Source: Rathayibacter sp. VKM Ac-2804
GTDB taxonomy: Bacteria; Actinomycetota; Actinomycetes; Actinomycetales; Microbacteriaceae
Assembly: GCF_009866655.1 (NCBI RefSeq)
Contig: NZ_CP047420.1
Location: forward strand, 3,844,001 to 3,908,000
DNA length: 64,000 nucleotides
Direction of reading: 5' to 3'
A model generated the notes under the pieces. The model did not search any database, was not told the DNA's origin, and saw nothing but the letters and a program-made list of their open reading frames with translations. This document shows positions 1 through 64,000 of the stretch, piece after piece. The position numbers were made by a program, and so were the translations under genes. How positions within the stretch are numbered: the stretch's first letter is position 1; every line of letters begins with the position of its first letter.

Positions 1-780
1 GCCGACATCGCGCACCTCCTGGTCGCGACCGCGACCCCGGAGCAGCCCTCCCCTGCCACCTCGGCGTTCGTGCACCACGATCTCGGCATCGCCGGCAGCG
101 CGCACGACGTCAACGCGGAGTGCTCCGGTTTCGTCTACGCGCTCATCACCGCCGCCGGCCTGATGAAGATGGACCCGCGGCCCATCCTGGTGATCGGCAG
201 CGACACCCACTCGCTCACCACCGACCCGGCGGACCGCGACCTGGGCATCCTCGTCGGCGACGGCGCCGGTGCGGTCGTGCTCGTGCCCGGCGACGAGGAC
301 TGGATCCTCGGCTGGGACATGGGCGCCGACGGCAGCCGGACGAACAGCCTCAAGGTGCTCGCCGGCGGCAGCCGGATGCCCACCACCGAGCAGACGGTCC
401 GCGACGGCCACCACTACGCGCGGATCAACGGCAACGAGATCTACCTCAACGCAGTGCGGCTCACCGTCGGCACCGTGCGGCGCACGCTGGAGTCGGCGGG
501 CGTGGCGGTCGGCGACGTCGACCTGGTCATCCCGCACCAGGCGAACATCCGCATCATCAACTCGATCGCCCAGCACACCGGCATGGTCGAGGAGCAGCTG
601 TTCACCAACCTGCAGAACTACGGCAACACCGCGTCGGCGTCGATCCCGATCGCGCTGTTCGAGGCGCTGGAGGAGGGGCGGATCGCCGACGGCGACCTCG
701 TGCTCCTCGCCGGCTTCGGCGCCGGGATGACCTGGGCGTCGCTCCTGCTCCGCTGGGGCGGGAAGGCGGTCGCAGCATGA
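1..780 (+). CDS. 3-oxoacyl-ACP synthase III (KAS III / FabH-like), 5' end outside window
   Basis: The frame is open from base 1, so the N-terminus lies upstream; the visible part is about 259 residues. The KAS III catalytic triad is complete: Cys in NAECSGF (codon at 121-123), His in PHQAN (535-537) and Asn in NYGNTA (625-627). Enzymes of this family condense an acyl-CoA or acyl-ACP with malonyl-ACP in the cytoplasm. The stop overlaps the start of the next gene (ATGA), so the two are translationally coupled. The partners (FabG-like reductase, phosphopantetheinyl transferase) suggest a dedicated acyl or polyketide product rather than the housekeeping fab locus; the product cannot be named from this window. 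Confidence 0.9.
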   Translation, partial: ADIAHLLVATATPEQPSPATSAFVHHDLGIAGSAHDVNAECSGFVYALITAAGLMKMDPRPILVIGSDTHSLTTDPADRDLGILVGDGAGAVVLVPGDEDWILGWDMGADGSRTNSLKVLAGGSRMPTTEQTVRDGHHYARINGNEIYLNAVRLTVGTVRRTLESAGVAVGDVDLVIPHQANIRIINSIAQHTGMVEEQLFTNLQNYGNTASASIPIALFEALEEGRIADGDLVLLAGFGAGMTWASLLLRWGGKAVAA

Positions 781-1571
781 GCGGCAGCGGCACCACCGAC
801 ACCGGCGCCACCGACACCGTCCGCGTCCGCGTCCGCGGCGAGCGTCCCGCCCGTCCCGTCGCCCTCGTCACCGGCGCGTCGGGCGGCTTCGGCCGCTCGC
901 TCGCCGTGCAGCTGGACGCGCTCGGCTTCCGCGTGGCCGTGCACTACAACTCCTCCGCGGAGGCGGCCGCCGAGACCGCCGCGCTGCTCACGAACGAGTC
1001 GGTCGTGGTCGGCGGCGACGCCTCCTCCTGGAGCGAGTCGTTCCGGCTGCACTCCGAGGTGGTGAACGCGCTCGGCCCCGTCGACGTCCTCGTCAACAAC
1101 GGGGCGGTGCGGCACGACTCGCTGATGGCGATGCAGGATCCGGAGCAGTGGCGATCGGTGATCGACACCAACCTGATCGGCGCGTTCCACCTCGCACGGC
1201 TCTGCCTTCCGCCGATGCTCACGCACCGCTGGGGCCGGATCATCAACGTGGTCTCGCCGTCGGCGCTCGTCGCGACGCCCGGGCAGACCGCCTACTCCGC
1301 CTCGAAGGCGGGCCTGATCGGGATGACGCGCACGCTCGCCGCCGAGTGCGCCGCGCGTGGGGTGACGGTGAACGCCCTCTCGCCCGGCTTCATGATCACC
1401 AACATGACGGAGTCGCTCTCGGACCAGGTGAAGGAGGGCATCCGCACCAAGTGCCCGATGCGCCGCTTCGGCACGACCGACGAGGTCGCGCGGACGATCG
1501 GCTTCTTCGTCGATACCGACTACATGACCGGCCAGGTCGTCAGCATCGACGGCGGCGTCTCGATCACCTGA
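777..1571 (+). CDS. SDR-family 3-oxoacyl-ACP reductase (FabG-like)
   Basis: This is a 264-residue classical short-chain dehydrogenase. The ATG at 777 overlaps the upstream stop and is preferred for that coupling; it leaves a roughly 27-residue polar N-terminal tail before the Rossmann strand. The cofactor motif TGASGGFG sits near residues 32-39, the catalytic Ser near 160, and YSASK at 173-177; the usual NNAG motif reads NNGA. FabG proteins reduce the beta-keto group of acyl-ACP with NADPH. Placement directly after a KAS III fits a condensation-reduction pair. A hairpin follows the stop. Confidence 0.9.
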   Translation: MSGSGTTDTGATDTVRVRVRGERPARPVALVTGASGGFGRSLAVQLDALGFRVAVHYNSSAEAAAETAALLTNESVVVGGDASSWSESFRLHSEVVNALGPVDVLVNNGAVRHDSLMAMQDPEQWRSVIDTNLIGAFHLARLCLPPMLTHRWGRIINVVSPSALVATPGQTAYSASKAGLIGMTRTLAAECAARGVTVNALSPGFMITNMTESLSDQVKEGIRTKCPMRRFGTTDEVARTIGFFVDTDYMTGQVVSIDGGVSIT

Positions 1572-1576
1572 CCGGC

Positions 1577-1612
1577 CGTCGCCCGGGAGCCCGCCGCGGC
1601 TCCCGGGCGACG
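1577..1612 (+). terminator. Perfect 15-bp hairpin between the FabG-like gene and the DUF1772 gene
   Basis: Arms 1577-1591 and 1598-1612 are perfectly complementary around a 6-nt loop and begin 5 bases after the stop codon. There is no T tract. It could be a terminator or attenuator that lowers readthrough into the next two genes. Confidence 0.6.
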
Positions 1613-1648
1613 GTCCGCGCTCGCCCCCCTCCTCCCGGAAAGGCTGCC

Positions 1649-2128
1649 GTGCCCGACTCCCTCCTCCCGCCGCTCCTGCTCGCCGCACTCGTCGCGAACG
1701 CGCTGGCCGCCGGCTTCTTCTACGCCTTCGCCTGCGCGGTCATGCCCGGTCTCGCCCGGACCGACGACCGCAGCTTCGTCGCCGCGATGACGGCCATCAA
1801 CGCCGCCGTGCAGAACCCGCTCTTCGCCCTGTCGTTCTTCGGCAGCGGGCTCGCGTCCGCCGCCGCACTGCTGGCCGCTCTCTCGGGCGGCGCCGGCCCC
1901 GGAGCGACGGCCGCGATCGCCGGAGCCCTCGCCCTCGGCGTACTCCAGTACGTCGTCACGTTCGGGCGGAACATCCCGCTCAATGTGCGGCTCGACCGCA
2001 GCGCCCGCGGCCCCCTGCCCACCGCCCGCCGCGGCTTCGAGCAGCCGTGGGTGCGCGCGAACACGGCGCGGATGCTCGCCTCGACCGGGGCGCTCCTGCT
2101 GCTCGGGATCGCGCTCGCGGCGCTGTGA
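1649..2128 (+). CDS. DUF1772 (anthrone-oxygenase-like) membrane protein
   Basis: A 159-residue protein starting at GTG 1649, with GGAAAGG six bases upstream as ribosome-binding site. It has about four hydrophobic segments (roughly residues 5-30, 50-75, 80-105 and 135-158) and, between the third and fourth, the family-like stretch NIPLNVRLD. DUF1772 members resemble anthrone oxygenases of aromatic polyketide tailoring, but most bacterial members are uncharacterised. The stop overlaps the start of the phosphopantetheinyl transferase gene (GTGA at 2125-2128), so the two genes are coupled. Confidence 0.75.
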   Translation: MPDSLLPPLLLAALVANALAAGFFYAFACAVMPGLARTDDRSFVAAMTAINAAVQNPLFALSFFGSGLASAAALLAALSGGAGPGATAAIAGALALGVLQYVVTFGRNIPLNVRLDRSARGPLPTARRGFEQPWVRANTARMLASTGALLLLGIALAAL

Positions 2129-2907
2129 GCGCCGGTCGATCTGTGCTCGCCGGGCCGGAGGGACTCGCGGGCCGCGGCGCGCCAGCGGGCCCGGCCGCAC
2201 TCGCGGGGCCGGGAGCACTCGGCGGACCGGGGCTGCTCGCCGGGCTGCTGCCGGCCGGCGCCGTGGGAGCCGACGACGGCGCGGACGGCACCGCCCCGCC
2301 CTGGCCCGGCGAGGAGGACCTCGTCGGCGCCACGATCGCGACCGCAGGCTCCCGGCACCAGTCCATCCAGGCCCGCGCCTGCGCTCGCCGCGCCCTCGCC
2401 CTGCTCGGCGAGGAGCCGTGTCCGCTGCCCCGCTCGTCTTCGGGAGCGCCGGTCTGGCCTCCTGGGATCGTCGGCGCCCTCACCCACACCGCCGGCTACC
2501 GCGCCGCGGTCGTCGCCCGCTCGAGCGCGCACCTCGGCCTCGGCGTCGATGCCGAAGCGGCGCGGGACCTCCCCGACGACCTCGTCCGCACCTTCGCCCG
2601 CCCGCGCGAGCTCGAGCGGCTCGCTCGCCTGCGCGCCGACCGCCACCCCTCGTCCGCCCTCCTCCCCCTCGCCCTGTTCACCGCGAAGGAGGCCGCCTTC
2701 AAGGCCTGGTTCCCCGCGACCGGCGTCTGGCTCGGCCCGACGGCCGCCGAGGTCGTCCTCCGCGGCCGCTCCGCCTTCGAGGTCGTGCCGGTCCTCGCCG
2801 GCGGCCGCCCGCCCCTCCGCCTCCGCGGCCGCTGGGCCCTCCGCTGCGGCCTCGTCCTCGCCGTCGCCCGCCTGGAGCGCGCCGCCCCCCGCATGCTGAT
2901 CGAGTAG
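2125..2907 (+). CDS. 4'-phosphopantetheinyl transferase superfamily protein (Sfp-like)
   Basis: A 260-residue protein from GTG 2125, coupled to the upstream gene. It carries the Sfp-type motifs: LTHTAGY (substrate His), GVDAE (Mg-binding Asp/Glu) and FTAKEAAFKAW. Such enzymes move the phosphopantetheine arm of CoA onto acyl or peptidyl carrier proteins. The first 45 residues are an unusual low-complexity Ala/Gly/Leu/Pro run of LAGP-like repeats. The last four residues and the stop (MLIE-stop) are read from an intergenic palindromic repeat, so the native 3' end has probably been replaced. With KAS III and FabG nearby, it likely activates a carrier protein encoded upstream of the window. Confidence 0.85.
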   Translation: MSAGRSVLAGPEGLAGRGAPAGPAALAGPGALGGPGLLAGLLPAGAVGADDGADGTAPPWPGEEDLVGATIATAGSRHQSIQARACARRALALLGEEPCPLPRSSSGAPVWPPGIVGALTHTAGYRAAVVARSSAHLGLGVDAEAARDLPDDLVRTFARPRELERLARLRADRHPSSALLPLALFTAKEAAFKAWFPATGVWLGPTAAEVVLRGRSAFEVVPVLAGGRPPLRLRGRWALRCGLVLAVARLERAAPRMLIE

Positions 2908-3150
2908 CCCTCGCAGAGGGCGTATCGAGATCCACCCGCCTCGAGACGCCGGGTGTACTTGGAAGAGATGCCCGCAACCATGCTGGTCGAGTAGCCCCGC
3001 AGGGGCGTATCGAGACCCGCCCACCGCAAGGACGTCGGTCTCTTCCCCGCCCTGCGCTGGCGCCGAAGGCGCCCCCTCCGCTCGATACGCGGCTGCGCCA
3101 CTACTCGACCAGCATGGGGGGCCGCTGCGCCGCTGCTCGACCAGCACGCG
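2893..3150. repeat. Family A palindromic repeats (four units)
   Basis: The intergenic stretch 2908-3194 holds no gene. Forward units lie at about 2893-2933 and 2980-3018, a reverse unit at 3081-3115, and a degenerate half at 3122-3147. Units follow the pattern ATGCTGGTCGAGTAGCC, a short GC hairpin, then GCGTATCGAGACC. The first unit overlaps the 3' end of the phosphopantetheinyl transferase gene. Confidence 0.85.
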
Positions 3151-3194
3151 GGGGAGGCTGCGCCGCTCCGCGGCTCCTCGGGCGGCGCCGCGCG

Positions 3195-3950
3195 TCAGAG
3201 CCAGCCGCCGTCGACGACCCAGTTCTGGGCGGTGCACATCGCGGAGTCGTCGGCGGCCAGCCAGAGGACCAGGCGGGCGACGTCCGCCGGGACGAGGCGG
3301 CCGGGGAGGCACTGGCTGCGGTCGATCTGCCGCTCCGCCTCGGGCGTGACGACCTGCTGCAGCTGGCGCTCGGTCATGATCCAGCCGGGGATGACGCAGT
3401 TCACACGGATGCCGCCGGCGCCGAGCTCGCGGGCCAGGGCGCGGGTCATGCCCTCGATCGCGGCCTTCGCGGTGATGTAGCCGACCAGCTCGACGAGGTC
3501 GATGTGCGCGCTGATCGAGCCGAGGTTGATGATCGAGCCGGCGCCCGCGCGCAGCATCCCGCGCGAGACGAGCCGTGCCGCGAAGAACTGGTGCCGGAGG
3601 TTCACCGCCATGCGGTCGTCCCAGTAGGCCGGATCGAGGTCCTCGACCGTGTGCCGCGCGTCGTTCGCCGCGTTGTTGACGAGCACGTGGGCCGGGCCGA
3701 GCTCGGCGGCGAGCCCCTCGATCGCGGCCTCGAGCGCCGCGACGTCGCGCACGTCGCACCGGACGAAGCGGACGGCGTCTCCCAGCTCGCGGGCGAGCGC
3801 GCCGCCCTGCTCGGCGTCGATGTCGAGGAAGCCGACCCGCGCGCCCTGCGCCGCGAACTGCCGCACGAACTCCGCGCCGAGCCCGGACGCCCCGCCCGTC
3901 ACGATCACGGTCCGCCCGTCGAGGCTCGGGTACCGGGCGAACGCGCTCAC
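3195..3950 (-). CDS. SDR-family oxidoreductase (sugar or sugar-acid dehydrogenase)
   Basis: A 251-residue classical SDR with TGGASGLG near residue 15, NNAAN in place of NNAG, Ser in the NLGSIS segment and YITAK as the catalytic Tyr-Lys pair. The GTG start at 3950 overlaps the stop of the upstream alcohol dehydrogenase (GTGA). It is the last gene of the long minus-strand sugar operon. SDRs in such operons oxidise aldoses or reduce keto intermediates; the substrate cannot be read from the sequence. Repeats, not a clear terminator, lie downstream. Confidence 0.85.
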   Translation of the reverse strand: MSAFARYPSLDGRTVIVTGGASGLGAEFVRQFAAQGARVGFLDIDAEQGGALARELGDAVRFVRCDVRDVAALEAAIEGLAAELGPAHVLVNNAANDARHTVEDLDPAYWDDRMAVNLRHQFFAARLVSRGMLRAGAGSIINLGSISAHIDLVELVGYITAKAAIEGMTRALARELGAGGIRVNCVIPGWIMTERQLQQVVTPEAERQIDRSQCLPGRLVPADVARLVLWLAADDSAMCTAQNWVVDGGWL

Positions 3951-5089
3951 CGCGCGCCCTCCCGCGCCGGCACGACGATCGAGCGCCCGACACTGCCGTG
4001 CTCCAGCGCCGCGAACGCCGCGCCGATCTCGTCGAGGGCGAACCGCTCCCCCACCAGCTCGTCGAGCGGCAGCGCGCCGCTGCGGTACAGCTCGAAGATC
4101 CGCGGCAGATCCAGCTGCGGGATCGACGACCCGTAGAGCGAGCCGACCACGCGCTTCTGCTTCTGCACCAGGTCGTTCACGGGGATGTCGAAGCGCTGCC
4201 CGACCCGGCCGAGGCCCACGGCGACGGCCGTCCCGCCCGGCTGCAGCATCGCCACCGCCGACGCCAGCGTCTCCGGCCGACCCACCGCCTCCACCACCCA
4301 GGGCACTCCGCCGGGGACGAGGGCGAGCAGCTGCTCGACCGCGTCGCCGCCGCCCGAGGAGCCGGACGACCCGTCGATCACGTGCGTCGCGCCGAGCCGC
4401 CTCGCCAGCGCGAGCCGGTCCGCGTCCACGTCGACCGCGACGACGGTCGTCGCGCCGGCCGCCCGCGCGCCCATCACCGCGGAGAGGCCGACGCCGCCGG
4501 CGCCGATCACCACGACCGCGTCGCCGAGGCACGCGCCGATCACGTTCAGCACTGCGCCGACCCCGGTGATGACCGCGCAGCCGGCGATCGCCGCGATCTC
4601 GGCCGGCACGTCGTCGGGGACGCGGACCACGCTGCGCTCGGGCACGACCACCCGCTCCGCGAAGCAGGACACCCCGAGCAGGTGGTGCACGGTCTCGCCT
4701 CCGGCGCTGAGCCGGCTCGTGCCGTCGAGCAGGCCGCCGGACGCCGCCTGCACCGGTCCGTACTCGCACATGATCGGCCGGCCGGCGACGCACTGCCGGC
4801 AGCGCCCGCAGTTCGGCCGCCAGAGCAGCGCGACCCGGTCGCCGACGGCGAAGCCCTCGCGCAGGTCCGGCCCGAGGGCGACGACGCGGCCGGCGCCCTC
4901 GTGCCCGGGCACCACCGGCAGCGGGCAGCGCAGATCACCGTGCAGGTAGTGCAGATCGGAGTGGCAGACGCCCGCCGCGTCGATCTCGACGAGCAGCTCG
5001 CCCCGGCCGGGGTCGGCGAGGTCGACGTCCTCGACGGCCAGCGGCGCGCCGAACTCCCGCAGCACCGCCGCGCGCATCCGCGTGCTCAT
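3947..5089 (-). CDS. Zinc-dependent alcohol dehydrogenase (MDR family)
   Basis: A 380-residue medium-chain dehydrogenase. Catalytic-zinc ligands are Cys42 and His62-Glu63 (GHEGAG); four structural-zinc cysteines lie at 94, 97, 100 and 108. A GAGGVG nucleotide-binding motif lies near residue 200. GGAGGA before the ATG supports the start. It is separated from the dehydratase gene by 70 bases, the largest gap in this half of the operon. A role in oxidising or reducing a hydroxy-aldehyde from pentose breakdown (for example glycolaldehyde) is possible but is inference from context only. Confidence 0.88.
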   Translation of the reverse strand: MSTRMRAAVLREFGAPLAVEDVDLADPGRGELLVEIDAAGVCHSDLHYLHGDLRCPLPVVPGHEGAGRVVALGPDLREGFAVGDRVALLWRPNCGRCRQCVAGRPIMCEYGPVQAASGGLLDGTSRLSAGGETVHHLLGVSCFAERVVVPERSVVRVPDDVPAEIAAIAGCAVITGVGAVLNVIGACLGDAVVVIGAGGVGLSAVMGARAAGATTVVAVDVDADRLALARRLGATHVIDGSSGSSGGGDAVEQLLALVPGGVPWVVEAVGRPETLASAVAMLQPGGTAVAVGLGRVGQRFDIPVNDLVQKQKRVVGSLYGSSIPQLDLPRIFELYRSGALPLDELVGERFALDEIGAAFAALEHGSVGRSIVVPAREGAR

Positions 5090-5159
5090 CGCGGTCCTCC
5101 TGTCGTGCCGGTCATCGTGGTCCCTTCGTCGTGCTCCCGGGAGCCCCGCCCCGCCCCGC

Positions 5160-6929
5160 TCAATGCGACTCCCGCAGCACGCCGGGTCCGGTGGCGCCGG
5201 TCAGGAAGTCCAGGTCCGCGCCGCGCTCGGCCTGCTCGACGTGGTCGATGTAGAGCCGCTCCCAGCCGCGGACCGGGGCCGCGTAGGCCGCCGTCGCCGC
5301 GGCGGACGGAGTGCGGGCCGCCAGATCCTCGTCGGACACCAGCAGCGTCAGCGTCCGCGCCGCGACGTCGAGCTCGATCAGGTCGCCGTCCTGCACCAGG
5401 CCGAGCGCGCCGCCGACCGCCGACTCCGGAGTGACGTGCAGCACGATCGTGCCGTAGGCCGTGCCGCTCATCCGCCCGTCGCAGATGCGGACCATGTCGC
5501 GCACGCCCGCGTCGAGCAGGCGCTTCGGCAGCGGCATGTTGGCGACCTCGGGCATCCCGGGGTAGCCGCGCGGACCGCAGCCGCGCAGCACCAGGACCGA
5601 GTCCGCGGTGACGTCGAGCTCGGGCGAGTCGATCCGGGCGTGCATGTCCTCGACCGAGTCGAAGACGACCGCCGGCCCGCGGTGGTGCAGCAGCGCCGCC
5701 GTCGCCGCGGCCGGCTTGATGATCGCGCCGGTCGGCGCGAGGTTGCCGCGGAGCACGGCGATGCCGGCCGCCGGCAGCAGCGGCGCCTCGACCGTGCGGA
5801 TCACGTCGCGGTCCCAGACCTCGTGCCCCGGCAGCTCGTCGACGAAGGGCGTGCCGAGCACCGTCACCGCCGTCGGATCCAGCAGCGGCCGGACCTCGTT
5901 CATCACGGCGAGGAACCCGCCCGCGCGGAACAGGTCCTCCATCAGGTGCGCGCCGGCCGGCTGCAGATTCACCAGCAGCGGGACGTCGGCGCCGATGCGG
6001 TCGAAGTCGTCGAGGTCGAGCTCGACGCCGAGCCGGCCCGCGATCGCGAGCAGGTGCACCACGGCGTTGGTCGATCCGCCGATCGCGGCGAGCGCCACGA
6101 TCGCGTTGTGGAACGCGGCCTTCGTCATCACGTCCGCCGGTGCGAGCTCCTCCTCCACCATCGCGACGACGCGGTTGCCCGTCGCGTGCGCGAACTGCAG
6201 CAGCCGGCTGTCCGAGGCGGGGACGCCCGCGACGCCGGGCAGGGTCATGCCGAGCGCCTCCGCGACGCAGGCCATCGAGGACGCCGTGCCCATGGTGTTG
6301 CAGTGCCCGCGGCTGCGGATCATCGAGGACTCGGACTGGACGAAGTAGTCGCTGTCGAGCGCGCCCGCCCGCACCTCCTCGCTCAGGCGCCAGACGTCGG
6401 TGCCGCAGCCGAGCGTGCTGCCGCGGAAGGTCCCGTTGAGCATCGGCCCGCCGGGGACGACGATCGCCGGGATCCCCACGCTGGCGGCGGCCATCAGCAG
6501 CGCCGGGATGGTCTTGTCGCAGCCGCCGAGCAGCACCAGGCCGTCGATCGGATTGGCGCGGAACAGCTCCTCCGCGGCCATCGCGACCATGTTGCGCCAG
6601 AGCATCGCGGTGGTCCGGACGGTCGTCTCGCCGAGCGAGATGACAGGCAGGTTGTAGGGGATCCCGCCCGCCTCGTACACGCCGTTCTTGACGCTCTGGG
6701 CGACCTCGTCGAGGTGCGAGTTGCACGGCGAGAGGTCGGAGGCGGTGTTCGCGATCGCGATCTGCGGCCGGCCGTCGAAGGCGTGGTCGGGCGTGCCGCG
6801 GCGCATCCACGCCCGGTGCAGGTAGGTGTTGCGGTCGTCGCCGCCGTACCACTGGGCGCTGCGGACGGCGCGGCCGGTCCGGATCACCGGGCCCATGCCG
6901 GTCGGCCGCCCCGGGTTCTCGTCGTTCAT
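5160..6929 (-). CDS. IlvD/Edd-family dehydratase, probable pentonate (L-arabinonate/D-xylonate) dehydratase
   Basis: A 589-residue protein in the size range of sugar-acid dehydratases. Three cysteines likely to bind the iron-sulfur cluster are at 69 (PCNSHLDE), 137 (GGCDKT) and 210 (GHCNTMG), with the spacing of the L-arabinonate dehydratase group. These enzymes remove water from an aldonate to give a 2-keto-3-deoxy acid. The gene overlaps the following ketoglutarate-semialdehyde-type dehydrogenase gene by 4 bases (ATGA at 6926-6929), matching consecutive steps of a Weimberg-type pentose route. Dihydroxy-acid dehydratase (IlvD) is less likely in this context. Confidence 0.85.
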   Translation of the reverse strand: MNDENPGRPTGMGPVIRTGRAVRSAQWYGGDDRNTYLHRAWMRRGTPDHAFDGRPQIAIANTASDLSPCNSHLDEVAQSVKNGVYEAGGIPYNLPVISLGETTVRTTAMLWRNMVAMAAEELFRANPIDGLVLLGGCDKTIPALLMAAASVGIPAIVVPGGPMLNGTFRGSTLGCGTDVWRLSEEVRAGALDSDYFVQSESSMIRSRGHCNTMGTASSMACVAEALGMTLPGVAGVPASDSRLLQFAHATGNRVVAMVEEELAPADVMTKAAFHNAIVALAAIGGSTNAVVHLLAIAGRLGVELDLDDFDRIGADVPLLVNLQPAGAHLMEDLFRAGGFLAVMNEVRPLLDPTAVTVLGTPFVDELPGHEVWDRDVIRTVEAPLLPAAGIAVLRGNLAPTGAIIKPAAATAALLHHRGPAVVFDSVEDMHARIDSPELDVTADSVLVLRGCGPRGYPGMPEVANMPLPKRLLDAGVRDMVRICDGRMSGTAYGTIVLHVTPESAVGGALGLVQDGDLIELDVAARTLTLLVSDEDLAARTPSAAATAAYAAPVRGWERLYIDHVEQAERGADLDFLTGATGPGVLRESH

Positions 6930-8497
6930 CGGGGGACCGATCTGCCGTCGCGGCGGTGAGGGAGGCGGGCGAGGCCCGCATCGGTGAGGTCGGCCGGGAG
7001 CGCGGCGGCCGGAGCCCCCTGGTAGGCGATCGGCCGGAGGAAGCGCCGGATCGCGGTCGCTCCGACCGAGGTGTGCTGCGAGGTCGTGGCGGGCCACGGT
7101 CCGCCGTGGTGCTGCCCCCAGGTGACGCTGACGCCGGTCGGCCAGCCGTCGAAGACGACGCGGCCGGAGCGCTCGGCGAGGACGGCGACGAGCGCGCCGA
7201 TGTCCTCGCCCGGCGCGCTGTGCACGGTGGCTGTCAGCGATCCGTCCAGGTGGGTGAGCGCGGCGAGCACCTCCTCCGGCGAGCGGTACTCGATCAGCAG
7301 CGTCAGCGGGCCGAAGCACTCCTCGAGCAGGACGTCGCTGTGCCGGACGACGTCGTCGATGGTCGTCACGAGGACGACCGGTGCGGTGCCGTCGACCTGC
7401 GCGCCGCGGGCGAGGACACGGACCCCGTCCGCCGACGCCAGCCGGCCGGCGGACGCGGAGAAGGACTCCGCGATCCTCTCCGTGAGCAGGACCGTCCCCG
7501 GCAGGCTCTCGACCCGCTCCGCCACCGCCTGGCGGAACGCGGGTCTCGAGACGCGCTGCGCGCTACTCGACCAGCATGGAGGCGTGCCGCCGCCCGCCCC
7601 TGCTGATCGAGCGGCCCGCTCCGCGGGCGTATCGAGATCCGCCGCCGCCGGCACGAAGACCACGCCGGGCTTGGTGCAGAACTGCCCGCCGCCGAGGGTG
7701 AAGGAGGCGACCAGCTCGGCCGCGAGCTCCGCCGCGCGCTCCTCGGCCGCCCCGGGCGTGATCACCACGGGGTTCACGCTGCCGAGCTCGCCGAAGAACG
7801 GGATCGGCTCCGCGCGCTCGGACATCGCGTCCATCAGCGCGGTGGCCCCCGGCAGCGAGCCGGTGAACGCCACGGCGCGCACCTCGGGCGCCCTGACGAG
7901 CACGAGCCCCGCCGCGCGCCCCTCCACGAGGTCGAAGACGCCGCGCGGGGCGCCGGCCTCCTCGAGCGCCCGGTCGACCACGGCGGCGGTGCGCCGCGAC
8001 AGCTCCGGATGCCCGGGGTGGGCCTTCACGAGCACCGGACAGCCCGCCGCCAGCGCCGACGCGGTGTCGCCGCCGGCGACCGAGAAGGCGAACGGGAAGT
8101 TCGAGGCCGAGAAGACCGCGACCGGCCCGATCGGGCGGAGGAAGCGGCGGATCTCCTGCGAGCCGTCGCCGCCGATCGTGCCGGCGACGTCGATCGAGGC
8201 CTCGAGGTAGGAGCCCTCCTCGAGCACGTCCGCGAACAGCCGCAGCTGGCCCGTCGTGCGCGCCACCTCTCCCCGCAGCCGCTCGACGCCGAGGTGCGTC
8301 TCGGCCTCGGCCACCTCGACCAGGTCGTCGCGCGCCTCGTCGAGCCGCGCCGCGATCCGGGTGAGCCAGCCCGCCCGCTCCTGCCGGGAGGAGGCGAGCA
8401 CCGCCGGAGCCGCGGCCGCGGCCGCCGCGACGCGCAGCTCGGTGAGCCGGGTTCCGGCCGCGGCCTGCACGCGCTCCTCCTCGGCCTCGATGCTCAT
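6926..8497 (-). CDS. Aldehyde dehydrogenase, probable alpha-ketoglutarate semialdehyde dehydrogenase, with in-frame repeat insertion
   Basis: A 523-residue NADP-type aldehyde dehydrogenase. Visible motifs are the cofactor-site Lys158 (VLVKAHPGHP), FTGS near 211, Glu237 (FGELGS) and the nucleophile Cys274 (GGGQFCTKP). The pattern matches the 2,5-dioxovalerate dehydrogenase group, which oxidises ketoglutarate semialdehyde to 2-oxoglutarate. About 13 residues after the catalytic Cys, residues about 287-319 are translated from two intergenic repeats inserted in frame (see the repeat entry at 7542-7640); no stop results. The start at 8497 overlaps the xylanase stop. Whether the enzyme still folds is unknown. 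Confidence 0.85.
   Translation of the reverse strand: MSIEAEEERVQAAAGTRLTELRVAAAAAAAPAVLASSRQERAGWLTRIAARLDEARDDLVEVAEAETHLGVERLRGEVARTTGQLRLFADVLEEGSYLEASIDVAGTIGGDGSQEIRRFLRPIGPVAVFSASNFPFAFSVAGGDTASALAAGCPVLVKAHPGHPELSRRTAAVVDRALEEAGAPRGVFDLVEGRAAGLVLVRAPEVRAVAFTGSLPGATALMDAMSERAEPIPFFGELGSVNPVVITPGAAEERAAELAAELVASFTLGGGQFCTKPGVVFVPAAADLDTPAERAARSAGAGGGTPPCWSSSAQRVSRPAFRQAVAERVESLPGTVLLTERIAESFSASAGRLASADGVRVLARGAQVDGTAPVVLVTTIDDVVRHSDVLLEECFGPLTLLIEYRSPEEVLAALTHLDGSLTATVHSAPGEDIGALVAVLAERSGRVVFDGWPTGVSVTWGQHHGGPWPATTSQHTSVGATAIRRFLRPIAYQGAPAAALPADLTDAGLARLPHRRDGRSVPR
7542..7640. repeat. Family A repeat pair inserted inside the aldehyde dehydrogenase gene
   Basis: A reverse unit (about 7542-7578), a 21-base spacer and a forward unit (about 7600-7640) have the same sequence as the intergenic copies elsewhere. 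The total is about 99 bases, exactly 33 codons. On the coding strand the unit is read in a frame that turns GTCGAGTAGC into W-S-S-S-type codons and avoids the TAG. Confidence 0.85.
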
Positions 8498-9759
8498 CGC
8501 GGCACCACGACCGCGATCGGGCCGCCCTCGGCCGACACCTCGACCTCGACCGACGCACCGCCGGCGGTCACCCGGTAGCGCCCGGCGAAGCCCCGGAGCG
8601 GCACGCACCCCTCGGCTCCCGTCGTCGCGGTCGTCTCCGCGTGCCACCACTCGCGGCGGATCAGGTCCTGCAGCGCGTCGTAGCCGGGCTTCCGGCTGCC
8701 GTCCCGGCGGAGCAGCCCGGAGGGCGCCCCGAGCCAGGCGCCGTCGTCGGTCAGCCCCCAGTAGGTCAGCGACTCGACCGCCGGATGCGCGAGGACGCTC
8801 CGGTAATGCCGGACGAGCTCGTCCGCCTGCCGCGCCTCGCCCTCCTCGGTGCTCGGCCAGGAGTCGACCACGTAGTCGTTCAGGTCGTCGATCTCCGGCG
8901 GCATCAGGTCGCCGGAGAGGAGGGTCGTCTCCGTCATCTGCAGCGGCAGGCCGAAGCGGGAGAAGCGCTCGAGCACCTCCGCGATCCGGTCCTCACCGCG
9001 ATAGCCCTGGTGCATGTGGGTCTGCAGGCCGATGGCGTCGATCGCGATCCCCGCCTCGAGGCACTCCTCGATCACGTGCTCGTACTCGCTCGACAGATCG
9101 AAGTCGTTGAGGACGAACCGCCCGCCCGAGCCGACCGAGCGGGCCTCCTCGAACGCCAGCCGGATCATGCCGACCCGGCCGAGGCGCTGCGCCAGCCGGG
9201 TGATCGCGTTCGGCTCCGCCGTGAAGCGCGGCAGGATGACCGTCTCGTTGATCGCGTCCCACACGTCGACGACACCGGCGAAGTCGGCGACCTCGCGGCG
9301 GACCCGCGCGCGCAGCACCTCCTCCACCTCGGCGTCCTCGAGCGGCAGCAGCCACTCGGGCGCGAGCGTGTGCCAGACCAGGGGGTGGCCCTTCACCCGG
9401 ACGCCGCGCTCGGCGAACCACTCGGCCGTCCGGCGCAGCCGCTGCGTCTCGGGACGGCCTCGCTCGGGCTCGAAGGCCCGCCAGTAGAAGGGCAGGGTCA
9501 CCGTGTCGAAGACGCCGAGCCAGGCGTCCGCGAGCTGCTGCGGATCCGAGTCGACCTTGCCGCCGAAGAACTCCGAGGCGTCGCCGCCCGTCGAGAGCGG
9601 CGGACCGCCCAGCCAGTCGAGGAAGTCGAAGCCGATGCTGCCGAAGCCGAAGGCGTGCCGCAGCTGCTCGGTGGTCACGTCCACGTCGGCGACCGGCCGG
9701 CCCTGCTCGTCGACGACCCGGACGTCGGTCGTGAGGGTGCGCGCGCCGAGGTCAGCCAC
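8494..9759 (-). CDS. GH10 endo-1,4-beta-xylanase, apparently intracellular
   Basis: A 421-residue GH10 protein from GTG 9759, which overlaps the upstream tautomerase gene by 8 bases. The family core is clear: KGHPLVWH (123-130), acid/base Glu172 in DAINE, and nucleophile Glu277 in MTET. Enzymes of this family cut xylan or xylo-oligosaccharides with retention of configuration. There is no signal peptide; the N-terminus DLGARTLTTDVRVVDEQG looks like a beta-strand module. With an ABC importer in the same operon, cytoplasmic hydrolysis of imported oligosaccharides is the likely role. A roughly 40-residue beta-type tail follows the barrel. Confidence 0.88.
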   Translation of the reverse strand: MADLGARTLTTDVRVVDEQGRPVADVDVTTEQLRHAFGFGSIGFDFLDWLGGPPLSTGGDASEFFGGKVDSDPQQLADAWLGVFDTVTLPFYWRAFEPERGRPETQRLRRTAEWFAERGVRVKGHPLVWHTLAPEWLLPLEDAEVEEVLRARVRREVADFAGVVDVWDAINETVILPRFTAEPNAITRLAQRLGRVGMIRLAFEEARSVGSGGRFVLNDFDLSSEYEHVIEECLEAGIAIDAIGLQTHMHQGYRGEDRIAEVLERFSRFGLPLQMTETTLLSGDLMPPEIDDLNDYVVDSWPSTEEGEARQADELVRHYRSVLAHPAVESLTYWGLTDDGAWLGAPSGLLRRDGSRKPGYDALQDLIRREWWHAETTATTGAEGCVPLRGFAGRYRVTAGGASVEVEVSAEGGPIAVVVPR

Positions 9760-10123
9760 GCTCGCCCCGCGCACCGGGGTACCAGTCGTCCAGCGTGTTC
9801 TCGGTGATCGCGATGAACACGTCGTCCGGGCGGACGCCCTCGGCCTCCAGCCGGCGGGCGACCGCCTCGAACATCGCGGCCTTGGTCTCCTTGTCGTACA
9901 TGCGGACCATGAGGACGCGCACGTAGACCACGTCCCTCCGGTCGCCGCCGAGATAGTGCGGGTCGGCGACGAGGTGGCTCGCGGGCAGGGGGTGGATGAC
10001 CTGGAAGCGGTCCTCCGCATCCATGCCCAGGCCCTCGACGAGGCCCGCGTTGACGGCCTCCGCGTAGGCGAACCGGGTCTCCTCGGGGACGGTGTCGGCG
10101 ATCTCTATGGTGACGAGAGGCAT
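9752..10123 (-). CDS. Tautomerase family protein
   Basis: A 123-residue protein beginning Met-Pro-Leu-Val-Thr-Ile; after Met removal the N-terminal Pro would be the catalytic base of the tautomerase/MIF fold. The length and the later VYVRVLMVRMYDKETK segment fit the Tautomerase_2 type. The ATG shares one base with the stop of the upstream oxidoreductase gene. In the operon it might interconvert keto/enol forms of sugar-acid intermediates; that role is inference. Confidence 0.8.
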   Translation of the reverse strand: MPLVTIEIADTVPEETRFAYAEAVNAGLVEGLGMDAEDRFQVIHPLPASHLVADPHYLGGDRRDVVYVRVLMVRMYDKETKAAMFEAVARRLEAEGVRPDDVFIAITENTLDDWYPGARGERG

Positions 10124-11196
10124 CAGGCCCACGCTTCCTTGCTCACGCGCACATCGGCGCTGGTTCGTACGGACTCCTCGATCGCGAGACCGAGGAGATG
10201 GTCCTGGCAGGCCTCGGCCAGCGGGTAGGGCTCGGGGCCGGCGTCGCGGGCCCACCGCCCGGTCGCCTCGAGGAGGTCGGCGACCGCGAGGTCGTCCTCG
10301 GACAGCCGGGTCCCGACCCACTCGTTGCGCCAGACGATCCGGCCCTCGAAGGAGGCGGTGACCACCTCGTTGCCCTCGAGGTTCATGTCGATGCCGGTGC
10401 GCCGGTAGGAGATCGGCGACACGATCACGCCCTCGTCCGTGAGGTGGGTGACCGTGTCGTCGGCGATCTCGCCGAGCGAGCCGCGGATCACGATCCGCCG
10501 GCTGAGCAGCGGGTTCCACCACTGGTTGTCGACGAAGTCGTAGAGGCCCATCCTGCCGTCGCCGAAGTCGAGCGTGCCGATCGTCGTCGTCCGCGGCTCG
10601 GGCGATGGATCCTCGCGCCAGCCGTCGAAGGTCAGCGGGTCGGCCTGGGGCGCGGTGAAGGCGCGGGCGCTCACGACGGCCTCGGCCATGCCCGCGCCGA
10701 GGAAGCCGCGGATCAGGCTGGTCGCGTGGTACAGGTGCGTGGAGGCGATGTGCACGGCAGTGGCCTCGCCGATCGCGCCGCTCCGGACGACCGCCTGGCG
10801 TGCCGCGTGCCCGGGCATCAGCATGTACTGCTCCGCCACCTGCACCCGGGCCGAGGCGCCGAGGGCGCTCCACAGCTCGCGCAGCCCGTCGGCCGTCGGC
10901 GCGGGCGGGGTCTCGGCGAGCACGGGGACGCCGAGCTCGGCGAGCCGGGTCGTCACGCCCGGCATCGACGGCCAGGAGACGGCGGCGATCACGAAGTCGG
11001 GCCGGTGGGCGAGGGCCTCCTCCAGCGTCCGGACGACGGGCGCGTCCCAGCGCGCCCTCATCCGGTCCTCGGCGGCGGCGGAGTTCGCCACGATCGCCAC
11101 CGCGCGCAGCCGCTCGGGGGCCGTGCGGGCCAGGCGGAGGTAGAACTCGGAGCGCCAGCCGGTCCCCACCACCGCGAACGTCGTCGGCTCAGTCAT
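10123..11196 (-). CDS. GFO/IDH/MocA-family oxidoreductase lacking the usual active-site lysine
   Basis: A 357-residue protein with an N-terminal Rossmann motif (VVGTGWRSEF) and a C-terminal oxidoreductase domain. The place where the family has EKP reads ETP (VLAETPPAP), so the expected catalytic Lys is missing. Start choice: ATG 11196 has AGAAGG eight bases upstream; GTG 11277 would add 27 polar residues and would give the 4-base overlap seen elsewhere in this operon. I favour 11196. Family members oxidise or reduce sugars with NAD(P); the missing Lys suggests a changed reaction or a non-catalytic protein. Confidence 0.8.
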   Translation of the reverse strand: MTEPTTFAVVGTGWRSEFYLRLARTAPERLRAVAIVANSAAAEDRMRARWDAPVVRTLEEALAHRPDFVIAAVSWPSMPGVTTRLAELGVPVLAETPPAPTADGLRELWSALGASARVQVAEQYMLMPGHAARQAVVRSGAIGEATAVHIASTHLYHATSLIRGFLGAGMAEAVVSARAFTAPQADPLTFDGWREDPSPEPRTTTIGTLDFGDGRMGLYDFVDNQWWNPLLSRRIVIRGSLGEIADDTVTHLTDEGVIVSPISYRRTGIDMNLEGNEVVTASFEGRIVWRNEWVGTRLSEDDLAVADLLEATGRWARDAGPEPYPLAEACQDHLLGLAIEESVRTSADVRVSKEAWA

Positions 11197-11273
11197 GTCG
11201 GACCTTCTCTCTGTGTGTACGGGTCGTGCCTCGGTCGTGCCGTCGTGCTGCTGGGGGGCCGCGTCGTCGTCGC

Positions 11274-12020
11274 TCACGCCTGCGTCATCCCGCCGTCGAC
11301 GACCAGCTCGGCGCCGGCGATGAAGCTCGACTCCGCGGTCGCGAGGAAGAGGACCGCCGAGGCGACCTCCTCGGGCCGGCCGATGCGGCCGACCGGGATC
11401 TGCGCGGCGACCGCCTGCTCGATCGCGGCCGAGCCTCCGGTGAACCTGTCGAAGCCGGCGGTGGCGATCGGGCCGGGGCTCACCGCGTTGGCGCGGATCC
11501 GCCGATCGGCGAGCTCGGCCGTCAGGGTCCGCGCCAGCGAGCGCACGGCCGCCTTGGTCGCGTTGTAGACGGAGTGCCCCGGCCCGCCGTTGTGCCCGGC
11601 GATCGAGGAGACGAGGACGATGCGCCCGCCGTCCGCCATCGCCGGGACGATGCTCCGGGCGGTCAGGAAAGTGCCGCGGAAGTTGAGGTCGCTCACGTGG
11701 TCGAACATCTCGGGCGTGGTGTCGACGATCGGCGTCGCCTCGACGTCGCGCCCGGCGTTGAGGACCAGGACGTCGACGGCGCGGCCATCCTCGCCGACGG
11801 CCCGCGTCAGCTCCGCGAGGTGCTCGAGCGTCGAGCCGTCGCCGACCAAGGTGCGCACGGCGCCGCCGCCCTCCGCGCGCAGGGCCGCCGCGCGCTCCTC
11901 GCTCGTGCCGGTCGCGATCACGTCGGCCCCCTCCGCGGCCAGGCGGAGCACGATCGCCCGCCCGATCCCGGCGGTCCCGGCGGTGACGACGGCGAGCGCC
12001 CCGTCCAGCCGGGCGCTCAC
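11274..12020 (-). CDS. SDR-family oxidoreductase
   Basis: A 248-residue classical SDR with TAGTAGIG as a variant glycine motif, LNAGRD for NNAG, Ser in VSSIAG and YNATK as the Tyr-Lys pair. The GTG at 12020 overlaps the permease stop (GTGA), so it is coupled to the transporter genes. It could be the first sugar-oxidising step (aldose to lactone) of the pathway, but the sequence does not settle the substrate. Confidence 0.87.
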   Translation of the reverse strand: MSARLDGALAVVTAGTAGIGRAIVLRLAAEGADVIATGTSEERAAALRAEGGGAVRTLVGDGSTLEHLAELTRAVGEDGRAVDVLVLNAGRDVEATPIVDTTPEMFDHVSDLNFRGTFLTARSIVPAMADGGRIVLVSSIAGHNGGPGHSVYNATKAAVRSLARTLTAELADRRIRANAVSPGPIATAGFDRFTGGSAAIEQAVAAQIPVGRIGRPEEVASAVLFLATAESSFIAGAELVVDGGMTQA

Positions 12021-12805
12021 TTGAGCGCTCCGGCGGCCAGGCCGCGCTCGAAGGAGCGCTGCAGCAGGAGGTACGCGACGATCACCGGGACCGCCGTGAT
12101 CACCGAGGCGGCCAGGACCCCCGTCTGGTCGTTGGTGTACTGGCTGGTGAAGAACGAGGGCAGCAGGGTCACCACCTGCTTGTCCGGGTCGTTCAGCATC
12201 AGCAGCGGCAGCAGGAACGCGTTCCAGCTGTTGATCAGCGTGAGCACCACGATCGCGCCGGCGATCGGCCGGGTCAGCGGCAGGACGATGTACCAGAAGA
12301 CCTTGACGATGCTCGCGCCGTCGACGCGGCCGGCGTCCATCAGCTCGGTCGGGATGCCGGCGAAGAAGCTCCGGGCCAGCAGGACCGTGAACGGCACCTG
12401 CAGCGCGGCCAGCGGCAGGATCACCGCGATCAGCTGGTTGTAGACGTCGAGGGTCGAGGCGGTGACGAACAGCGGCGTGAGCAGCACCGCCTCCGGCATG
12501 GTGAGCGCCGCGATCAGCAGCCAGAACCACACCTCCTTGCCGCGGATCCGCAGCTTGGCGAAGCCGAACGCCGCCAGCATCGTGCAGACGTAGACGATCG
12601 CGACGGTCGAGACCGCGACGATGATCGTGTTCCGGAAGTAGGTGGGCACGACGCCGGTCGCGAAGACCTTGCCGTAGTTGCCCCAGCCGGCGCCGGCCAG
12701 CGAGCCCTGCACCATCGCGACGAGCGCGAACAGGTAGGGGATGACGATGACGGTCGCGAGCAGCTGCACGCCGAGGCGCGAGCGGAGCGATCGGAGTTCG
12801 AACAC
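12017..12805 (-). CDS. Carbohydrate ABC transporter permease (MalG-type)
   Basis: A 262-residue inner-membrane permease with about six transmembrane segments and the EAA loop ELMDAGRVDGASIVKVFWYI with its conserved Gly, which docks to the ATPase. It pairs with the upstream permease 7 bases away (12813-13766) and with the binding protein. No ATPase is encoded in this operon; a shared MsiK-type ATPase encoded elsewhere is the usual actinobacterial solution. Confidence 0.9.
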   Translation of the reverse strand: MFELRSLRSRLGVQLLATVIVIPYLFALVAMVQGSLAGAGWGNYGKVFATGVVPTYFRNTIIVAVSTVAIVYVCTMLAAFGFAKLRIRGKEVWFWLLIAALTMPEAVLLTPLFVTASTLDVYNQLIAVILPLAALQVPFTVLLARSFFAGIPTELMDAGRVDGASIVKVFWYIVLPLTRPIAGAIVVLTLINSWNAFLLPLLMLNDPDKQVVTLLPSFFTSQYTNDQTGVLAASVITAVPVIVAYLLLQRSFERGLAAGALK

Positions 12806-12812
12806 GGCGGCC

Positions 12813-13766
12813 TCAGCTCTCGTCGGCGCGGCGCCGCAGGTTGGTCAGGACGCCGCCGCCGACCGCGAGGACGAGGAGGGCGATCGAGATCGCGGCCGCG
12901 TAGCCGAAGTGCTTCTCCGCGACCATGGTCTGGTAGATGTACGTGCCGAGGAACTCGGTCGCGTGGTTCGGTCCGCCCTTGGTCACCAGGTACGGCACGT
13001 CGAAGGTCTTCAGCGCCCCGATGATGCCCAGCGTGGCGAGGGCGATCGTCGTGCCCCGGCAGATCGGCCAGACGATCGAGACGAGCGAGCGGAGGTTGCT
13101 CGCCCCGTCGATCCGGGCGGCCTCGAGGATCTCCGGCTCGATCTGCGCCATCGCGGCGTAGAAGAGGATGAAGGTGAGCCCGGTCCACTGCCAGACGGTG
13201 ACGGCCATCACGACCGGCATCGCCGTGGCCGGGTCGGCCAGCCACGGGTGGGCGAGACCACCCAGACCGACACCGCGCAGCACCTGGTTGAACTGGCCGT
13301 CGACGTCGAAGATCGAGCGGAAGACGGGCGCCATCGACGCCGGGGCGAGGACGGTCGGCACGAAGATCAGCACCTTGTAGAGCGGCGCGAGCCGGATCCG
13401 CGAGTGCATGATCGCCGCGAAGGTGAAGCCGATCGCCGTCTGCACGGCGAAGGTGACGACGAAGAAGATCGCCGTGTGCCCGATCGCGCCCCAGAAGACG
13501 CGGTCCTGCACCATCTGCACGTAGTTGTCCGCGCCCACCGACTCCGAGGGGCTCAGGATGAACCCGTTCCAGTCGAGCGTCGAGACGTAGCCCGTGTAGC
13601 CGATGGCGAAGTAGATCATCCCCAGCACGAGGACGATCGCCGGGAGGATCCAGATCATCCCGGGGCCGAGCAGCATCCGCTTCCGCGGACGCCCCCCGGA
13701 GGGCTCGACGCCTCGAGCGGCGCGGTCGGGTGCTCCCGCTCCGGATCTCGCGATGGCCGTGGTCAT
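12813..13766 (-). CDS. Carbohydrate ABC transporter permease (MalF-type)
   Basis: A 317-residue permease with a roughly 30-residue polar cytoplasmic lead, then about six membrane segments and an EAA loop (EILEAARIDGASNLRSLVSI). It lies after the solute-binding protein gene, separated by 65 bases that contain a strong hairpin, and just before the second permease gene. It would form the heterodimeric channel of a CUT1-type sugar importer. Confidence 0.9.
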   Translation of the reverse strand: MTTAIARSGAGAPDRAARGVEPSGGRPRKRMLLGPGMIWILPAIVLVLGMIYFAIGYTGYVSTLDWNGFILSPSESVGADNYVQMVQDRVFWGAIGHTAIFFVVTFAVQTAIGFTFAAIMHSRIRLAPLYKVLIFVPTVLAPASMAPVFRSIFDVDGQFNQVLRGVGLGGLAHPWLADPATAMPVVMAVTVWQWTGLTFILFYAAMAQIEPEILEAARIDGASNLRSLVSIVWPICRGTTIALATLGIIGALKTFDVPYLVTKGGPNHATEFLGTYIYQTMVAEKHFGYAAAISIALLVLAVGGGVLTNLRRRADES

Positions 13767-13789
13767 GTCGGCTCCCTTGCCTGATGCCC

Positions 13790-13820
13790 GTCGCGGGCGG
13801 TCGGTCGGACCGCCCGCGAC
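13790..13820 (-). terminator. Perfect 13-bp hairpin after the sugar-binding protein gene
   Basis: Arms 13790-13802 and 13808-13820 are perfectly complementary with a 5-nt loop. It lies 11 bases after the binding-protein stop and upstream of the first permease. Such hairpins commonly protect the binding-protein transcript and reduce expression of the membrane genes. Confidence 0.65.
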
Positions 13821-13831
13821 AGGGGTCGGTC

Positions 13832-15202
13832 CTACTTCTGGTCGTCGACGACGGACTGCAGACCCTGGAGGGCCTGGTCGATGTCCGTGTCCCCGGAGGC
13901 GACGCCGATCAGCGCGTCGCGGAAGGCGGTGTTGAGGTCGGCGCTGACCGTCGCGAAGCGCGGGTCGGTCGCCTTGCTCGCCGTCGCCGTGTAGTCCTTG
14001 AGGGCGTCCAGCTGCGCGTCCGGCGCGACGAGGTCGATGCTGTCCCAGTCGGGCTGCACCCCCGCCAGCGACGGGATGTCGTTGAGCGTGTTCGCGACGG
14101 CGGTCTGCCCGGCCTCGGAGGTGGTCAACCAGACGGCGAACGTCGTGGCCGCGGCCTGCGCGTCGGACTTGGTGCTCACCGCGAGCCCGTAGTCCGCGTC
14201 GCCGAACATCTCGCCGACGTTCCCGGTGCCCGCGACGTCCGGGAACTGGATCGGCACCATGGTGAAGGGCTCCGGGTTCGAGACTCCGGCCGCCTCCATC
14301 GCGGTGACCATCGCGTCGCGGACGGTGTACTGGGTGTACCAGCTGCCCATCATCACCATCGCGTACTTCTCGGACATGAAGGCGTTGTTCGCGTCCGGGT
14401 ACTGCTGCAGGCCGATCGCGCCCTCCTGCATGATCCCGTCGTCGAAGAGGTCCTTCCAGATCTGCATGCCCTGCTCGAAGGCGGGATCCGTGTAGTCCAT
14501 CTCGCCGGCGGCGGCCTTCGCGTAGGCGCCGGGCTCGATGTTCTGCATGATCGCCTCGAAGGTGTCCATGTCGAACGCCCACTGGCCGGCGCCCTGCACG
14601 AAGCAGCCCTTGCCGGCGGCCTCGAGGGTCCGGCAGACCTGGACCCACTCGTCGTAGGTGGTGGGCGCGGTCACGCCGACCTCGTCGAGCATGTCCTGGT
14701 TGACCCAGATGCTGCCGGAGTAGACGGCGCCGGCGGAGAGGCCGACGACCTTGTCGTCGACGGCGAGGCCCTCGACACCCGAGGCGGCCAGCTTGTCCTG
14801 CCAGTCCGCGCCCAGCTCCTCCTCGACGGCGGGGCCGAGGTCGATGGCGCCGGCCTGGAAGGTCTCGACGCCGCCGTTGGCCGAGCCCGGCGCGACGTTG
14901 AACACGTCCGGGCCGTCGGCCGAGGTGATGGCCGGCCCGAGGACCGAGTCGTAGCTGTCGATCGGCTTCGAGACGAACTCGACCTCGATGTCCGGGTACT
15001 CCTCGTTGAACGAGGCGATCAGCTTGTCGGCCAGCGGCTTGTCGGGGGTCCAGCCCCACCAGGTGATCGAGCCCTCGGTGGCGGAGCCGGGATCGCTCGA
15101 TGCTCCTCCCCCGCCGCCGCTGCAGGCGGTGAGCGAGACCGCCAGGACCCCGGCCGCGACGAGCGCGGCCCTCCTCGGCCAACCGAACGTCTTCTTCGAC
15201 AT
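13832..15202 (-). CDS. Carbohydrate ABC transporter substrate-binding lipoprotein
   Basis: A 456-residue extracellular binding protein of the MalE-like class. The N-terminus MSKKTFGWPRRAALVAAG leads to the lipobox LTAC, so the mature protein is lipid-anchored at a Cys followed by a Gly/Ser linker. Later aromatic motifs (TWWGW, GSWYTQYTV) fit sugar stacking. ATG 15202 is chosen because it begins a standard lipoprotein signal; longer frames start in the operator region. It is the first gene of the operon, divergent from the LacI gene. The likely ligand is a xylo-oligosaccharide, judged from the GH10 partner. Confidence 0.9.
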   Translation of the reverse strand: MSKKTFGWPRRAALVAAGVLAVSLTACSGGGGGASSDPGSATEGSITWWGWTPDKPLADKLIASFNEEYPDIEVEFVSKPIDSYDSVLGPAITSADGPDVFNVAPGSANGGVETFQAGAIDLGPAVEEELGADWQDKLAASGVEGLAVDDKVVGLSAGAVYSGSIWVNQDMLDEVGVTAPTTYDEWVQVCRTLEAAGKGCFVQGAGQWAFDMDTFEAIMQNIEPGAYAKAAAGEMDYTDPAFEQGMQIWKDLFDDGIMQEGAIGLQQYPDANNAFMSEKYAMVMMGSWYTQYTVRDAMVTAMEAAGVSNPEPFTMVPIQFPDVAGTGNVGEMFGDADYGLAVSTKSDAQAAATTFAVWLTTSEAGQTAVANTLNDIPSLAGVQPDWDSIDLVAPDAQLDALKDYTATASKATDPRFATVSADLNTAFRDALIGVASGDTDIDQALQGLQSVVDDQK

Positions 15203-15279
15203 CGCGCTACTCCTTCGCCCCGCGTCGTCGCGGAGTGTCTGTGGATCGAGGGTGCGACGCCGCCTCCTCGGGCGACTCG

Positions 15280-15335
15280 CAAAACTTGCTTGCAACTTAC
15301 TGCGCAAGTTGCGCACGAGTTGCAGTGTAAAGTGA
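15280..15335. promoter_or_regulatory. LacI-type operator region between the sugar operon and its regulator
   Basis: A perfect 13-base palindrome GCGCAA-G-TTGCGC lies at 15302-15314 in the divergent region. Flanking half-site-like words (TTGCAACTT at about 15290 and GAGTTGCAGT at about 15317) extend the symmetry. It sits where a repressor could control both directions. A very similar TTGCGCAA core occurs at 29850-29861 beside another LacI gene. Confidence 0.7.
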
Positions 15336-15386
15336 CGGAGTCGGGAAGGTCAAGACCGGAAGAGCTCAGCAGGAAAGGGGTGCCGC

Positions 15387-16391
15387 ATGACGGAATCGGG
15401 CGCAACTCTCGCGCAAATCGCCGAAGCGGCCGGAGTCTCCATCCCCACGGTGTCCCGAGTCCTCAACGGCAAGCCCGGCATCTCGGCCCCCAAGCGGCAC
15501 GAGATCGAGCGCCTGATCGAGGACCACGGCTATGCGCGACGCAAGGCCAAGCGATCCGCGACGCTGATCGACTTCGTCGTCTCGAGCCTCGAGACGCAGT
15601 GGGCGACGGAGCTGCTGCGCGGCGCCCAGGCGGAGGCCTCGCGCGCGGGCGTCGACCTGGTGCTGAACGTCACCCACGACGGCGGGACCGGCGTGCCCGA
15701 TTGGATCGACCGCATCGCCTCCCGCGGCTCGGACGGCATCGTCCTCGTGGTGTCCGACCTCACGGCCGAGGCGCGCGCGCGGCTCGCGACGCTCAAGGTC
15801 CCGGTCGTCGCCATCGACCCGCAGGGCAGCGACACGGAGTCGTTCGCGACCGTGTCCGCGACCGACTGGGTCGGCGGGCGGGAGGCGACCGAGCACCTGC
15901 TCGCGCTCGGCCACCGGCGGATCGGCTTCGTCACCGGCCCGATGGAGCTCGAGTGCCACCAGGACCGCCTCGACGGCTACACCAGCGCCCTCGGCCGCGC
16001 CGGCGTCGAGCCGCTGAAGGAGCTCGTCAGGAACGGCGACTCGCTGATCAGCGGCGGCGTGCGCTTCGGCGGCGAGCTGCTCGACCTGCCCGAGCGCCCC
16101 ACGGCGATCATCAGCGGCTCCGACGAGCAGGCCTACGGCGTCTACCTCGCGGCCCGCGACCGCGGCCTCCGCGTCCCCGAGGACCTCTCCGTCGTCGGCT
16201 TCGACGACGTCGACCTCTGCCGCTGGGTCAGCCCGCAGCTCACCACCGTCCGCCAGCCCCTCGCCAGCATGGCGTCCGAGGCGACCCGCCTCCTGCTCAA
16301 GCTCGCGGCCGGCGACCCCGTCGACACCCCCACCGTCCGCCTCGCCTCCACCCTCATCGTCCGCGAGTCCACGTCCGCCCCGGCCGCCTGA
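15387..16391 (+). CDS. LacI-family transcriptional regulator of the pentose/xylan operon
   Basis: A 334-residue regulator with an N-terminal helix-turn-helix (TLAQIAEAAGVSIPTVSRVL, about residues 7-26) and a periplasmic-binding-protein-like sensor domain ending in the usual GFDDVDL and VRQP segments. AGGAAAGGGG precedes the ATG. It is transcribed away from the eleven-gene sugar operon and most likely represses it until an oligosaccharide or sugar is present. The palindrome at 15302-15314 is the probable binding site. Confidence 0.92.
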   Translation: MTESGATLAQIAEAAGVSIPTVSRVLNGKPGISAPKRHEIERLIEDHGYARRKAKRSATLIDFVVSSLETQWATELLRGAQAEASRAGVDLVLNVTHDGGTGVPDWIDRIASRGSDGIVLVVSDLTAEARARLATLKVPVVAIDPQGSDTESFATVSATDWVGGREATEHLLALGHRRIGFVTGPMELECHQDRLDGYTSALGRAGVEPLKELVRNGDSLISGGVRFGGELLDLPERPTAIISGSDEQAYGVYLAARDRGLRVPEDLSVVGFDDVDLCRWVSPQLTTVRQPLASMASEATRLLLKLAAGDPVDTPTVRLASTLIVRESTSAPAA

Positions 16392-16412
16392 CGCCCGCCC
16401 CGCGCCTACCGC

Positions 16413-16630
16413 GGAGCGCCCACTGGGCGCGCCCCCTCTTCTGTCGAGGAGCGCCCACCGGGCGCGCCCCTTTTTCATGCTGATCGAGTAGCCCGCTCGC
16501 GGGCGTATCGAGATCCACCCCCTGCAGACCCCGGGTCTCGATACGCCGCTCCGCGCCTACTCGACCAGCATGAACGCGCCGCACCCGCACTACTGCCGAC
16601 CGAGGAGCGCCCACTGGGCGCGCCCCCTTC
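16413..16630 (+). terminator. Three copies of a terminator-like hairpin (GCGCCCACTGGGCGC plus C/T tract)
   Basis: Copies lie at about 16413-16440, 16446-16475 and 16602-16630. Each is GGAGCGCCCACTGGGCGCGC or a one-base variant, followed by a pyrimidine run; the second ends in five T residues. The first two come directly after the LacI gene and look like intrinsic terminators; the third is displaced by an intervening family A palindrome. Confidence 0.65.
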
Positions 16631-16796
16631 TCCTGCTGATCGAGCAGCCCGCTCCGCGGGTCCTCCATGCTGATCGAGCAGCCCGCCCGCGGGCGAACCA
16701 TGCGGATCGAGTAGCCCGCTCCGCGGGCGTATCGAGATCCACCCCCTGCAGACCCCGGGTCTCGATACGCCGCTCCGCGGCTACTCGACCAGCATG
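16477..16796. repeat. Family A repeats, including two near-identical 95-bp palindromes
   Basis: The gene-free stretch 16392-16832 holds composite palindromes at 16477-16572 and 16700-16796 (forward unit, spacer, reverse unit) and two forward half-units at about 16633-16666 and 16668-16699. The spacers of the two palindromes share the same 40 or so bases (CACCCCCTGCAGACCCCGGG core), so one is a copy of the other. Confidence 0.88.
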
Positions 16797-16832
16797 CACA
16801 CCTGCCCCGCCCTGGGCACCGGCTGCTGCGGC

Positions 16833-17261
16833 TCATCCCGCCCAGGGCACGACCACGTCGATGATCCAGGTGACCCCGAAGCGGTCGGTCAGCTTGCCGT
16901 AGAGCGGCGAGAACACGGACGGCCCGAACGGGACGTGGACGACCGCGCCCTCCGACTCCGCGAGGGCGGTGCCGAGGCGCTCGATCTCCGCGCTCTCGGT
17001 GCCCCGCAGCGAGACGTAGAAGGCGTTCTCGCCGGCCGCGTACGGGAGCGAGTCCTGCACGTCGTACGCCATGACGTGGAACCCGTTCGGCGCCGTCACC
17101 TGCCCCCAGGCGATCTGCTCGGACTGAGCGGCGCTCTGCCCCGCCTCGACGTCCCCGTAGGGAGCGAGGACGAGGTCGCCCCCGAAGACCGAGTGGTAGA
17201 ACTCGAGCGCCTCCCTCGCGCTGCCGCGGAAGTTGAGGTGCAGGGTGCTGGTGATGCTCAC
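16833..17261 (-). CDS. VOC-superfamily protein (PhnB/YjdN-like glyoxalase fold)
   Basis: A 142-residue protein from GTG 17261, with GGAGGAGA upstream supporting this start over a longer frame. It contains LNFRGSAREALEFYHSVFGG near the N-terminus and ends with LTDRFGVTWIIDVV, the pattern of PhnB-like vicinal-oxygen-chelate proteins. These are cytoplasmic and mostly of unknown reaction. It stands alone between a repeat field and a hairpin, so it is probably a single-gene unit. Confidence 0.85.
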   Translation of the reverse strand: MSITSTLHLNFRGSAREALEFYHSVFGGDLVLAPYGDVEAGQSAAQSEQIAWGQVTAPNGFHVMAYDVQDSLPYAAGENAFYVSLRGTESAEIERLGTALAESEGAVVHVPFGPSVFSPLYGKLTDRFGVTWIIDVVVPWAG

Positions 17262-17414
17262 GACGGGTCTCCTCCAGAGATGCGAATCGCCCCGAACCGC
17301 TCGGAGCACCTGCAGTCCACCGCCCGTACCGGTCGGGGAGCGTCCGGATCCGCCGACGCGACCCCCGATCCCTCAACAGCGACCCATCGCGCGCCGGCGA
17401 CGCCCGTTAGGGAA

Positions 17415-17453
17415 GTTAGAGCGTTTTAGGAGATCTGGATAAAACGCTCTAAC
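17415..17453. promoter_or_regulatory. AT-rich perfect inverted repeat (14-bp arms)
   Basis: GTTAGAGCGTTTTA at 17415-17428 is mirrored exactly by TAAAACGCTCTAAC at 17440-17453 around an 11-base spacer. It lies between the MFS gene (stop 17501) and the VOC gene (start 17261), both on the minus strand. It could be a terminator for the former or an operator for the latter; its AT-richness is striking in this GC-rich DNA. Confidence 0.6.
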
Positions 17454-17500
17454 ACTCGAAACAGCGCGCTTCTCCGGCGGAGCGGCATCGACGCCGGCCG

Positions 17501-18940
17501 TCAACGCTGCTGTTCGACCGAGCTCTCTCCCGGCGCGGGCTCGAGGTCGTCCGACGACGGTTCCGGAAGGGCGCCGGCCGCCGGCGGCTCCGCGCGCAGG
17601 TACTGCGCCGAGATCGTGCGGTACGAGCGGGTGAGCATCGCGGCGCCGGCCGCGACCACCATGATCACCCCGCCGATCAGGAAGACGAGCGCGATCCCGC
17701 GGCCGACCCCGTCGCCCAGCAGCCAGCCGTACGCCGCCCGCCCGTCCGCCGACTCCATGTACGGGATCAGCGCGAACTCCGCGATCGGCGCGATCAGGAA
17801 CGCGGTGATCGGCGCCGCCGCCGACTCCAGCGCCGCCGCGAAGCCGAAGACGCGTCCCTGGGTCTCGAACGGCACCACCTTCTGCACGACCGTCTGCTCC
17901 GCCGCCTCCACCGCCGGGATCAGCGTCATGTAGACCCAGATGCCGCCGGCGTAGAGCCACCACCAGTCGCGGAGGGTGAAGACCGCGCCGATCACGCCCA
18001 TCGCCATCACCAGCAGCAGCATCGTCCGGATCGGATTCCGGCCGAGACCGAGCTTCGCGACCAGCAGCCCGCCGATGATGAAGCCGGTCGCGGTCACGCC
18101 GAGCACGACGCCCCACAGCTCCACCGGGAACAACTCGAGACCGTACGGATCCATGAGCGCCAGGTACACGCCGCCGATCAGATTGTTGAAGGTCGAGAAG
18201 ACGATCAGCGCGAACAGCCCGGTCGCCGCACGCACCGCCGTGATGCTCCCCCGCAGATCGATCAGCGGGGCCCGCGAGCCGGCCGCCGCGGGGATCGCCT
18301 CGGCGATCCGCAGGAACAGCAGGTGCACGAGCGCCGCGGCGGAGACCCCGATCGCGATCAGCAACGTCCAGCCCATGCCGAGCAGGCCGATCGAGAGCCC
18401 GCTGAACACGCTCGTCACCACGAAGGCGAGCCCCTGCACCGTGCCGACCAGGCCGTTCGCGTTCGCGTGGCGCTCCACCGGCACCATCAGCGTGACCGTC
18501 GTCGACAGGGCGATGTTCCGCATGTTCTCGATGACCGCGCCGAACAGGACCGTGCCGGAGAAGACCCAGAACCAGGGCCCGCCGAAGTCCAGCAGTGTCG
18601 CCTCCGGCAGCGCGAGGTAGAGGCCGCCGGCGACGCCGAACGACACCAGCGTCACCGCCCCGGCGAACACCATCACCCGGTGCTTCCGGTGGCGGTCCAC
18701 GATCGTGCCGAAGGCCATCGCGAAGACCGCGACGAGCAGCATGTACGCGCCGCCGATGATCCCGGTGGCGAGCACCGACCGCGTCTCGAGGTAGACCCAG
18801 AAGGTCAGCGCGAACCAGAGGAAGCTCGTCGTGACGTTCGCGACGGCGGTGTTCGCGAGGATCCAGCCGAAGGTGCGCAGGCTCGCCGCGCTCGGCTCCG
18901 CGGCGGGTGCGCCGGCGGCGTCGGGGACGGTCGAGGACAT
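17501..18940 (-). CDS. MFS transporter (EntS/DHA3-like efflux type)
   Basis: A 479-residue membrane protein with about twelve hydrophobic segments. The family cytoplasmic loop appears as GTIVDRHRKHRVM after the second pair of helices. GGAGGGAAG before ATG 18940 decides the start; a frame reaching 19000 lacks a comparable site. The C-terminal tail is long, acidic and proline-rich. The layout resembles DHA3 exporters of siderophores or drugs. No substrate can be assigned. Confidence 0.88.
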   Translation of the reverse strand: MSSTVPDAAGAPAAEPSAASLRTFGWILANTAVANVTTSFLWFALTFWVYLETRSVLATGIIGGAYMLLVAVFAMAFGTIVDRHRKHRVMVFAGAVTLVSFGVAGGLYLALPEATLLDFGGPWFWVFSGTVLFGAVIENMRNIALSTTVTLMVPVERHANANGLVGTVQGLAFVVTSVFSGLSIGLLGMGWTLLIAIGVSAAALVHLLFLRIAEAIPAAAGSRAPLIDLRGSITAVRAATGLFALIVFSTFNNLIGGVYLALMDPYGLELFPVELWGVVLGVTATGFIIGGLLVAKLGLGRNPIRTMLLLVMAMGVIGAVFTLRDWWWLYAGGIWVYMTLIPAVEAAEQTVVQKVVPFETQGRVFGFAAALESAAAPITAFLIAPIAEFALIPYMESADGRAAYGWLLGDGVGRGIALVFLIGGVIMVVAAGAAMLTRSYRTISAQYLRAEPPAAGALPEPSSDDLEPAPGESSVEQQR

Positions 18941-19073
18941 GGCTTCCCTCCGCTCGGCGACGGCCTGTCCGGAGTCGTCCCGGACCGCCGTCGCAGCCAC
19001 TGTAGGCCCGCGCCGCCGACCGGTCGAGAGGCGACCGGGAGAGCAACGCGACCTCCCCGCGGACGCCGTCGCG

Positions 19074-19988
19074 TCACTCCGCTCGCGGCAGCGCCACCCC
19101 CATCCGGTAGAACCGGTCCGCCGTCCCCGCGAACACCGCGAGCCGCTCGGGCGGCGAGAGCTGCGCCGTCAGCGCGTCGAACGCCGAGTACAGCTCGGTG
19201 AAGGAGCTGTAGAGCCCGTCCACGGGGAAGTTGCTGCCGAACATCGACCGGTCCGGACCGAAGACCTCCAGAGTCTCGAGGACGAACGGCGCGATCGACT
19301 CCCGGGTCCAGGAGTGGTCGTTGGTGCCGAGCGCCGAGATCTTGACGACGGTGTTCTCCTGCGCGGCGACCGCGGCCAGGCCCGCGCGCCACTCGGCGAC
19401 CGACTCCGGATCGCGCCCGATCGGCATGCCCAGGTGATCGAGCACGATCGCCGTCTCCGGGAAGTCCGCGGCGAGCGCCGCCGCCTCCGCGAGCTGCGAG
19501 GGGAACACCTGCAGATCGAACGAGAGCCCCAGCCCCTGCAGCCGGCCGAAGTTCGCCCGCCAGACCGGATCGCCGAGGACGTCGCCCCGGTCCCGGTGGC
19601 TGTAGACCGGGTCCGGATGCCAGTTCAGGATGTCGCGGACGCCGCGCGTGACCGCGAACGCGGCGTGCTCCTCGAGCAGCCGCGGCGCCTCCTGATCGAG
19701 CAGCGACACGTGCGCGACGTGGACGGTCGGCACCGTGCTCTCCCGGGCGAGCGCGTCGATCCACGCGGTCTCGGCGAGCGCGTCGGCGGCCCCGTTCTCG
19801 ACGTGCACCGAGGCGAGCAGCGTCACGTCGCGGGTGTCCGCGCGGTAGTCGCCGACGCGGTAGGAGCGGCGGAGCGGGCGGTCGTCGCCGTGGTAGCGGA
19901 ACGGCTCGGCGGGTCCCTCCAGCCACGGGTACGAGCGGCGCAGGTCGGTGAGGTGGTGGTGCGCGTCGATGACGACGAGATCAGGCAT
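19074..19988 (-). CDS. Amidohydrolase-family lactonase (fuconolactonase-like)
   Basis: A 304-residue TIM-barrel metal hydrolase. It starts VVIDAHHHL (metal-binding His pair), has LDHLGMP midway and GSNFPVDGL near the end, the pattern of amidohydrolase_2 proteins such as L-fucono-1,5-lactonase and 4-sulfomuconolactone hydrolase. It is the last gene of the second sugar operon and overlaps the preceding reductase gene by 8 bases. It probably opens an aldonolactone produced by one of the dehydrogenases upstream. Confidence 0.85.
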   Translation of the reverse strand: MPDLVVIDAHHHLTDLRRSYPWLEGPAEPFRYHGDDRPLRRSYRVGDYRADTRDVTLLASVHVENGAADALAETAWIDALARESTVPTVHVAHVSLLDQEAPRLLEEHAAFAVTRGVRDILNWHPDPVYSHRDRGDVLGDPVWRANFGRLQGLGLSFDLQVFPSQLAEAAALAADFPETAIVLDHLGMPIGRDPESVAEWRAGLAAVAAQENTVVKISALGTNDHSWTRESIAPFVLETLEVFGPDRSMFGSNFPVDGLYSSFTELYSAFDALTAQLSPPERLAVFAGTADRFYRMGVALPRAE

Positions 19989-20877
19989 GCGGCTCCTCCG
20001 GTCGGCGGGCGAGCCCCGCGAGCGTGCGGTGCACGCCGGTGTGGTCGAGGTCGCCGTCGCCCTCGGCGATCATCCTCTCGAACAGCGCGGTCACCGCGGC
20101 GGTGGTCGGCAGAGCGACGCCCTCCGCGGCGGCGGACTCGGCGATGAAGCGCAGGTCCTTCAGCTGGTTGCGCGCGCTGCCGCCCTCGGCGAAGTCCTCG
20201 TCGAGCCACTTGCGGCTCTTCTGCTCCAGGACCTCGGTGCGCGCCAACCCGCCCTGCAGGAGCTCGACGACAGTGGCCGGGTCGAGACCGGCGCTCCGGG
20301 CGAGCAGCAGCGCCTCCGACACCACGGCGACAGTGCCGGCGACGACGATCTGGTTGCAGAGCTTGGCGGTGGCACCCGCTCCGCTCGGCCCGAGGTGGCG
20401 GACCGTGCGGCCGAGCCGCTCGAAGACGGGGAGCACGCGGGCCACCGGCTCGTCGGCACCGCCGACCATGATGCTGAGCGTCGCGTCGCGGGCGCCGACC
20501 GTTCCCCCGCTGAGCGGGGCGTCGACCACCTGCACACCGTGCTCGGCGGCGAGGCGGCGGGCGAGAGCCGCGACCGCGATCGGCGAGACGGTGCCGTGCA
20601 CGACGAGCACCGGAGCGGCGATCCCCGCCGCGCGCCAGCCCGCGAGCAGGCCGTCCTCGCCCACGAGCAGCGACTCGACCTGCACCAGATCGGGCAGCAC
20701 GGTCAGCACGACGTCGCCGGCCGCCGCCGCGGGGGTCGGCGCGACCACGGCGCCGAGCTCCGCGAAGGGCGCGGCCCGCGACGCCGTCCGGTTCCAGACC
20801 GTCAGCGGCGCGGCCGCGAGCAGGTTGCGCGCCATCGGCGCGCCCATCGGCCCGAGGCCGAGCAGCGAGAGCCTCAT
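19981..20877 (-). CDS. NAD(P)-dependent beta-hydroxyacid dehydrogenase (GarR/3-hydroxyisobutyrate dehydrogenase family)
   Basis: A 298-residue protein with the N-terminal dinucleotide motif LGLGPMGAPMARNL, the substrate segment DAPLSGGTVGA near residue 119 and the catalytic-Lys region GAGATAKLCNQ near residue 167. This family includes tartronate semialdehyde reductase (GarR) and 3-hydroxyisobutyrate dehydrogenase. It overlaps neighbours on both sides. A role in reducing or oxidising a C3-C4 hydroxy acid from sugar-acid breakdown is likely. Confidence 0.88.
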   Translation of the reverse strand: MRLSLLGLGPMGAPMARNLLAAAPLTVWNRTASRAAPFAELGAVVAPTPAAAAGDVVLTVLPDLVQVESLLVGEDGLLAGWRAAGIAAPVLVVHGTVSPIAVAALARRLAAEHGVQVVDAPLSGGTVGARDATLSIMVGGADEPVARVLPVFERLGRTVRHLGPSGAGATAKLCNQIVVAGTVAVVSEALLLARSAGLDPATVVELLQGGLARTEVLEQKSRKWLDEDFAEGGSARNQLKDLRFIAESAAAEGVALPTTAAVTALFERMIAEGDGDLDHTGVHRTLAGLARRPEEPHA

Positions 20878-21815
20878 GCGCCGGACCCCGCGCGCGCCAC
20901 GTCGGCGAGCTCCTGCGGTGCAACGTCGTCGAGGAGCACCCGCGCCTCGAAGCCGAGCAGCTCGCGGGAGCGGGTCAGGTCGAGCCCGACCGCGCGCCCC
21001 TCGAGCCGCCCGCGCGGGACGTCCGGGGCGATCGCGTCGAGCGCGTCCGCGGTGCTCCCGCGCAGATAGGTGAGCGGAGCCGCGACGAGGATCCCCGGCG
21101 CCGGCGGCGTCTCGTGCAGCAGCGCCGCGAGCACGGCCCGCGCCGAGTCGGTGGCGTCGAGATAGCTCCAGCCCTCCGCCGCCTGCCGTCGCGGGTCGGC
21201 CGCCAGCACCGCTCGCAGGTGCGCGCCGAACACGCGGCCGCCGTCCACGGTGATGTCGCGGACCAGCGGGTACCGCAGCCCGGTGAGGCTCAGCCCCCAG
21301 GTCGCGTGCGCCATCCGCGCCGCGTCCTCGGTCGCGAGCTTGGACAGCGAGTACTCGTCCGAGATCCGCGGATCCGCATCCTCGGAGTAGGGGAAGACCG
21401 GCGGCAGCACCTGCTCGGCGCCGAGCGGGTAGCCGTTGGCGTTGATGCTCGAGGCGTAGACGACCTTCGCGACCCCGGCCGCGGCGGCGGCGGCGAACAC
21501 CGCGAAGCTGCCCACCGCGTTCACCCGGTAGGTCTCGACCGCGTCCGCCATGCCCAGCCCGGCGTAGCCGCCGAGGTGCACCACCGCGTCCTGCCCGGCG
21601 ACCGCCTCCGCCAGCACGGCCGGGTCGGTCACGTCGCCGACGATCGAGCGGACGTCCGCGTCCGACGCGACCCGGTCCAGGACGGTGACCACCGCCCCCT
21701 CCGCCAGCAGCGCCCCGACCGTGGGCCGGCCGATCAGGCCGCAGCCGCCCGTCACGAGGACGCAGGCACCGTCGAGCGTGGTCAGCCGCGCCGTCGCGCT
21801 CCGCCGCGCCGTCAC
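20874..21815 (-). CDS. NAD-dependent epimerase/dehydratase family protein (sugar or uronate dehydrogenase-like)
   Basis: A 313-residue extended SDR with TGGCGLIG near residue 22, an ASS motif (VVYASSINANGYP) and YSLSK as catalytic pair. The ASSINANGYP segment recalls uronate dehydrogenases, which oxidise uronates to lactones, and this would fit the lactonase in the same operon. A true epimerase cannot be excluded. GTG 21815 overlaps the permease stop (GTGA). Confidence 0.85.
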   Translation of the reverse strand: MTARRSATARLTTLDGACVLVTGGCGLIGRPTVGALLAEGAVVTVLDRVASDADVRSIVGDVTDPAVLAEAVAGQDAVVHLGGYAGLGMADAVETYRVNAVGSFAVFAAAAAAGVAKVVYASSINANGYPLGAEQVLPPVFPYSEDADPRISDEYSLSKLATEDAARMAHATWGLSLTGLRYPLVRDITVDGGRVFGAHLRAVLAADPRRQAAEGWSYLDATDSARAVLAALLHETPPAPGILVAAPLTYLRGSTADALDAIAPDVPRGRLEGRAVGLDLTRSRELLGFEARVLLDDVAPQELADVARAGSGA

Positions 21816-22861
21816 GCGCGCACCGACGGCGTCGACTCGGTGGGCGGCGCCGCGACGTCCTCGCGCTGCTTCTTCTTTCCCCGCGAGAGCATCGGCCAGC
21901 CCTTGCTGCCCTGGTCGAGGGTGACCGCGATGAGGACGACGAGTCCGGTCACGATCTGCTCGTAGAAGCTCGGCACGTTCAGCAGCACCAGGCCGTTGGT
22001 GAGAGCTCCGAGGATCAGCGCGCCGACCAGGGTGCCCGCGATGCGGCCCTCGCCGCCCATCAGGTTCGCGCCGCCGATCACCGCGGCCGCGATCGCGGTC
22101 AGCTGGTACGGGCTGCCCGCGTCCGGCTGCGCCGCGTTGATCCGGGCGACGATCACGAGGCCGGCCAGCGCCGAGAGACCGCCGGAGATGCAGTACACCG
22201 CGATCTTCACGCGGTGCACCCGCACGCCGGAGAGCCAGGCGGTCTCCTCGCTGCCGCCCACCGCGATCACGTTCTGCCCGAAGACGGTCTTGCGCAGCAG
22301 CAGCCAGGCCGCGATGCCGACGACCGCCACGATCAGCACGACGACGGGCACGCCGCCGACGTAGCTGTTGAGCAGCAGGATGAACTCCTTCGGCACGTCG
22401 TAGACCGGCTTGCCGTTGGTGGCGACGTACGCGCCGCCCTGGAAGACGCTCATCGTGCCGAGCGTCGCGATGAACGGCGGCAGGTTGAGCTTGGTGACGA
22501 GCAGCCCGTTGATCCCGCCGCAGACCAGGCCGAGGACGATGCCCGCGGCCAGCCCGAGCAGCGGCGGCACCCCGCCGTTGACCAGCAGCGACGCGCTGAC
22601 GATGCCGACGAAGCTGGCCATCGCGCCGACCGCGAGGTCGATGCCGCCGGTGATGATGACGAAGGTCAGGCCGATGCCGATGATCGCGTTCACGCTCGCC
22701 GACACCGCGACGTCGCGGAGGTTGCCGAGGGTGAGGAAGTTCGGGTTCAGGACGCCGAGGACGACGAAGAGGACGACCGCGGCGAGGTAGATGCCGAAGG
22801 CCTGGAGGTTGAAGGAGCGGCGGGGCGGCGTGGCGACGCCCCCGGTCTCGGGGGAGGTCAT
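21812..22861 (-). CDS. Sugar ABC transporter permease (RbsC-type)
   Basis: A 349-residue membrane protein with about eight to ten hydrophobic segments and the RbsC-family signature GIDLAVGAMASFVG. A long charged C-terminal tail (GKKKQRED) follows. It overlaps the ATPase gene upstream (ATGA at 22858-22861) and the epimerase gene downstream. It forms the homodimeric channel of a CUT2-type monosaccharide importer. Confidence 0.92.
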   Translation of the reverse strand: MTSPETGGVATPPRRSFNLQAFGIYLAAVVLFVVLGVLNPNFLTLGNLRDVAVSASVNAIIGIGLTFVIITGGIDLAVGAMASFVGIVSASLLVNGGVPPLLGLAAGIVLGLVCGGINGLLVTKLNLPPFIATLGTMSVFQGGAYVATNGKPVYDVPKEFILLLNSYVGGVPVVVLIVAVVGIAAWLLLRKTVFGQNVIAVGGSEETAWLSGVRVHRVKIAVYCISGGLSALAGLVIVARINAAQPDAGSPYQLTAIAAAVIGGANLMGGEGRIAGTLVGALILGALTNGLVLLNVPSFYEQIVTGLVVLIAVTLDQGSKGWPMLSRGKKKQREDVAAPPTESTPSVRA

Positions 22862-24360
22862 GAGATTCCTTTCGCGACGCCCATGGCGTTGGTGACGATG
22901 CTGTGCTCGGTGATGTCGTCGCCGATGTGCTCGGAGACGAAGCGGCCCGCCCTCATGACGAGGACCCGGTCGCTGAGGGAGATGATCTCGGGCAGGTCGC
23001 TCGAGACGACGATCACCGCGTGCCCCTCGGAGGCGAGCTGGTCGATGAGCTCGTAGATCTCGACCTTGCCGCCGACGTCGACGCCCTTGGTCGGCTCGTC
23101 GAAGAGGAAGACGCTCGCGCCGAGCCAGATCCACTTCGCGATCACGATCTTCTGCTGGTTCCCGCCGGAGAACTGGCGCGCGTTCAGCCGGACGTCGGCC
23201 GGGCGCAGCGACATCCGCCGGCCCATCTCCTCCGCCGTCGCGATCTGCCGCTTCGTGCTGATGAACGGACCGAAGCCGTTGAGCTGCCGATCGGAGGTGA
23301 GGGCGACGTTCGCGTAGGCCGGGGTCTGCAGCACGAGTCCCTGGTGCTTGCGGTCCTCCGGGATGAAGGCGATCCCCGCGTCGCGGCTGTCGCGCGGCGA
23401 GCGCACCTTGAGTGTGCGGCCGGCCAGCCGGACCGTGCCCTCGCTGCCCTCGTCGGCGCGGATCAGCGCGCGGAGGAACTCGGTGCGCCCCGAGCCGACC
23501 AGGCCCGCGATGCCGACGACCTCGCCGCGCCGCACCTGGATCGACTCCGGCCCGACGCCGCTCGGGTGCGTGACGCCGGAGGCCTCGAAGTGCACCTCGG
23601 CGTCCGCGGCGACCGGGTGCCGCCGCTCGAAGGAGAGCAGCTCGCGCCCGACCATCCGCCGGACGATGTCCTCGGAGGACGTCTCGGCGATCGGCGCGTC
23701 GTAGGCGGGTCGCCCGTCGCGGAGGACGACGACCGTGTCCGAGACGCTCATCACCTCCGGCATCTTGTGCGAGACGTAGATCACGCCGACGCCCCGCCCG
23801 TGCGCGATCTCACGCACCCGGGTCAGCACGCCCTCGACGTTGTGCTCGAGCATGCTCGTCGTCGGCTCGTCCAGGGCGACGATCTTCGCGCCGAAGGCGA
23901 AGGCCCGCGCGATGGTGAGCGCGTGCCGCTGCGCCGGGCTGAGCCGGCCGACCGGCGTCCGCGCATCCATCGGGAAGCCCATCCGGTGGACGTCCTGGAG
24001 GGCCTGGTCGATGTCTCCCTGAGCGGACGCGCGCTGCGCGCGCGTCCGCCCGAGCAGCAGGTTCTGGGTCACCGTGAGCTGGGGCACGATGGCCGGCTCC
24101 TGGTGCGCGATCCGCACCCCCTCCGCGAGCGCCTGGCGCGAGGTGTACTCCATCCGCCGCACGCCGTCGATGGTGATCGAGCCGCGGTCGGGGCGGAGGG
24201 CGCCGCCGAGGATGTTGAGCAGGGTGCTCTTCCCCGCGCCGTTCTCGCCCGCGAGCGTGCGGATCTCCCCGCGTTCGAGGGTGAAGCTCACGCCGTCCAG
24301 GGCGCGGACGCCCGGGAACGACTTCGCGATGCCGCGGACCTCGAGCAGATGCTCGGCCAT
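22858..24360 (-). CDS. Sugar ABC transporter ATP-binding protein (RbsA-type, two nucleotide-binding domains)
   Basis: A 500-residue protein of two fused ATPase domains. The first has Walker A GENGAGKST and Walker B IVALDEPT; its signature is the degenerate LSPAQRH. The second has the degenerate Walker A GLVGSGRTE, as is normal in this class, with signature FSGGNQQK and Walker B FLFDEPT. It energises import through the neighbouring permease. It lies after the binding-protein gene, separated by a hairpin. Confidence 0.94.
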   Translation of the reverse strand: MAEHLLEVRGIAKSFPGVRALDGVSFTLERGEIRTLAGENGAGKSTLLNILGGALRPDRGSITIDGVRRMEYTSRQALAEGVRIAHQEPAIVPQLTVTQNLLLGRTRAQRASAQGDIDQALQDVHRMGFPMDARTPVGRLSPAQRHALTIARAFAFGAKIVALDEPTTSMLEHNVEGVLTRVREIAHGRGVGVIYVSHKMPEVMSVSDTVVVLRDGRPAYDAPIAETSSEDIVRRMVGRELLSFERRHPVAADAEVHFEASGVTHPSGVGPESIQVRRGEVVGIAGLVGSGRTEFLRALIRADEGSEGTVRLAGRTLKVRSPRDSRDAGIAFIPEDRKHQGLVLQTPAYANVALTSDRQLNGFGPFISTKRQIATAEEMGRRMSLRPADVRLNARQFSGGNQQKIVIAKWIWLGASVFLFDEPTKGVDVGGKVEIYELIDQLASEGHAVIVVSSDLPEIISLSDRVLVMRAGRFVSEHIGDDITEHSIVTNAMGVAKGIS

Positions 24361-24402
24361 GTTCCGTCTTCTTTCCTGATCGAGAGGGGCCTTGCCGGGA
24401 GT

Positions 24403-24434
24403 GCGCTCCGCCGGGGGGGTCTCCGGCGGAGCGC
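24403..24434 (-). terminator. 12-bp hairpin after the RbsB-like gene
   Basis: Arms 24403-24414 and 24423-24434 (GCGCTCCGCCGG and its complement) enclose an 8-nt loop. It lies between the binding-protein stop and the ATPase start, the same position as the hairpin in the first sugar operon. Confidence 0.6.
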
Positions 24435-24450
24435 GGGGGTCAGCCGCGGG

Positions 24451-25518
24451 TCACGGCATCCCGGTCTCGTAGTCGGCGACGTTCTCGCTGTCGATGATGA
24501 AGGCGGGCACGTCGATCCAGGCCGGCACCTCCTCACCGGCGAGGAGCCAGAGCGCGGCGTCCACGCCGGTCGCACCCTCCGTCGTCGGCAGCTCGCTGAC
24601 GGTGGCGGTGTAGTCGCCGGCCAGGATCTGCTTCTTCGCCTGCGGGATGCCGTCGGTGCCGACGAGGATCACCTTCCCGGTGAGGCCCTTCGCGTCGATG
24701 GCGGCCTGCACGCCGAGCGCCATGCCGTCGTTCTGCGAGTAGAAGGCCTTGATGTCGGGGTTCGCCGTGAGCATCGTGGTCGCGATCTCCTGCGCCTTGG
24801 TCTGGTCCCACGAGGCGGTCTGCGAGGCGACGAGCTCGAGGTTCTCGTGCTTCGCGAGCGCGGCCGTGAAGCCGTCGCCGCGGTTGATCGCGTTGGAGGA
24901 GCCGGGGTCGCCCTCGATCATCGCGACCTGGCCGCCGTCCGGCAGCAGGTCCGCGATGTAGTCGGCGGCCGTGGCGCCGATGGTGGTCGCGTCGGGGCCG
25001 ACGTAGACGACACCGGGGACGTCGCTCTTCGCGTCGTTCAGCACGACGGCCGGGATGCCGTCGGCGAGGGCGGACTCGAAGACCGAGTCGAGGCCGGTCG
25101 CCGAGATGGGCGAGGCGAGGATCGCGGTACAGCCCTGGTTCATCGCGCTCTTGGCCTTGTCGAGCTGCTCGGTGATCGAGGACTCGTCCGTGACGTCGAA
25201 GGTCTGGTAGTCGACGCCGAGCTCCTTCGCGCGGTTCTCGAAGCCGTCGCGCTCGTAGCCCCAGAACTCGTTCGAGAGGGTGCGGGTGATGTAGCAGAGC
25301 TTGGCGCCGTCGGGCACGGCCGGGTCGCCGAGCGAGGAGGTGACTTCGTCGACCGGGGTCTGCGCGGAGGAGTCGACGAGCGACACGATGTCGGCGCCGG
25401 AGCCGCCGGCGGCGGCACCTCCGCCGTCGCCGTCGGGCGAGGCCGAGCAGCCGACGAGGAGCGTCAGGGAGGCGAGCCCGGCGAGGGCGGCGCCGGTGGC
25501 GCGGGTGGGGAAGGACAT
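24451..25518 (-). CDS. Sugar ABC transporter substrate-binding lipoprotein (RbsB-like)
   Basis: A 355-residue binding protein with a lipoprotein signal ending LLVGC (Cys24), an acidic Gly-rich linker and the periplasmic-binding-protein-1 fold. Motifs include ILASPISATGLDSVFESA, NDGMALGVQAAI and GTDGIPQAKK. It should be anchored outside the membrane and deliver a monosaccharide or sugar acid to the RbsC/RbsA pair downstream. The ligand is unknown. Confidence 0.92.
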   Translation of the reverse strand: MSFPTRATGAALAGLASLTLLVGCSASPDGDGGGAAAGGSGADIVSLVDSSAQTPVDEVTSSLGDPAVPDGAKLCYITRTLSNEFWGYERDGFENRAKELGVDYQTFDVTDESSITEQLDKAKSAMNQGCTAILASPISATGLDSVFESALADGIPAVVLNDAKSDVPGVVYVGPDATTIGATAADYIADLLPDGGQVAMIEGDPGSSNAINRGDGFTAALAKHENLELVASQTASWDQTKAQEIATTMLTANPDIKAFYSQNDGMALGVQAAIDAKGLTGKVILVGTDGIPQAKKQILAGDYTATVSELPTTEGATGVDAALWLLAGEEVPAWIDVPAFIIDSENVADYETGMP

Positions 25519-25627
25519 GGGAGGGGGCCTTTCGTCATCGGAAGGTGGGGCGGGGTCGTGCGGGGTCGCGGATCGCGAGGGTGGTGCGGAGGCGGGCCGG
25601 GCGGAGGACGCGCCCGGCCCGAGGGGG

Positions 25628-26965
25628 TCAGGAGGCGAGCAGCGCCTCGGTCTCGCGGCGCAGCTCGAGCGCCTCGGCGAGCGACTCGTCGATGATCACG
25701 TCGTCCCAGCCGACGGTCGCGCCCTGCGCGACGTCGTGGCGCAGCTCGACGTGATGGGCCAGGGCGACGGGGAGCGCTCCGATGGCGACCGAGTGCTTCG
25801 CGGAGACGAGCTTGCCGTAGACGGTGAAGCCGCCCTCGCCGTCGAGGAACTCGCCGGCCTTCAGGTCCTTCTTCGCGGTCGCGACGACGTCGCCGTAGAA
25901 GCCCTCGGGGTGCCCGGTCGAGATGCCGCGCAGCGCCGCGTTGGCGATCGACACGTTCAACTCGAGGCCGACGTAGTGGTACGGCCGGTAGAGCGCCGCG
26001 TACTGCTTGGTCGGGTCCGGGTGCCACGGGTACTCGTCGAAACAGGTGGACACGTAGGGGTTGGTCGCCTTGACCACGACGTAGACGCCCTCCTGCGTGT
26101 TGTGCGGGATGAGGGAGCCGTCGCGCCGGACGCTCGACATCACGTCGACCGTCCCCTCGTGGTCGAGGGCGCCGCCGATCGAGCTCGGCCGGCTGATCGT
26201 CGCGATCTCCTCGACGTCGCCCGGCGTGAAGGTGAGGCCGGAGTCGGAGGGCACCAGGCCCGCCGCGTTCGCGACCGCCGCCATCTCGATCGCGGCCTTC
26301 GTGCCGTCGCGGAACGAGGTGTGCATGTACGGGTTGAGCTGTCCGGAGTCGGTCAGCTCCTTGCTGAACTCCCAGTTCTCCCAGACGTTGTCGGGGTTCA
26401 TCTGGTGGTAGTGCTCGAGGTACTTGGCGCCCTTGCCGGCGCAGACGACGTCGAAGCCGCTGGTGCGGGCCCAGTCGACGAGCTCCATGATCAGGGCGGG
26501 CTGGTCGCCGTACGCCATCGAGTAGACGATGCCCGCGGCCTCGGCGCGCTTGGCCAGCGCGGGGCCGGCCAGCGCGTCGGCCTCGACGGTGACCATGATG
26601 ATGTGCTTGCCGGTCTCGATCGCCCGGAGCGCGTGGTGCACGCCGACGATCGGGTTGCCGGTCGCCTCGACGATGACGTCGATGTCGTGCTCGAAGAGGA
26701 CGGCGGCGTTGTCGACGATGGTGGTCGTCCGGTTCGCGAGCGCCTCGGGGATGTCCGCGGCCATCGCCTCGGCCGGCCAGTCGACCAGCTCGAAGGCGCC
26801 GCGAGCCCGCGCGACGTTGACGTCGGCGATGGCGACCACGTGGACGCCGGGGATGTTGCGCGCCTGCGAGAGGTACATGGTGCCGTAGCGCCCGGCACCG
26901 ATCAGCCCGATGCGGATGGGGCGGCCCTCTCGTTCGCGATCGCCGAGGAGTTTGTACAGGTTCAC
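25628..26965 (-). CDS. Homoserine-dehydrogenase-like oxidoreductase with C-terminal SAF-like domain
   Basis: A 445-residue protein. Residues about 18-160 form an NAD(P)-binding domain (IRIGLIGAGRYGTM, then VEATGNPIVG). The C-terminal 90 or so residues (KDLKAGEFLDGEGGFTVYGKL) resemble SAF domains. GTG 26965 has AGAGAGG upstream and is preferred over a start 9 codons earlier. As first gene of the operon, it probably acts early in catabolism. Related proteins are often annotated as homoserine dehydrogenase or SAF-domain protein without a proven reaction; I do not know the substrate. Confidence 0.8.
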   Translation of the reverse strand: MNLYKLLGDREREGRPIRIGLIGAGRYGTMYLSQARNIPGVHVVAIADVNVARARGAFELVDWPAEAMAADIPEALANRTTTIVDNAAVLFEHDIDVIVEATGNPIVGVHHALRAIETGKHIIMVTVEADALAGPALAKRAEAAGIVYSMAYGDQPALIMELVDWARTSGFDVVCAGKGAKYLEHYHQMNPDNVWENWEFSKELTDSGQLNPYMHTSFRDGTKAAIEMAAVANAAGLVPSDSGLTFTPGDVEEIATISRPSSIGGALDHEGTVDVMSSVRRDGSLIPHNTQEGVYVVVKATNPYVSTCFDEYPWHPDPTKQYAALYRPYHYVGLELNVSIANAALRGISTGHPEGFYGDVVATAKKDLKAGEFLDGEGGFTVYGKLVSAKHSVAIGALPVALAHHVELRHDVAQGATVGWDDVIIDESLAEALELRRETEALLAS

Positions 26966-27083
26966 GGTGGCCTCTCTGGTCCGGGGGCGCACGGACGCAG
27001 AGGGCCGCCTCGGGGGCGGAGGACGTCGTCGTCGTGCGCAGTCTTCGTCGGGGAAGTGCTGCTCGCCGGCTCCCAGTGGAACC

Positions 27084-27100
27084 GGTACCAGTTTTGTACC
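27084..27100. promoter_or_regulatory. Probable LacI operator, GGTAC-N7-GTACC
   Basis: An inverted repeat GGTACCAGTTTTGTACC lies in the 217-base divergent region between the SAF-dehydrogenase gene and the second LacI gene. Read on the minus strand it also forms two ACTGGTAC-like words. The position fits control of both transcripts. Confidence 0.6.
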
Positions 27101-27182
27101 AGCAACGATTAGAGTGTGTCAACAGCGGGCGCGGCGGCCCGGTCCCGCGCCGATACGATTGCCCGACAGCTGGGGAGGAACC

Positions 27183-28208
27183 GTGCAGAAAGCACCGACG
27201 ATCCGCGACGTCGCGCGCAGTGCGGGCGTCTCGGTGTCCGTGGTGTCGCGCGTGCTCAACGACGGGACCGGCCCGGTCGCCGTCGACACCCGGCGCCGCG
27301 TGGTCGAGGCGATCGAGCAGCTCGGCTTCCGGCCGCGCGCCGCGGCCCGCGAGCTGAGCCACGGTCAGACCCTGTCCATCGGCCTGGTCCTGCCCGACCT
27401 GACGAACCCGTTCTTCGCCCGCCTGGCCGACAGCGTCGTCTGGGAGGCGCGCGCCCGCGGCGCCCAGGTGCTCCTGATGACGACGCAGGAGGACTCGCAC
27501 GTCGAGGGCGAGTCGCTCACCAGCCTGCTCGACCGCTCGGTCGGCGGCGTCATCGCGACCCCGTCCGGCGAGAACCTCGAGAAGTGGTCGCGGCTGCGCC
27601 GGGCCGGGATCGACGTCGTCTTCGTCGACCGCACCACCCCCGGTCTCGACGACGTCGACGTGGTCAGCATCGGCAACTCCGCCTCCGCCGCCCGCGCGAC
27701 CGATCACCTGCTCGCGCTCGGCCACCGCCGGATCGCGATCGTCTCGGGGCCGCTGCGCACCTCGACCGGCCAGGCGCGCGTCGCCGGCTACCGCGCCGCC
27801 CTCACCGCCGCCGGGCTGCCGATCGACGGCACGCTGATCCGCGAGGTCCCGTTCCGCGGCGACATCGGCGGCGAGGCCGTCGCCGCGCTGCTCGCCCTGC
27901 CGGAGCCGCCGACCGCCGTGATCGTCGCCAACACGGCGCAGGTGCGCAGCGCCGTGCACCGCCTGTTCCAGCTCGGCGTCGCGATCCCCGAGGCGCTCTC
28001 CGTGGTCGTCTTCGACGACAACCCGTGGAGCGAGCTCGTCACCCCGCCGCTCAGCGTCGTCCGCCAGCCGATCGACATGCTCGCCCGGCACAGCGTCGAC
28101 CTGGTGCTGGCCCGGATGCAGGGCCGCATCCCCGACACCCCCCAGCACATCGAGGTCCAGGCCGACCTCGTCATCCGCTCCAGCTGCGCCGCCCCGGCGG
28201 AGCGCTGA
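27183..28208 (+). CDS. LacI-family transcriptional regulator of the RbsABC-type operon
   Basis: A 341-residue regulator starting at GTG 27183, with GGGGAGGAA just upstream. The helix-turn-helix is TIRDVARSAGVSVSVVSRVL; the sensor domain includes LVLPDLTNPFFARLAD and FDDNPWSE. It is divergent from the transport and catabolic operon and most likely represses it through the GGTAC palindrome. The gene downstream (28244) is only 35 bases away and may be cotranscribed. Confidence 0.92.
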   Translation: MQKAPTIRDVARSAGVSVSVVSRVLNDGTGPVAVDTRRRVVEAIEQLGFRPRAAARELSHGQTLSIGLVLPDLTNPFFARLADSVVWEARARGAQVLLMTTQEDSHVEGESLTSLLDRSVGGVIATPSGENLEKWSRLRRAGIDVVFVDRTTPGLDDVDVVSIGNSASAARATDHLLALGHRRIAIVSGPLRTSTGQARVAGYRAALTAAGLPIDGTLIREVPFRGDIGGEAVAALLALPEPPTAVIVANTAQVRSAVHRLFQLGVAIPEALSVVVFDDNPWSELVTPPLSVVRQPIDMLARHSVDLVLARMQGRIPDTPQHIEVQADLVIRSSCAAPAER

Positions 28209-28243
28209 CTCCGCCCCACCACCCCTCCACGAAAGGCACTGCC

Positions 28244-28561
28244 ATGTCCGACCCCGTCGTCGTCACCGCGATCTTCACCCCCGCCGAGGGCCAGCGCGAC
28301 GCCCTCGTCGCCGCCCTCACGCCCGCCATCGCCGAGGTCCACGGCGAGGAGGGCTGCGAGCTCTACGCGATCCACGACTCCCCCGACGGCACCATCGTCA
28401 TGCTCGAGAAGTGGACCAGCGCCGAGGCCCTCGACGCCCACGGCGCCGGCGACCCCGTCGTCCGCCTGAACGCCGCCATCAAGGGCCTCGTCGCCGCGCC
28501 CCCCGTCGTCACCCGCCTCTCCCCGATCCCCGCCGGCACCGCCACCCAGGGCGCCCTCTAG
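28244..28561 (+). CDS. Antibiotic biosynthesis monooxygenase (ABM/YgiN-like) family protein
   Basis: A 105-residue alpha/beta-barrel protein preceded by GAAAGG. The pattern VVVTAIFTPAEGQRDALV, then EEGCELYAIHDS and MLEKWTSAEALDAH is typical of ABM-fold quinol monooxygenases and related small dimeric enzymes. It lies just after the LacI gene and before a hairpin, so it probably shares the regulator's transcript. Its part in sugar use, if any, is unclear. Confidence 0.85.
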   Translation: MSDPVVVTAIFTPAEGQRDALVAALTPAIAEVHGEEGCELYAIHDSPDGTIVMLEKWTSAEALDAHGAGDPVVRLNAAIKGLVAAPPVVTRLSPIPAGTATQGAL

Positions 28562-28579
28562 CCCGGACCCGCACCGACT

Positions 28580-28626
28580 CGCCCGAGAAGGCCCGTTCTC
28601 CACCCCGAGACGCACCTTCTCGGGCG
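28580..28626. terminator. Inverted repeat with 12-bp arms after the ABM gene
   Basis: CGCCCGAGAAGG at 28580-28591 pairs exactly with CCTTCTCGGGCG at 28615-28626 across a 23-nt loop. It lies between two convergent genes and may terminate transcription in both directions. Confidence 0.5.
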
Positions 28627-28641
28627 ACTCACCGCAGCCGC

Positions 28642-28680
28642 ATGCTGGTCGAGTAGCCCCGCAGGGGCGTATCGAGACCC
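28642..28680 (+). repeat. Single family A repeat unit
   Basis: One forward unit (ATGCTGGTCGAGTAGCCCC onward) directly follows the terminator-like hairpin and ends four bases before the stop of the minus-strand LacI gene. Confidence 0.85.
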
Positions 28681-28684
28681 GCCC

Positions 28685-29719
28685 TCAGCGCGGCGCGGCC
28701 ACCGACGCGCGCTCGATCAGCCGGGTCTCCAGCTCCAGCCGCGTCGCGCTCGAGGACAGCGGCCGGGCCGCGCGGTGCGCCTGGTGCAGCATCCGGAAGG
28801 CGGCGGCGCCCATGTCGGCGATCGGCTGCTGGATCGTGGTCAGCGGCGGCGTCGCCCAGGCCGACTCCTGCACGTCGTCGAAGCCGATCACGCTGAGGTC
28901 GTCGGGGATGCGCAGTCCCGCCTGGTCGGCCGCGTCGTAGACCCCGAGCGCCATCGTGTCCGAGAGCGCGAAGAGCGCCGTGGGCCGGATCAGCGCGTCC
29001 GACAGCATTGCGGAGGCGACGTCCCGCGCACGGTCCCGGTTCCAGCCGCCGTAGACCACGCGCTCCCGCGGCAGCGGCACCCCCGCGTCGCGCAGCGCCG
29101 TGCTGAAGCCGTCGAGCCGGGCACTGCTGTAGAGCTGCCCCCGGGCGCCCGCGATCACGCCGATGCGGGTGTGGCCCCGGCCGAGCAGGTGCTCCGCCGC
29201 CATCCGGCCGCCGTCCCAGTTGGTCGCGCCGATGCTCGCCACGTCGGCGGGCGGGCGGGTGATCGGATCCACGATCACCACGGGCAGCTCGGCGGTGGTG
29301 AGCAGGTGCAGCTGCGCGGCCGTCACGTCCACGAGGACGACGATCGCCCCGAGCGACGAGCGGCGCAGGAGCCGGTTGACCCACTCCCCGTCGGGGCGCG
29401 CGCGGGTGAGCACCAGGTCGACGCCGGCCGCCGCGGCCTCCTCCTCGATCCCGCCGAGGACGGGTCCGATCCAGGTGCCGTCGAGGTGGCCGACGACGAC
29501 GTCGACGATGTGCGCGACGTGCGGGTCCTCCGCCGGCGGGCGCAGACGGGGCCGGCGCCGGTAGCCGAGCTCGTGCGCGGCCTCCATCACCCGCAGCCGC
29601 GTCGCCTCGGAGACGTCGGTGCCGCCGCTGAGCACCTTCGAGACCGTCGGCACGCTCGTCGCCGCGCGCTCCGCGATGCGGGCCATGGTGGGGCGGGGAG
29701 CGGCACCGGTGTCGTCCAT
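28685..29719 (-). CDS. LacI-family transcriptional regulator
   Basis: A 344-residue regulator with helix-turn-helix TMARIAERAATSVPTVSKVL (about residues 11-30) and a PBP-like effector domain containing VIGFDDVQES and TIQQP. It is divergent from the thuA-like operon. The recognition helix (SVPTVSKVL) is close to that of the first LacI protein in the window (SIPTVSRVL), and both genes sit beside TTGCGCAA-type palindromes, so the two regulons could overlap. Confidence 0.92.
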   Translation of the reverse strand: MDDTGAAPRPTMARIAERAATSVPTVSKVLSGGTDVSEATRLRVMEAAHELGYRRRPRLRPPAEDPHVAHIVDVVVGHLDGTWIGPVLGGIEEEAAAAGVDLVLTRARPDGEWVNRLLRRSSLGAIVVLVDVTAAQLHLLTTAELPVVIVDPITRPPADVASIGATNWDGGRMAAEHLLGRGHTRIGVIAGARGQLYSSARLDGFSTALRDAGVPLPRERVVYGGWNRDRARDVASAMLSDALIRPTALFALSDTMALGVYDAADQAGLRIPDDLSVIGFDDVQESAWATPPLTTIQQPIADMGAAAFRMLHQAHRAARPLSSSATRLELETRLIERASVAAPR

Positions 29720-29849
29720 GCCCCCACTGTAGAGCAGAACGAGTTGCGAAACACTTCCCCGCTAGCACGACACCACGACGCATTCCGCGCCTTGCCCGGG
29801 ACTCTCCCGGGGTGCAGACTGAGGGGACGCGGGCGGGGGCGGCAACGTG

Positions 29850-29861
29850 AGTTGCGCAACT
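29850..29861. promoter_or_regulatory. LacI-type operator palindrome AGTTGCGCAACT
   Basis: A perfect 12-base palindrome lies 53 bases upstream of the thuA-like start, in the 194-base divergent region. A partial second copy, GAGTTGCGAAAC, lies near 29740 close to the LacI start. Confidence 0.7.
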
Positions 29862-29913
29862 ACCGTTCGATGACGAACCGCGGAGCGATCCGCCGAGCAC
29901 CCCGAGGACACCG

Positions 29914-30630
29914 ATGACCGACCTCCCCCCGACCACTCCCGCCAAGAGGGCGCTCGTCGTCCGCGGCGGCTGGGACGGCCACCAGCCCGTCGAGGCGACC
30001 GAGCTGTTCCTGCCCTTCCTCGCCGAGAACGGCTTCGAGGTGCGCGTCGAGGAGTCGACCGCCGTCTACGCCGACGAGGACTACCTCCGCACCGTCGACC
30101 TGATCGTGCAGTCCAACACCATGACCTCGATCGAGTGGCCCGAGTTCCTCGGCCTGCGCGCGGCCGTCGAGCGCGGCACCGGCCTGGCCGGCTGGCACGG
30201 CGGCATCGCCGACTCGTACCGGAACAACTCCGACTACCTGCAGCTGATCGGCGGCCAGTTCGTCTCGCACCCCGGCAAGCACCCGGACGAGCGCACCGGC
30301 GAGCAGTCGGACAACTACGTCCCGCACACGATCGAGATGACGGCCCTCGCCGCCGACCATCCGATCACGCAGGGCATCACCGACTTCGAGCTCACCACCG
30401 AGCAGTACTGGGTGCTGCACGACGACTACAACGACGTGCTCGCGACCACGACGCAGGCCGTCCGCGAGTGGGACCCGTGGCACCGCCCGATCACCTCCCC
30501 CGCCGTGTGGACCCGCCAGTGGGGCGCCGGCCGCATCTTCGTCTCGACCCCGGGCCACCGCGTCGAGATCCTCCAGGACGCCAACGTCCGCACCATCATC
30601 GAAAGGGGACTGCTGTGGGCCTCCCGCTGA
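29914..30630 (+). CDS. ThuA-family protein (trehalose-utilisation type)
   Basis: A 238-residue protein of the ThuA fold (class I glutamine-amidotransferase-like). The core segment GLAGWHGGIADSYRNNSDYL and later PGHRVEIL are characteristic. In rhizobia, ThuA acts with a GFO/IDH/MocA dehydrogenase (ThuB) in oxidation of trehalose and related disaccharides. The same pairing is seen here: the next gene overlaps by 16 bases and is a GFO/IDH/MocA enzyme. Control by the divergent LacI protein is likely. Confidence 0.88.
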   Translation: MTDLPPTTPAKRALVVRGGWDGHQPVEATELFLPFLAENGFEVRVEESTAVYADEDYLRTVDLIVQSNTMTSIEWPEFLGLRAAVERGTGLAGWHGGIADSYRNNSDYLQLIGGQFVSHPGKHPDERTGEQSDNYVPHTIEMTALAADHPITQGITDFELTTEQYWVLHDDYNDVLATTTQAVREWDPWHRPITSPAVWTRQWGAGRIFVSTPGHRVEILQDANVRTIIERGLLWASR

Positions 30631-31730
30631 GAGTCGGCATCATCGGAGTCGGGAAGATCAGCGAGCAGTACCTCGCGAACCTCCCGACCTTCCCCGGCCT
30701 CCGCCTCGTCGCGGTCGCGGATCTCAACACGGCCCGCGCGCAGGAGGTCGCCGACGAGCACGGCGTCCGCGCGCTCTCGGTCGACGACCTGATCGCCGAC
30801 CCCGAGGTCGACGCCGTGCTCAACCTGACCATCCCGGCCGCGCACGTCGAGATCGGCGCCCGCGCACTGAAGGCCGGCAAGCACGTCTTCGCGGAGAAGC
30901 CGCTGGGCCTGAACCCGGCCGAGGCCGCGCCGATGCTCGACCTGGCCGAGGAGCTGGGGCTGCGCTTCGGAAGCGCTCCCGACACCGTGCTCGGCACCGG
31001 CGTGCAGACCGCGCGGCAGACGCTCGACTCGGGAGTGATCGGCACGCCGATCGCCGCGCAGGTGCACTGGGCGGCGCCCGGCCACGAGCGCTGGCACCCG
31101 GCGCCCGAGTTCTACTACCAGCCCGGCGGCGGACCGCTGCTGGACATGGGCCCGTACTACCTGACCGCGCTGGTGCACTTCTTCGGTCCCGTCGTCCGGG
31201 TCACCGGCCTCGCGACCCGCTCGGACCGCCCGCGCACCATCGAGTCCGGCCCGCGCGCCGGCACGCCCATCTCCGTCTCGATCGACACGCACATCAGCGC
31301 GCTGCTCGAGCACGAGAACGGCGTCACCTCGACCGTGACCGTCAGCTTCGAGGTCTGGCGCAGCCGCGCGCCGAAGTTCGAGATCTTCGGCACGGAGGGC
31401 ACGATCTCGGTCCCCGACCCGAACATGTTCTCCGACCCGGTCGAGGTCGCCGTGCGCGACGAGGACTGGCGGGTCGTCCCCGACTCCGCCGGCGTCGTCG
31501 ACACCGGGCGCGGCGTCGGCCTCGCCGACATCGCCGAGGCGATCGAGGAGGACCGGCCGCACCGCGCCTCCGGCCGCCTCGCCCTGCACGTCCTCGAGAT
31601 CATGGACGCGATCCTGCGCTCGAGCGCCGAGAAGGCGGTCGTCGCGATCGAGACCACGGCGGAGCGGCCCGAGCTGCTCCCGCTGCGGACGGCCGCCGGC
31701 GAGCCGGTCGGCGAGCCCGTCCGCGCCTGA
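30615..31730 (+). CDS. GFO/IDH/MocA-family oxidoreductase (ThuB-like partner)
   Basis: A 371-residue protein from GTG 30615, inside the end of the thuA-like gene and preceded by GAAAGGGG. The Rossmann motif is VGIIGVGKISEQY and the catalytic segment FAEKPLGLNP keeps the EKP lysine. The later HWAAPGHERWHPAPEFYY and GGGPLLDMGPYYL segments are typical of sugar dehydrogenases of this family. It probably oxidises a glycoside or inositol-like sugar with NAD, in concert with ThuA. Confidence 0.9.
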   Translation: MGLPLRVGIIGVGKISEQYLANLPTFPGLRLVAVADLNTARAQEVADEHGVRALSVDDLIADPEVDAVLNLTIPAAHVEIGARALKAGKHVFAEKPLGLNPAEAAPMLDLAEELGLRFGSAPDTVLGTGVQTARQTLDSGVIGTPIAAQVHWAAPGHERWHPAPEFYYQPGGGPLLDMGPYYLTALVHFFGPVVRVTGLATRSDRPRTIESGPRAGTPISVSIDTHISALLEHENGVTSTVTVSFEVWRSRAPKFEIFGTEGTISVPDPNMFSDPVEVAVRDEDWRVVPDSAGVVDTGRGVGLADIAEAIEEDRPHRASGRLALHVLEIMDAILRSSAEKAVVAIETTAERPELLPLRTAAGEPVGEPVRA

Positions 31731-31756
31731 CCCCGCCGCCCGACCCGACCGACCCC

Positions 31757-31792
31757 GCGCCGGTCGCGACCTCTCCCGGTCGCGGCCGGCGC
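31757..31792 (+). terminator. Hairpin between the two GFO/IDH/MocA genes
   Basis: Arms 31757-31771 and 31778-31792 (15 bp, one mismatch or wobble) enclose a 6-nt loop. It may attenuate transcription of the third gene of the operon. Confidence 0.5.
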
Positions 31793-31813
31793 GCCCCTTC
31801 CGAGGAGACCCCG

Positions 31814-32977
31814 ATGACAGCACCTCTCCGCGTGGCGATGATCGGCCACGCCTTCATGGGCCGCGCCCACGCCCAGGCCTGGCGGACCGCGCCGCGCTTC
31901 TTCGACCTGCCGCTGCAGCCCGAGCTCGCCGTCGTCGTCGGCCGCGACGAGGGCCGCGCGCGGGCCGCCGCCGCCAACTTCGGCGCGACCGAGTCGTCGA
32001 TCGACTGGCGCGCCGTGATCGCCCGCGACGACATCGATCTGATCGACATCTGCACCCCGGGCGACCGGCACGCCGAGATCGCGATCGCCGCGCTCGAGGC
32101 CGGCAAGCACGTGCTCTGCGAGAAGCCGCTGGCGCGCTCCGTGCCCGAGGCGCGGACGATGACGGAGGCGGCCGCCGCCGCGACCGGCTTCGCGATGTGC
32201 GGCTTCAGCTACCGCCGCACCCCGGCGCTCGCCCTCGCCAAGCGCTTCATCGAGGAGGGCCGGCTCGGCGAGATCCGGCACGTCCGCGCGCAGTACCTGC
32301 AGGACTGGCTGAGCGACTCCGAGGGGCCGCTGACCTGGCGGCTCGACAAGGAGAAGGCCGGCTCCGGCGCCCTCGGCGACATCGGCGCGCACAGCATCGA
32401 CACCGCGCAGTGGCTCACCGGGCAGACGATCGACGGCGTCTCGGCGATGCTGCGCACCTTCGTCACCGAGCGCCCCGTCCTCTCCGCGCAGGCGGGACTC
32501 GGCGGTCGCGCCGAGGAGGGCGCCGAGCGCGGCCCGGTCACCGTCGACGACGCCGCCCTCTTCACGGCGACGCTCAGCGGAGGCGCCCTCGGCGTCTTCG
32601 AGTCGACCCGGCTCGCGCTCGGCCGCCGCAACGCGAACCGGATCGAGATCAACGGCGAGACCGGCTCGATCGCGTTCGACTTCGAGCGGCTGAACGAGCT
32701 GGAGTACTACGACGGCCGCGACCCCGAGGACGCGCAGGGCTTCCGCACCATCCAGGTGACGGAGCCCGTGCACCCCTACGCCGCCGCCTGGTGGCCGACC
32801 GGGCACGGGCTCGGCTACGAGCACGTCTTCAGCCACCAGGTCGTCGACCTCGTCACGGCGATCGCGGAGGGCGTCCAGCCCACGCCGTCGTTCGCCGACG
32901 CGCTGCAGGTGCAGCAGGTGCTCGACGCCGTCGAGCGCAGTGCCGCGGACGGCTCCCGCCTCACCGCGACCCGCTGA
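31814..32977 (+). CDS. GFO/IDH/MocA-family oxidoreductase
   Basis: A 387-residue protein with VAMIGHAFMGRAHAQAW as nucleotide-binding start and LCEKPLARSVPEA as the EKP site. CGAGGAGA precedes the ATG. The HSIDTAQWLTG segment supplies the usual active-site Asp and His. It is the second dehydrogenase of the thuA-like operon, separated from the first by 83 bases with a hairpin. Two different dehydrogenases suggest sequential or reversible oxidation and reduction of a sugar, as in epimerisation through a keto-sugar. Confidence 0.9.
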   Translation: MTAPLRVAMIGHAFMGRAHAQAWRTAPRFFDLPLQPELAVVVGRDEGRARAAAANFGATESSIDWRAVIARDDIDLIDICTPGDRHAEIAIAALEAGKHVLCEKPLARSVPEARTMTEAAAAATGFAMCGFSYRRTPALALAKRFIEEGRLGEIRHVRAQYLQDWLSDSEGPLTWRLDKEKAGSGALGDIGAHSIDTAQWLTGQTIDGVSAMLRTFVTERPVLSAQAGLGGRAEEGAERGPVTVDDAALFTATLSGGALGVFESTRLALGRRNANRIEINGETGSIAFDFERLNELEYYDGRDPEDAQGFRTIQVTEPVHPYAAAWWPTGHGLGYEHVFSHQVVDLVTAIAEGVQPTPSFADALQVQQVLDAVERSAADGSRLTATR

Positions 32978-32990
32978 CCGGACCTCCTCG

Positions 32991-33020
32991 GACGGCCGCC
33001 CTGCTCGCGGGGCGGCCGTC
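32991..33020 (+). terminator. 11-bp hairpin ending the thuA-like operon
   Basis: GACGGCCGCCC (32991-33001) and its exact complement (33010-33020) enclose an 8-nt loop 14 bases after the last stop codon. Confidence 0.65.
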
Positions 33021-33194
33021 CGTCGCGCGAGGGGCGGCCGTGACGCCGCGGAGCCGTCCGCCCCGATGCGTCGGCACTCCCCCGATCCCCGACACGGCCA
33101 CGGGCCCCTTTCGGGGGGAGCACTGCCGGAAAACCCCGTAAACTGGGGTCCAGGGGGACGTCGACGCTCGTCCCGGGGCGCGAAGGGGACTGCA

Positions 33195-34103
33195 GTGGGG
33201 ATCGGTTTCCGGACCGCGGGAGAACTGCGAGTGCTCGCCGGTGCGCGCCTCCACCCCGTCGTCGGACCGGCCCTCAGCCGCTCCCGCGACCGCTCCCGCC
33301 TCTCGGCCGGCCTGTCGATGCCGAGCGGCCCCGGTCTCGTGCGGCCCTCGCCGCTGGCGCAGCCGTGGGAGGCACCGCTGATCCGGCTGATCCGCGCCGG
33401 TGCCCCCGCCGCCGAGCTGCACGAGGCGACCGCCGCCTCCCCGGAGGGCTCGAAGCTCGCGGCCGTGATCGAGCTCGTCCGCGACGCGCTCTCGCGCCGC
33501 GAGGACGACCGCGCCCTCCGTCTGGCGGGCTGGCTGGTGCGGATGCGCTACGACCCGTCCGCCGATCCGTTCCTCCGCCGCTACGGGATCGTCCTGACCG
33601 CCCACCTGCCGCTCAGCGCCGGCCTCGACATCGACGTGCCGCTCGACGCGACCGCGCTCCGCCTGCTCTTCGCCGAGCTCGCCGCCGCGGACGACCCCGC
33701 CGGTGCCACCGCGGCCGTCGAGACCTTGCCGCCCTCGACGCTGGCCGCCTCCTCGCTCGCCGCGCTCTACTCCGCCCGGCGGCGCTGGAGCGACATGGCG
33801 CAGTTCTCCGCGCCGGTGGTCAACGTCGACGCCCCGTCCGCCGCGGTCCTCATCCGCCGCGGTGTCGCCCTGCGCGAACTCGGCCTGATCGAGAGCGCCC
33901 TCGAGGCGTTCGACCGCGTGGTGCGGCCGAACGTCACCACCGCCCGGCCCGTCGAGCTCCGGATCGAGGCCCTCTACGAGCGGGCCAGCACCCACCTCGC
34001 CGACGGCCGGCGCGCGCCCGCCCGCCGCGACCTGGAGCGCGTGCTCGCCCAGTACCCCGAGAGCGCCGAGGCCCACGAGCTGATGTCGGCCGTCAGCCGC
34101 TGA
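33195..34103 (+). CDS. Tetratricopeptide-repeat-like protein of unknown function
   Basis: A 302-residue protein from GTG 33195, preceded by GAAGGGGA. It has no signal peptide or membrane segment. The C-terminal half is helical and repeat-like (LAALYSARRRWSDMAQFSAP, RGVALRELGLIESALEAFDR, YERASTHLADGRRAPARRDL), consistent with two or three TPR units; the N-terminal 60 residues are basic and unrecognised. It stands alone between a terminator and a repeat field. A scaffold role is possible; no partner is evident. Confidence 0.8.
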   Translation: MGIGFRTAGELRVLAGARLHPVVGPALSRSRDRSRLSAGLSMPSGPGLVRPSPLAQPWEAPLIRLIRAGAPAAELHEATAASPEGSKLAAVIELVRDALSRREDDRALRLAGWLVRMRYDPSADPFLRRYGIVLTAHLPLSAGLDIDVPLDATALRLLFAELAAADDPAGATAAVETLPPSTLAASSLAALYSARRRWSDMAQFSAPVVNVDAPSAAVLIRRGVALRELGLIESALEAFDRVVRPNVTTARPVELRIEALYERASTHLADGRRAPARRDLERVLAQYPESAEAHELMSAVSR

Positions 34104-34125
34104 CCCGCCCGTCGTCGCCCCGCCC

Positions 34126-34222
34126 ATGCTGATCGAGTAGCCCTCGCAGAGGGCGTATCGAGATCCACCATCCCCGAACAGCGGGTCTCGATACGCCGCT
34201 CTCCGACTACTCGACCACCATG
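34126..34222. repeat. Family A composite palindrome
   Basis: A forward unit, a short spacer and a reverse unit form one palindrome of about 97 bases, starting 22 bases after the TPR gene stop. It is the first of three repeats that fill the gene-free stretch 34104-34444. Confidence 0.88.
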
Positions 34223-34237
34223 CCCTCGCCCGCTCCT

Positions 34238-34277
34238 CAGAAGTCGCGGTAGTCGCCCGCGAGTACCGCAACTTCTG
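34238..34277. repeat. Family B hairpin repeat, copy 1
   Basis: CAGAAGTCGCGGTAGTCG and the mirrored GAGTACCGCAACTTCTG form an imperfect palindrome of 40 bases. The same sequence recurs at 49261, 50908 and 50966, each time beyond a gene end. Confidence 0.8.
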
Positions 34278-34307
34278 CTGAACGGACTGCCCTCGCCGGA
34301 CCATGCC

Positions 34308-34376
34308 GACGAGGAGCCCGCGCAGCGGGCACCCCCTGCTGATCGAGGAGCCCGCGCAGCGGACGTACCGAGGTCC
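34308..34376 (+). repeat. Two degenerate family A units
   Basis: A half-unit (GACGAGGAGCCCGCGCAGCG, 34308-34330) and a decayed full unit ending CGTACCGAGGTCC (34336-34376). Both have GAG in place of the TAG seen in typical copies. Confidence 0.7.
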
Positions 34377-34444
34377 CCCACCGCAGGCAGCGGAAAGGGG
34401 CGCCCCCGTCACCGGGAACGCCCCTCCACGTCCGATCGACCGGC

Positions 34445-34585
34445 TCAGCCCTCGGCCTTCGACGGCTTGCCCTCGGCGGGCAGCACCTCGACCGGGGTGT
34501 CGCGCGGATCCTCGCCCTCGGCCTGCGAGGGCTTGTCGGCCTGGTCGTCCGGGTCCTCGACGGGGCTCGGGGTCTGGTCGCTCAT
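34445..34585 (-). CDS. Small acidic hypothetical protein (46 aa)
   Basis: A 46-residue, highly charged, proline-rich protein (starts MSDQTPSPVEDPDDQADK) with no hydrophobic core, probably disordered. Its ATG overlaps the stop of the YozE-like gene (ATGA at 34582-34585), which strongly supports its reality. Function unknown. Confidence 0.65.
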   Translation of the reverse strand: MSDQTPSPVEDPDDQADKPSQAEGEDPRDTPVEVLPAEGKPSKAEG

Positions 34586-34824
34586 CGCAGTCCCTCCGGC
34601 TCGTCCGAGGTCGCGGACGGCTCGGGGTGCGCCTCGAACTCCATCCACGCCCGCTCGAGTCCGGCCTGGGCCGAGGCGGGCTCGCTCGCGAAGTAGCCGT
34701 CGTAGATGGCCCGTCCGCCGTGCTCCGGCAGGTCGCCGCGGCCGGCGTAGGTCTGGGCGAGCTCGCCGACCTCGTCGTCCCTCTTCTCCTGGTCCCGCAA
34801 CCACGCGGGGAAGGTCTGCGTCAT
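34582..34824 (-). CDS. YozE-like SAM-fold small protein
   Basis: An 80-residue cytoplasmic protein. The pattern FPAWLRDQEKRDDEVGELAQ, then LPEHGGRAIYDGYF, matches the YozE_SAM_like family of small helical proteins of unknown role. An AGAGAGGTGTCACC-type leader precedes the ATG. It is coupled to the acidic 46-residue gene downstream. Confidence 0.75.
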   Translation of the reverse strand: MTQTFPAWLRDQEKRDDEVGELAQTYAGRGDLPEHGGRAIYDGYFASEPASAQAGLERAWMEFEAHPEPSATSDEPEGLR

Positions 34825-34940
34825 GGTGACACCTCTCTTTCCTGTCTCCAGACAATCCCTCCGACCCGCGGGCTGCAAGCCCTTGCCCCGGGCGTTCGCC
34901 GATCGCGATCACCGGCCGCGACCACTGCGAGGATTCCGGT

Positions 34941-35534
34941 ATGGACAGCAGCGAGCGCCCCCGCCGCCCCGACGTCACGAGCGTCGACATCGTCGGCGGC
35001 GCCGAGCCGCTCGCAGTCGGACTGCACGCGTACGACGAGGGCTGGCCGGAGTCGTTCCGCGAGCACGAGCGGCGGATCGCGCAGGCGCTCACCGAGGTGG
35101 ACGTCGCGATCGAGCACATCGGCTCGACGTCCGTGCCCGGTCTGGCCGCGAAGCCGATCATCGACATCGTCGTCGCCGTCCCCGACATCACCGCCGAGGA
35201 GGACTACCTCGACCCGCTGCTCGCGGCCGGCTACGCGCTCCGGGTCCGCGAGCCCGGGCACCGCCTCGTCCGCACCCCGGACCGCGACGTGCACGTGCAC
35301 CTCTATGCCCGGGACGACGGCGCGATCGAGGAGTACCTCCTGCTCCGCGACCACCTCCGTCGCGACGCCGACGACCGCGCCCTCTACGAGTCGACGAAGC
35401 GCTCCCTGATGGGGCGGCGCTGGGCCGACATGAACGCCTACTCGGACGCCAAGACCGCGGTGATCGAGGCGATCAAGGCGCGGGCGCGAGCTGCGGGAGT
35501 CGACGCGGCACCCGCGGACGCAGCGCCGGCCTGA
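34941..35534 (+). CDS. GrpB-family protein (UPF0157, nucleotidyltransferase fold)
   Basis: A 197-residue protein containing HIGSTSVPGLAAKPIIDIVV near residue 60, which is the defining nucleotidyltransferase-like motif of GrpB proteins, followed by HLYARDDGAIEEYLLLRDHL. The reaction is unknown for most members. The C-terminal 15 residues are an Ala-rich tail. It is a single gene divergent from the YozE-like pair. Confidence 0.9.
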   Translation: MDSSERPRRPDVTSVDIVGGAEPLAVGLHAYDEGWPESFREHERRIAQALTEVDVAIEHIGSTSVPGLAAKPIIDIVVAVPDITAEEDYLDPLLAAGYALRVREPGHRLVRTPDRDVHVHLYARDDGAIEEYLLLRDHLRRDADDRALYESTKRSLMGRRWADMNAYSDAKTAVIEAIKARARAAGVDAAPADAAPA

Positions 35535-35618
35535 GAGCCGCGGCGCCTCGAGGCGTCGCCTCGCGCCGGTTCGCCGAACGGCGTCGTCCACCGCGCCCCG
35601 TCGCATGAGGCTGGACGG

Positions 35619-36305
35619 ATGCACGCCGACGAGTACCTGTCCCCCGAGGATCTCCCCGAGCCGCCGACGCTGGACGTCGTGACGCAGTTCTTCGTCGGTC
35701 CGCTCTTCACCCTCACACCCCAGCCGTCCCTGGAGGAGTGGCTGTCCTCGGCCTCGGCGCGCGACCGGGACGGGAGGATCCTCTTCGACGAGGCCTCGAT
35801 CGGCTACACGTTCTGGCGCAACCCGGCCGACCACGACGACCCCGCGAATCTCGAGGAGCTCGACGGCGAGCCGAGGCCCTCACTCGACGCACCGTCGACG
35901 CGCCCCGTGCCCGAGTGGATGGCGGAGATCGCCGCCCGCCTGCCGTACCCCCGGCTGTGGGACGCGGTGCGGACGAGCGTCGCGGAGGAGCACTCGCCGT
36001 GGCAGAACATCGAGTTCGCGCTCATCGACCATGTGAACCGCATCCTGAGGAGCCGCGCCCGCGCCGAGCGCGCCCGGGGGATCGACCCCGTCGAGCTCCT
36101 CGGCCCCGCGATGGACCTCGGCGTCGAGCACGACGTCCCGCTCCTCCTCGACGGCCGTCCGGTCCCCGGCATCCGGATCGACACCGACGCGCACGTCCTC
36201 GGCGTCGGCGCCCAGCTCGGCGACCGCTTCCTGACGGCCGTCGTCGACCGCGACCGCCTCCCCCTCCTCGACTTCACCTTCGTCACCCGCCGCGCCCCCA
36301 CCTGA
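35619..36305 (+). CDS. Hypothetical protein, first of two tandem paralogues
   Basis: A 228-residue soluble protein I do not recognise. It shares, in the same order, segments with the gene at 36612: PPTLD, TPQPSLE, IGYTxWxNPxDHDD, LPYPRLWDAVRT and a highly conserved C-terminus containing DVPLLLDGRPVPGIRIDTDA and VVDRDRLPL. Conserved Trp, His and Asp residues suggest a folded domain, possibly ligand-binding. The first 20 residues are acidic. There is no signal peptide or membrane helix. Repeats separate the two copies. Confidence 0.8.
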   Translation: MHADEYLSPEDLPEPPTLDVVTQFFVGPLFTLTPQPSLEEWLSSASARDRDGRILFDEASIGYTFWRNPADHDDPANLEELDGEPRPSLDAPSTRPVPEWMAEIAARLPYPRLWDAVRTSVAEEHSPWQNIEFALIDHVNRILRSRARAERARGIDPVELLGPAMDLGVEHDVPLLLDGRPVPGIRIDTDAHVLGVGAQLGDRFLTAVVDRDRLPLLDFTFVTRRAPT

Positions 36306-36311
36306 GCCCCT

Positions 36312-36552
36312 TTGCTGGTCGAGCAGCCCGCGCAGCGGGCGTATCGAGACCCCCATCGCCAGGAGCCGAGTCCGCAGACCGCACGAGCCGACGGGGTCGG
36401 GTCTCGATACGCCCCTGCGGGGCTACTCGACCGACATGCTTCCGCCGGGCACCGAGCGAAGAGACCCGCCGACCTCCGCTGGTCGAGCAGCCCGCTTAGC
36501 GGGTCCCTTTTGCTGGTCGAGCAGCCCGCGCAGCGGGCGTGTCGAGACCCGC
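36312..36552. repeat. Family A repeats between the two paralogues
   Basis: The stretch 36306-36611 holds a composite palindrome (forward unit 36312-36352, reverse unit 36399-36438), a half-unit with TTAGCGGG core (36478-36509) and a forward unit (36509-36552). The copies here mostly read GAGCAG where others read GAGTAG. Confidence 0.85.
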
Positions 36553-36611
36553 CCTGCGCCCAGCCCCGGGCCGCCGTTGCGCCCGCCCTGGCGACGCGCC
36601 AGGCTCAGGAG

Positions 36612-37304
36612 ATGTTCTTCGACGAGAGCGCCCGCCTCGAGGACGTCCCGGTCCCGCCGACCCTCGACGAGGTGGCGCGCGCCTTCCCGGGCCCGCTGTA
36701 CGGCTTCACGCCTCAGCCGTCGCTCGAGCCGTGGACGTCCGGCACGACGTCGAGCCCCTCCGGCGGACGCGTCGAGACCGAGTCCGTGGCGATCGGCTAC
36801 ACGGTCTGGCTCAACCCGGACGACCACGACGACTGCGCGAACCTCGCGGAGCTGGACGACGAGCTGCGCGCCTCGCTCGACGCCCCGCCGGTGCGCCCCC
36901 TGCCCGACTGGATGACCGCGATCACCGCCCGGATGCGCTACCCCTGGCTGTGGGAGGCGGTGCGGACGACCGTCGTGCACGAGCCGGCGCCGCCGTGGCA
37001 CTCCGTCGAGAGCGTCCTCGTCGAGCACGTGAACCACGTCCTGATGAACCGGTTCCGCGACGAGCGCGTCCGCGGCGGCTTCCCGGGTGAGCTGCTCGGC
37101 CGAGCCACCGAGAAGTGCGTCGAGCGCGACGTCCCGCTGCTCCTCGACGGCCGGTCGATCCCCGGCCTCCGGATCGACACCGACGCGCACGTCCTCGGCG
37201 TCGGCGCCGACCTCGGCGACCGCGTCCTGACGGCCGTCGTCGACCGCGACCGCCTCCCCCTCATCGATCTCGCCTTCGCCACCCTTCCTTCGCCGGACGA
37301 GTAG
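36612..37304 (+). CDS. Hypothetical protein, second of two tandem paralogues
   Basis: A 230-residue protein about as long as its neighbour at 35619 and alike through most of its length; both end with DTDAHVLGVGA-LGDR-LTAVVDRDRLPL. ATG 36612 follows CAGGAGA; the open frame continues upstream only through repeat DNA, so that extension is rejected. The last residues and stop (GACGAGTAG) match the family A word GTCGAGTAG, and the repeat continues beyond the stop, so the 3' end is probably repeat-derived. Function unknown. Confidence 0.8.
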   Translation: MFFDESARLEDVPVPPTLDEVARAFPGPLYGFTPQPSLEPWTSGTTSSPSGGRVETESVAIGYTVWLNPDDHDDCANLAELDDELRASLDAPPVRPLPDWMTAITARMRYPWLWEAVRTTVVHEPAPPWHSVESVLVEHVNHVLMNRFRDERVRGGFPGELLGRATEKCVERDVPLLLDGRSIPGLRIDTDAHVLGVGADLGDRVLTAVVDRDRLPLIDLAFATLPSPDE

Positions 37305-37568
37305 CCCGCGCAGCGGGAGCCCTTGCTGGTCGAGCAGCCCGCGCAGCGGGCGTATCGAGACCCACTCTCGTCAGGAGCAGGGTCTGCAGAGCGGGCCTTC
37401 TGCAGTGGTCGGGTCTCGATACTCCCCTGCGGGGCTACTCGACCAGCAAGATCCGGCTGAGCACTCCCTCGGGAGACCCTGCCCCACCCCCTGTGCTGGC
37501 GGGTAGCCCGCGCAGCGGGTCCTTCTGCTGGTCGAGCAGCGCGCGCAGCGGGCGTATCGAGACCCCGA
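37293..37568. repeat. Family A repeats downstream of the second paralogue
   Basis: The gene-free stretch 37305-37600 contains a half-unit at 37296-37320 that overlaps the gene end, a forward unit at 37323-37364, a reverse unit at about 37409-37447, a half-unit at about 37491-37522 and a forward unit at about 37527-37568. Nothing else was seen. Confidence 0.85.
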
Positions 37569-37600
37569 CCAGCACGGTTCGGCCGGGGGCTCCCTGCGGC

Positions 37601-38227
37601 TCAGGACGCTATGAGGTGGAGCCGTTCGTCGCACCAGCTCGCGATGCCGGGGTCGTGGGTCGCGACGACCACGCTCGCGCCGTGACCGGCGAGCTCGGTC
37701 AGCACGTCGAGCACGGTCTCGCTGTTCTCGGCGTCGAGGGCGCCGGTCGGCTCGTCGGCCAGCACGAGGGTCGGGCTCTTCACCAGCAGCCGGGCGAGCG
37801 CGACCCGCTGCTGCTCGCCGCCGCTCAGCCGGGCGACGCGCTCGCGGCCACGCCCGGCGAGGCCGACGCGGTCGAGCGCGCGCTCGAACCGGTCGCTGCG
37901 GCCGCGCCGCTCGCCGAGCGCGATCGCGAGGTTCTGCTCGACGGTCGCAGTGTCGACGAGCGCGTAGCTCTGGAAGAGGTAGCCGAGCCGGTCCCGTCGG
38001 AAGCGGCGTCGGCCGTGCGCCCGCAAGCGGGTCAGCTCCTCCCCGTCGACCTCGATCGAGCCCGAGTCGGGGGCGTCGAGGAGCCCGAGGCAGTTGAGGA
38101 GCGTCGACTTGCCGCTGCCGCTCGCGCCGGTGAGGGCGAGGGTGCTGCCGGAGGCGACGGTGACGTCGAGTCCGCTCCACAGCGTGCGCGAGCCGTAGCC
38201 CTTGGCGAGATGGGTGGCGAGGATCAC
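37601..38227 (-). CDS. ABC transporter ATP-binding protein of the bacteriocin locus
   Basis: A 208-residue single ATPase domain of the MacB/LolD class: Walker [10 protein letters not shown], signature [13 protein letters not shown], Walker [13 protein letters not shown], and a switch His in VVATHDP. The start is GTG 38227 with AAAGG upstream. It lies 49 bases after the permease gene. In lactococcin-972-type loci the permease/ATPase pair is thought to provide immunity or export; the same role is inferred here. Confidence 0.9.
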
Positions 38228-38276
38228 AGGAGGCCTTTCCGTTCGGTCGGGAGGGAGGAGTGGAGCAGGGAGCGCA

Positions 38277-40328
38277 TCAGGCGTCGACGACGGGCGAGCG
38301 GCTCGCCCTCCGGTGGGCGAGGGCGAGGCACGCGACGAGGAGCGCAGCGCTGGACGCGACCACGCCGATGTCCAGCGCCGTCTGCTCGAGCAGGAAGTTC
38401 TCGGTGTCGACCGTGCCGAGATCGATCACCGTGCGGACGTCCTTCGGATCGCGGAACCACTGCGGGACGACGGCGAGCGCCAGCGTCGCCGTCAGCAGAA
38501 CGCCCTCCAGCAGGAGCCCGCTCCGGTGCGCCGTGAGCGGTCCGAGCCCGGACAGCCGGTGCACGAACGCCCGCTTGCGGTCCTTCTCCACCAGCACCAC
38601 CGCCGCGACGAGACCGGTGAGCAGCACGACGATCCCGCCGCTCACGAACCCGGTCACGTTGATCGCGTGCGCGCCGAGCGCCCGCCGGTACTGCTCGTTC
38701 GCCTGGTACGCCACGGGAGTGATCGAGCCCACGACACCGGAGAGCCCGCGCTCCTCGATCGCGCCCGAGAGCGCCGGAGGGTCGGTGAAGATCACTCCGC
38801 CCTGAGTGATCACCGCGATCAGCTCGGAGTGGGCGAGCACGTCGACCGACGGCAGGACGACGACGATCGGATCGACGAGCTCGGGCTCGGGTTGGAAGAC
38901 CATGTCTCCGGAGCCGAAGGTGACGAGGGTCTGCCCCGACGGCACGACGTGCTCCACGACCGGAAGGTCGACGGTCCCCGGTGCCGGGTCGGAGACGCTC
39001 GACTGGATATCCTGCCAGGAGTGCAGCTCCGCGAGCGCGGACTGCCGCCGCTGCGCGGAGGAGTCCTCCGGCTCGAGGACGGTGAGAACGCCGTCGGGGA
39101 CGTCAGTGATCCGGCGCCCGCCCTCTCCGAGGACCTCGACCCTTCGGAGGTAGCCCTCACCGACGATCAGCAGGTTCCGTTCGAGACCGAGTCGCGGCGT
39201 GACGAAGATCACCTCACCGGCGGCTTCCCGCGAGACGACCAGATCGGCCAGTGGCCCGTTCGCGGCGCGGTACTCGGACTCGCCGAGGTACCCGCTGATG
39301 CTGATCGTGACCGCGTCCTCGGCGGCACTCCAGAGCTCACGGCTGCGACCCTCGATCTCCGCGACCTTCGCGCTCTGCCCGAGTGCGGCGACGATCGCGA
39401 GGAGCACCAGCACCGCGGGGACCCGCACCGCGTAGACGCCGAGCAGCACCCACCAGCCGTCGATCTCGCCCTTGACCTGATCGACGAGCCGTCGGCCGTC
39501 GGTGAGGGCGATCGCGAGGATCTGCGCGACGACCGCCGCGAGCAGGAGGAGCGCGAGAAGCCGACCGGAGAGCGCGAGGACCGTCGGCAGCTGGGCGAGG
39601 CCGTTCAGAGCGGCGGTCGCGAGAGCGACCGCGGCCACTCCCCCGAGCGAGAGCACGACCACCGGGAGCGCGAGGAAGCGCCACTCCGACAGCAGGATCC
39701 GGAGGAGCCCCGCGCCGTGCAGCCGCTGCACACCGTGTGCGCGGCTCCGCAGCAGAGTCCCCGCCCCGACGAGGACGACGACGGCGAGCAGCGCGACCGC
39801 GAGCGAGCGCATCAGATCGCCGTACTCCCGATAGGTGTCGATGTCGACGGTGGAGACATAGGGGGCGACTCTGCCGGACCAGCCGCCGTCCTCGAGGACC
39901 GCGAGCACCGCCTCCGCATCCGCTCGATCCCCGCCGATCAGCCAGGCGCCGCGCGGATCGAGCAGATCCAGGTCCTGCAGCGGCGCGACTGTCGTGGTGA
40001 TCGACGTGTCGACCGCGCCGTAGCCGTCGCGGAGCAGCTCCGCCGCTGCCCCGTCACCCGCGACGTAGAGGTGGCGCACGGTGGCCGGCTCGACCGCGTC
40101 CTCGACGTAGCGGACGACGTCGATCCCGCGATCCTCGGCCAGCACCGTGAGCTCCCGGTAGACGTCGCTCGCCGCGACCAGTGGTGTCGCGTCCTTCGAG
40201 ATCCTGAGCTGCCAGCCCCCGTCCCAGACCAGACCGCGCGCGTCGAACGCCCGCACGAAGACGACGGCGAGCACGGCCGCCAGGACGACGGCCAGCGCAT
40301 AGCCGAGAATCACGCTCTTGCTTCTCAC
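38277..40328 (-). CDS. Bacteriocin-associated membrane permease (DUF1430/FtsX-like)
   Basis: A 683-residue membrane protein. It has one N-terminal helix (about residues 5-25), a roughly 150-residue extracellular domain, three to four helices, a helix after residue 290, a second large extracellular domain of about 200 residues, and four C-terminal helices. This FtsX-like layout matches the bacteriocin-associated integral membrane proteins next to lactococcin-972 genes. GTG 40328 is preceded by GGGGAGAGC; a longer frame reads back into the bacteriocin gene and is rejected. Confidence 0.85.
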   Translation of the reverse strand: MRSKSVILGYALAVVLAAVLAVVFVRAFDARGLVWDGGWQLRISKDATPLVAASDVYRELTVLAEDRGIDVVRYVEDAVEPATVRHLYVAGDGAAAELLRDGYGAVDTSITTTVAPLQDLDLLDPRGAWLIGGDRADAEAVLAVLEDGGWSGRVAPYVSTVDIDTYREYGDLMRSLAVALLAVVVLVGAGTLLRSRAHGVQRLHGAGLLRILLSEWRFLALPVVVLSLGGVAAVALATAALNGLAQLPTVLALSGRLLALLLLAAVVAQILAIALTDGRRLVDQVKGEIDGWWVLLGVYAVRVPAVLVLLAIVAALGQSAKVAEIEGRSRELWSAAEDAVTISISGYLGESEYRAANGPLADLVVSREAAGEVIFVTPRLGLERNLLIVGEGYLRRVEVLGEGGRRITDVPDGVLTVLEPEDSSAQRRQSALAELHSWQDIQSSVSDPAPGTVDLPVVEHVVPSGQTLVTFGSGDMVFQPEPELVDPIVVVLPSVDVLAHSELIAVITQGGVIFTDPPALSGAIEERGLSGVVGSITPVAYQANEQYRRALGAHAINVTGFVSGGIVVLLTGLVAAVVLVEKDRKRAFVHRLSGLGPLTAHRSGLLLEGVLLTATLALAVVPQWFRDPKDVRTVIDLGTVDTENFLLEQTALDIGVVASSAALLVACLALAHRRASRSPVVDA

Positions 40329-40347
40329 AGCTCTCCCCGCTGCAGGG

Positions 40348-40373
40348 GCGGGCGGAGCCGAGGCTCCGCCCGC
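40348..40373 (-). terminator. 12-bp hairpin between bacteriocin and permease genes
   Basis: GCGGGCGGAGCC (40348-40359) pairs exactly with 40362-40373; the nominal 2-base gap implies a slightly opened loop. It begins 7 bases after the bacteriocin stop, where a partial terminator would give more bacteriocin than transporter mRNA. Confidence 0.65.
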
Positions 40374-40380
40374 CGATCGG

Positions 40381-40692
40381 TCAGGAGCAGATGTCGTAGT
40401 ACGCGGAGTCGACCTCGTAGGGTCGAGCGGGTGCACTCACCGCGGCGGGGACACCCGGGTTCTGGCATCCCGCGTAGTGGTACTCGCCGTTGTAGACGGT
40501 CGCCTTGTGCCTGCGAGAGTCGTGCTCGTAGGAGGACAGCACGGTCCCGCGGCTCGTCCCGTGGATCCACGTCCCTCCCTCCTCCGGGTGGGACACGGTG
40601 TACGCCGCCGCGACGGGCGCGATCAGCATCGCCCCCGTCAGGGCGAGTCCGGTGATGAAGGACCGGCGGGAGCCGGGTGCTCGGAAGGACAT
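40381..40692 (-). CDS. Lactococcin-972-family bacteriocin precursor
   Basis: A 103-residue secreted protein. Residues 1-30 form a Sec signal with an Arg-Arg start (GSRRSFITG) and a likely cleavage near VAAA-YTV. The mature part has the family pattern GGTWIHG, then SSYEHDSRRHKATV, then YY near the C-terminus; two cysteines (76 and 102) may form a disulfide. Lactococcin 972 blocks septum formation by binding lipid II in susceptible cocci. AGAGAGG precedes the ATG. The downstream permease and ATPase complete the classic three-gene locus. Confidence 0.85.
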   Translation of the reverse strand: MSFRAPGSRRSFITGLALTGAMLIAPVAAAYTVSHPEEGGTWIHGTSRGTVLSSYEHDSRRHKATVYNGEYHYAGCQNPGVPAAVSAPARPYEVDSAYYDICS

Positions 40693-40766
40693 GGTGGGAC
40701 CTCTCTGTTTCGGACCGCCGTCGCCGAGACCGGTGAGGCGGGCTGCGCTGCGGCAGCGAGGGAACC

Positions 40767-40784
40767 GTATGCCCGATACCATAC
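40767..40784. promoter_or_regulatory. Inverted repeat GTATG-N8-CATAC upstream of the bacteriocin gene
   Basis: This AT-richer dyad lies about 75 bases upstream of the bacteriocin start in the 260-base divergent region with the amino-acid permease. It could be an operator or part of a promoter (TATGGTAT on the minus strand). No regulator gene is adjacent. Nothing else was seen in 40693-40952. Confidence 0.4.
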
Positions 40785-40952
40785 TCATCTGACCACCTCT
40801 GCGAGGTATCTCGACGACTCGGCGCGTTTCAGTACCTGTGGAGGAGTCTCGACACCCCGCCGCACCCTCCCGACCGCCCGGGCACACGCCTACCCATCCC
40901 CTCCGCGCGGCCACCGGCCAGAGCCGGCGCTGCGCGGGAGTACCGTGACGCC

Positions 40953-42488
40953 ATGACAGCGCAGGACGACATCGGTGCGGAGCAGGCGCCCCCCAAGGAC
41001 TTCTCGCACGAGCAGGAGGGCTACCAGCACGGTCTGAAGCCCCGCCAGCTCCAGATGATCGCGATCGGCGGTGCGATCGGAACCGGGCTCTTCCTCGGCG
41101 CCGGCGGCCGCCTCAACTCCGCCGGCCCGGCCCTCGCGATCGCCTACCTCGTCGCCGGGATCTTCGCGTTCTTCATCCTCCGCGCCCTCGGCGAGCTGGT
41201 CCTGCACCGCCCGTCGTCGGGGTCGTTCATCTCCTACGCCCGCGAGTTCTACGGCGAGAAGTTCGCCTACGCGGCCGGCTGGATGTACTTCCTCAACTGG
41301 GCGATGACCTCGATCGTCGACACCACCGCCGTCGCCGTCTACCTCAAGTACTGGTCGGCCTTCACCGCGGCGCCGCAGTGGCTCCTCGCCCTGATCGCGC
41401 TGCTCGTCGTCCTCGCTGCGAACATGGTCGCGGTCAAGGTCTTCGGCGAGCTCGAGTTCTGGTTCGCCCTGATCAAGGTGACGGCGCTCGTCGCCTTCCT
41501 CGTCGTCGCGCTGATCTGGCTCGTCTTCGCCTTCCCGGTGCAGGCCGGCGGCGAGACCGTGCGGACCGGCGTCTCGATCCTCGCGGACAACGGCGGCATC
41601 CTGCCCAACGGCCTGCTCCCCGCGGTCCTGGTCATGCAGGGCGTGGTCTTCGCCTACGCCGCGATCGAGCTGGTCGGCACCGCCTCCGGCGAGACGCAGG
41701 ACACCGAGAAGGTGATCCCGCGTGCGATCAACTCGGTGATCTTCCGGATCGCGATCTTCTACGTCGGCTCGATCGTCCTGCTCTCGCTGCTGCTGCCGTT
41801 CACCGCCTACAAGGAGGGCGAGAGCCCCTTCGTCACCTTCTTCTCCTCGATCGGCGGCCCCGAGGTCGGCACGATCGCCGGCTCGATCATGAACTTCGTG
41901 GTCCTCACAGCAGCCCTCTCCTCGCTCAACGCCGGCCTCTACTCCACCGGTCGCGCGCTGCACTCGATGGGCATGAACGGCTCCGCCCCGAAGTGGACCA
42001 CGCGGATGTCGCGCGGCGGCGTGCCCTACGCGGGCATCCTGCTCACCGCGACCTTCACGGTGGCGGGCGTGGTGCTGAACTACTTCGTGCCGAGCCAGGC
42101 GTTCGAGATCGCGCTCAACATCGCGAGCCTCGGCATCATCACGGCGTGGGGCACGATCATCCTCTGCCAGATGCGGCTGCGGCAGTGGGCGAAGAAGGGC
42201 CTCGCGAAGGAGCCCTCCTTCAAGCTCCCCGGCGCCCCGGTCACGTCCTGGCTGACCCTCGTCTTCCTGGCCGTGGTGCTCGTGCTGATGGCGATCGACT
42301 TCCCGGTCGGCACCCTCACCATCGCCTCGCTGGTGATCATCGTCCCGCTGCTGGTGGCCGGCTGGTTCCTCCAGCGCGGGCGCATCCTCCGGATCGCGGA
42401 GCTGCGCGACGGAGTGACGGGGCAGTTCCCGGTGACCGGTCGCGACCCTGCGGCCCAGGTGCGCCGCGATCGCGACGACCAGGACTGA
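40953..42488 (+). CDS. APC-family amino acid permease (AnsP/GabP-like)
   Basis: A 511-residue membrane protein with about twelve hydrophobic segments. The start of helix 1 reads [18 protein letters not shown], the substrate-site signature of this family, and [14 protein letters not shown] and [13 protein letters not shown] follow. It resembles the asparagine/GABA/aromatic amino-acid permeases of actinobacteria, which import amino acids with protons. The exact substrate is uncertain. It is transcribed towards the DeoR gene, 86 bases away. Confidence 0.88.
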
Positions 42489-42574
42489 CGCCGGCCGGCA
42501 CCGACGCAGGCCGCACCCGCCCACCGTTACTCTCGATCGCGCGGGCGCCCACGCGCCGGCGGAACGGGAGCGGC

Positions 42575-43321
42575 ATGGCCACGGTGGACTCCGCGGAGCG
42601 GCGCGCGCGCCTGATCGAGCTGCTCGAGCGCGACGGCGCGATCCGCCTCGACGACGCGGCGGCCGAGCTCGACGTCTCGACGATGACCGTCCGGCGCGAC
42701 CTCGCCGATCTCGAGGTGGAGGGCCGTCTCAGCCGGGTCCGCGGCGGCGCGGTCGCCGCGCTCCGCCCCCGCCCCTTCGCCGAGCGCCTGGCCGCGGGCG
42801 CCGCCGCCAAGCGCGAGATCGCCCGGAAGGCCGTCGCCCTGCTGCCCGACTCCGGCGCGATCGCGGTGGACGCCTCCTCGACCGCGGGCACCCTCCTCGC
42901 CGCCGCCCCGGAGTCGCCGCGGCTGCTCATCGCGACCAACTCGCTGGAGAACCACGCCTCGGCGCGCGCCACCCGCGCCCGCGTCGTCCTGATCGGCGGC
43001 GAGCTCCAGGCCGAGACCGACAGCTTCGTCGGCCCCCTCGCCTGCTCCGGCGCGGCCGAGCTGCACTACGACCGCTTCTTCACCTCCGCCTCGGCCGTCA
43101 CCCGCGCGGGCACCAGCGAGGTGACGCTCGAGGAGGCGCAGGTCAAGCGCGTCCTCGTCGCCGCCTCGGCCGAGACGGTGCTGCTGGTCGACTCCTCCAA
43201 GCTCGAGCGCACGGCCCTCGCCCGCGCGCTCGACTGGGACGCGATCGCTGTGCTCGTCACCGAGCTCGACCCCGCCGACGACCGGCTCGACCCCTTCCGC
43301 GGTCTCGCCGACGTGCGCTGA
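42575..43321 (+). CDS. DeoR-family transcriptional regulator, probably of the rhamnose genes
   Basis: A 248-residue regulator with the N-terminal helix-turn-helix AAAELDVSTMTVRRDLADLE and the C-terminal sugar-phosphate-isomerase-like domain (VALLPDSGAIAVDASST, then LLVDSSKLERTAL). CGGGAGC precedes the ATG. DeoR proteins bind phosphorylated sugars; upstream of the rhamnulose-phosphate aldolase gene, this one likely senses rhamnulose-1-phosphate or a related intermediate. The next gene starts 76 bases downstream, with its own promoter-like sequence. Confidence 0.9.
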   Translation: MATVDSAERRARLIELLERDGAIRLDDAAAELDVSTMTVRRDLADLEVEGRLSRVRGGAVAALRPRPFAERLAAGAAAKREIARKAVALLPDSGAIAVDASSTAGTLLAAAPESPRLLIATNSLENHASARATRARVVLIGGELQAETDSFVGPLACSGAAELHYDRFFTSASAVTRAGTSEVTLEEAQVKRVLVAASAETVLLVDSSKLERTALARALDWDAIAVLVTELDPADDRLDPFRGLADVR

Positions 43322-43327
43322 CGAGCA

Positions 43328-43375
43328 TTGACCGGAACGAGTCGGCCTGTTAGCTTCTGTGATAGTTAACACACT
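43328..43375 (+). promoter_or_regulatory. Probable promoter and operator of the rhamnose operon
   Basis: TTGACC at 43328-43333 and the extended minus-10 TGTTAGCTT (TAGCTT at 43351-43356) are 17 bases apart. A dyad GTGATAGTTAACACAC centred on GTTAAC follows at about 43359-43374 and could be the DeoR-type operator. Confidence 0.55.
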
Positions 43376-43397
43376 CGTTCAACCAGACGGAGAAGTC

Positions 43398-45434
43398 ATG
43401 GCAGCCTCGACCGCCGCGGAGCTCATCGCCCGCTCGAACCGCCTCGGGGCCGACCCGCGCAACACGAACTACGCCGGCGGCAACACCTCCGCGAAGGGCG
43501 TCGAGACCGACCCCGTCACCGGTGAGCCCGTCGAGCTGCTCTGGGTCAAGGGCTCCGGCGGCGACCTCGGCACGCTGAAGGAGTCGGGCCTCGCGGTCCT
43601 CCGCATGGACCGCCTCCGCGCGCTCGTGAACGTCTACCCCGGCGTCGACCGCGAGGACGAGATGGTCGCCGCCTTCGACTACACGCTGCACGGCAAGGGC
43701 GGCGCCGCCCCCTCGATCGACACCGCGATGCACGGCCTCGTCGACGCCGCGCACGTCGATCACCTGCACCCCGACTCCGGCATCGCCTTCGCGACCGCCG
43801 CCGACGGCGAGCGCCTCACCGCCGAGGCCTTCGGCGGCACCGTCGCCTGGGTCCCGTGGCGCCGCCCCGGCTTCCAGCTCGGCCTCGACATCGCCGCGAT
43901 CAAGGAGGCGAACCCCGAGGTCATCGGCGCGATCCTCGGCGGCCACGGCATCACCGCCTGGGGCGACACCAGCGAGGAGGCTGAGGCGAACTCGCTCCGC
44001 ATCATCGAGACCGCGAGCGCGTACATCGCCGAGCACGGCCGCCCCGATCCCTTCGGCCCCGCCCTCGACGGCTACTCCGCTCTGCCCGAGGAGGAGCGCC
44101 GCGCCAAGGCCGCCGCCCTCGCCGCGCACCTGCGCTCAATCGCCTCGCACGACCGCCCCCAGGTCGGCCACTTCACCGACTCCGCCGAGGTCCTCGACTT
44201 CCTCGCGAGCACCGAGCACCCGCGCCTGGCCGCGCTCGGCACCTCCTGCCCGGACCACTTCCTCCGCACCAAGGTGAAGCCGTTGCTCGTCGACCTGCCG
44301 GCCACAGCCACGGTCGAGGAGATCGTCGAGCGCCTCCCCGCGCTGCACGAGGCGTACCGCGCCGACTACCAGGCCTACTACGACGCGCACGCGACGCCCG
44401 AGAGCCCCGCGATCCGCGGCGCCGACCCGCTGATCGTGCTCGTGCCGGGCGTGGGCATGTTCTCCTACGGCGCGAACAAGCAGACCGCCCGCGTCGCCGG
44501 CGAGTTCTACGTCAACGCGATCAACGTGATGCGCGGCGCCGAGGCGATCTCGACCTACGCCCCGATCGACGAGGCCGAGAAGTTCCGCATCGAGTACTGG
44601 GCGCTCGAGGAGGCGAAGCTGCAGCGGATGCCGAAGCCCAAGCCCCTCGCCTCCCGCATCGCACTCGTCACCGGCGCCGCCTCCGGCATCGGCAAGGCCA
44701 TCGCCACCCGCCTCGCCGCCGAGGGCGCCTGCGTCGTCGTCGCCGACCTCGATCTCGCCAAGGCGCAGGCCGCGGCCGCGGAGCTCGGCTCGACCGACGT
44801 CGCGGTGGGAGTGGCGGCGAACGTCTCCGACGCCGCCGCCGTCAAGGCCGCGATCGACGCCACCGTGCTCGCCTTCGGCGGTCTCGACCTGGTGGTCAAC
44901 AACGCCGGCCTCTCGCTCTCGAAGTCGCTCTTCGACACCACCGAGGCCGACTGGGACCTCCAGCACGACGTGATGGCGAAGGGCTCGTTCCTCGTCTCGC
45001 AGGCCGCGGCCCGCGTGCTCGTCGACCAGAAGCTCGGCGGCGACATCGTCTACATCTCCTCGAAGAACTCGGTCTTCGCCGGCCCGAACAACATCGCCTA
45101 CTCCGCGACCAAGGCCGACCAGGCCCACCAGGTCCGCCTGCTGGCCGCCGAGCTCGGCGAGCACGGCATCAAGGTCAACGGCATCAACCCCGACGGTGTC
45201 GTCCGCGGCTCCGGCATCTTCGCCTCCGGCTGGGGCGCGAACCGCGCCAAGACCTACGGCATCGACGAGGAGGACCTGGGCGCGTTCTACGCCAAGCGCA
45301 CCATCCTCAAGCGCGAGGTCGTCCCCGAGAACGTCGCCAACGCCGTCTTCGCCCTCTGCACTTCCGACTTCTCGCACACGACCGGACTCCACGTCCCTGT
45401 CGACGCGGGCGTGGCTGCGGCCTTCCTGCGATGA
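43398..45434 (+). CDS. rhaE: Bifunctional rhamnulose-1-phosphate aldolase / L-lactaldehyde dehydrogenase (RhaD-SDR fusion)
   Basis: A 678-residue fusion. The N-terminal 400 or so residues form a class II aldolase domain (NYAGGNTSAKG start; zinc His motif VDHLHPDSG). From about residue 415 a classical SDR follows (TGAASGIGKA, NNAGLS, YSATK). The aldolase splits rhamnulose-1-phosphate into dihydroxyacetone phosphate and L-lactaldehyde; the SDR oxidises the lactaldehyde to lactate. GGAGAAGTC precedes the ATG. This fused form (RhaE/RhaEW) is typical of Bacillus, rhizobia and actinobacteria. Confidence 0.93.
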   Translation: MAASTAAELIARSNRLGADPRNTNYAGGNTSAKGVETDPVTGEPVELLWVKGSGGDLGTLKESGLAVLRMDRLRALVNVYPGVDREDEMVAAFDYTLHGKGGAAPSIDTAMHGLVDAAHVDHLHPDSGIAFATAADGERLTAEAFGGTVAWVPWRRPGFQLGLDIAAIKEANPEVIGAILGGHGITAWGDTSEEAEANSLRIIETASAYIAEHGRPDPFGPALDGYSALPEEERRAKAAALAAHLRSIASHDRPQVGHFTDSAEVLDFLASTEHPRLAALGTSCPDHFLRTKVKPLLVDLPATATVEEIVERLPALHEAYRADYQAYYDAHATPESPAIRGADPLIVLVPGVGMFSYGANKQTARVAGEFYVNAINVMRGAEAISTYAPIDEAEKFRIEYWALEEAKLQRMPKPKPLASRIALVTGAASGIGKAIATRLAAEGACVVVADLDLAKAQAAAAELGSTDVAVGVAANVSDAAAVKAAIDATVLAFGGLDLVVNNAGLSLSKSLFDTTEADWDLQHDVMAKGSFLVSQAAARVLVDQKLGGDIVYISSKNSVFAGPNNIAYSATKADQAHQVRLLAAELGEHGIKVNGINPDGVVRGSGIFASGWGANRAKTYGIDEEDLGAFYAKRTILKREVVPENVANAVFALCTSDFSHTTGLHVPVDAGVAAAFLR

Positions 45435-45564
45435 CATCGTCATCGCGGGAACGCCGCAGCATCGCCCGAAAGGCGGCAGCCCTCGGCCCGGAAGACCGTG
45501 GGACGCGACGGCGGCCCTCAATGGGTCGCATCCCGCCGAAGGCGTCCGACAGAGGAGCCCTCCG

Positions 45565-47007
45565 ATGAAGGCGGTCGCGGCGGTCGACCTCGGCGCGACC
45601 AGCGGGCGCGTCATCCTCGGCTACGTCGGCCACGACGAGCTGCGGATGCGGCACGTCGCGCGCTTCCCGAACCAGCCGGTCCGCGTCCAGGAGGGCGCCG
45701 AGTCCGCGCTGCACTGGAACATCCTCGAGCTGCACCGCTCGCTGACGACCGGGCTGACCAACGCCCTCCGCGACGAGCCCGAGGTCGTCTCGATCGGCAT
45801 CGACTCCTGGGCCGTCGACTACGCCCTGCTGCGGCAGGGGCGCATGCTCGGCGCGCCGTACCACTACCGCGACGAGCGGACCGCGCGCGGCGTCGCCGAT
45901 GTGCACGCGCGGATCGGCGCGGAGGAGCTCTACGCGCGCAACGGACTGCAGCACCTCCCCTTCAACACGCTGTTCCAGCTCGCCGCCGAGCGCGACGTGC
46001 TCGCCCTCGCCGACCAGGCGCTGCTCGTCCCGGACCTGATCGGCTACTGGCTGACCGGCGTCGCCGCGACCGAGATCACCAACGCCTCCACCACGGGTCT
46101 GCTCGACCCGCACACCCGCGCGTGGGACCACGAGCTCCTCGCGCGCCTCGATCTGCCGCTCGGGATCCTCGCCCCTCTGATCGAGCCGGGCTCCCGGCTC
46201 GGCTCGCTCCTGCCCGCCGTCGCCGCCGAGCTCGGCGCCCCGGCCGGGCTCGGCGTCGTCGCCGTCGGCTCGCACGACACGGCCTCGGCCGTCGTCGCCG
46301 TGCCGGCCGCGGACGAGGACTTCGCGTACATCTCCAGCGGCACCTGGTCGCTCGTCGGCGTCGAACTCGAGGAGCCGGTGGTCTCGCTGGAGGGTCGGGC
46401 CGCCAACTTCACCAACGAGGGCGGCGTCGACGGGCGTGTCCGATTCCTGAAGAACGTGTCCGGGCTGTGGCTGCTCTCCGAGTCGATCCGCACCTGGGAG
46501 CGCAGCACCGGCGAGCAGATCGACCTCCCCGAGCTGCTGCGGGAGGCCGCGGCGATCCGCGGCCCGATCACGACCTTCGACCCCGCCGACGAGCGCTTCC
46601 TCGCCCCCGGCAACATGCCCGGCCGGATCGTCGAGTGGTGCGTCGAGCGCGGCCTCGCGCAGCCGCGCACCCGGCCCGAGTTCGTCCGCTCGATCCTGGA
46701 GTCGCTCGCCGAGGCCTACGCGAGCACCCTCGCCGACGCCGTCCGACTCAGCGGCAAGCGGGTCCGCACGATCCACATCGTCGGCGGCGGCTCGCAGAAC
46801 GAGCTGCTCTGCCAGCTCACCGCCGACCGCACCGGGCTCCCGGTCGAGGCCGGCCCCAGCGAGGCCACGGCGATCGGCAACATCATCGTCCAGGCCCGCG
46901 CCCAGGGCCTCGTCTCCGGCTCGCTCGAATCGCTGCGCGCGCTCGTGCGCCGGGCGTTCCCGCCGGTGCGCTACGAACCCCGTCCCTCCTCCCCCGAGAA
47001 AGGCTGA
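45565..47007 (+). CDS. rhaB: Rhamnulokinase
   Basis: A 480-residue FGGY-family kinase. The N-terminus [17 protein letters not shown] is the rhamnulokinase phosphate-1 motif; [14 protein letters not shown], a [12 protein letters not shown] segment and the C-terminal [16 protein letters not shown] adenosine motif follow. AGAGGAG precedes the ATG. It phosphorylates L-rhamnulose for the aldolase encoded upstream. The 130-base gap before it contains no obvious gene. Confidence 0.94.
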
Positions 47008-47012
47008 CCAGC

Positions 47013-48251
47013 ATGGTCCAGCGCCAGTTCCCGAAGCCCGTCGAGCTGCTCGAGTACCTCAGCTTCAAGAAGCCCGAGCTCGACGGCCGCAAGCGCCGCC
47101 TCGACGCCGCGCTCACCATCGAGGACCTCCGCACCATCGCGAAGCGCCGCACCCCGAAGGCCGCGTTCGACTACACCGACGGCTCCGCCGAGGGCGAGAT
47201 CTCCATCGCCCGCGCCCGCCAGGCCTTCGAGGACGTGGAGTTCCACCCCCAGGTGCTCCGCGACGTCGCCGCCGTCGACACCACCGCCACCGTCCTCGGC
47301 GCACCCTCCGCCATGCCGTTCGGGATCGCGCCCACCGGATTCACCCGCCTGATGCAGACCGAGGGCGAGACCGCCGGGGCCGGAGCGGCCGCCGCCGCGG
47401 GCATCCCGTTCACCCTCTCCACGCTCGGCACCACCTCGATCGAGAACGTGAAGAAGGCCAACCCCCACGGCCGCAACTGGTTCCAGCTCTACGTCATGCG
47501 CGACCGCGAGATCTCCTACGGCCTCGTCGAGCGCGCCGCGCAGGCCGGCTACGAGACGCTCTTCTTCACCGTCGACACCCCCGTCGCCGGCGCCCGCCTG
47601 CGCGACAAGCGCAACGGCTTCTCCATCCCGCCGCAGCTCACCGTCGGCACCGTCCTGGACGCCCTGCCCCGCCCGTGGTGGTGGTTCGACTTCCTCACCA
47701 CCCAGAAGCTCGAGTTCGCCTCGCTCAGCGCGACCGGCGGCACCGTCGGCGACCTCCTCGACCTCGCCATGGACCCCACCATCAGCTTCGAGGACCTGAA
47801 GGTCATCCGCGAGATGTGGCCCGGCAAGCTCGTCATCAAGGGCGTGCAGAGCGTCGAGGACGCCCACAAGTTCGCCGACTTCGGCGTCGACGGCATCGTC
47901 CTCTCCAACCACGGCGGACGCCAGCTCGACCGCGCGCCCATCCCGTTCCACCTCCTCCCCGAGGTCGTCCGCGAGGTCGGCACCGACACCGAGGTGATGG
48001 TCGACACCGGCATCATGAACGGCGCCGACATCGTCTCCTCCATCGCCCTGGGAGCGAAGTTCACCCTCATCGGCCGCGCCTACCTCTACGGCCTGATGGC
48101 CGGCGGCCGCCAGGGCGTCGACCGCACCATCGCGATCCTCTCCGACCAGATCGTCCGCACCATGAAGCTGCTCGGCGCCCACTCCCTCGAGGAGCTGACC
48201 CCGGCCCACGTCACCCAGCTCGAGCGCCTGCAGCCCCGCCCCCGCGCCTGA
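47013..48251 (+). CDS. lldD: FMN-dependent alpha-hydroxy-acid dehydrogenase (L-lactate dehydrogenase, LldD-like)
   Basis: A 412-residue FMN enzyme: [12 protein letters not shown] near residue 102, [23 protein letters not shown] (flavin-site Lys), [10 protein letters not shown] (catalytic His and substrate Arg) and [11 protein letters not shown], with Thr replacing the usual second Gly. It starts 5 bases after the rhamnulokinase stop. It would oxidise L-lactate made by the RhaD-SDR fusion to pyruvate, completing the pathway. Related hydroxy-acid oxidases cannot be fully excluded. Confidence 0.9.
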
Positions 48252-48293
48252 CTCGGCTCCACCTCCGGCACGCAGAACCGCCGCAGGCCGACC

Positions 48294-48647
48294 ATGCTGG
48301 TCGAGTAGCCGCGGAACGCGGCGTATCGAGACCCACGTCCTCAGCACGGTGGATCTCGATACGGCCGCCATGCGGCCTACTCGATCAGCATGCAAGGGCC
48401 AGCCGCTCCACCGTCCTCCCGTCCGCGCAGGTGCCTCATGCTGGTCGAGCGGCCGCCGCGGGCGCCCTCATGCTGGTCGAGTAGCCGCCGCAGGCGGCGT
48501 ATCGAGACCCGCGTCCTCAGCACGGTGGATCTCGATACGGCCGCCATGCGGCCTACTCGATCAGCATGCAAGGGGCAGCCGCTCCCCCGTCCACGCAGCC
48601 GCCCTCATGCTGGTCGAGCAGCAGCCGGAGGCGGCGTATCGAGATCC
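48294..48647. repeat. Family A repeat field (two near-identical composite palindromes plus single units)
   Basis: The gene-free stretch 48252-48727 contains palindromes at 48294-48392 and 48470-48568, a partial unit at 48438-48468 and a forward unit at 48607-48647. The two palindromes share their spacer (CGTCCTCAGCACGGTGGATC), so one was copied from the other. The remaining 80 bases lead into the 18-codon frame. Confidence 0.88.
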
Positions 48648-48727
48648 GCCGACCCGCACACAGCCTCTTGCCAGGAACGCCGTCGACCCGCTACGGTCGA
48701 CGAACGCCACCACGAAAGGAGCCGACC

Positions 48728-48784
48728 ATGACGCACGCACCGCACTTCACCACCGCCGGCTTCTTCGGCGCCCTCTCCGACTGA
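48728..48784 (+). CDS. Putative micropeptide (18 aa)
   Basis: The frame encodes MTHAPHFTTAGFFGALSD. GAAAGGAG ends 7 bases upstream of the ATG, a near-ideal ribosome-binding site. The peptide is His- and Phe-rich and not clearly membrane-spanning. The frame is too short for codon statistics, so the evidence is the site and the similar arrangement of two other tiny frames nearby (56388 and 57305). Function unknown. Confidence 0.4.
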   Translation: MTHAPHFTTAGFFGALSD

Positions 48785-49029
48785 CCGGTCGAGCCTCCCG
48801 CTCGTCATCGCTCAGACGGTGACGGCGCAGAAGAAGCTCCCGGTCCGCGGCACCGCCGCACGGACCGTCGTCCCGTTCCCGACCCGATCCCCGGGTCCCG
48901 CGCGCCGCCCCTCCGGCGGCCGCTCCGCGCGCTCCGAGCGCGCTCCTCGCCGCGCCCACCAGGCGCTCTCCGGCGCGCCCGCGCGCCAGCCGCCCGGCAC
49001 CGACCGGGCCCCGCACGAAGGACACCATC

Positions 49030-49248
49030 GTGAACACCGCAGCGACACTCGTCGCCCGCCTCCCCCGACCCCGCACCGCCCGCCTGCTCGACCGCCTCGC
49101 CCTCCGCGCGGGCATCGCCCTCGTGGCGTGGAGCACCCGGGAGCGCCGCCTCCCGCCCACCCACGCGGAGGTCACCGTCCTCCGCCACGAGCGCGCCGCC
49201 CTCGAGGACCGCGAGCGCCGCACCGCACTCCAGCGCATCCCGCGCTGA
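49030..49248 (+). CDS. Small basic hypothetical protein (72 aa)
   Basis: A 72-residue protein from GTG 49030 with GAAGGA upstream. It is Arg- and Leu-rich, with one amphipathic or weakly hydrophobic stretch (RLALRAGIALVAWSTR) and a charged C-terminal helix. Third codon positions are almost all G or C, as in the genes around it. It is followed by a family B hairpin 12 bases after the stop. I do not recognise the family. Confidence 0.65.
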   Translation: MNTAATLVARLPRPRTARLLDRLALRAGIALVAWSTRERRLPPTHAEVTVLRHERAALEDRERRTALQRIPR

Positions 49249-49260
49249 CCCCACCCACAA

Positions 49261-49304
49261 CGCAGAAGTCGCGGTAGTCGAACGCGACTACCGCGACTTC
49301 TGCG
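49261..49304. repeat. Family B hairpin repeat, copy 2 (perfect 20-bp arms)
   Basis: CGCAGAAGTCGCGGTAGTCG is mirrored exactly at 49285-49304 around a 4-base loop. It lies between the convergent ends of the 72-residue gene and the first secreted repeat protein, where it may act as a bidirectional terminator. Confidence 0.85.
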
Positions 49305-49320
49305 TCCTGAGCCGAGCGGC

Positions 49321-50754
49321 CTACAGCTGCTGGTCGAACACCTTCGCCCTCCGAAGCGCGTCGTCGAACCCGAAGCCCAGCACGCCCTCGTACTCCCAGA
49401 CCTCCAGTCGATCGCCGGGATCCACACCGTCGATGAGGAAGGTCGTCTCCGCGTCCTCGGTCGACTTCGAGACGCCAGCGACGCCGCGGGCATCGTTCTC
49501 CCGCATCTCGGCGACGGGCTTCCCGCCGACCACGACCACGAAGCGCCGATCCGACTCGACGATGGCATCAGGCAGGGTCACCAGAGCACGACCGCCCGAG
49601 ATCGACGCCTTCACGAACGTCGGCTCCGCCGGGGCGGGCGCGGGAGGCGCAGGCGGCGTTGCCGTCAGAACCTGGTCGAGCAGCTTCTCCTTGCGGAGGG
49701 CCGGATCGCGCGAGTCGTACCACGTGCCCTCGTACTCCCAGACCTCCAGGTGCTCACCGGGGGTCACCGTGCTGAACTCGAACAGCTTCGCGTCGCCCTC
49801 GCGCCACTCGTTCACCGGCCCGTACGCCGCGTCCCCCTGGATCTCTCCGAGGTCCCTTCCGCCGGTGGAGACCACCAGCCGCTTGTTCGTCCGGAGGACC
49901 TCATCGGGCACGGACAGCACGGCGTTCCCGTTCACCAGGGACACCGCCATGCCCGGCTTCTCGCCGACCTGCTGGTCGAACAGCTTCGCGATCCGCTTGA
50001 CGTCCTCCACGCCGAAGTCGAACCCTGCTCCCTCGTACTCGGAGACCTCCACCCGACTGCCGGGCTTCACACCGAGGAGCTGGATCCGTGTCCGGTCGCC
50101 GTCGATCCGCTTGCTGCCGAGGAACGTGGTCCTCCCGTCCTGGCCGCCGCCGATGAAGGTCTTCCCGCCGTAGCTCTGACCGACCTCCACCCCGTCGGCC
50201 CGGAACACGAGCCTCCTCTGCGCCGCGAAGACGCCGGTGGGCACGCTCACCACCGCGAAGCCGTCCTCGAACGACGCCGTCAGTCCCGACTCGACCGGAG
50301 CGTCCGACGCCCGGACGTCGGCCAGCTTCTTGATCCAGGGGGCCTCATCCACGTCATCGCCCAGCGATCCCTCGAGTTGGAAGACCCCCAGCCGCTCACC
50401 AGGCTGGGCGTCTCCGAACTCGACCTTCATCCGGCCGTCCAGCGCGTAGTACGGCCTGCCGCCGACGACGACGCCGTTCTGGATCTGACCGAGGACCCTC
50501 TCCCCGGCGCGGACCATGAGCCACGTGTCCGACGAGGAGATCTCACCGGGGAGGCTCACGATCACGTGGCCGTTCACGAGGGACGCCGTCACAGCCGAGC
50601 TCGGCGCAGGAGCGGGCACGGCCGGCGCAGCCGCGGACCGGGAGGCCCCGGCCCCGCCTCGGTCGGCCGGTGCGGCCGTCGCCGGCGTCGCCGACAGCAG
50701 GCCGACCAGGGCGGTCGCGGCGACGCAGGCCGCCAGGGTGCGCGTGCTTCTCAT
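49321..50754 (-). CDS. Secreted protein with four copies of an unrecognised domain
   Basis: A 477-residue exported protein. A Sec signal (MRSTRTLAACVAATALVGLL, cleavage near ATA-AP) is followed by an Ala/Pro-rich linker and four domains of about 95 residues starting near residues 55, 158, 268 and 382. Each domain runs: V-T-A-S plus GxAVVSVP, a KRLVV-x-x-GG strand, then PGxRLEVWEYEG and a closing (F/L)-L-DQ. The last ends at the C-terminus with KVFDQQL. There is no membrane anchor or sortase motif. Two similar genes follow at 51104 and 52690 and a short one at 56556. Function unknown; a surface or binding role is a guess. Confidence 0.85.
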   Translation of the reverse strand: MRSTRTLAACVAATALVGLLSATPATAAPADRGGAGASRSAAAPAVPAPAPSSAVTASLVNGHVIVSLPGEISSSDTWLMVRAGERVLGQIQNGVVVGGRPYYALDGRMKVEFGDAQPGERLGVFQLEGSLGDDVDEAPWIKKLADVRASDAPVESGLTASFEDGFAVVSVPTGVFAAQRRLVFRADGVEVGQSYGGKTFIGGGQDGRTTFLGSKRIDGDRTRIQLLGVKPGSRVEVSEYEGAGFDFGVEDVKRIAKLFDQQVGEKPGMAVSLVNGNAVLSVPDEVLRTNKRLVVSTGGRDLGEIQGDAAYGPVNEWREGDAKLFEFSTVTPGEHLEVWEYEGTWYDSRDPALRKEKLLDQVLTATPPAPPAPAPAEPTFVKASISGGRALVTLPDAIVESDRRFVVVVGGKPVAEMRENDARGVAGVSKSTEDAETTFLIDGVDPGDRLEVWEYEGVLGFGFDDALRRAKVFDQQL

Positions 50755-50907
50755 GGAATTCCTCTCTCACTGCGACCGGCGACGACGAAGCGGCACCTTC
50801 TGGGGCGGCCTCGGCCGGTCACGAGGAGCCATTGTGTTCGAGGCGCACCGCACCCCTTCTCCTCCTGTCGCGCAGTGCGGCATGCCCGCCTGACCCGCTC
50901 GAGACGC

Positions 50908-51007
50908 CGGAAGTCGCGGTGGTCACTCCCGAGTACCGCGGCTTCTGCGGAGTCGATGCCACGACGCAGAAGTTGCGGTAGTCGCATTCGACTACCGCAA
51001 CTCCTGG
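50908..51007. repeat. Family B hairpin repeats, copies 3 and 4
   Basis: Copies at 50908-50947 and 50966-51007 sit in the 349-base gap 50755-51103 between two secreted-protein genes. Copy 4 keeps GAAGTTGCGGTAGTCG and its mirror; copy 3 is more decayed. Apart from these I see nothing else in the gap. Confidence 0.8.
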
Positions 51008-51103
51008 CACTGAACCGCTTCTCATCGACGACCGCCGAACGAGCGGTCGACGGGGCCGGCGCAGAGGTGGGCGCCGCGCTCGGGCCCGGTGCAGACCCGC
51101 TGT

Positions 51104-52462
51104 CTACAGCTTCTTCTCGAACAGGTCCCGCCGTGTCCCCTCCTGATCAGCGCCGGAACCATCGACATCCACAGCAGTGACCTTCACCAGATCGCCCGGC
51201 TCCGCTTCGAGCTTGAGCAGCATCTGCTCACCCTCGTGATACGCCGTCCGAACACCACGGTCGACACCAGCGCGCAGACCGTTCAGGCCGTTCGCGAACT
51301 CGGCACCCTTCACACCGTTCACCCAGATCGTCACCCGCTTCTCGGGAACGGCGAGCGCCTTCGAGATCCGCACGACCGCTCGCTGATCCTCATACGACAC
51401 CGACGCCACCGGACCGTCCTGAGGGTGCATCAACCCCTCGAACAGCACCGGATCCGCACCGCCCCGATCAGCAGCAGTCCCGGCGACATCGGCCAGAGTG
51501 ACCTTCACCTGATCACCCAGCTCCGCCTCGACCTTGATCACCAGCCGATCGCCCTTGTCAGAGGCCGCCCAGACACCGGCTCCCAGACCGTTCATGCCGT
51601 TCACGACGTCCGCGGTCTTCACGCCGTTCACCCAGACATCCACCCGCTTCTCGGGAGACAGGATCGCCTTCGGCAGAGAGATGACCGCCCGATCCTCCTC
51701 GTACGACGCCGTCACCAGCGGAGCACCCGCAGGCGCGTCCTTCGACGGGGTCGGAGCGGGGGTCTCGGTCGTCGGAGGAGGCGGCGCCGTCGTCGGAGTG
51801 GGCGGCGCGGTCGTCGGAGCGGGCGGCGCCGTCGTCGGCTCGGGCGCACCGAGCGTCCCGGCGAACAGCCTCTGCCGTCGGAGGGAGTCGTCGAATTCGG
51901 TGTCCAGTGATCCCAGGTACTCGGTGACCGCCACACGCTCACCGGGCTTCACACCGGGGATGTGGAAGGTCGTCCGACCGCCGACGGCATCGGCCGTCGT
52001 GCTCGCGACGCCCCGCGTCTCGTCGTCATGGATCTGAGCGACGAATCTGCCCTCGACGATGACCACGATCCGCTTGTCCGTCCGGTAGACGTCGTCGGAC
52101 AGCGTCACCAGGGCCTGATCGCCCGAGAGCGACACGTCCACGAACGACGACTGCGCGGGCGGTGCCGTCTCCGCAGCGGGCTCGACCGGCGCTACCGGCA
52201 GAGGCCGCCCGGGCAGGCGTGCATCCGGGCCACCCGGCTGCTGCGTGTCGGACATATCCGCCTCGCCGCGGTCGGCCTGCCCGGCCGGCACGTCCGTCAC
52301 GGACGGGCCGAGGAGTCCCGGGCTCGACCGGTCCGACTCCTCATGCTGGACGATGCCGCCGGCACCCCCGTCGAGCGGCTCGGCCATCGCCGGCGTCGCC
52401 GACAGCATCCCGAGCAGAGTGGTCGCGGCGAGACAGGCCGCCGCGGTGCGTGTGTTCTTCAT
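51104..52462 (-). CDS. Secreted protein with three unrecognised domains and a Pro/Thr linker
   Basis: A 452-residue exported protein. The signal (MKNTRTAAACLAATTLLGML) nearly matches that of the neighbouring genes. After a long polar linker come one canonical domain (FVDVSLSGDQALVTLSDDVY to LFAGTL), a threonine/proline linker (PTTAPPAPTTAPPTPTTAPP), and two divergent domains with matching VWVNGVK and GLNGL segments, ending LFEKKL. The linker resembles those of extracellular modular proteins. The ATG at 52462 begins the signal. Function unknown. Confidence 0.85.
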   Translation of the reverse strand: MKNTRTAAACLAATTLLGMLSATPAMAEPLDGGAGGIVQHEESDRSSPGLLGPSVTDVPAGQADRGEADMSDTQQPGGPDARLPGRPLPVAPVEPAAETAPPAQSSFVDVSLSGDQALVTLSDDVYRTDKRIVVIVEGRFVAQIHDDETRGVASTTADAVGGRTTFHIPGVKPGERVAVTEYLGSLDTEFDDSLRRQRLFAGTLGAPEPTTAPPAPTTAPPTPTTAPPPPTTETPAPTPSKDAPAGAPLVTASYEEDRAVISLPKAILSPEKRVDVWVNGVKTADVVNGMNGLGAGVWAASDKGDRLVIKVEAELGDQVKVTLADVAGTAADRGGADPVLFEGLMHPQDGPVASVSYEDQRAVVRISKALAVPEKRVTIWVNGVKGAEFANGLNGLRAGVDRGVRTAYHEGEQMLLKLEAEPGDLVKVTAVDVDGSGADQEGTRRDLFEKKL

Positions 52463-52689
52463 GGAGATTCCCTTCGATGAAGGCGACCAGCGAGACGGCA
52501 GCCCGTCCGGGAACGGCCACGGCTGGTCGCATCGAGACATTCTCATCTGGACCCACCGACGATCGCTTCGCTGTGGCGCGAGACGCACCCCCGCCATGGA
52601 GACGCCCGCGCGCAGAGGGTGCGGGCGTCTCCGCGACGACCGCACCCTCCGCGTCCCGCCCGACCGAGCCGGAGCCTCAGTCGAGTCGG

Positions 52690-53727
52690 CTAGAGCTGCT
52701 GGTCGACCAGCACGCCCTCCCGGAGGTCGGGGCTGAGGGGGTCGTTCAGCTCGCCGCCGTACTGCAGCACCTCCAGCCGGTCTCCGGGCTTCGCCTGGGT
52801 GTACTCGAACGACCTGTCACCGTCCTTGTTCGAGCTGCCGTCCTGCCCGTCGGCTCTCTCGCCCTGGATCTCCCCGCGGTACTGCCCATCGATGCGGACG
52901 ACGATCCGCTTGTTCGCATCGGTGAACTCAGAGGGGACGCGTACGACAGCGCGTCCGTTCTCGAACGACGCGGTCACCGGCGGCTTCTCACCCACCTTCT
53001 GGTCGAGGAGCTTCACCTTCCGGAACTCCGAACCGATCCCGTCGCCCAGATCTCCGCCGTACTCCCAGGCCTCCAGCCGCTCCCCGCGCGCGACCCCGCG
53101 CAGCGAGAACATCTTGTTCGTGCCCTCGTCCCACCGGATCACGCCGTCGTACGCCGTGTTCCCCATGATCTGAGTGATGGGTCGCCCGTCGGCGAAGAAC
53201 ACGATCCGCCTCCTCGCGGAGAGGTACTCCGCGGGCACGCCCACCACCGCTCGGCCGTCCACGAACGACGCCTGCACGCCCGGCAGGTCGATCCGCTTGC
53301 GGAGGAAGTGAGCGTCGTCGGCCGGGTCGGCCAGCGTTCCCAGGTACTCGGAGACCTGCACACGAGCCCCGGGCTTCGCGATCTCGAAGCGGTACTTCGC
53401 CTCGTCGTCCTGGATCACCGTGCTCACCGCCCCTCGGGCCTGACCGGCGAAGATCTGCCCGACCACCTCCCCGTCGGCGAGCACCACGTAACGGGTCCAC
53501 GCAGTGACCAGGGTGTCGGGCACCGTGACCGCGACCTCGCCGTCCTCGAAGTACGCGGTCACACCGGAGCTCTCCATCGGCCCGTAGGGCACTGCCTCGT
53601 CCGAAGGCGCACTCTGCGACGCGCCGACGTCGCCGGACAGCGGCGCCGCCAGGGCCGGCGTCGCCGTCAGCAGGCCAAACAGGGTCGTCGCGGCCACGCA
53701 GGCCGCCACAGTACGGGTGTTTCTCAT
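52690..53727 (-). CDS. Secreted protein with three copies of the unrecognised domain
   Basis: A 345-residue exported protein with signal MRNTRTVAACVAATTLFGLL and cleavage near ALA-AP. Three domains start near residues 55, 150 and 247. The third reads VTASFENGRAVVRVPSEF, later PGDRLEVLQYGGEL, and ends LVDQQL. The second and third are joined by LLDQKVGEKPP, almost the same as LFDQQVGEKPG in the four-domain protein, which points to recent domain shuffling. Function unknown. Confidence 0.85.
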   Translation of the reverse strand: MRNTRTVAACVAATTLFGLLTATPALAAPLSGDVGASQSAPSDEAVPYGPMESSGVTAYFEDGEVAVTVPDTLVTAWTRYVVLADGEVVGQIFAGQARGAVSTVIQDDEAKYRFEIAKPGARVQVSEYLGTLADPADDAHFLRKRIDLPGVQASFVDGRAVVGVPAEYLSARRRIVFFADGRPITQIMGNTAYDGVIRWDEGTNKMFSLRGVARGERLEAWEYGGDLGDGIGSEFRKVKLLDQKVGEKPPVTASFENGRAVVRVPSEFTDANKRIVVRIDGQYRGEIQGERADGQDGSSNKDGDRSFEYTQAKPGDRLEVLQYGGELNDPLSPDLREGVLVDQQL

Positions 53728-54000
53728 CGGGTTCCCTTTCCTCGATGCGACCAGCAGCGAAGGAGCGGCGCGTCTCGGAACGGCCGCAGCTGGTCGCGAC
53801 GAGACATCCTCACCTGGTTGTCTCGACGATCAGCCGGTCGTGGCGCGCCGTGCACGCTCCGCCGCTGGAAGGAGTCGGTCGTCCGGCCGACGGCCGCCGC
53901 GCCAGACAGTCGCTCACAGTCGCCGCACATATCGCTGAGTATCGTTCGGAGCGACACGGTCGTTCGGAACGGCACACTCGGAAGACATACGGAGGTCACC

Positions 54001-54537
54001 ATGAAGAACCAGTCCTCGACCGGCGCGTTCGGCGCCGGCAACCCCATCGACGGCATCTGGCAGGCGATGGAGCAGGCCCGCGCCGGCTTCGAGAAGCGCA
54101 CCGGCAGCCGCGTCGGCCGCGGCGACGTCCGCGCCGCCGTCCTCGCACTCCTCGCCGAGCAGCCGATGCACGGCTACCAGATCATCCACGAGATCGAGGA
54201 GCGCAGCGGCGGCAGCTGGAAGCCGAGCCCCGGCTCCGTCTACCCGACCCTGCAGCTGCTCGCCGACGAGGGCCTGATCGCCGCCGACGAGTCCAACGGC
54301 CGCAAGACCTACAGCCTCACCGACTCCGGTCGCGCGCAGGTCGCCGCCTCGGGCACCGACGCCCCCTGGTCCGAGTCCGACCAGGTCGACTTCGGCGCAC
54401 TGCCGAAGGCGGGCGTCGCACTCGCCCAGGCCGCCGCGCAGGTCGGCCGCTCGGGCACCCCGGCTCAGATCCGGCAGGCCGTCTCCGAACTCGAGGACGT
54501 GCGCCGACGCCTGTACGCGATCCTCGCGCAGGACTGA
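54001..54537 (+). CDS. PadR-family transcriptional regulator
   Basis: A 178-residue regulator with a winged helix in the middle: VRAAVLALLAEQPMHGYQII, then PSPGSVYPTLQLLADEGLI and GRKTYSLTDSG, which are classic PadR motifs. The roughly 35-residue N-terminal extension is unusual and glycine/aromatic-rich. It stands divergent from the secreted-protein genes and 5 bases before the ABC1-kinase gene, so it may control either. The upstream TATCGCTGAGTATCG repeat near 53930 is a possible operator. Confidence 0.9.
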   Translation: MKNQSSTGAFGAGNPIDGIWQAMEQARAGFEKRTGSRVGRGDVRAAVLALLAEQPMHGYQIIHEIEERSGGSWKPSPGSVYPTLQLLADEGLIAADESNGRKTYSLTDSGRAQVAASGTDAPWSESDQVDFGALPKAGVALAQAAAQVGRSGTPAQIRQAVSELEDVRRRLYAILAQD

Positions 54538-54542
54538 CCCGG

Positions 54543-56249
54543 GTGGCGCCGGTCCGCCCGGGTCTGACCGACCCGGGCCGCCGAGCCCGCAGCGACCAGC
54601 GTCGCTACCGCCGCATTCTGCGGTTCGCCTCCTGGCACCTCGCGGTGACCTGGTTCTTCGATCTGCTGCTGCCCCGCATCGGGCTGACGGCGGTCGCGCT
54701 GCGCACCCGCCCGCAGCGGATGCGGCGCTTCGCGCGCAGCTTCCACGTCCTGGCCGTCGACCTCGGCGGTCTGATGATCAAGGTGGGCCAGTTCATGTCG
54801 TCGCGCCTGGACGTCCTGCCGCCCGAGATCACCCGCGAGCTGGAGGGCCTCCAGGACGAGGTGCCTCCGGTGCCGTTCCCCCGGATCCGGGCCCTCGCCG
54901 AGTCCGAGCTGGGGACGACGCTCGCACGCGCCTACGCGGACGTCGACGAGACGCCCGTCGCCGCCGCCTCGCTCGGCCAGGCGCACCGCGCCCGGCTCTC
55001 CCCGGTGGACGCCGCCGACTCCGGGCACGAGAACGCCATCGTCAAGGTCCAGCGGCCCGGCATCGACGAGATCGTCGAGGTCGACCTCGCGGCGCTCCGG
55101 CGCATCGGCGGCTGGCTGACCCACGTGCGCCTCGTCTCCGACCGCGTCGACGCGCCCGCGCTGGTCGAGGAGTTCGCGGTCACGAGCCTCGAGGAGATCG
55201 ACTACCTGCGCGAGGCGGCCAACTCGGTGCGCTTCGCCGCCGACTTCGCCGGCGATCCCCGCGTCGCCGTCCCGGACGTGATCTGGGAGCGCTCGACCCG
55301 CAAGGTGCTCACCCTGCAGGACGTCACCGCGATCAAGATCACCGACGCCGAGGGTCTCGCCGCCGCCGGGATCGATCCGCGCGACGTCGCCCCGGTGTTC
55401 GCCGCGGTCATGTTCGACCAGCTCTTCACCAACGGCTGGTTCCACGCCGACCCGCACCCGGGCAACGTCTTCGTGACGCCGACCCCCGGCGGCGAGCTGC
55501 CCTGGCGGCTGACCTTCATCGACTTCGGGATGATGGGCGAGGTGCCGCCGTCGACGAGGGCGGGACTGCGCGCGATGCTGATCGCCGCCGCCTCGCGCGA
55601 CGGCAAGGGCCTCGTCGACGCGGCGCGCAACGTAGGGGTGCTGCTCCCCTCGGCCGACTCCCGCGAGCTCGAGCGCGCGATGACGCAGCTCTTCGCGCGC
55701 TTCGGCGGCATGGGCTTCGCCGAGCTGCGCGAGGTCGACCCGCGCGAGTTCCGCGACTTCGCGATCCAGTTCGGCGACGTGGTGCGCTCGCTGCCGTTCC
55801 AGCTGCCCGAGAACTTCCTGCTCATCATCCGGGCGATGTCGCTGACGTCGGGGGTGTGCAGCGCGCTCGATCCGGCGTTCAACCTCTGGGACTCGGTCGA
55901 GCCCTACGCGCAGCAGCTGATCCGGGAGGAGCGCGGCAACGTCGCGCAGGACGTGGGCCGGCAGGCGCTCGACACGCTCGGGCTCCTCGTGCGCCTGCCG
56001 CGGCGCCTGGACGAGCTGGCGACGACCCTCGAGGACGGGACGCTCGCGGTCACCGTGCCGACGGTAGAGCGCCGGCTGAACCGGCTCGAGGGGACGGTCC
56101 GGAGGATCGTCTCGGCGGTGCTCTTCGCCGGGCTGCTCATCGCGGGTGCGGTCGTCCGGGCCGACGACACCGTGTTCGGCACGGTGCTGATGGCGGTCTC
56201 CGCGCTGCCGCTGCTGCACGCGCTGTTCTCGCGCTCGCGCCTGCTCTGA
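54543..56249 (+). CDS. ABC1/UbiB (AarF) atypical kinase-like membrane protein
   Basis: A 568-residue protein starting at GTG 54543, 5 bases after the PadR stop. It carries the ABC1 signatures KVGQFMSSRLD, the Ala-rich loop AAASLGQAH, VKVQRPG (Lys), FHADPHPGNVF and FIDFGMMG (Asp). Two transmembrane helices close the C-terminus. UbiB-type proteins support synthesis or transport of isoprenoid lipids such as quinones through an unusual ATPase. In an actinobacterium that uses menaquinone the lipid target is unknown. PadR may control it, as they form one transcript. Confidence 0.9.
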   Translation: MAPVRPGLTDPGRRARSDQRRYRRILRFASWHLAVTWFFDLLLPRIGLTAVALRTRPQRMRRFARSFHVLAVDLGGLMIKVGQFMSSRLDVLPPEITRELEGLQDEVPPVPFPRIRALAESELGTTLARAYADVDETPVAAASLGQAHRARLSPVDAADSGHENAIVKVQRPGIDEIVEVDLAALRRIGGWLTHVRLVSDRVDAPALVEEFAVTSLEEIDYLREAANSVRFAADFAGDPRVAVPDVIWERSTRKVLTLQDVTAIKITDAEGLAAAGIDPRDVAPVFAAVMFDQLFTNGWFHADPHPGNVFVTPTPGGELPWRLTFIDFGMMGEVPPSTRAGLRAMLIAAASRDGKGLVDAARNVGVLLPSADSRELERAMTQLFARFGGMGFAELREVDPREFRDFAIQFGDVVRSLPFQLPENFLLIIRAMSLTSGVCSALDPAFNLWDSVEPYAQQLIREERGNVAQDVGRQALDTLGLLVRLPRRLDELATTLEDGTLAVTVPTVERRLNRLEGTVRRIVSAVLFAGLLIAGAVVRADDTVFGTVLMAVSALPLLHALFSRSRLL

Positions 56250-56387
56250 GGCACGCCCGCGACGGACCGGTTCCCGCCACATGGTCGGACTGCGCCGATT
56301 TGTGGAGGCCCGCTCGGACGAGGTCCACGGTGGGATCACGGTCGTTCACCGACGAACGCCCGACCAGGTCCGAGGAAGGGAGTCGTG

Positions 56388-56432
56388 ATGATCTTCGCAT
56401 TGATCGCCTATCTGATCTCGATCTTCGAGTGA
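56388..56432 (+). CDS. Putative hydrophobic micropeptide (14 aa)
   Basis: The frame encodes MIFALIAYLISIFE after GAGGAAGGGAG. Every residue between the start and the final Glu is hydrophobic or small, so it would insert in or lie on the membrane. A 12-bp hairpin (one mismatch) begins 14 bases after the stop. GTG 56385 in the same frame is an alternative start. Function unknown; a membrane micropeptide or leader are options. Confidence 0.45.
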   Translation: MIFALIAYLISIFE

Positions 56433-56445
56433 CCCGCCCGAGCGA

Positions 56446-56474
56446 TCGCGGCCACCCGCCCAGGGTGACCGCGA
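56446..56474 (+). terminator. Hairpin after the 14-codon frame
   Basis: TCGCGGCCACCC (56446-56457) pairs with 56463-56474 apart from one mismatch, around a 5-nt loop. It could terminate the micropeptide transcript or the converging secreted-protein transcript. Confidence 0.5.
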
Positions 56475-56555
56475 CCGGCCCGGCGTCCTCGCTGCAGTGC
56501 CGCAGCGCGCGACCCCCGCACGCCCTGCGACGGCGGGTCCAGGGACGAGCCGGGG

Positions 56556-57011
56556 TCAGTTGCCCCGCAGCTCCTCCTCGAGCAGCGGGTACCTCGCGGA
56601 CCTCGACCCGATCGGTTCGCCAGGACGACCGCCGATCACCGAGACCTCGAGGCGGTCGCCCGCCTTCGCCGGTCCCATCCGGAGGAAGACCCGGTCGCCG
56701 ATCGACCACCGGCTCGCGTAGTAGGCCGAGCCCGAGTAGGTCTCGCCGACGTACCGGTCGTTCACCAGCACGACGATCCGCGTCCTCGACCGGAGGAGTC
56801 CGGCGGACAGGTCGATCACCACGTCGCCGCCCTCCAGGTGAGCGTGGATCGAGTCGTCGACGTGCGACACGGACCCGCCCACGGGCGCGAGGTACGGATC
56901 CTGGGGCGTCGCTCCGGCGCCGGCCGCAGCAGCGGTCGCCGGTGTCGCGGACGCGAGGCCGAGGAGCGCTGAGGCGATCACGCCGATCGTCACGGTGCGC
57001 AGGAGCATCAT
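56556..57011 (-). CDS. Secreted single-domain member of the unrecognised domain family
   Basis: A 151-residue exported protein. The signal (MMLLRTVTIGVIASALLGLA, cleavage near ATA-AA) is followed by a short linker and one domain: IHAHLEGGDVVIDLSAGLLR, RIVVLVNDRYVGETY, then AGDRLEVSVIGG and a C-terminus YPLLEEELRGN. The strand order matches the domains in the genes at 49321-53727. AAAGG precedes tandem ATGs. It is the simplest form of the family and could show the ancestral unit. Confidence 0.8.
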   Translation of the reverse strand: MMLLRTVTIGVIASALLGLASATPATAAAAGAGATPQDPYLAPVGGSVSHVDDSIHAHLEGGDVVIDLSAGLLRSRTRIVVLVNDRYVGETYSGSAYYASRWSIGDRVFLRMGPAKAGDRLEVSVIGGRPGEPIGSRSARYPLLEEELRGN

Positions 57012-57304
57012 CGGGGAGCCTTTCCGTCGGACCCCTCGGATCGAGCGCAGAGGTCGAGACCAGCGCGCGTCGGCGTCGCCGAGAGGGGTGGTCGCCCATC
57101 CTGCAGGAGGGGGCCGAGCAGAGCGTCATCGCTGTCACGGATGAGCACGAATGGCACGGATCCGAGCCCCGAACCGCGCCGGAACCGACCGATCGCGCCG
57201 CCTCGCACCGCGAGCGCCACGGAGTCGAACGCGCTTCCGCCGTCGGCGACAGTGGCGGCGGTCTCAGCGACCGACCCCACTCCGACACCACGAAAGGACA
57301 CGCC

Positions 57305-57358
57305 ATGATCCCCAACGCGCTCGTCGCGATCTTCATCGCCTTCTTCGGCTCGCGCTAG
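57305..57358 (+). CDS. Putative hydrophobic micropeptide (17 aa)
   Basis: The frame encodes MIPNALVAIFIAFFGSR. GAAAGGA ends 7 bases before the ATG. The middle is a run of aliphatic and Phe residues, with a C-terminal Arg, so membrane association is likely. A perfect 16-bp hairpin begins 23 bases after the stop, as expected of a complete small transcription unit. The 293-base stretch 57012-57304 before it contains no larger gene. Compare the peptide at 56388. Function unknown. Confidence 0.5.
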   Translation: MIPNALVAIFIAFFGSR

Positions 57359-57381
57359 CGGACCGCCGACTCCAGCTCGCC

Positions 57382-57423
57382 GGCGGGAGGAGGCGGGCCG
57401 TCCGTTCCCCGCCTCCTCCCGCC
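57382..57423. terminator. Perfect 16-bp hairpin after the 17-codon frame
   Basis: GGCGGGAGGAGGCGGG (57382-57397) pairs exactly with 57408-57423 around a 10-nt loop. It separates the micropeptide from the converging quinone-reductase gene and may terminate both. Confidence 0.7.
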
Positions 57424-57467
57424 GTCGCACTCGCGCGCGCCACCCCCGGGCAGCGACAGGTCCGCGC

Positions 57468-58397
57468 TCACGGCAGGACGATCACCTTCCCGGTGATCCG
57501 GCCGGCGGCCGCCTCGGCATGGATCGCCGGCAGCTCGGCCAGCGGCACCCGGCGGGTGACCTCGACGGCCAGGGCGCCGGCGTCGACGAGCGCGACGAGC
57601 TCCGCGAGCCGGTCGCGGTTCGGGAGCACGAACACCGTCGCCGCGCGCACGCCGCGACTCTCGTCGCCGGGGGTGGTCAGGAACGCGGTCGTGCTGACGA
57701 CGACTCCCCCGTCGCGCACCGCCGCGACGTACGCCGCGAACCGGTCCGGCTCGAGCGGCGCCAGGTTGAGCAGCACGTCGACCTGCTCGCCGAGGGCTCC
57801 GAGCACGTCGGTCGTCGTGTGATCGACGACCTCGTCGGCTCCCGCGGCACGGACGGCAGCGCTGCTGCGCGGACTCGCCGTCGCGACCACGCGCACGCCG
57901 GCGCGCTTCGCGAGCTGCACGGCGTACTTCCCGACCACCCCGCCCGCGCCGACGATCAGCACCCGCTGACCGGCCTCGAGCCGGCCGTCGTCGAACAGCG
58001 CCTGCCACGCGGTCAGCGCGACCGACGGCAGCGCGGCCGCGTCGGGCAGCGGGATGCTCCTCGGAGCGGCGACGACCGCGTCGGCCGGCGCCAGGACAAG
58101 GCCGGCGGCTCCACCGTCGCGCTCCATCGGCAGGAACGCGACGACCGGATCACCCACCGCGACCCCCTCGACCCCGTCGCCGACCGCGTCGACCGTGCCG
58201 GAGACGTCGTACCCCGGCACGTGCGGGAGCTCGACCGGGATCGGCAGGACGCCGCCGCGCATGCCGGCGTCGGCGACGTTGAAGGCCGAGGCTGCGACCC
58301 GGAGCCGCACCTGCCCGGCGCCGGGAACCGGGACCGGGATCTCCTCCTGGACGAGGACCTCGGGTCCGCCCACCTCATGGAATCGCACTGCCTGCAT
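57468..58397 (-). CDS. NADPH:quinone reductase-like zinc-independent MDR oxidoreductase
   Basis: A 309-residue medium-chain reductase with GYDVSGTVDAVG near residue 64 and the cofactor motif VGAGGVVGKYAVQLAK near 145. It lacks the structural zinc cysteines, so it belongs with quinone oxidoreductases. Two ATGs lie six bases apart; the second (58397) has CGGAG at the better distance. It is divergent from a MarR gene with two identical operators between them, so it is probably induced by an electrophile or quinone that MarR senses. Confidence 0.88.
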   Translation of the reverse strand: MQAVRFHEVGGPEVLVQEEIPVPVPGAGQVRLRVAASAFNVADAGMRGGVLPIPVELPHVPGYDVSGTVDAVGDGVEGVAVGDPVVAFLPMERDGGAAGLVLAPADAVVAAPRSIPLPDAAALPSVALTAWQALFDDGRLEAGQRVLIVGAGGVVGKYAVQLAKRAGVRVVATASPRSSAAVRAAGADEVVDHTTTDVLGALGEQVDVLLNLAPLEPDRFAAYVAAVRDGGVVVSTTAFLTTPGDESRGVRAATVFVLPNRDRLAELVALVDAGALAVEVTRRVPLAELPAIHAEAAAGRITGKVIVLP

Positions 58398-58417
58398 GAT
58401 CATCTCCGTTCCTCATT

Positions 58418-58471
58418 TGCTTCCAATTCGAAGCACTGAGTCGACGCTAACACTGCTTCCAATTCGAAGCA
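58418..58471. promoter_or_regulatory. Twin 18-bp MarR operators (TGCTTC-N6-GAAGCA)
   Basis: Identical sites TGCTTCCAATTCGAAGCA occur at 58418-58435 and 58454-58471, 36 bases apart, in the 91-base divergent region. One is close to each gene, which fits dual control and autoregulation by the adjacent MarR protein. Confidence 0.85.
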
Positions 58472-58488
58472 AGACTAGGATCGACGAC

Positions 58489-59016
58489 ATGACGGACGCC
58501 GCCCTCACCCCGACTCAGCTCTCGGCCTACCTGGCCTTCACCGAGGTCGGCAGCCTGCTGCGCCCGGCGGTCGAGCAGCAGCTGCGCGAGGCCGGCGACC
58601 TGAGCTACCTCCAGTTCCAGCTGCTGGCGCGCCTGGGCGACGCCCCGGACGGACGACAGCGGATGACCGACCTCGCGGACGGCGTCGCGCACAGCCGCAG
58701 CGGCCTCACCTACCAGGCGCAGCTGCTCGAGCAGCGGGGGCTCGTCACCCGCTCGCCGTCACCGGACGACGAGCGCAGCACCGTCGTCGCGCTGACCGCC
58801 GCGGGGCGGGAGATCCTCCGAGCCGTCTTCCCCGGGCACATCGCGACCGTGCACGGGCTGCTGTTCGCCCCGCTCACCGAGGCGGATGCGGGTGAGCTCG
58901 CGCGCATCCTCGGGCGGGTCGGCGAGCACCTGCGGGCGGCGCCGCCGAGGTCGGCGCGACGGCGACGGTCGAAGCCCGCGAACGGCTCCCCGCTGACCGG
59001 ACCTCGCGAGTCCTAG
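58489..59016 (+). CDS. MarR-family transcriptional regulator
   Basis: A 175-residue winged-helix protein. The core is LSYLQFQLLARLGDAPDGRQ, then MTDLADGVAHSRSGLTYQAQ and the wing TRSPSPDDERSTVVALTAAG. It is divergent from the quinone-reductase gene and most likely represses it and itself through the two 18-bp sites. The C-terminus is a basic tail (SARRRRSK). Its stop overlaps the stop of the converging SDR gene by three bases (CTAG). Confidence 0.92.
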   Translation: MTDAALTPTQLSAYLAFTEVGSLLRPAVEQQLREAGDLSYLQFQLLARLGDAPDGRQRMTDLADGVAHSRSGLTYQAQLLEQRGLVTRSPSPDDERSTVVALTAAGREILRAVFPGHIATVHGLLFAPLTEADAGELARILGRVGEHLRAAPPRSARRRRSKPANGSPLTGPRES

Positions 59017-59804
59017 AGCAGACCGGTCAGCACGCCGCCGTCGGCGCGCAGGGCCGCTCCGTTCGTGGCGGAGGCGCGCGGGCTGGCGAGGTAGGTGACG
59101 AGCGAGGCGATCTCGTCCGGCTCGAGGAAGCGCTCGACGAGGGAGGTCGCGCTGCCGCCGATGATCGCGGCGCGGAGGGCGTCCACCGGAACGCCCTGCG
59201 CGGCCGCGATGCCCTCGACGCTGCTCGCGACGCCGTCCGACCAGGTCGGGCCGCCGAGGACCGTGTTGACCGTGACCCCGGTGCCGCGGGTCAGCTTGGC
59301 CAGGCCGTTGCCGAGCGCGAGCATCCCCGCCTTGGTCACTCCGTAGTGCGTCATGTCGGCCGGGACGTTCACGCCGGACTCGCTGCTGACGAAGACGATT
59401 CGGCCCCAGCCGGCCTCGATCATCGAGTCGAGGACGTGTCGGGACAGGCGGACGCCGCTCATCACGTTCACCGTGAAGAAGCGCAGCCACTGCTCGTCGG
59501 TGATCGCCGCGAAGGGAGCGACCTCGAACAGGCCGACGTTGTTGACCAGGACGTCCACCCGGCCGAGGCGCTCCAGCAGGCGGTCCACGGACTCCGCATC
59601 GGCGAAGTCGGCGGCGAGGCCGGAGACGACGGCGCCGGGGACCTGCGCGCCGAGACTCTCGACCGCCGCACCGACACCCGCCTCGGTCCGGCCGTTCACC
59701 ACGACCTCGACACCCTCCCGCAGCAGGGCGAGCGCGATCGCCCGGCCGATGCCCTGCGTCGAACCGCTCACGAAAGCGCGCTTGCCTGTTAGTTCCAGAT
59801 CCAT
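59013..59804 (-). CDS. SDR-family oxidoreductase
   Basis: A 263-residue classical SDR: SGSTQGIGRAIAL near residue 14, NNVGLF in place of NNAG, Ser in VSSESG and a Y-G-V-T-K pair. It is divergent from a second MarR gene, with a strong inverted repeat in the shared promoter region, so it is likely induced by the ligand of that regulator. Substrate unknown. Confidence 0.9.
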   Translation of the reverse strand: MDLELTGKRAFVSGSTQGIGRAIALALLREGVEVVVNGRTEAGVGAAVESLGAQVPGAVVSGLAADFADAESVDRLLERLGRVDVLVNNVGLFEVAPFAAITDEQWLRFFTVNVMSGVRLSRHVLDSMIEAGWGRIVFVSSESGVNVPADMTHYGVTKAGMLALGNGLAKLTRGTGVTVNTVLGGPTWSDGVASSVEGIAAAQGVPVDALRAAIIGGSATSLVERFLEPDEIASLVTYLASPRASATNGAALRADGGVLTGLL

Positions 59805-59856
59805 TCCGGTCGTCTCCCTCGTCTGCCGCACGCGATTGCTTGCCTGGGAAACTGTA

Positions 59857-59888
59857 GCCGATTCACTTTCCCGGTCAAGTGAATCGGC
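59857..59888. promoter_or_regulatory. Probable MarR operator, 11-bp inverted repeat
   Basis: GCCGATTCACT (59857-59867) is mirrored exactly by AGTGAATCGGC (59878-59888) around 10 bases. It lies between the SDR and MarR genes; outer bases GTA/TAC extend it with a two-base offset. Confidence 0.8.
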
Positions 59889-59902
59889 GCTACGCTCATG
59901 AG

Positions 59903-60403
59903 GTGACCGGCCCTGATCCCGCCCCGCTGAGCGGCGACGACCTCGCAGCGTGGAGCGCGCTCGCGACCGTGCTCGAGTGGCTCCCCGCGACGCTCGACGC
60001 ACAGCTGCTGCGCGACTCCGGCCTGAGTCACTTCGAGTACGGCGTCCTCTACGCCCTGGCCGCCGCTCCGGAGCGGACCCTGCGGATGAGCGCGCTGGCG
60101 GGCTACGCGAACAGCTCGCTGTCGCGGCTGTCGCGCGCGGTCTCGCGGCTGGAGGCACGCGGCTGGGTCGAGCGGCGACCGGATCCGGGCGACGGGCGCA
60201 CGACCCTCGCGACACTGACCGCGGCCGGCGCCTCCCAGCAGGAGCAGGCGGCACCCGGCCACGAGGCCCTGGTCCGCGCCGTGGTCCTCGATCCGCTGAG
60301 TGCACGGCAGCGCCGGGAGCTGCAGGCGATCGCCTCGACCATCGCACGGGCCATCCGCCCGGACGACTCGTGGACACCGCCGGAGGGCCGCTCCTCCCGG
60401 TGA
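59903..60403 (+). CDS. MarR-family transcriptional regulator
   Basis: A 166-residue winged-helix protein: LSHFEYGVLYALAAAPERTL, SALAGYANSSLSRLSRAVSR and the wing RRPDPGDGRTTLATL. GTG 59903 is preferred because the alternative GTG 59879 lies inside the operator palindrome; neither has a strong ribosome-binding site. It probably represses itself and the divergent SDR gene. This is the second MarR/reductase pair in 3 kb. Confidence 0.88.
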   Translation: MTGPDPAPLSGDDLAAWSALATVLEWLPATLDAQLLRDSGLSHFEYGVLYALAAAPERTLRMSALAGYANSSLSRLSRAVSRLEARGWVERRPDPGDGRTTLATLTAAGASQQEQAAPGHEALVRAVVLDPLSARQRRELQAIASTIARAIRPDDSWTPPEGRSSR

Positions 60404-60494
60404 TCCGGCGAGCCGCGGCCCGGCAGTCGAGGGGGCACGGGACGTGCGGAACGGCGCCGATCGGGGGCGGCGGGCGACCGTTCCGAGCGCCGCG

Positions 60495-61055
60495 TCAGCT
60501 CACGACGATGCGGGTGAAGACGGTCGTCTCGCCGTCGGCGGCGTTCACGTAGGCGTAGCGGCGGGCGGTGGAGAAGGCGACGTGCTGGCCGACCGCGAGC
60601 CGGACGTCCGCCTCGCCCTCGCGCTCGAGCACGAGGGCGCCTGCGGTCACGAGGAGGATCTCGTGCCAGCCCTCCGGGTCGGGCTGCGCCCGGTAGCGGT
60701 CGCCGGGACCGAGCGTCCAGGTCCAGAGCTGCGCCTCGGCGCGGGCCGGGACGGACGCGAGCAGGACCGCGACGCTGGCCGCGTCGTCGCCGCGCCAGGC
60801 CACCTCGTCGATCGCGGCGGGGACGGAGCCGGGCGCGGAGACGAGGGCGGTGAAGCTGGAGCCGAGCGCGACGGCGAGCCGGTCGACGCCGGTGAGACTG
60901 ATGTTCGCCTCGCCCGCCTCGACGTTGACGATGGTGCGCCGGCTGATGCCGGAGAGCTCGGCGAGCGCCGCCTGACTCAGCCCGGCCTCCAGCCGCGACC
61001 GGCGGAGGTTGCTGCCGATGTGGGCGAGGACGGCGGCGGGCTCTGGCGTGCGCAT
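60495..61055 (-). CDS. XRE-family regulator with C-terminal cupin domain
   Basis: A 186-residue protein. Residues about 10-65 form a lambda-repressor-like helix-turn-helix (LRRSRLEAGLSQAALAELSG, then ISRRTIVNVEAG). The C-terminal half is a cupin (GWHEILLVTAGALVLEREGE). It is divergent from an EamA transporter, with only 25 bases between the start codons, all occupied by a palindrome. It very likely controls that exporter in response to a small molecule bound by the cupin. Confidence 0.9.
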   Translation of the reverse strand: MRTPEPAAVLAHIGSNLRRSRLEAGLSQAALAELSGISRRTIVNVEAGEANISLTGVDRLAVALGSSFTALVSAPGSVPAAIDEVAWRGDDAASVAVLLASVPARAEAQLWTWTLGPGDRYRAQPDPEGWHEILLVTAGALVLEREGEADVRLAVGQHVAFSTARRYAYVNAADGETTVFTRIVVS

Positions 61056-61057
61056 CG

Positions 61058-61081
61058 TTCTGCACTCTATAGTGTGCAGAA
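61058..61081. promoter_or_regulatory. 24-bp palindrome filling the XRE-cupin/EamA intergenic region
   Basis: TTCTGCAC and GTGCAGAA are exact mirror halves around TCTATAGT. The centre contains TATAGT, a minus-10-like word. The last base is the A of the EamA ATG, so transcripts in at least one direction must be nearly leaderless. Confidence 0.75.
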
Positions 61082-62055
61082 TGCTGCGCACCCGCCTCCT
61101 CTCGGCCGTCCGGTTCTCGCGACCGGAGTGGGCGCTGATCGGGATCACCGCGCTCTGGGGCGGCACCTTCCTGGCGGTGCACGTCGCGATGCAGCACAGC
61201 GGGCCGCTCTTCTTCGTCGGGGTGCGGTTCCTCGCGGCGGGAGTGATCAGCGCCGTGGTCTTCCACCGGTCGCTGCGCGGGATGCGGCGGATCGACCTGG
61301 GAGCCGGGGCCGCGATCGGCGCGATGATCTTCCTCGGCTACGGGCTGCAGACCTTCGGACTGCAGAGCATCTCGAGCAGCACCTCCGCCTTCCTCACGGC
61401 GCTGTACGTGCCGCTGGTGCCGCTGCTGCAGTGGGTCGTGCTGCGGCGGCGGCCCGGGGTGCTCACGCTCGTCGGCGTCGGGCTGGCGTTCGTCGGGCTG
61501 CTGCTGATCGCGGGCCCGCAGACCGGAGTGGGACTCGGGGCGGGCGAGGTCGCGACGCTGATCAGCACCCTCCCGATCGCCGCGGAGATCATCCTGATCA
61601 GCGCGTTCGCCGGGCGGGTCGACCTCGGGCGCGTGACGGTCGTGCAGCTCCTGGTCGCGGGCGGACTCTCGTTCGCCTGCATGCCCTTCGCCGGGGAGGC
61701 GATCCCCGCGTTCTCCTGGGTCTGGCTCGTCGCCGCCCTCGCCCTCGGCGCGAGCAGCTGCCTGATCCAGTTGACGATGAACTGGGCGCAGCGCTCGGTC
61801 TCGCCGACCCGGGCGACGATCATCTACTCCGCCGAGCCGGTCTGGGGCGGGATCATCGGGCGGCTCGCCGGCGACCGGCTGCCGGCGCTCGCGCTGGTGG
61901 GGGCGGCGCTGATCGTCGCGGGGACGCTCGTGAGCGAGCTGCGGCCGCGGGGGGCGAGCGAGAACGCGGCGGAGGTGGATGCGCGAGGACCGGAGGAGCC
62001 TCTTGAGGCGGCCACCCCCTCTTCGGAGCCGCTCGACCGCACCTCAGGCTCGTGA
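61081..62055 (+). CDS. EamA/DMT-superfamily transporter
   Basis: A 324-residue membrane protein with two EamA halves of about five helices each (ALIGITALWGGTFLAVHVAM at the start, SAEPVWGGIIGRLAGDRLPA in the second half). The charged C-terminal 35 residues are cytoplasmic. ATG 61081 directly abuts the operator, so no Shine-Dalgarno sequence is possible and leaderless initiation is likely. Such proteins export amino acids or metabolites. Regulation by the XRE-cupin protein is inferred from the shared palindrome. Confidence 0.9.
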   Translation: MLRTRLLSAVRFSRPEWALIGITALWGGTFLAVHVAMQHSGPLFFVGVRFLAAGVISAVVFHRSLRGMRRIDLGAGAAIGAMIFLGYGLQTFGLQSISSSTSAFLTALYVPLVPLLQWVVLRRRPGVLTLVGVGLAFVGLLLIAGPQTGVGLGAGEVATLISTLPIAAEIILISAFAGRVDLGRVTVVQLLVAGGLSFACMPFAGEAIPAFSWVWLVAALALGASSCLIQLTMNWAQRSVSPTRATIIYSAEPVWGGIIGRLAGDRLPALALVGAALIVAGTLVSELRPRGASENAAEVDARGPEEPLEAATPSSEPLDRTSGS

Positions 62056-62088
62056 GTGCTCGCCCGAGACTGGCCCACGGCCAGGAAG

Positions 62089-62107
62089 TTAGGTTAGGTT
62101 AACCTTC
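62089..62107. promoter_or_regulatory. IdeR/DtxR iron box
   Basis: TTAGGTTAGGTTAACCTTC matches the DtxR/IdeR consensus (TTAGGTTAGCCTAACCTAA type) at nearly all positions and lies 33 bases upstream of the siderophore-binding-protein start. Repression in iron-replete cells is expected. Confidence 0.88.
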
Positions 62108-62139
62108 GCAACCCCCGTCACCCCCTTCGAAGGATCGCC

Positions 62140-63213
62140 GTGCCCGTCTCCCGCACCCCCCTCCGCCGCACGCCTCTGCGCGTCTCCGTCGTCGCCGCGC
62201 TCGGCCTCTCCGCCCTGCTGCTGACCGGCTGCTCCGCGGGGGCCGACGCCGCCGGCACCGACGGCAGCACCGACGGCAGCACCGACGCCGCCGCGACCGG
62301 CGCGGGCTTCCCCGTCACTGTCGAGCACGCGTTCGGCGAGACGACCGTGGAGTCGGCCGACCGCGTCGTCGCGACCAGCTGGACCAACCAGGACGTGGCG
62401 CTCGCCCTCGGCGTGACTCCGGTCGGCTTCGCGAAGGCCTCCTACGGCGACGAGGACGGCGACGGCCTCCTCGCCTGGACGAAGGAGGCGCTCGACGCGA
62501 GCGGTGCCGAGACGCCCACGCTCTTCGACGAGACCGACGGCGTGCCGTTCGAGGCGATCTCGGACCTCACCCCCGACGTGATCCTCTCCGCCTACTCCGG
62601 CATCACGCAGCAGGACTACGACACCCTCACGCAGATCGCCCCGACCGTCGCGTACCCCGGCCTGCCCTGGGCGACCACCTGGCAGGACTCCGCGAAGCTC
62701 GACGGCGAGGCGCTCGGGCTGGGCGACGAGGCCGAGGCGAAGGTCGCCGAGGTCGAGGACGAGATCGACGCCGCCGTCGCCGCGAAGCCCTCGCTCGCCG
62801 GCAAGACCTTCACCTACGGCTGGTACGACCCGACCGACGCCAGCACCTTCACCTACTACACCGGCAACGACGCGCGGGTGAAGTTCGTCGAGGACCTCGG
62901 TCTCGAGCTCGCTCCGAGCGTCGTCTCGCTCACCGGCGACTCCGAGCTGTTCAGCGGCACCGTCAGCTCCGAGAACGCCGACCAGCTCGACGCCGACGTC
63001 CTCATCGTCTACGGCGACGACACCACCCTCGCGGCGCTGCAGGCCGACCCGCTGCTCTCCAAGATCCCCGCGGTCGCCCGCGGCTCGGTCTACGTCCTCA
63101 CCGACGACTCCTCCGCCGCCATGGCCACGTCGTCGCCGAACCTGCTGAGCATCCCGTGGGTGCTCGACGAGTACACCACCGGCCTCGCGACCGCCGCCGA
63201 CAAGGTGTCGTGA
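62140..63213 (+). CDS. Iron-siderophore ABC transporter substrate-binding lipoprotein
   Basis: A 357-residue FecB/FepB-type protein from GTG 62140, after GAAGGA. The lipoprotein signal ends LLLTGC (Cys31), followed by an acidic Thr/Asp linker. The fold shows VESADRVVATSWTNQDVALA, DLTPDVILSAYSGI and a C-terminal SIPWVLDEY. It should bind a ferric siderophore outside the membrane and pass it to the permease encoded next. An IdeR box controls it. The stop overlaps the permease start (GTGA). Confidence 0.93.
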   Translation: MPVSRTPLRRTPLRVSVVAALGLSALLLTGCSAGADAAGTDGSTDGSTDAAATGAGFPVTVEHAFGETTVESADRVVATSWTNQDVALALGVTPVGFAKASYGDEDGDGLLAWTKEALDASGAETPTLFDETDGVPFEAISDLTPDVILSAYSGITQQDYDTLTQIAPTVAYPGLPWATTWQDSAKLDGEALGLGDEAEAKVAEVEDEIDAAVAAKPSLAGKTFTYGWYDPTDASTFTYYTGNDARVKFVEDLGLELAPSVVSLTGDSELFSGTVSSENADQLDADVLIVYGDDTTLAALQADPLLSKIPAVARGSVYVLTDDSSAAMATSSPNLLSIPWVLDEYTTGLATAADKVS

Positions 63214-64000
63214 CCGCCGAAGCCACGGCACCCCACCGGCGCCCCGGACGCGGCGACATCCGCCTCCGGGGCGCCGGTGCGCGCTGGCGCATCCCGGCGC
63301 TGATCGCGGTCCTCGCCGCGCTCGTCGTCGCCTCGGTGCTCTCGCTCGTCTACGGCTCCCGCGAGATCCCCTTCGGCGAGATCTGGCCCGCGCTCACCGC
63401 GCCCGACCCGGACTCGATCGTCGACGCGGCGGTGCAGGGCCGCGTCCCGCGCACGGTCCTGGCGCTGCTCGTCGGCGCCGCGCTCGGGCTCGCCGGCGCG
63501 GTGATGCAGGGGATGACCCGCAACCCGCTCGCCGACCCGGGGATCCTCGGGCTCAACGCGGGCGCCTCCCTCGCCGTCGTGCTCGGGATCGCCACCCTCG
63601 GGGCGGCGACGCTCCCCCAGTTCATCTGGCTCGCCTTCCTCGGCGCGGCGGCGGCGGGCGCCTTCGTCTACGCGGTCGCGTCGCTGGGACGCGAGGGCGC
63701 CACTCCCCTCAAGCTCGCGCTCGCCGGCGCCGCGACCGCCGCGGCCCTCGCCTCGCTGATCAGCGCCGTGCTGCTCACCCAGGACGCGACGCTCAACCGG
63801 TTCCGGTTCTGGCAGGTCGGCGGAGTGGGCGGCGCCGAGTTCACGAGCATCCTGAAGGTCCTGCCGTTCCTCGCGGTCGGCGGCGTGCTCGCGGTCGGCA
63901 GCGCCCGCGGACTCGACGCCCTCGCCCTCGGCGACGACCTCGCGAAGGGACTCGGCCGCCGCGTCGGCCGCACCCGCCTCGTCGCCGGGCTCGCCGCGGT
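63210..64000 (+). CDS. FecCD-family siderophore ABC permease, 3' end outside window
   Basis: About 263 residues are visible from GTG 63210, coupled to the binding-protein gene. After a 30-residue basic lead come membrane segments with the family motifs RVPRTVLALLVGAALGLAGA, MQGMTRNPLADPGILGLNAG and FWQVGGVGG. It forms half of the channel for ferric-siderophore import; a second FecCD gene and an ATPase gene would be expected downstream. Confidence 0.93.
   Translation, partial: MTAEATAPHRRPGRGDIRLRGAGARWRIPALIAVLAALVVASVLSLVYGSREIPFGEIWPALTAPDPDSIVDAAVQGRVPRTVLALLVGAALGLAGAVMQGMTRNPLADPGILGLNAGASLAVVLGIATLGAATLPQFIWLAFLGAAAAGAFVYAVASLGREGATPLKLALAGAATAAALASLISAVLLTQDATLNRFRFWQVGGVGGAEFTSILKVLPFLAVGGVLAVGSARGLDALALGDDLAKGLGRRVGRTRLVAGLAA

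Follow-up and report, generated by a model that had tools for sequence, protein, structure and literature searches.

Organization of the locus

The window analyzed here, a stretch of 64,000 nucleotides from the chromosome of Rathayibacter sp. VKM Ac-2804, contains an array of four genes for predicted secreted proteins, all on the minus strand. All four are real genes, and the positions under which they were listed in an earlier, sequence-only reading of this DNA are their low (stop-codon) ends. The encoded proteins contain 11 copies of a domain of about 95 residues, and a profile search confirmed the domain counts of four, three, three and one given in that reading. Protein 1 (49321..50754, 477 aa) contains domains at 50308-50592, 49963-50283, 49663-49950 and 49324-49617; protein 2 (51104..52462, 452 aa) has three domains (51848-52144, 51425-51715 and 51107-51406) and Pro/Thr-rich linkers; the three domains of protein 3 (52690..53727, 345 aa) map to 53287-53565, 52990-53280 and 52693-52977; and protein 4 (56556..57011, 151 aa) consists of a signal segment and a single domain (56565-56849). 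The longest open reading frame (ORF) of the protein 2 gene starts at 52645, and the most likely start is the ATG at 52462, at which the signal peptide shared with the other proteins begins. The GC3 values of the four genes are in the range of 0.82-0.91, against 0.96-0.99 in three neighboring genes.

Each of the four proteins has an N-terminal hydrophobic segment (1.44-1.91, with later hydrophobicity maxima of 0.69-1.22) and an A-x-A motif at residue 27. The mature parts contain no cysteine, and neither an LPxTG sortase motif nor any other surface anchor was found in the four proteins; among the 39 proteins scanned, an LPxTG-like string is present in one, the protease P0011. The signal peptides, described previously as near-identical throughout, are indeed so in proteins 1-3 (19-22 of 28 residues) but less similar in protein 4 (13-17 of 28). 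The start/signal-peptide segments of the first three genes constitute repeat family D2 on the minus strand, with the reference copy in the protein 2 gene (52357..52475) and copies that match it at 75% and 73% in the genes for protein 1 (50649..50767) and protein 3 (53622..53740), respectively. Another repeat (family D6, 51743..51847, minus strand), with 21-nt spacing and four overlapping 42-nt copies, encodes the Thr/Pro linker that joins the first two domains of protein 2. A 24-bp element that is promoter-like by position only is located upstream of the protein 2 gene (52522..52545, minus strand) and, with one mismatch, upstream of the protein 3 gene (53789..53812, minus strand); the genome contains only these two sites at up to three mismatches, and the reversed control gave none. 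The micropeptides noted in the same region correspond to two ORFs of 17-18 residues preceded by ribosome-site-like leaders and are putative genes, predicted from the nucleotide sequence.

Two genes on the plus strand lie between those for proteins 3 and 4: a PadR-family regulator (54001..54537; PF03551, E 2.9e-22), divergent from the protein 3 gene, and an ABC1/UbiB-like atypical kinase (54510..56249, the reading frame as translated; PF03109, E 8.2e-63). The profiles bear out the proposed identities of both. Their membership in the array is not supported, as the pair occurs across the genus with its own conserved upstream block. Specifically, the kinase gene is present in all 15 Rathayibacter genomes searched, the PadR gene adjoins it in all nine non-carrier loci examined (of 11 genomes without the array), and the block upstream of PadR is clear in six and partial in one of the seven non-carriers assessed (of the same 11). 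Because this block is also found in genomes without the array, a role of PadR as the array's own regulator is not favored, and the pair is probably unrelated to the domain family.

A domain family without recognized relatives

The 11 domains show clear mutual similarity, with Smith-Waterman z-scores above 4 for 49 of the 55 pairs (100 shuffles each); the six low-scoring pairs (0.6 to 2.6) each include domain 2 or 3 of protein 2. The LDQ-like closing word that was proposed as a family signature is found in five of the seven domains of proteins 1 and 3 but in none of the four domains of proteins 2 and 4. A whole-genome profile search, in which all 104 first-look candidates were scored, identified no copies in this chromosome beyond those in the array.

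The domain had been regarded as unrecognized, and the profile search suggested at that point as a possible refutation gave no strong match to any known family. Neither the four proteins nor the 30 domains searched had a match near a shown cut-off in Pfam or NCBIfam, PHROGs yielded nothing below E 0.011, and the PDB sequences gave no credible match to the domain. The lowest E-value of all (NCBIfam BimA, 0.00087) corresponds to 18 bits, the cut-off being 600, and the match falls in a Pro/Thr linker. CBM_2 (PF00553, E 0.014) and the chagasin inhibitor family I42 (PF09394, E 0.078) were each touched by one of the 30 domains, neither being a significant profile match. With a widened profile (A5), an RSL-type fucose lectin was retrieved at E 1e-4; this similarity was rejected because the score arises from adding three repeats in one three-copy chain, where the per-stretch i-Evalues are 13-14 (28-30 in the next chain), and single-copy chains of such lectins reach E 0.39 or worse. 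A relative, P0009, is called DUF4178 domain-containing in UniRef; this name is not supported, as the orthologue in the window has no Pfam match at E 10. Proteins of the family are currently named only "hypothetical" in the source databases, and none of the titles or abstract openings listed in literature searches describes it.

There is a substantial chance, if short of even, that the domain is a diverged immunoglobulin (Ig)-like fold of the Big_6 or fn3 kind overlooked by ordinary profiles. Crude propensities suggest several strands, designed Ig-like proteins are among the weak PDB matches (E 0.047 to 3.2), and the version of the domain found on lipases (see below) reaches a score of 21.5 with Big_6 (16 columns), a comparison made without decoys. 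The family profile itself scored 13.2 against Big_6 (PF17936) and 10.3 against fn3 (PF00041), inside the range of 60 shuffled decoys each (maxima of 14.4 and 13.0, respectively); the test is a weak one, with Big_6 and fn3, both Ig-like, reaching only 19.8 against each other. The Big_6 and fn3 profiles were each built from 28 of 30 fetched loci, 23 of the former coming from one genome. An Ig-like identity is compatible with a binding role.

Distribution and association with secreted enzymes

Every protein match with a named organism comes from Rathayibacter, and the array was detected in four of the 15 genomes of this genus searched. The orthologue of protein 1 in genome G007 is 85% identical, and those of protein 4 in G010 and G011 are 74-77% identical. 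Protein 3 had no match in plasmid and phage collections; among 84,980 species genomes, a set from which close kin of the window may be absent, 46 stretches were pattern-matched to it and none encodes a relative. In the family- and class-wide searches, weak copies could have been missed because up to 12 candidates were scored per genome. Class-wide matches in three genomes (E 4e-4 to 8e-4) were treated as noise, as were a match within an ABC-transporter-like ORF (G305) and one in a long repetitive ORF (G172).

In three of the four array carriers, two copies of the domain are located at the C-terminus of trypsin-like proteases. All nine listed matches to the protease C-terminus have the PF00089 domain and two domain copies each, and P0010 shows the H, D and S motifs; the genome analyzed here has no match to the domain-bearing protease outside the array. 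A distant version of the domain is present on GDSL lipases in three genomes of a single other genus of Microbacteriaceae. The family profile scored 41.8 against the lipase profile (four sequences), compared to a mean of 9.8 (sd 2.0, maximum 15.5) for 60 column-shuffled decoys and 13.6 for the reversed profile, and the single lipase carrier scanned matched PF13472 at E 2.7e-16. Counting its distant version, the domain occurs on two types of exported enzyme.

Turnover of domains and dN/dS

Shuffling of the array had been proposed on the strength of a linker word shared by different proteins. The word recurs in nearly, but not exactly, the same form (DQQVGEKP in protein 1, DQKVGEKP in protein 3), and shuffling is supported at the protein level by relatives that differ by whole domains. 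The first two domains of P0022 are 99% and 96% identical to those of protein 2; its third and fourth domains are at most 57% identical among the best matches listed. Similarly, a pair of 100% identical domains in P0025 corresponds to a single identical copy in P0035.

Single pairwise dN/dS values are 0.35 for protein 1 (with G007) and 0.39 and 0.53 for protein 4 (with G010 and G011, respectively), above those for seven neighboring genes (0 to 0.22 in 19 comparisons). The values computed for protein 1 with G010 (0.95) and for protein 2 with G010 (0.76) and G011 (0.48) were set aside, since the proteins compared are not in a clean one-to-one relationship. The range of 0.35-0.53 is as expected for genes under constraint, and relaxation of that constraint can also account for the elevation over the neighbors.

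A possible role in binding to surfaces

The presence of the domain on enzymes, as is the case for accessory binding modules, suggests that it could be a non-enzymatic extracellular module that fixes its carrier onto a surface or polymer. On a protease or lipase, such a module would keep the enzyme close to its substrate; several linked copies would provide the stand-alone proteins with avidity, so that these could function as adhesins or as coat or matrix proteins. Turnover of domains would then retune what gets bound. Rathayibacter occurs on leaves and in nematode galls, and the candidate ligands include glycans on plant or nematode surfaces as well as the envelope of the bacterium itself. 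Judging from the export signals, the fusions to enzymes, the differences by whole domains and the faster change of proteins 1 and 4, we tentatively consider the four genes an array, specific to this lineage, that encodes secreted multivalent proteins for binding or adhesion, with a probability approaching even. Counting against this reading are the failure to recognize a carbohydrate-binding family, the lack of a surface anchor in the window proteins, the missing match to the domain-bearing protease in this genome and the distance of the lipase version. A more specific scenario, which we regard as somewhat unlikely, is that an undescribed extracellular domain family has spread in the R. festucae group as a recombining cassette, in which tandem genes swap, duplicate and drop whole domains, so that the secreted multivalent binders of different strains would differ in their targets, with the protease aimed at the same target.

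Other roles have to be weighed against the same observations. The repeats might serve as spacers in a coat or biofilm matrix that assembles by self-binding, without an outside ligand: tandem identical domains, Pro/Thr linkers and a varying number of domains are typical of such proteins, and the window proteins lack an anchor motif. Nevertheless, a pure spacer makes little sense at the termini of proteases and (in the distant form) lipases, and we consider this explanation unlikely. Still lower is the probability we assign to host-directed inhibitors or effectors, each domain of which would block an extracellular enzyme or sensor of a plant or another microbe, domain turnover reflecting an arms race. 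The export signal, the raised dN/dS and the patchy presence of the array in the genus would all fit, but fusion to the bacterium's own hydrolases suggests targeting more than inhibition, and the chagasin family was touched by just the one domain mentioned above. Decoy or shield proteins that vary to evade recognition by phages or competing bacteria could also be expected to form an exported array with turnover of domains and a raised dN/dS; with nothing specific in its favor and no match of protein 3 in the phage and plasmid collections, this possibility appears highly improbable.

If the proposed binding role is correct, an unnamed extracellular module would be added to the means by which Rathayibacter meets plant or nematode surfaces, strain differences in domain content would represent a natural set of variants on binding specificity, and proteins now called only hypothetical would gain a family assignment.

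Comparison with known systems

Secreted actinobacterial hydrolases can carry accessory modules at the C-terminus that bind carbohydrates or surfaces, for example those of the CBM_2 type. Like these, the domain described here is a small extracellular module that is associated with Pro/Thr linkers, is found C-terminally on exported enzymes and can repeat; unlike them, it has no significant match to a CBM profile and, in the window, forms enzyme-free stand-alone arrays. The likeness to RSL-type fucose-binding lectins consists of the weak match of the widened profile. With the tandem Big_6/fn3 proteins of Microbacteriaceae, the domain shares the repeat length of 80-100 residues and, possibly, richness in strands, but the window proteins contain one to four domains, whereas many of the Big_6/fn3 matches lie in open frames longer than 1000 residues. 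The trypsin-like proteases of Rathayibacter carry the same domain, in two C-terminal copies in R. festucae and related strains, and differ from the window proteins in possessing a protease domain.

A tandem domain shared by four predicted secreted proteins

The four genes singled out in the sequence-only reading were confirmed as minus-strand open reading frames (ORFs) encoding proteins 1 to 4 (49321-50754, 51104-52462, 52690-53727 and 56556-57011, respectively) on a single chromosome of 4.09 Mb, of which the window covers bases 3844001-3908000. The profile built from the 11 copies of the domain of about 95 residues recovered the reported counts of 4, 3, 3 and 1, and a whole-genome search with this profile, in which all 104 candidates were scored, showed that the genome holds exactly 11 copies. 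Tested against 100 shuffles per pair, 49 of the 55 domain pairs exceed the shuffled scores by over 4 standard deviations, and the six weak pairs all include protein 2 through its domain 2 or 3. Across 30 aligned domains, Arg25 and Gly66 (numbering of the first sequence) are near-invariant, the latter within the P-G-D turn; simple propensities give a rough guess of several strands, with a helix-like stretch towards the end.

Proteins 1 to 4 are predicted to be secreted. The signal peptides of proteins 1 to 3 are identical to one another at 19-22 of 28 residues, and that of protein 4 has 13-17 of 28 residues in common with them; no later segment of the four proteins matches the N-terminal one in hydrophobicity. 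The mature parts have pI values of 4.7-5.9 and contain no cysteine, and protein 2 includes a repeated Thr/Pro linker. A 119-nt segment around the start codon is 75% (gene 1) and 73% (gene 3) identical to the gene 2 copy, and a 24-bp element lies upstream of both gene 2 and gene 3, with no other genome site at up to 3 mismatches. The recurrence of this segment and this element fits a proposed duplication of units together with their upstream region.

Distribution and turnover of the domains

Searches of 5.8 billion proteins yielded 5 matches for protein 1 and 24 for a six-protein profile (each among the best 8000 candidates by common words; the 24 include two window proteins and one match of the protein 1 search), and 9 for the C-terminus of a domain-bearing protease. 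All organism-labeled matches (3 of 5, 12 of 24 and 5 of 9, respectively) come from Rathayibacter; the source names of the others carry no organism. The family is present in 4 of 15 Rathayibacter genomes (whole-genome search, E 0.01). In 398 genomes of the Microbacteriaceae, the matches outside Rathayibacter were weak and fell in two other genera, and a widened search of 394 genomes of the class added just three marginal ones (at most the best 12 candidates scored per genome in both cases). One match outside the genus, in an ABC-transporter-like ORF, is probably noise.

Among the carriers, VKM Ac-2760 (G007) is recorded from Tanacetum vulgare with A. fragariae (PMC7256256), and VKM Ac-2857 (G010) and Ac-2856 (G011) from Brachypodium distachyon (PMC7498432). 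Leaf galls of the nematode Anguina graminis were the source from which R. festucae was described, and one strain of the species is recorded from a nematode-free plant (both PMC7256256). That strain, and others recorded from leaf-mined plants (PMC9584284), speak against a strict link to nematodes.

Comparison of 98 domains in 39 proteins, among them nine proteases and proteins 1 to 4, supports, at the protein level, the shuffling proposed from the sequence alone. The first two domains of the related protein P0022 match those of protein 2 at 99% and 96%, and its next two reach at most 57% to the best matches among those listed; a pair of identical domains in P0025 corresponds to a single one in P0035, and P0027 contains two that are 98% identical to each other. 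The array gene adjoining the PadR regulator gene is of the protein 3 type in the window, the protein 1 type in G007 and the protein 2 type in G010 and G011. The dN/dS ratios are 0.35, 0.39 and 0.53 for clean orthologue pairs and 0 to 0.22 for seven neighboring genes (19 comparisons), all single pairwise estimates. In G007, a second protein 4-like stretch (L039:7832-8809) lies in an ORF whose front is unrelated and which holds the domain in part; it is perhaps a decayed copy.

Association of the domain with hydrolases

In G007, G010 and G011, two domain copies end a protein with trypsin-like motifs. The protease family PF00089 was found by Pfam scan in P0018 and in P0010 (from G010), which carries the H, D and S motifs, and is listed for all 9 matches of the protease C-terminus search; the window genome has no match to this domain-bearing protease outside the array. 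In three genomes of another Microbacteriaceae genus, a distant version of the domain follows a GDSL lipase/acylhydrolase domain (Pfam scan of one). The domain and lipase-version profiles score 41.8 over 67 columns, compared with 9.8 ± 2.0 (maximum 15.5) for decoys and 13.6 for a reversed profile. In genome G390 (locus L048), a TAG codon interrupts a GDSL lipase relative inside its first C-terminal domain.

Sequence comparison establishes the architecture of these proteins, where they occur and how they differ in domain content. They are best read as a set of multivalent binding modules, specific to this lineage, that would also equip secreted hydrolases; the binding and its target are inferred.

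Genomic neighborhood of the array

The array genes surround a plus-strand pair encoding the PadR regulator (54001-54537) and an ABC1/UbiB-like kinase (54510-56249). Each of the 15 genus genomes carries the ABC1 gene, and its neighbor is PadR in every one of the 9 loci examined from the 11 non-carriers. These loci (12-14 kb each) contain no domain match better than E 0.99 and lack the rhamnulokinase and lactate dehydrogenase genes that flank the window array. The block upstream of PadR is conserved in at least 6 non-carriers. These findings mark the pair as old, with the secreted genes placed around it; a regulatory tie to the array is conceivable but not favored.

Downstream of protein 1 lies a 46-nt near-perfect palindrome (49260-49305), with a related, less perfect copy upstream (50959-51006). 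One arm recurs at 17 genome sites with up to 2 mismatches and the reversed control at none, which suggests a terminator or a repeat of the REP type. Short repeats cluster at 48278-48651, in the interval that separates the array from the lactate dehydrogenase gene, and match the G007, G010 and G011 loci in several registers. Two tiny ORFs follow AAAGGA leaders and contain Phe-Phe-Gly: one of 18 residues (48728-48784), intact in G007, G010 and G011, and one of 17 (57305-57358), intact in G011. A plus-strand ORF of 72 residues (49030-49248) lies within a stretch conserved in the same three genomes.

Comparison with known families

The view that these proteins with export signals are built from an unrecognized tandem domain was borne out, as none of the family libraries searched recognized it. 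PDB sequence searches returned weak matches alone, and an apparent match to a lectin does not hold up. The domain was not assigned to the Ig-like families Big_6 or fn3 because its profile scores no better than decoys against Big_6 and fn3 domains taken from relatives (28 of 30 loci for each family; 13.2 versus a decoy maximum of 14.4, and 10.3 versus 13.0, respectively). Two results pull the other way. The lipase version reaches 21.5 over 16 columns against Big_6, a score without decoys of its own. Big_6 and fn3, both known to be Ig-like, score just 19.8 against each other, so that this type of profile comparison could easily miss a common fold.
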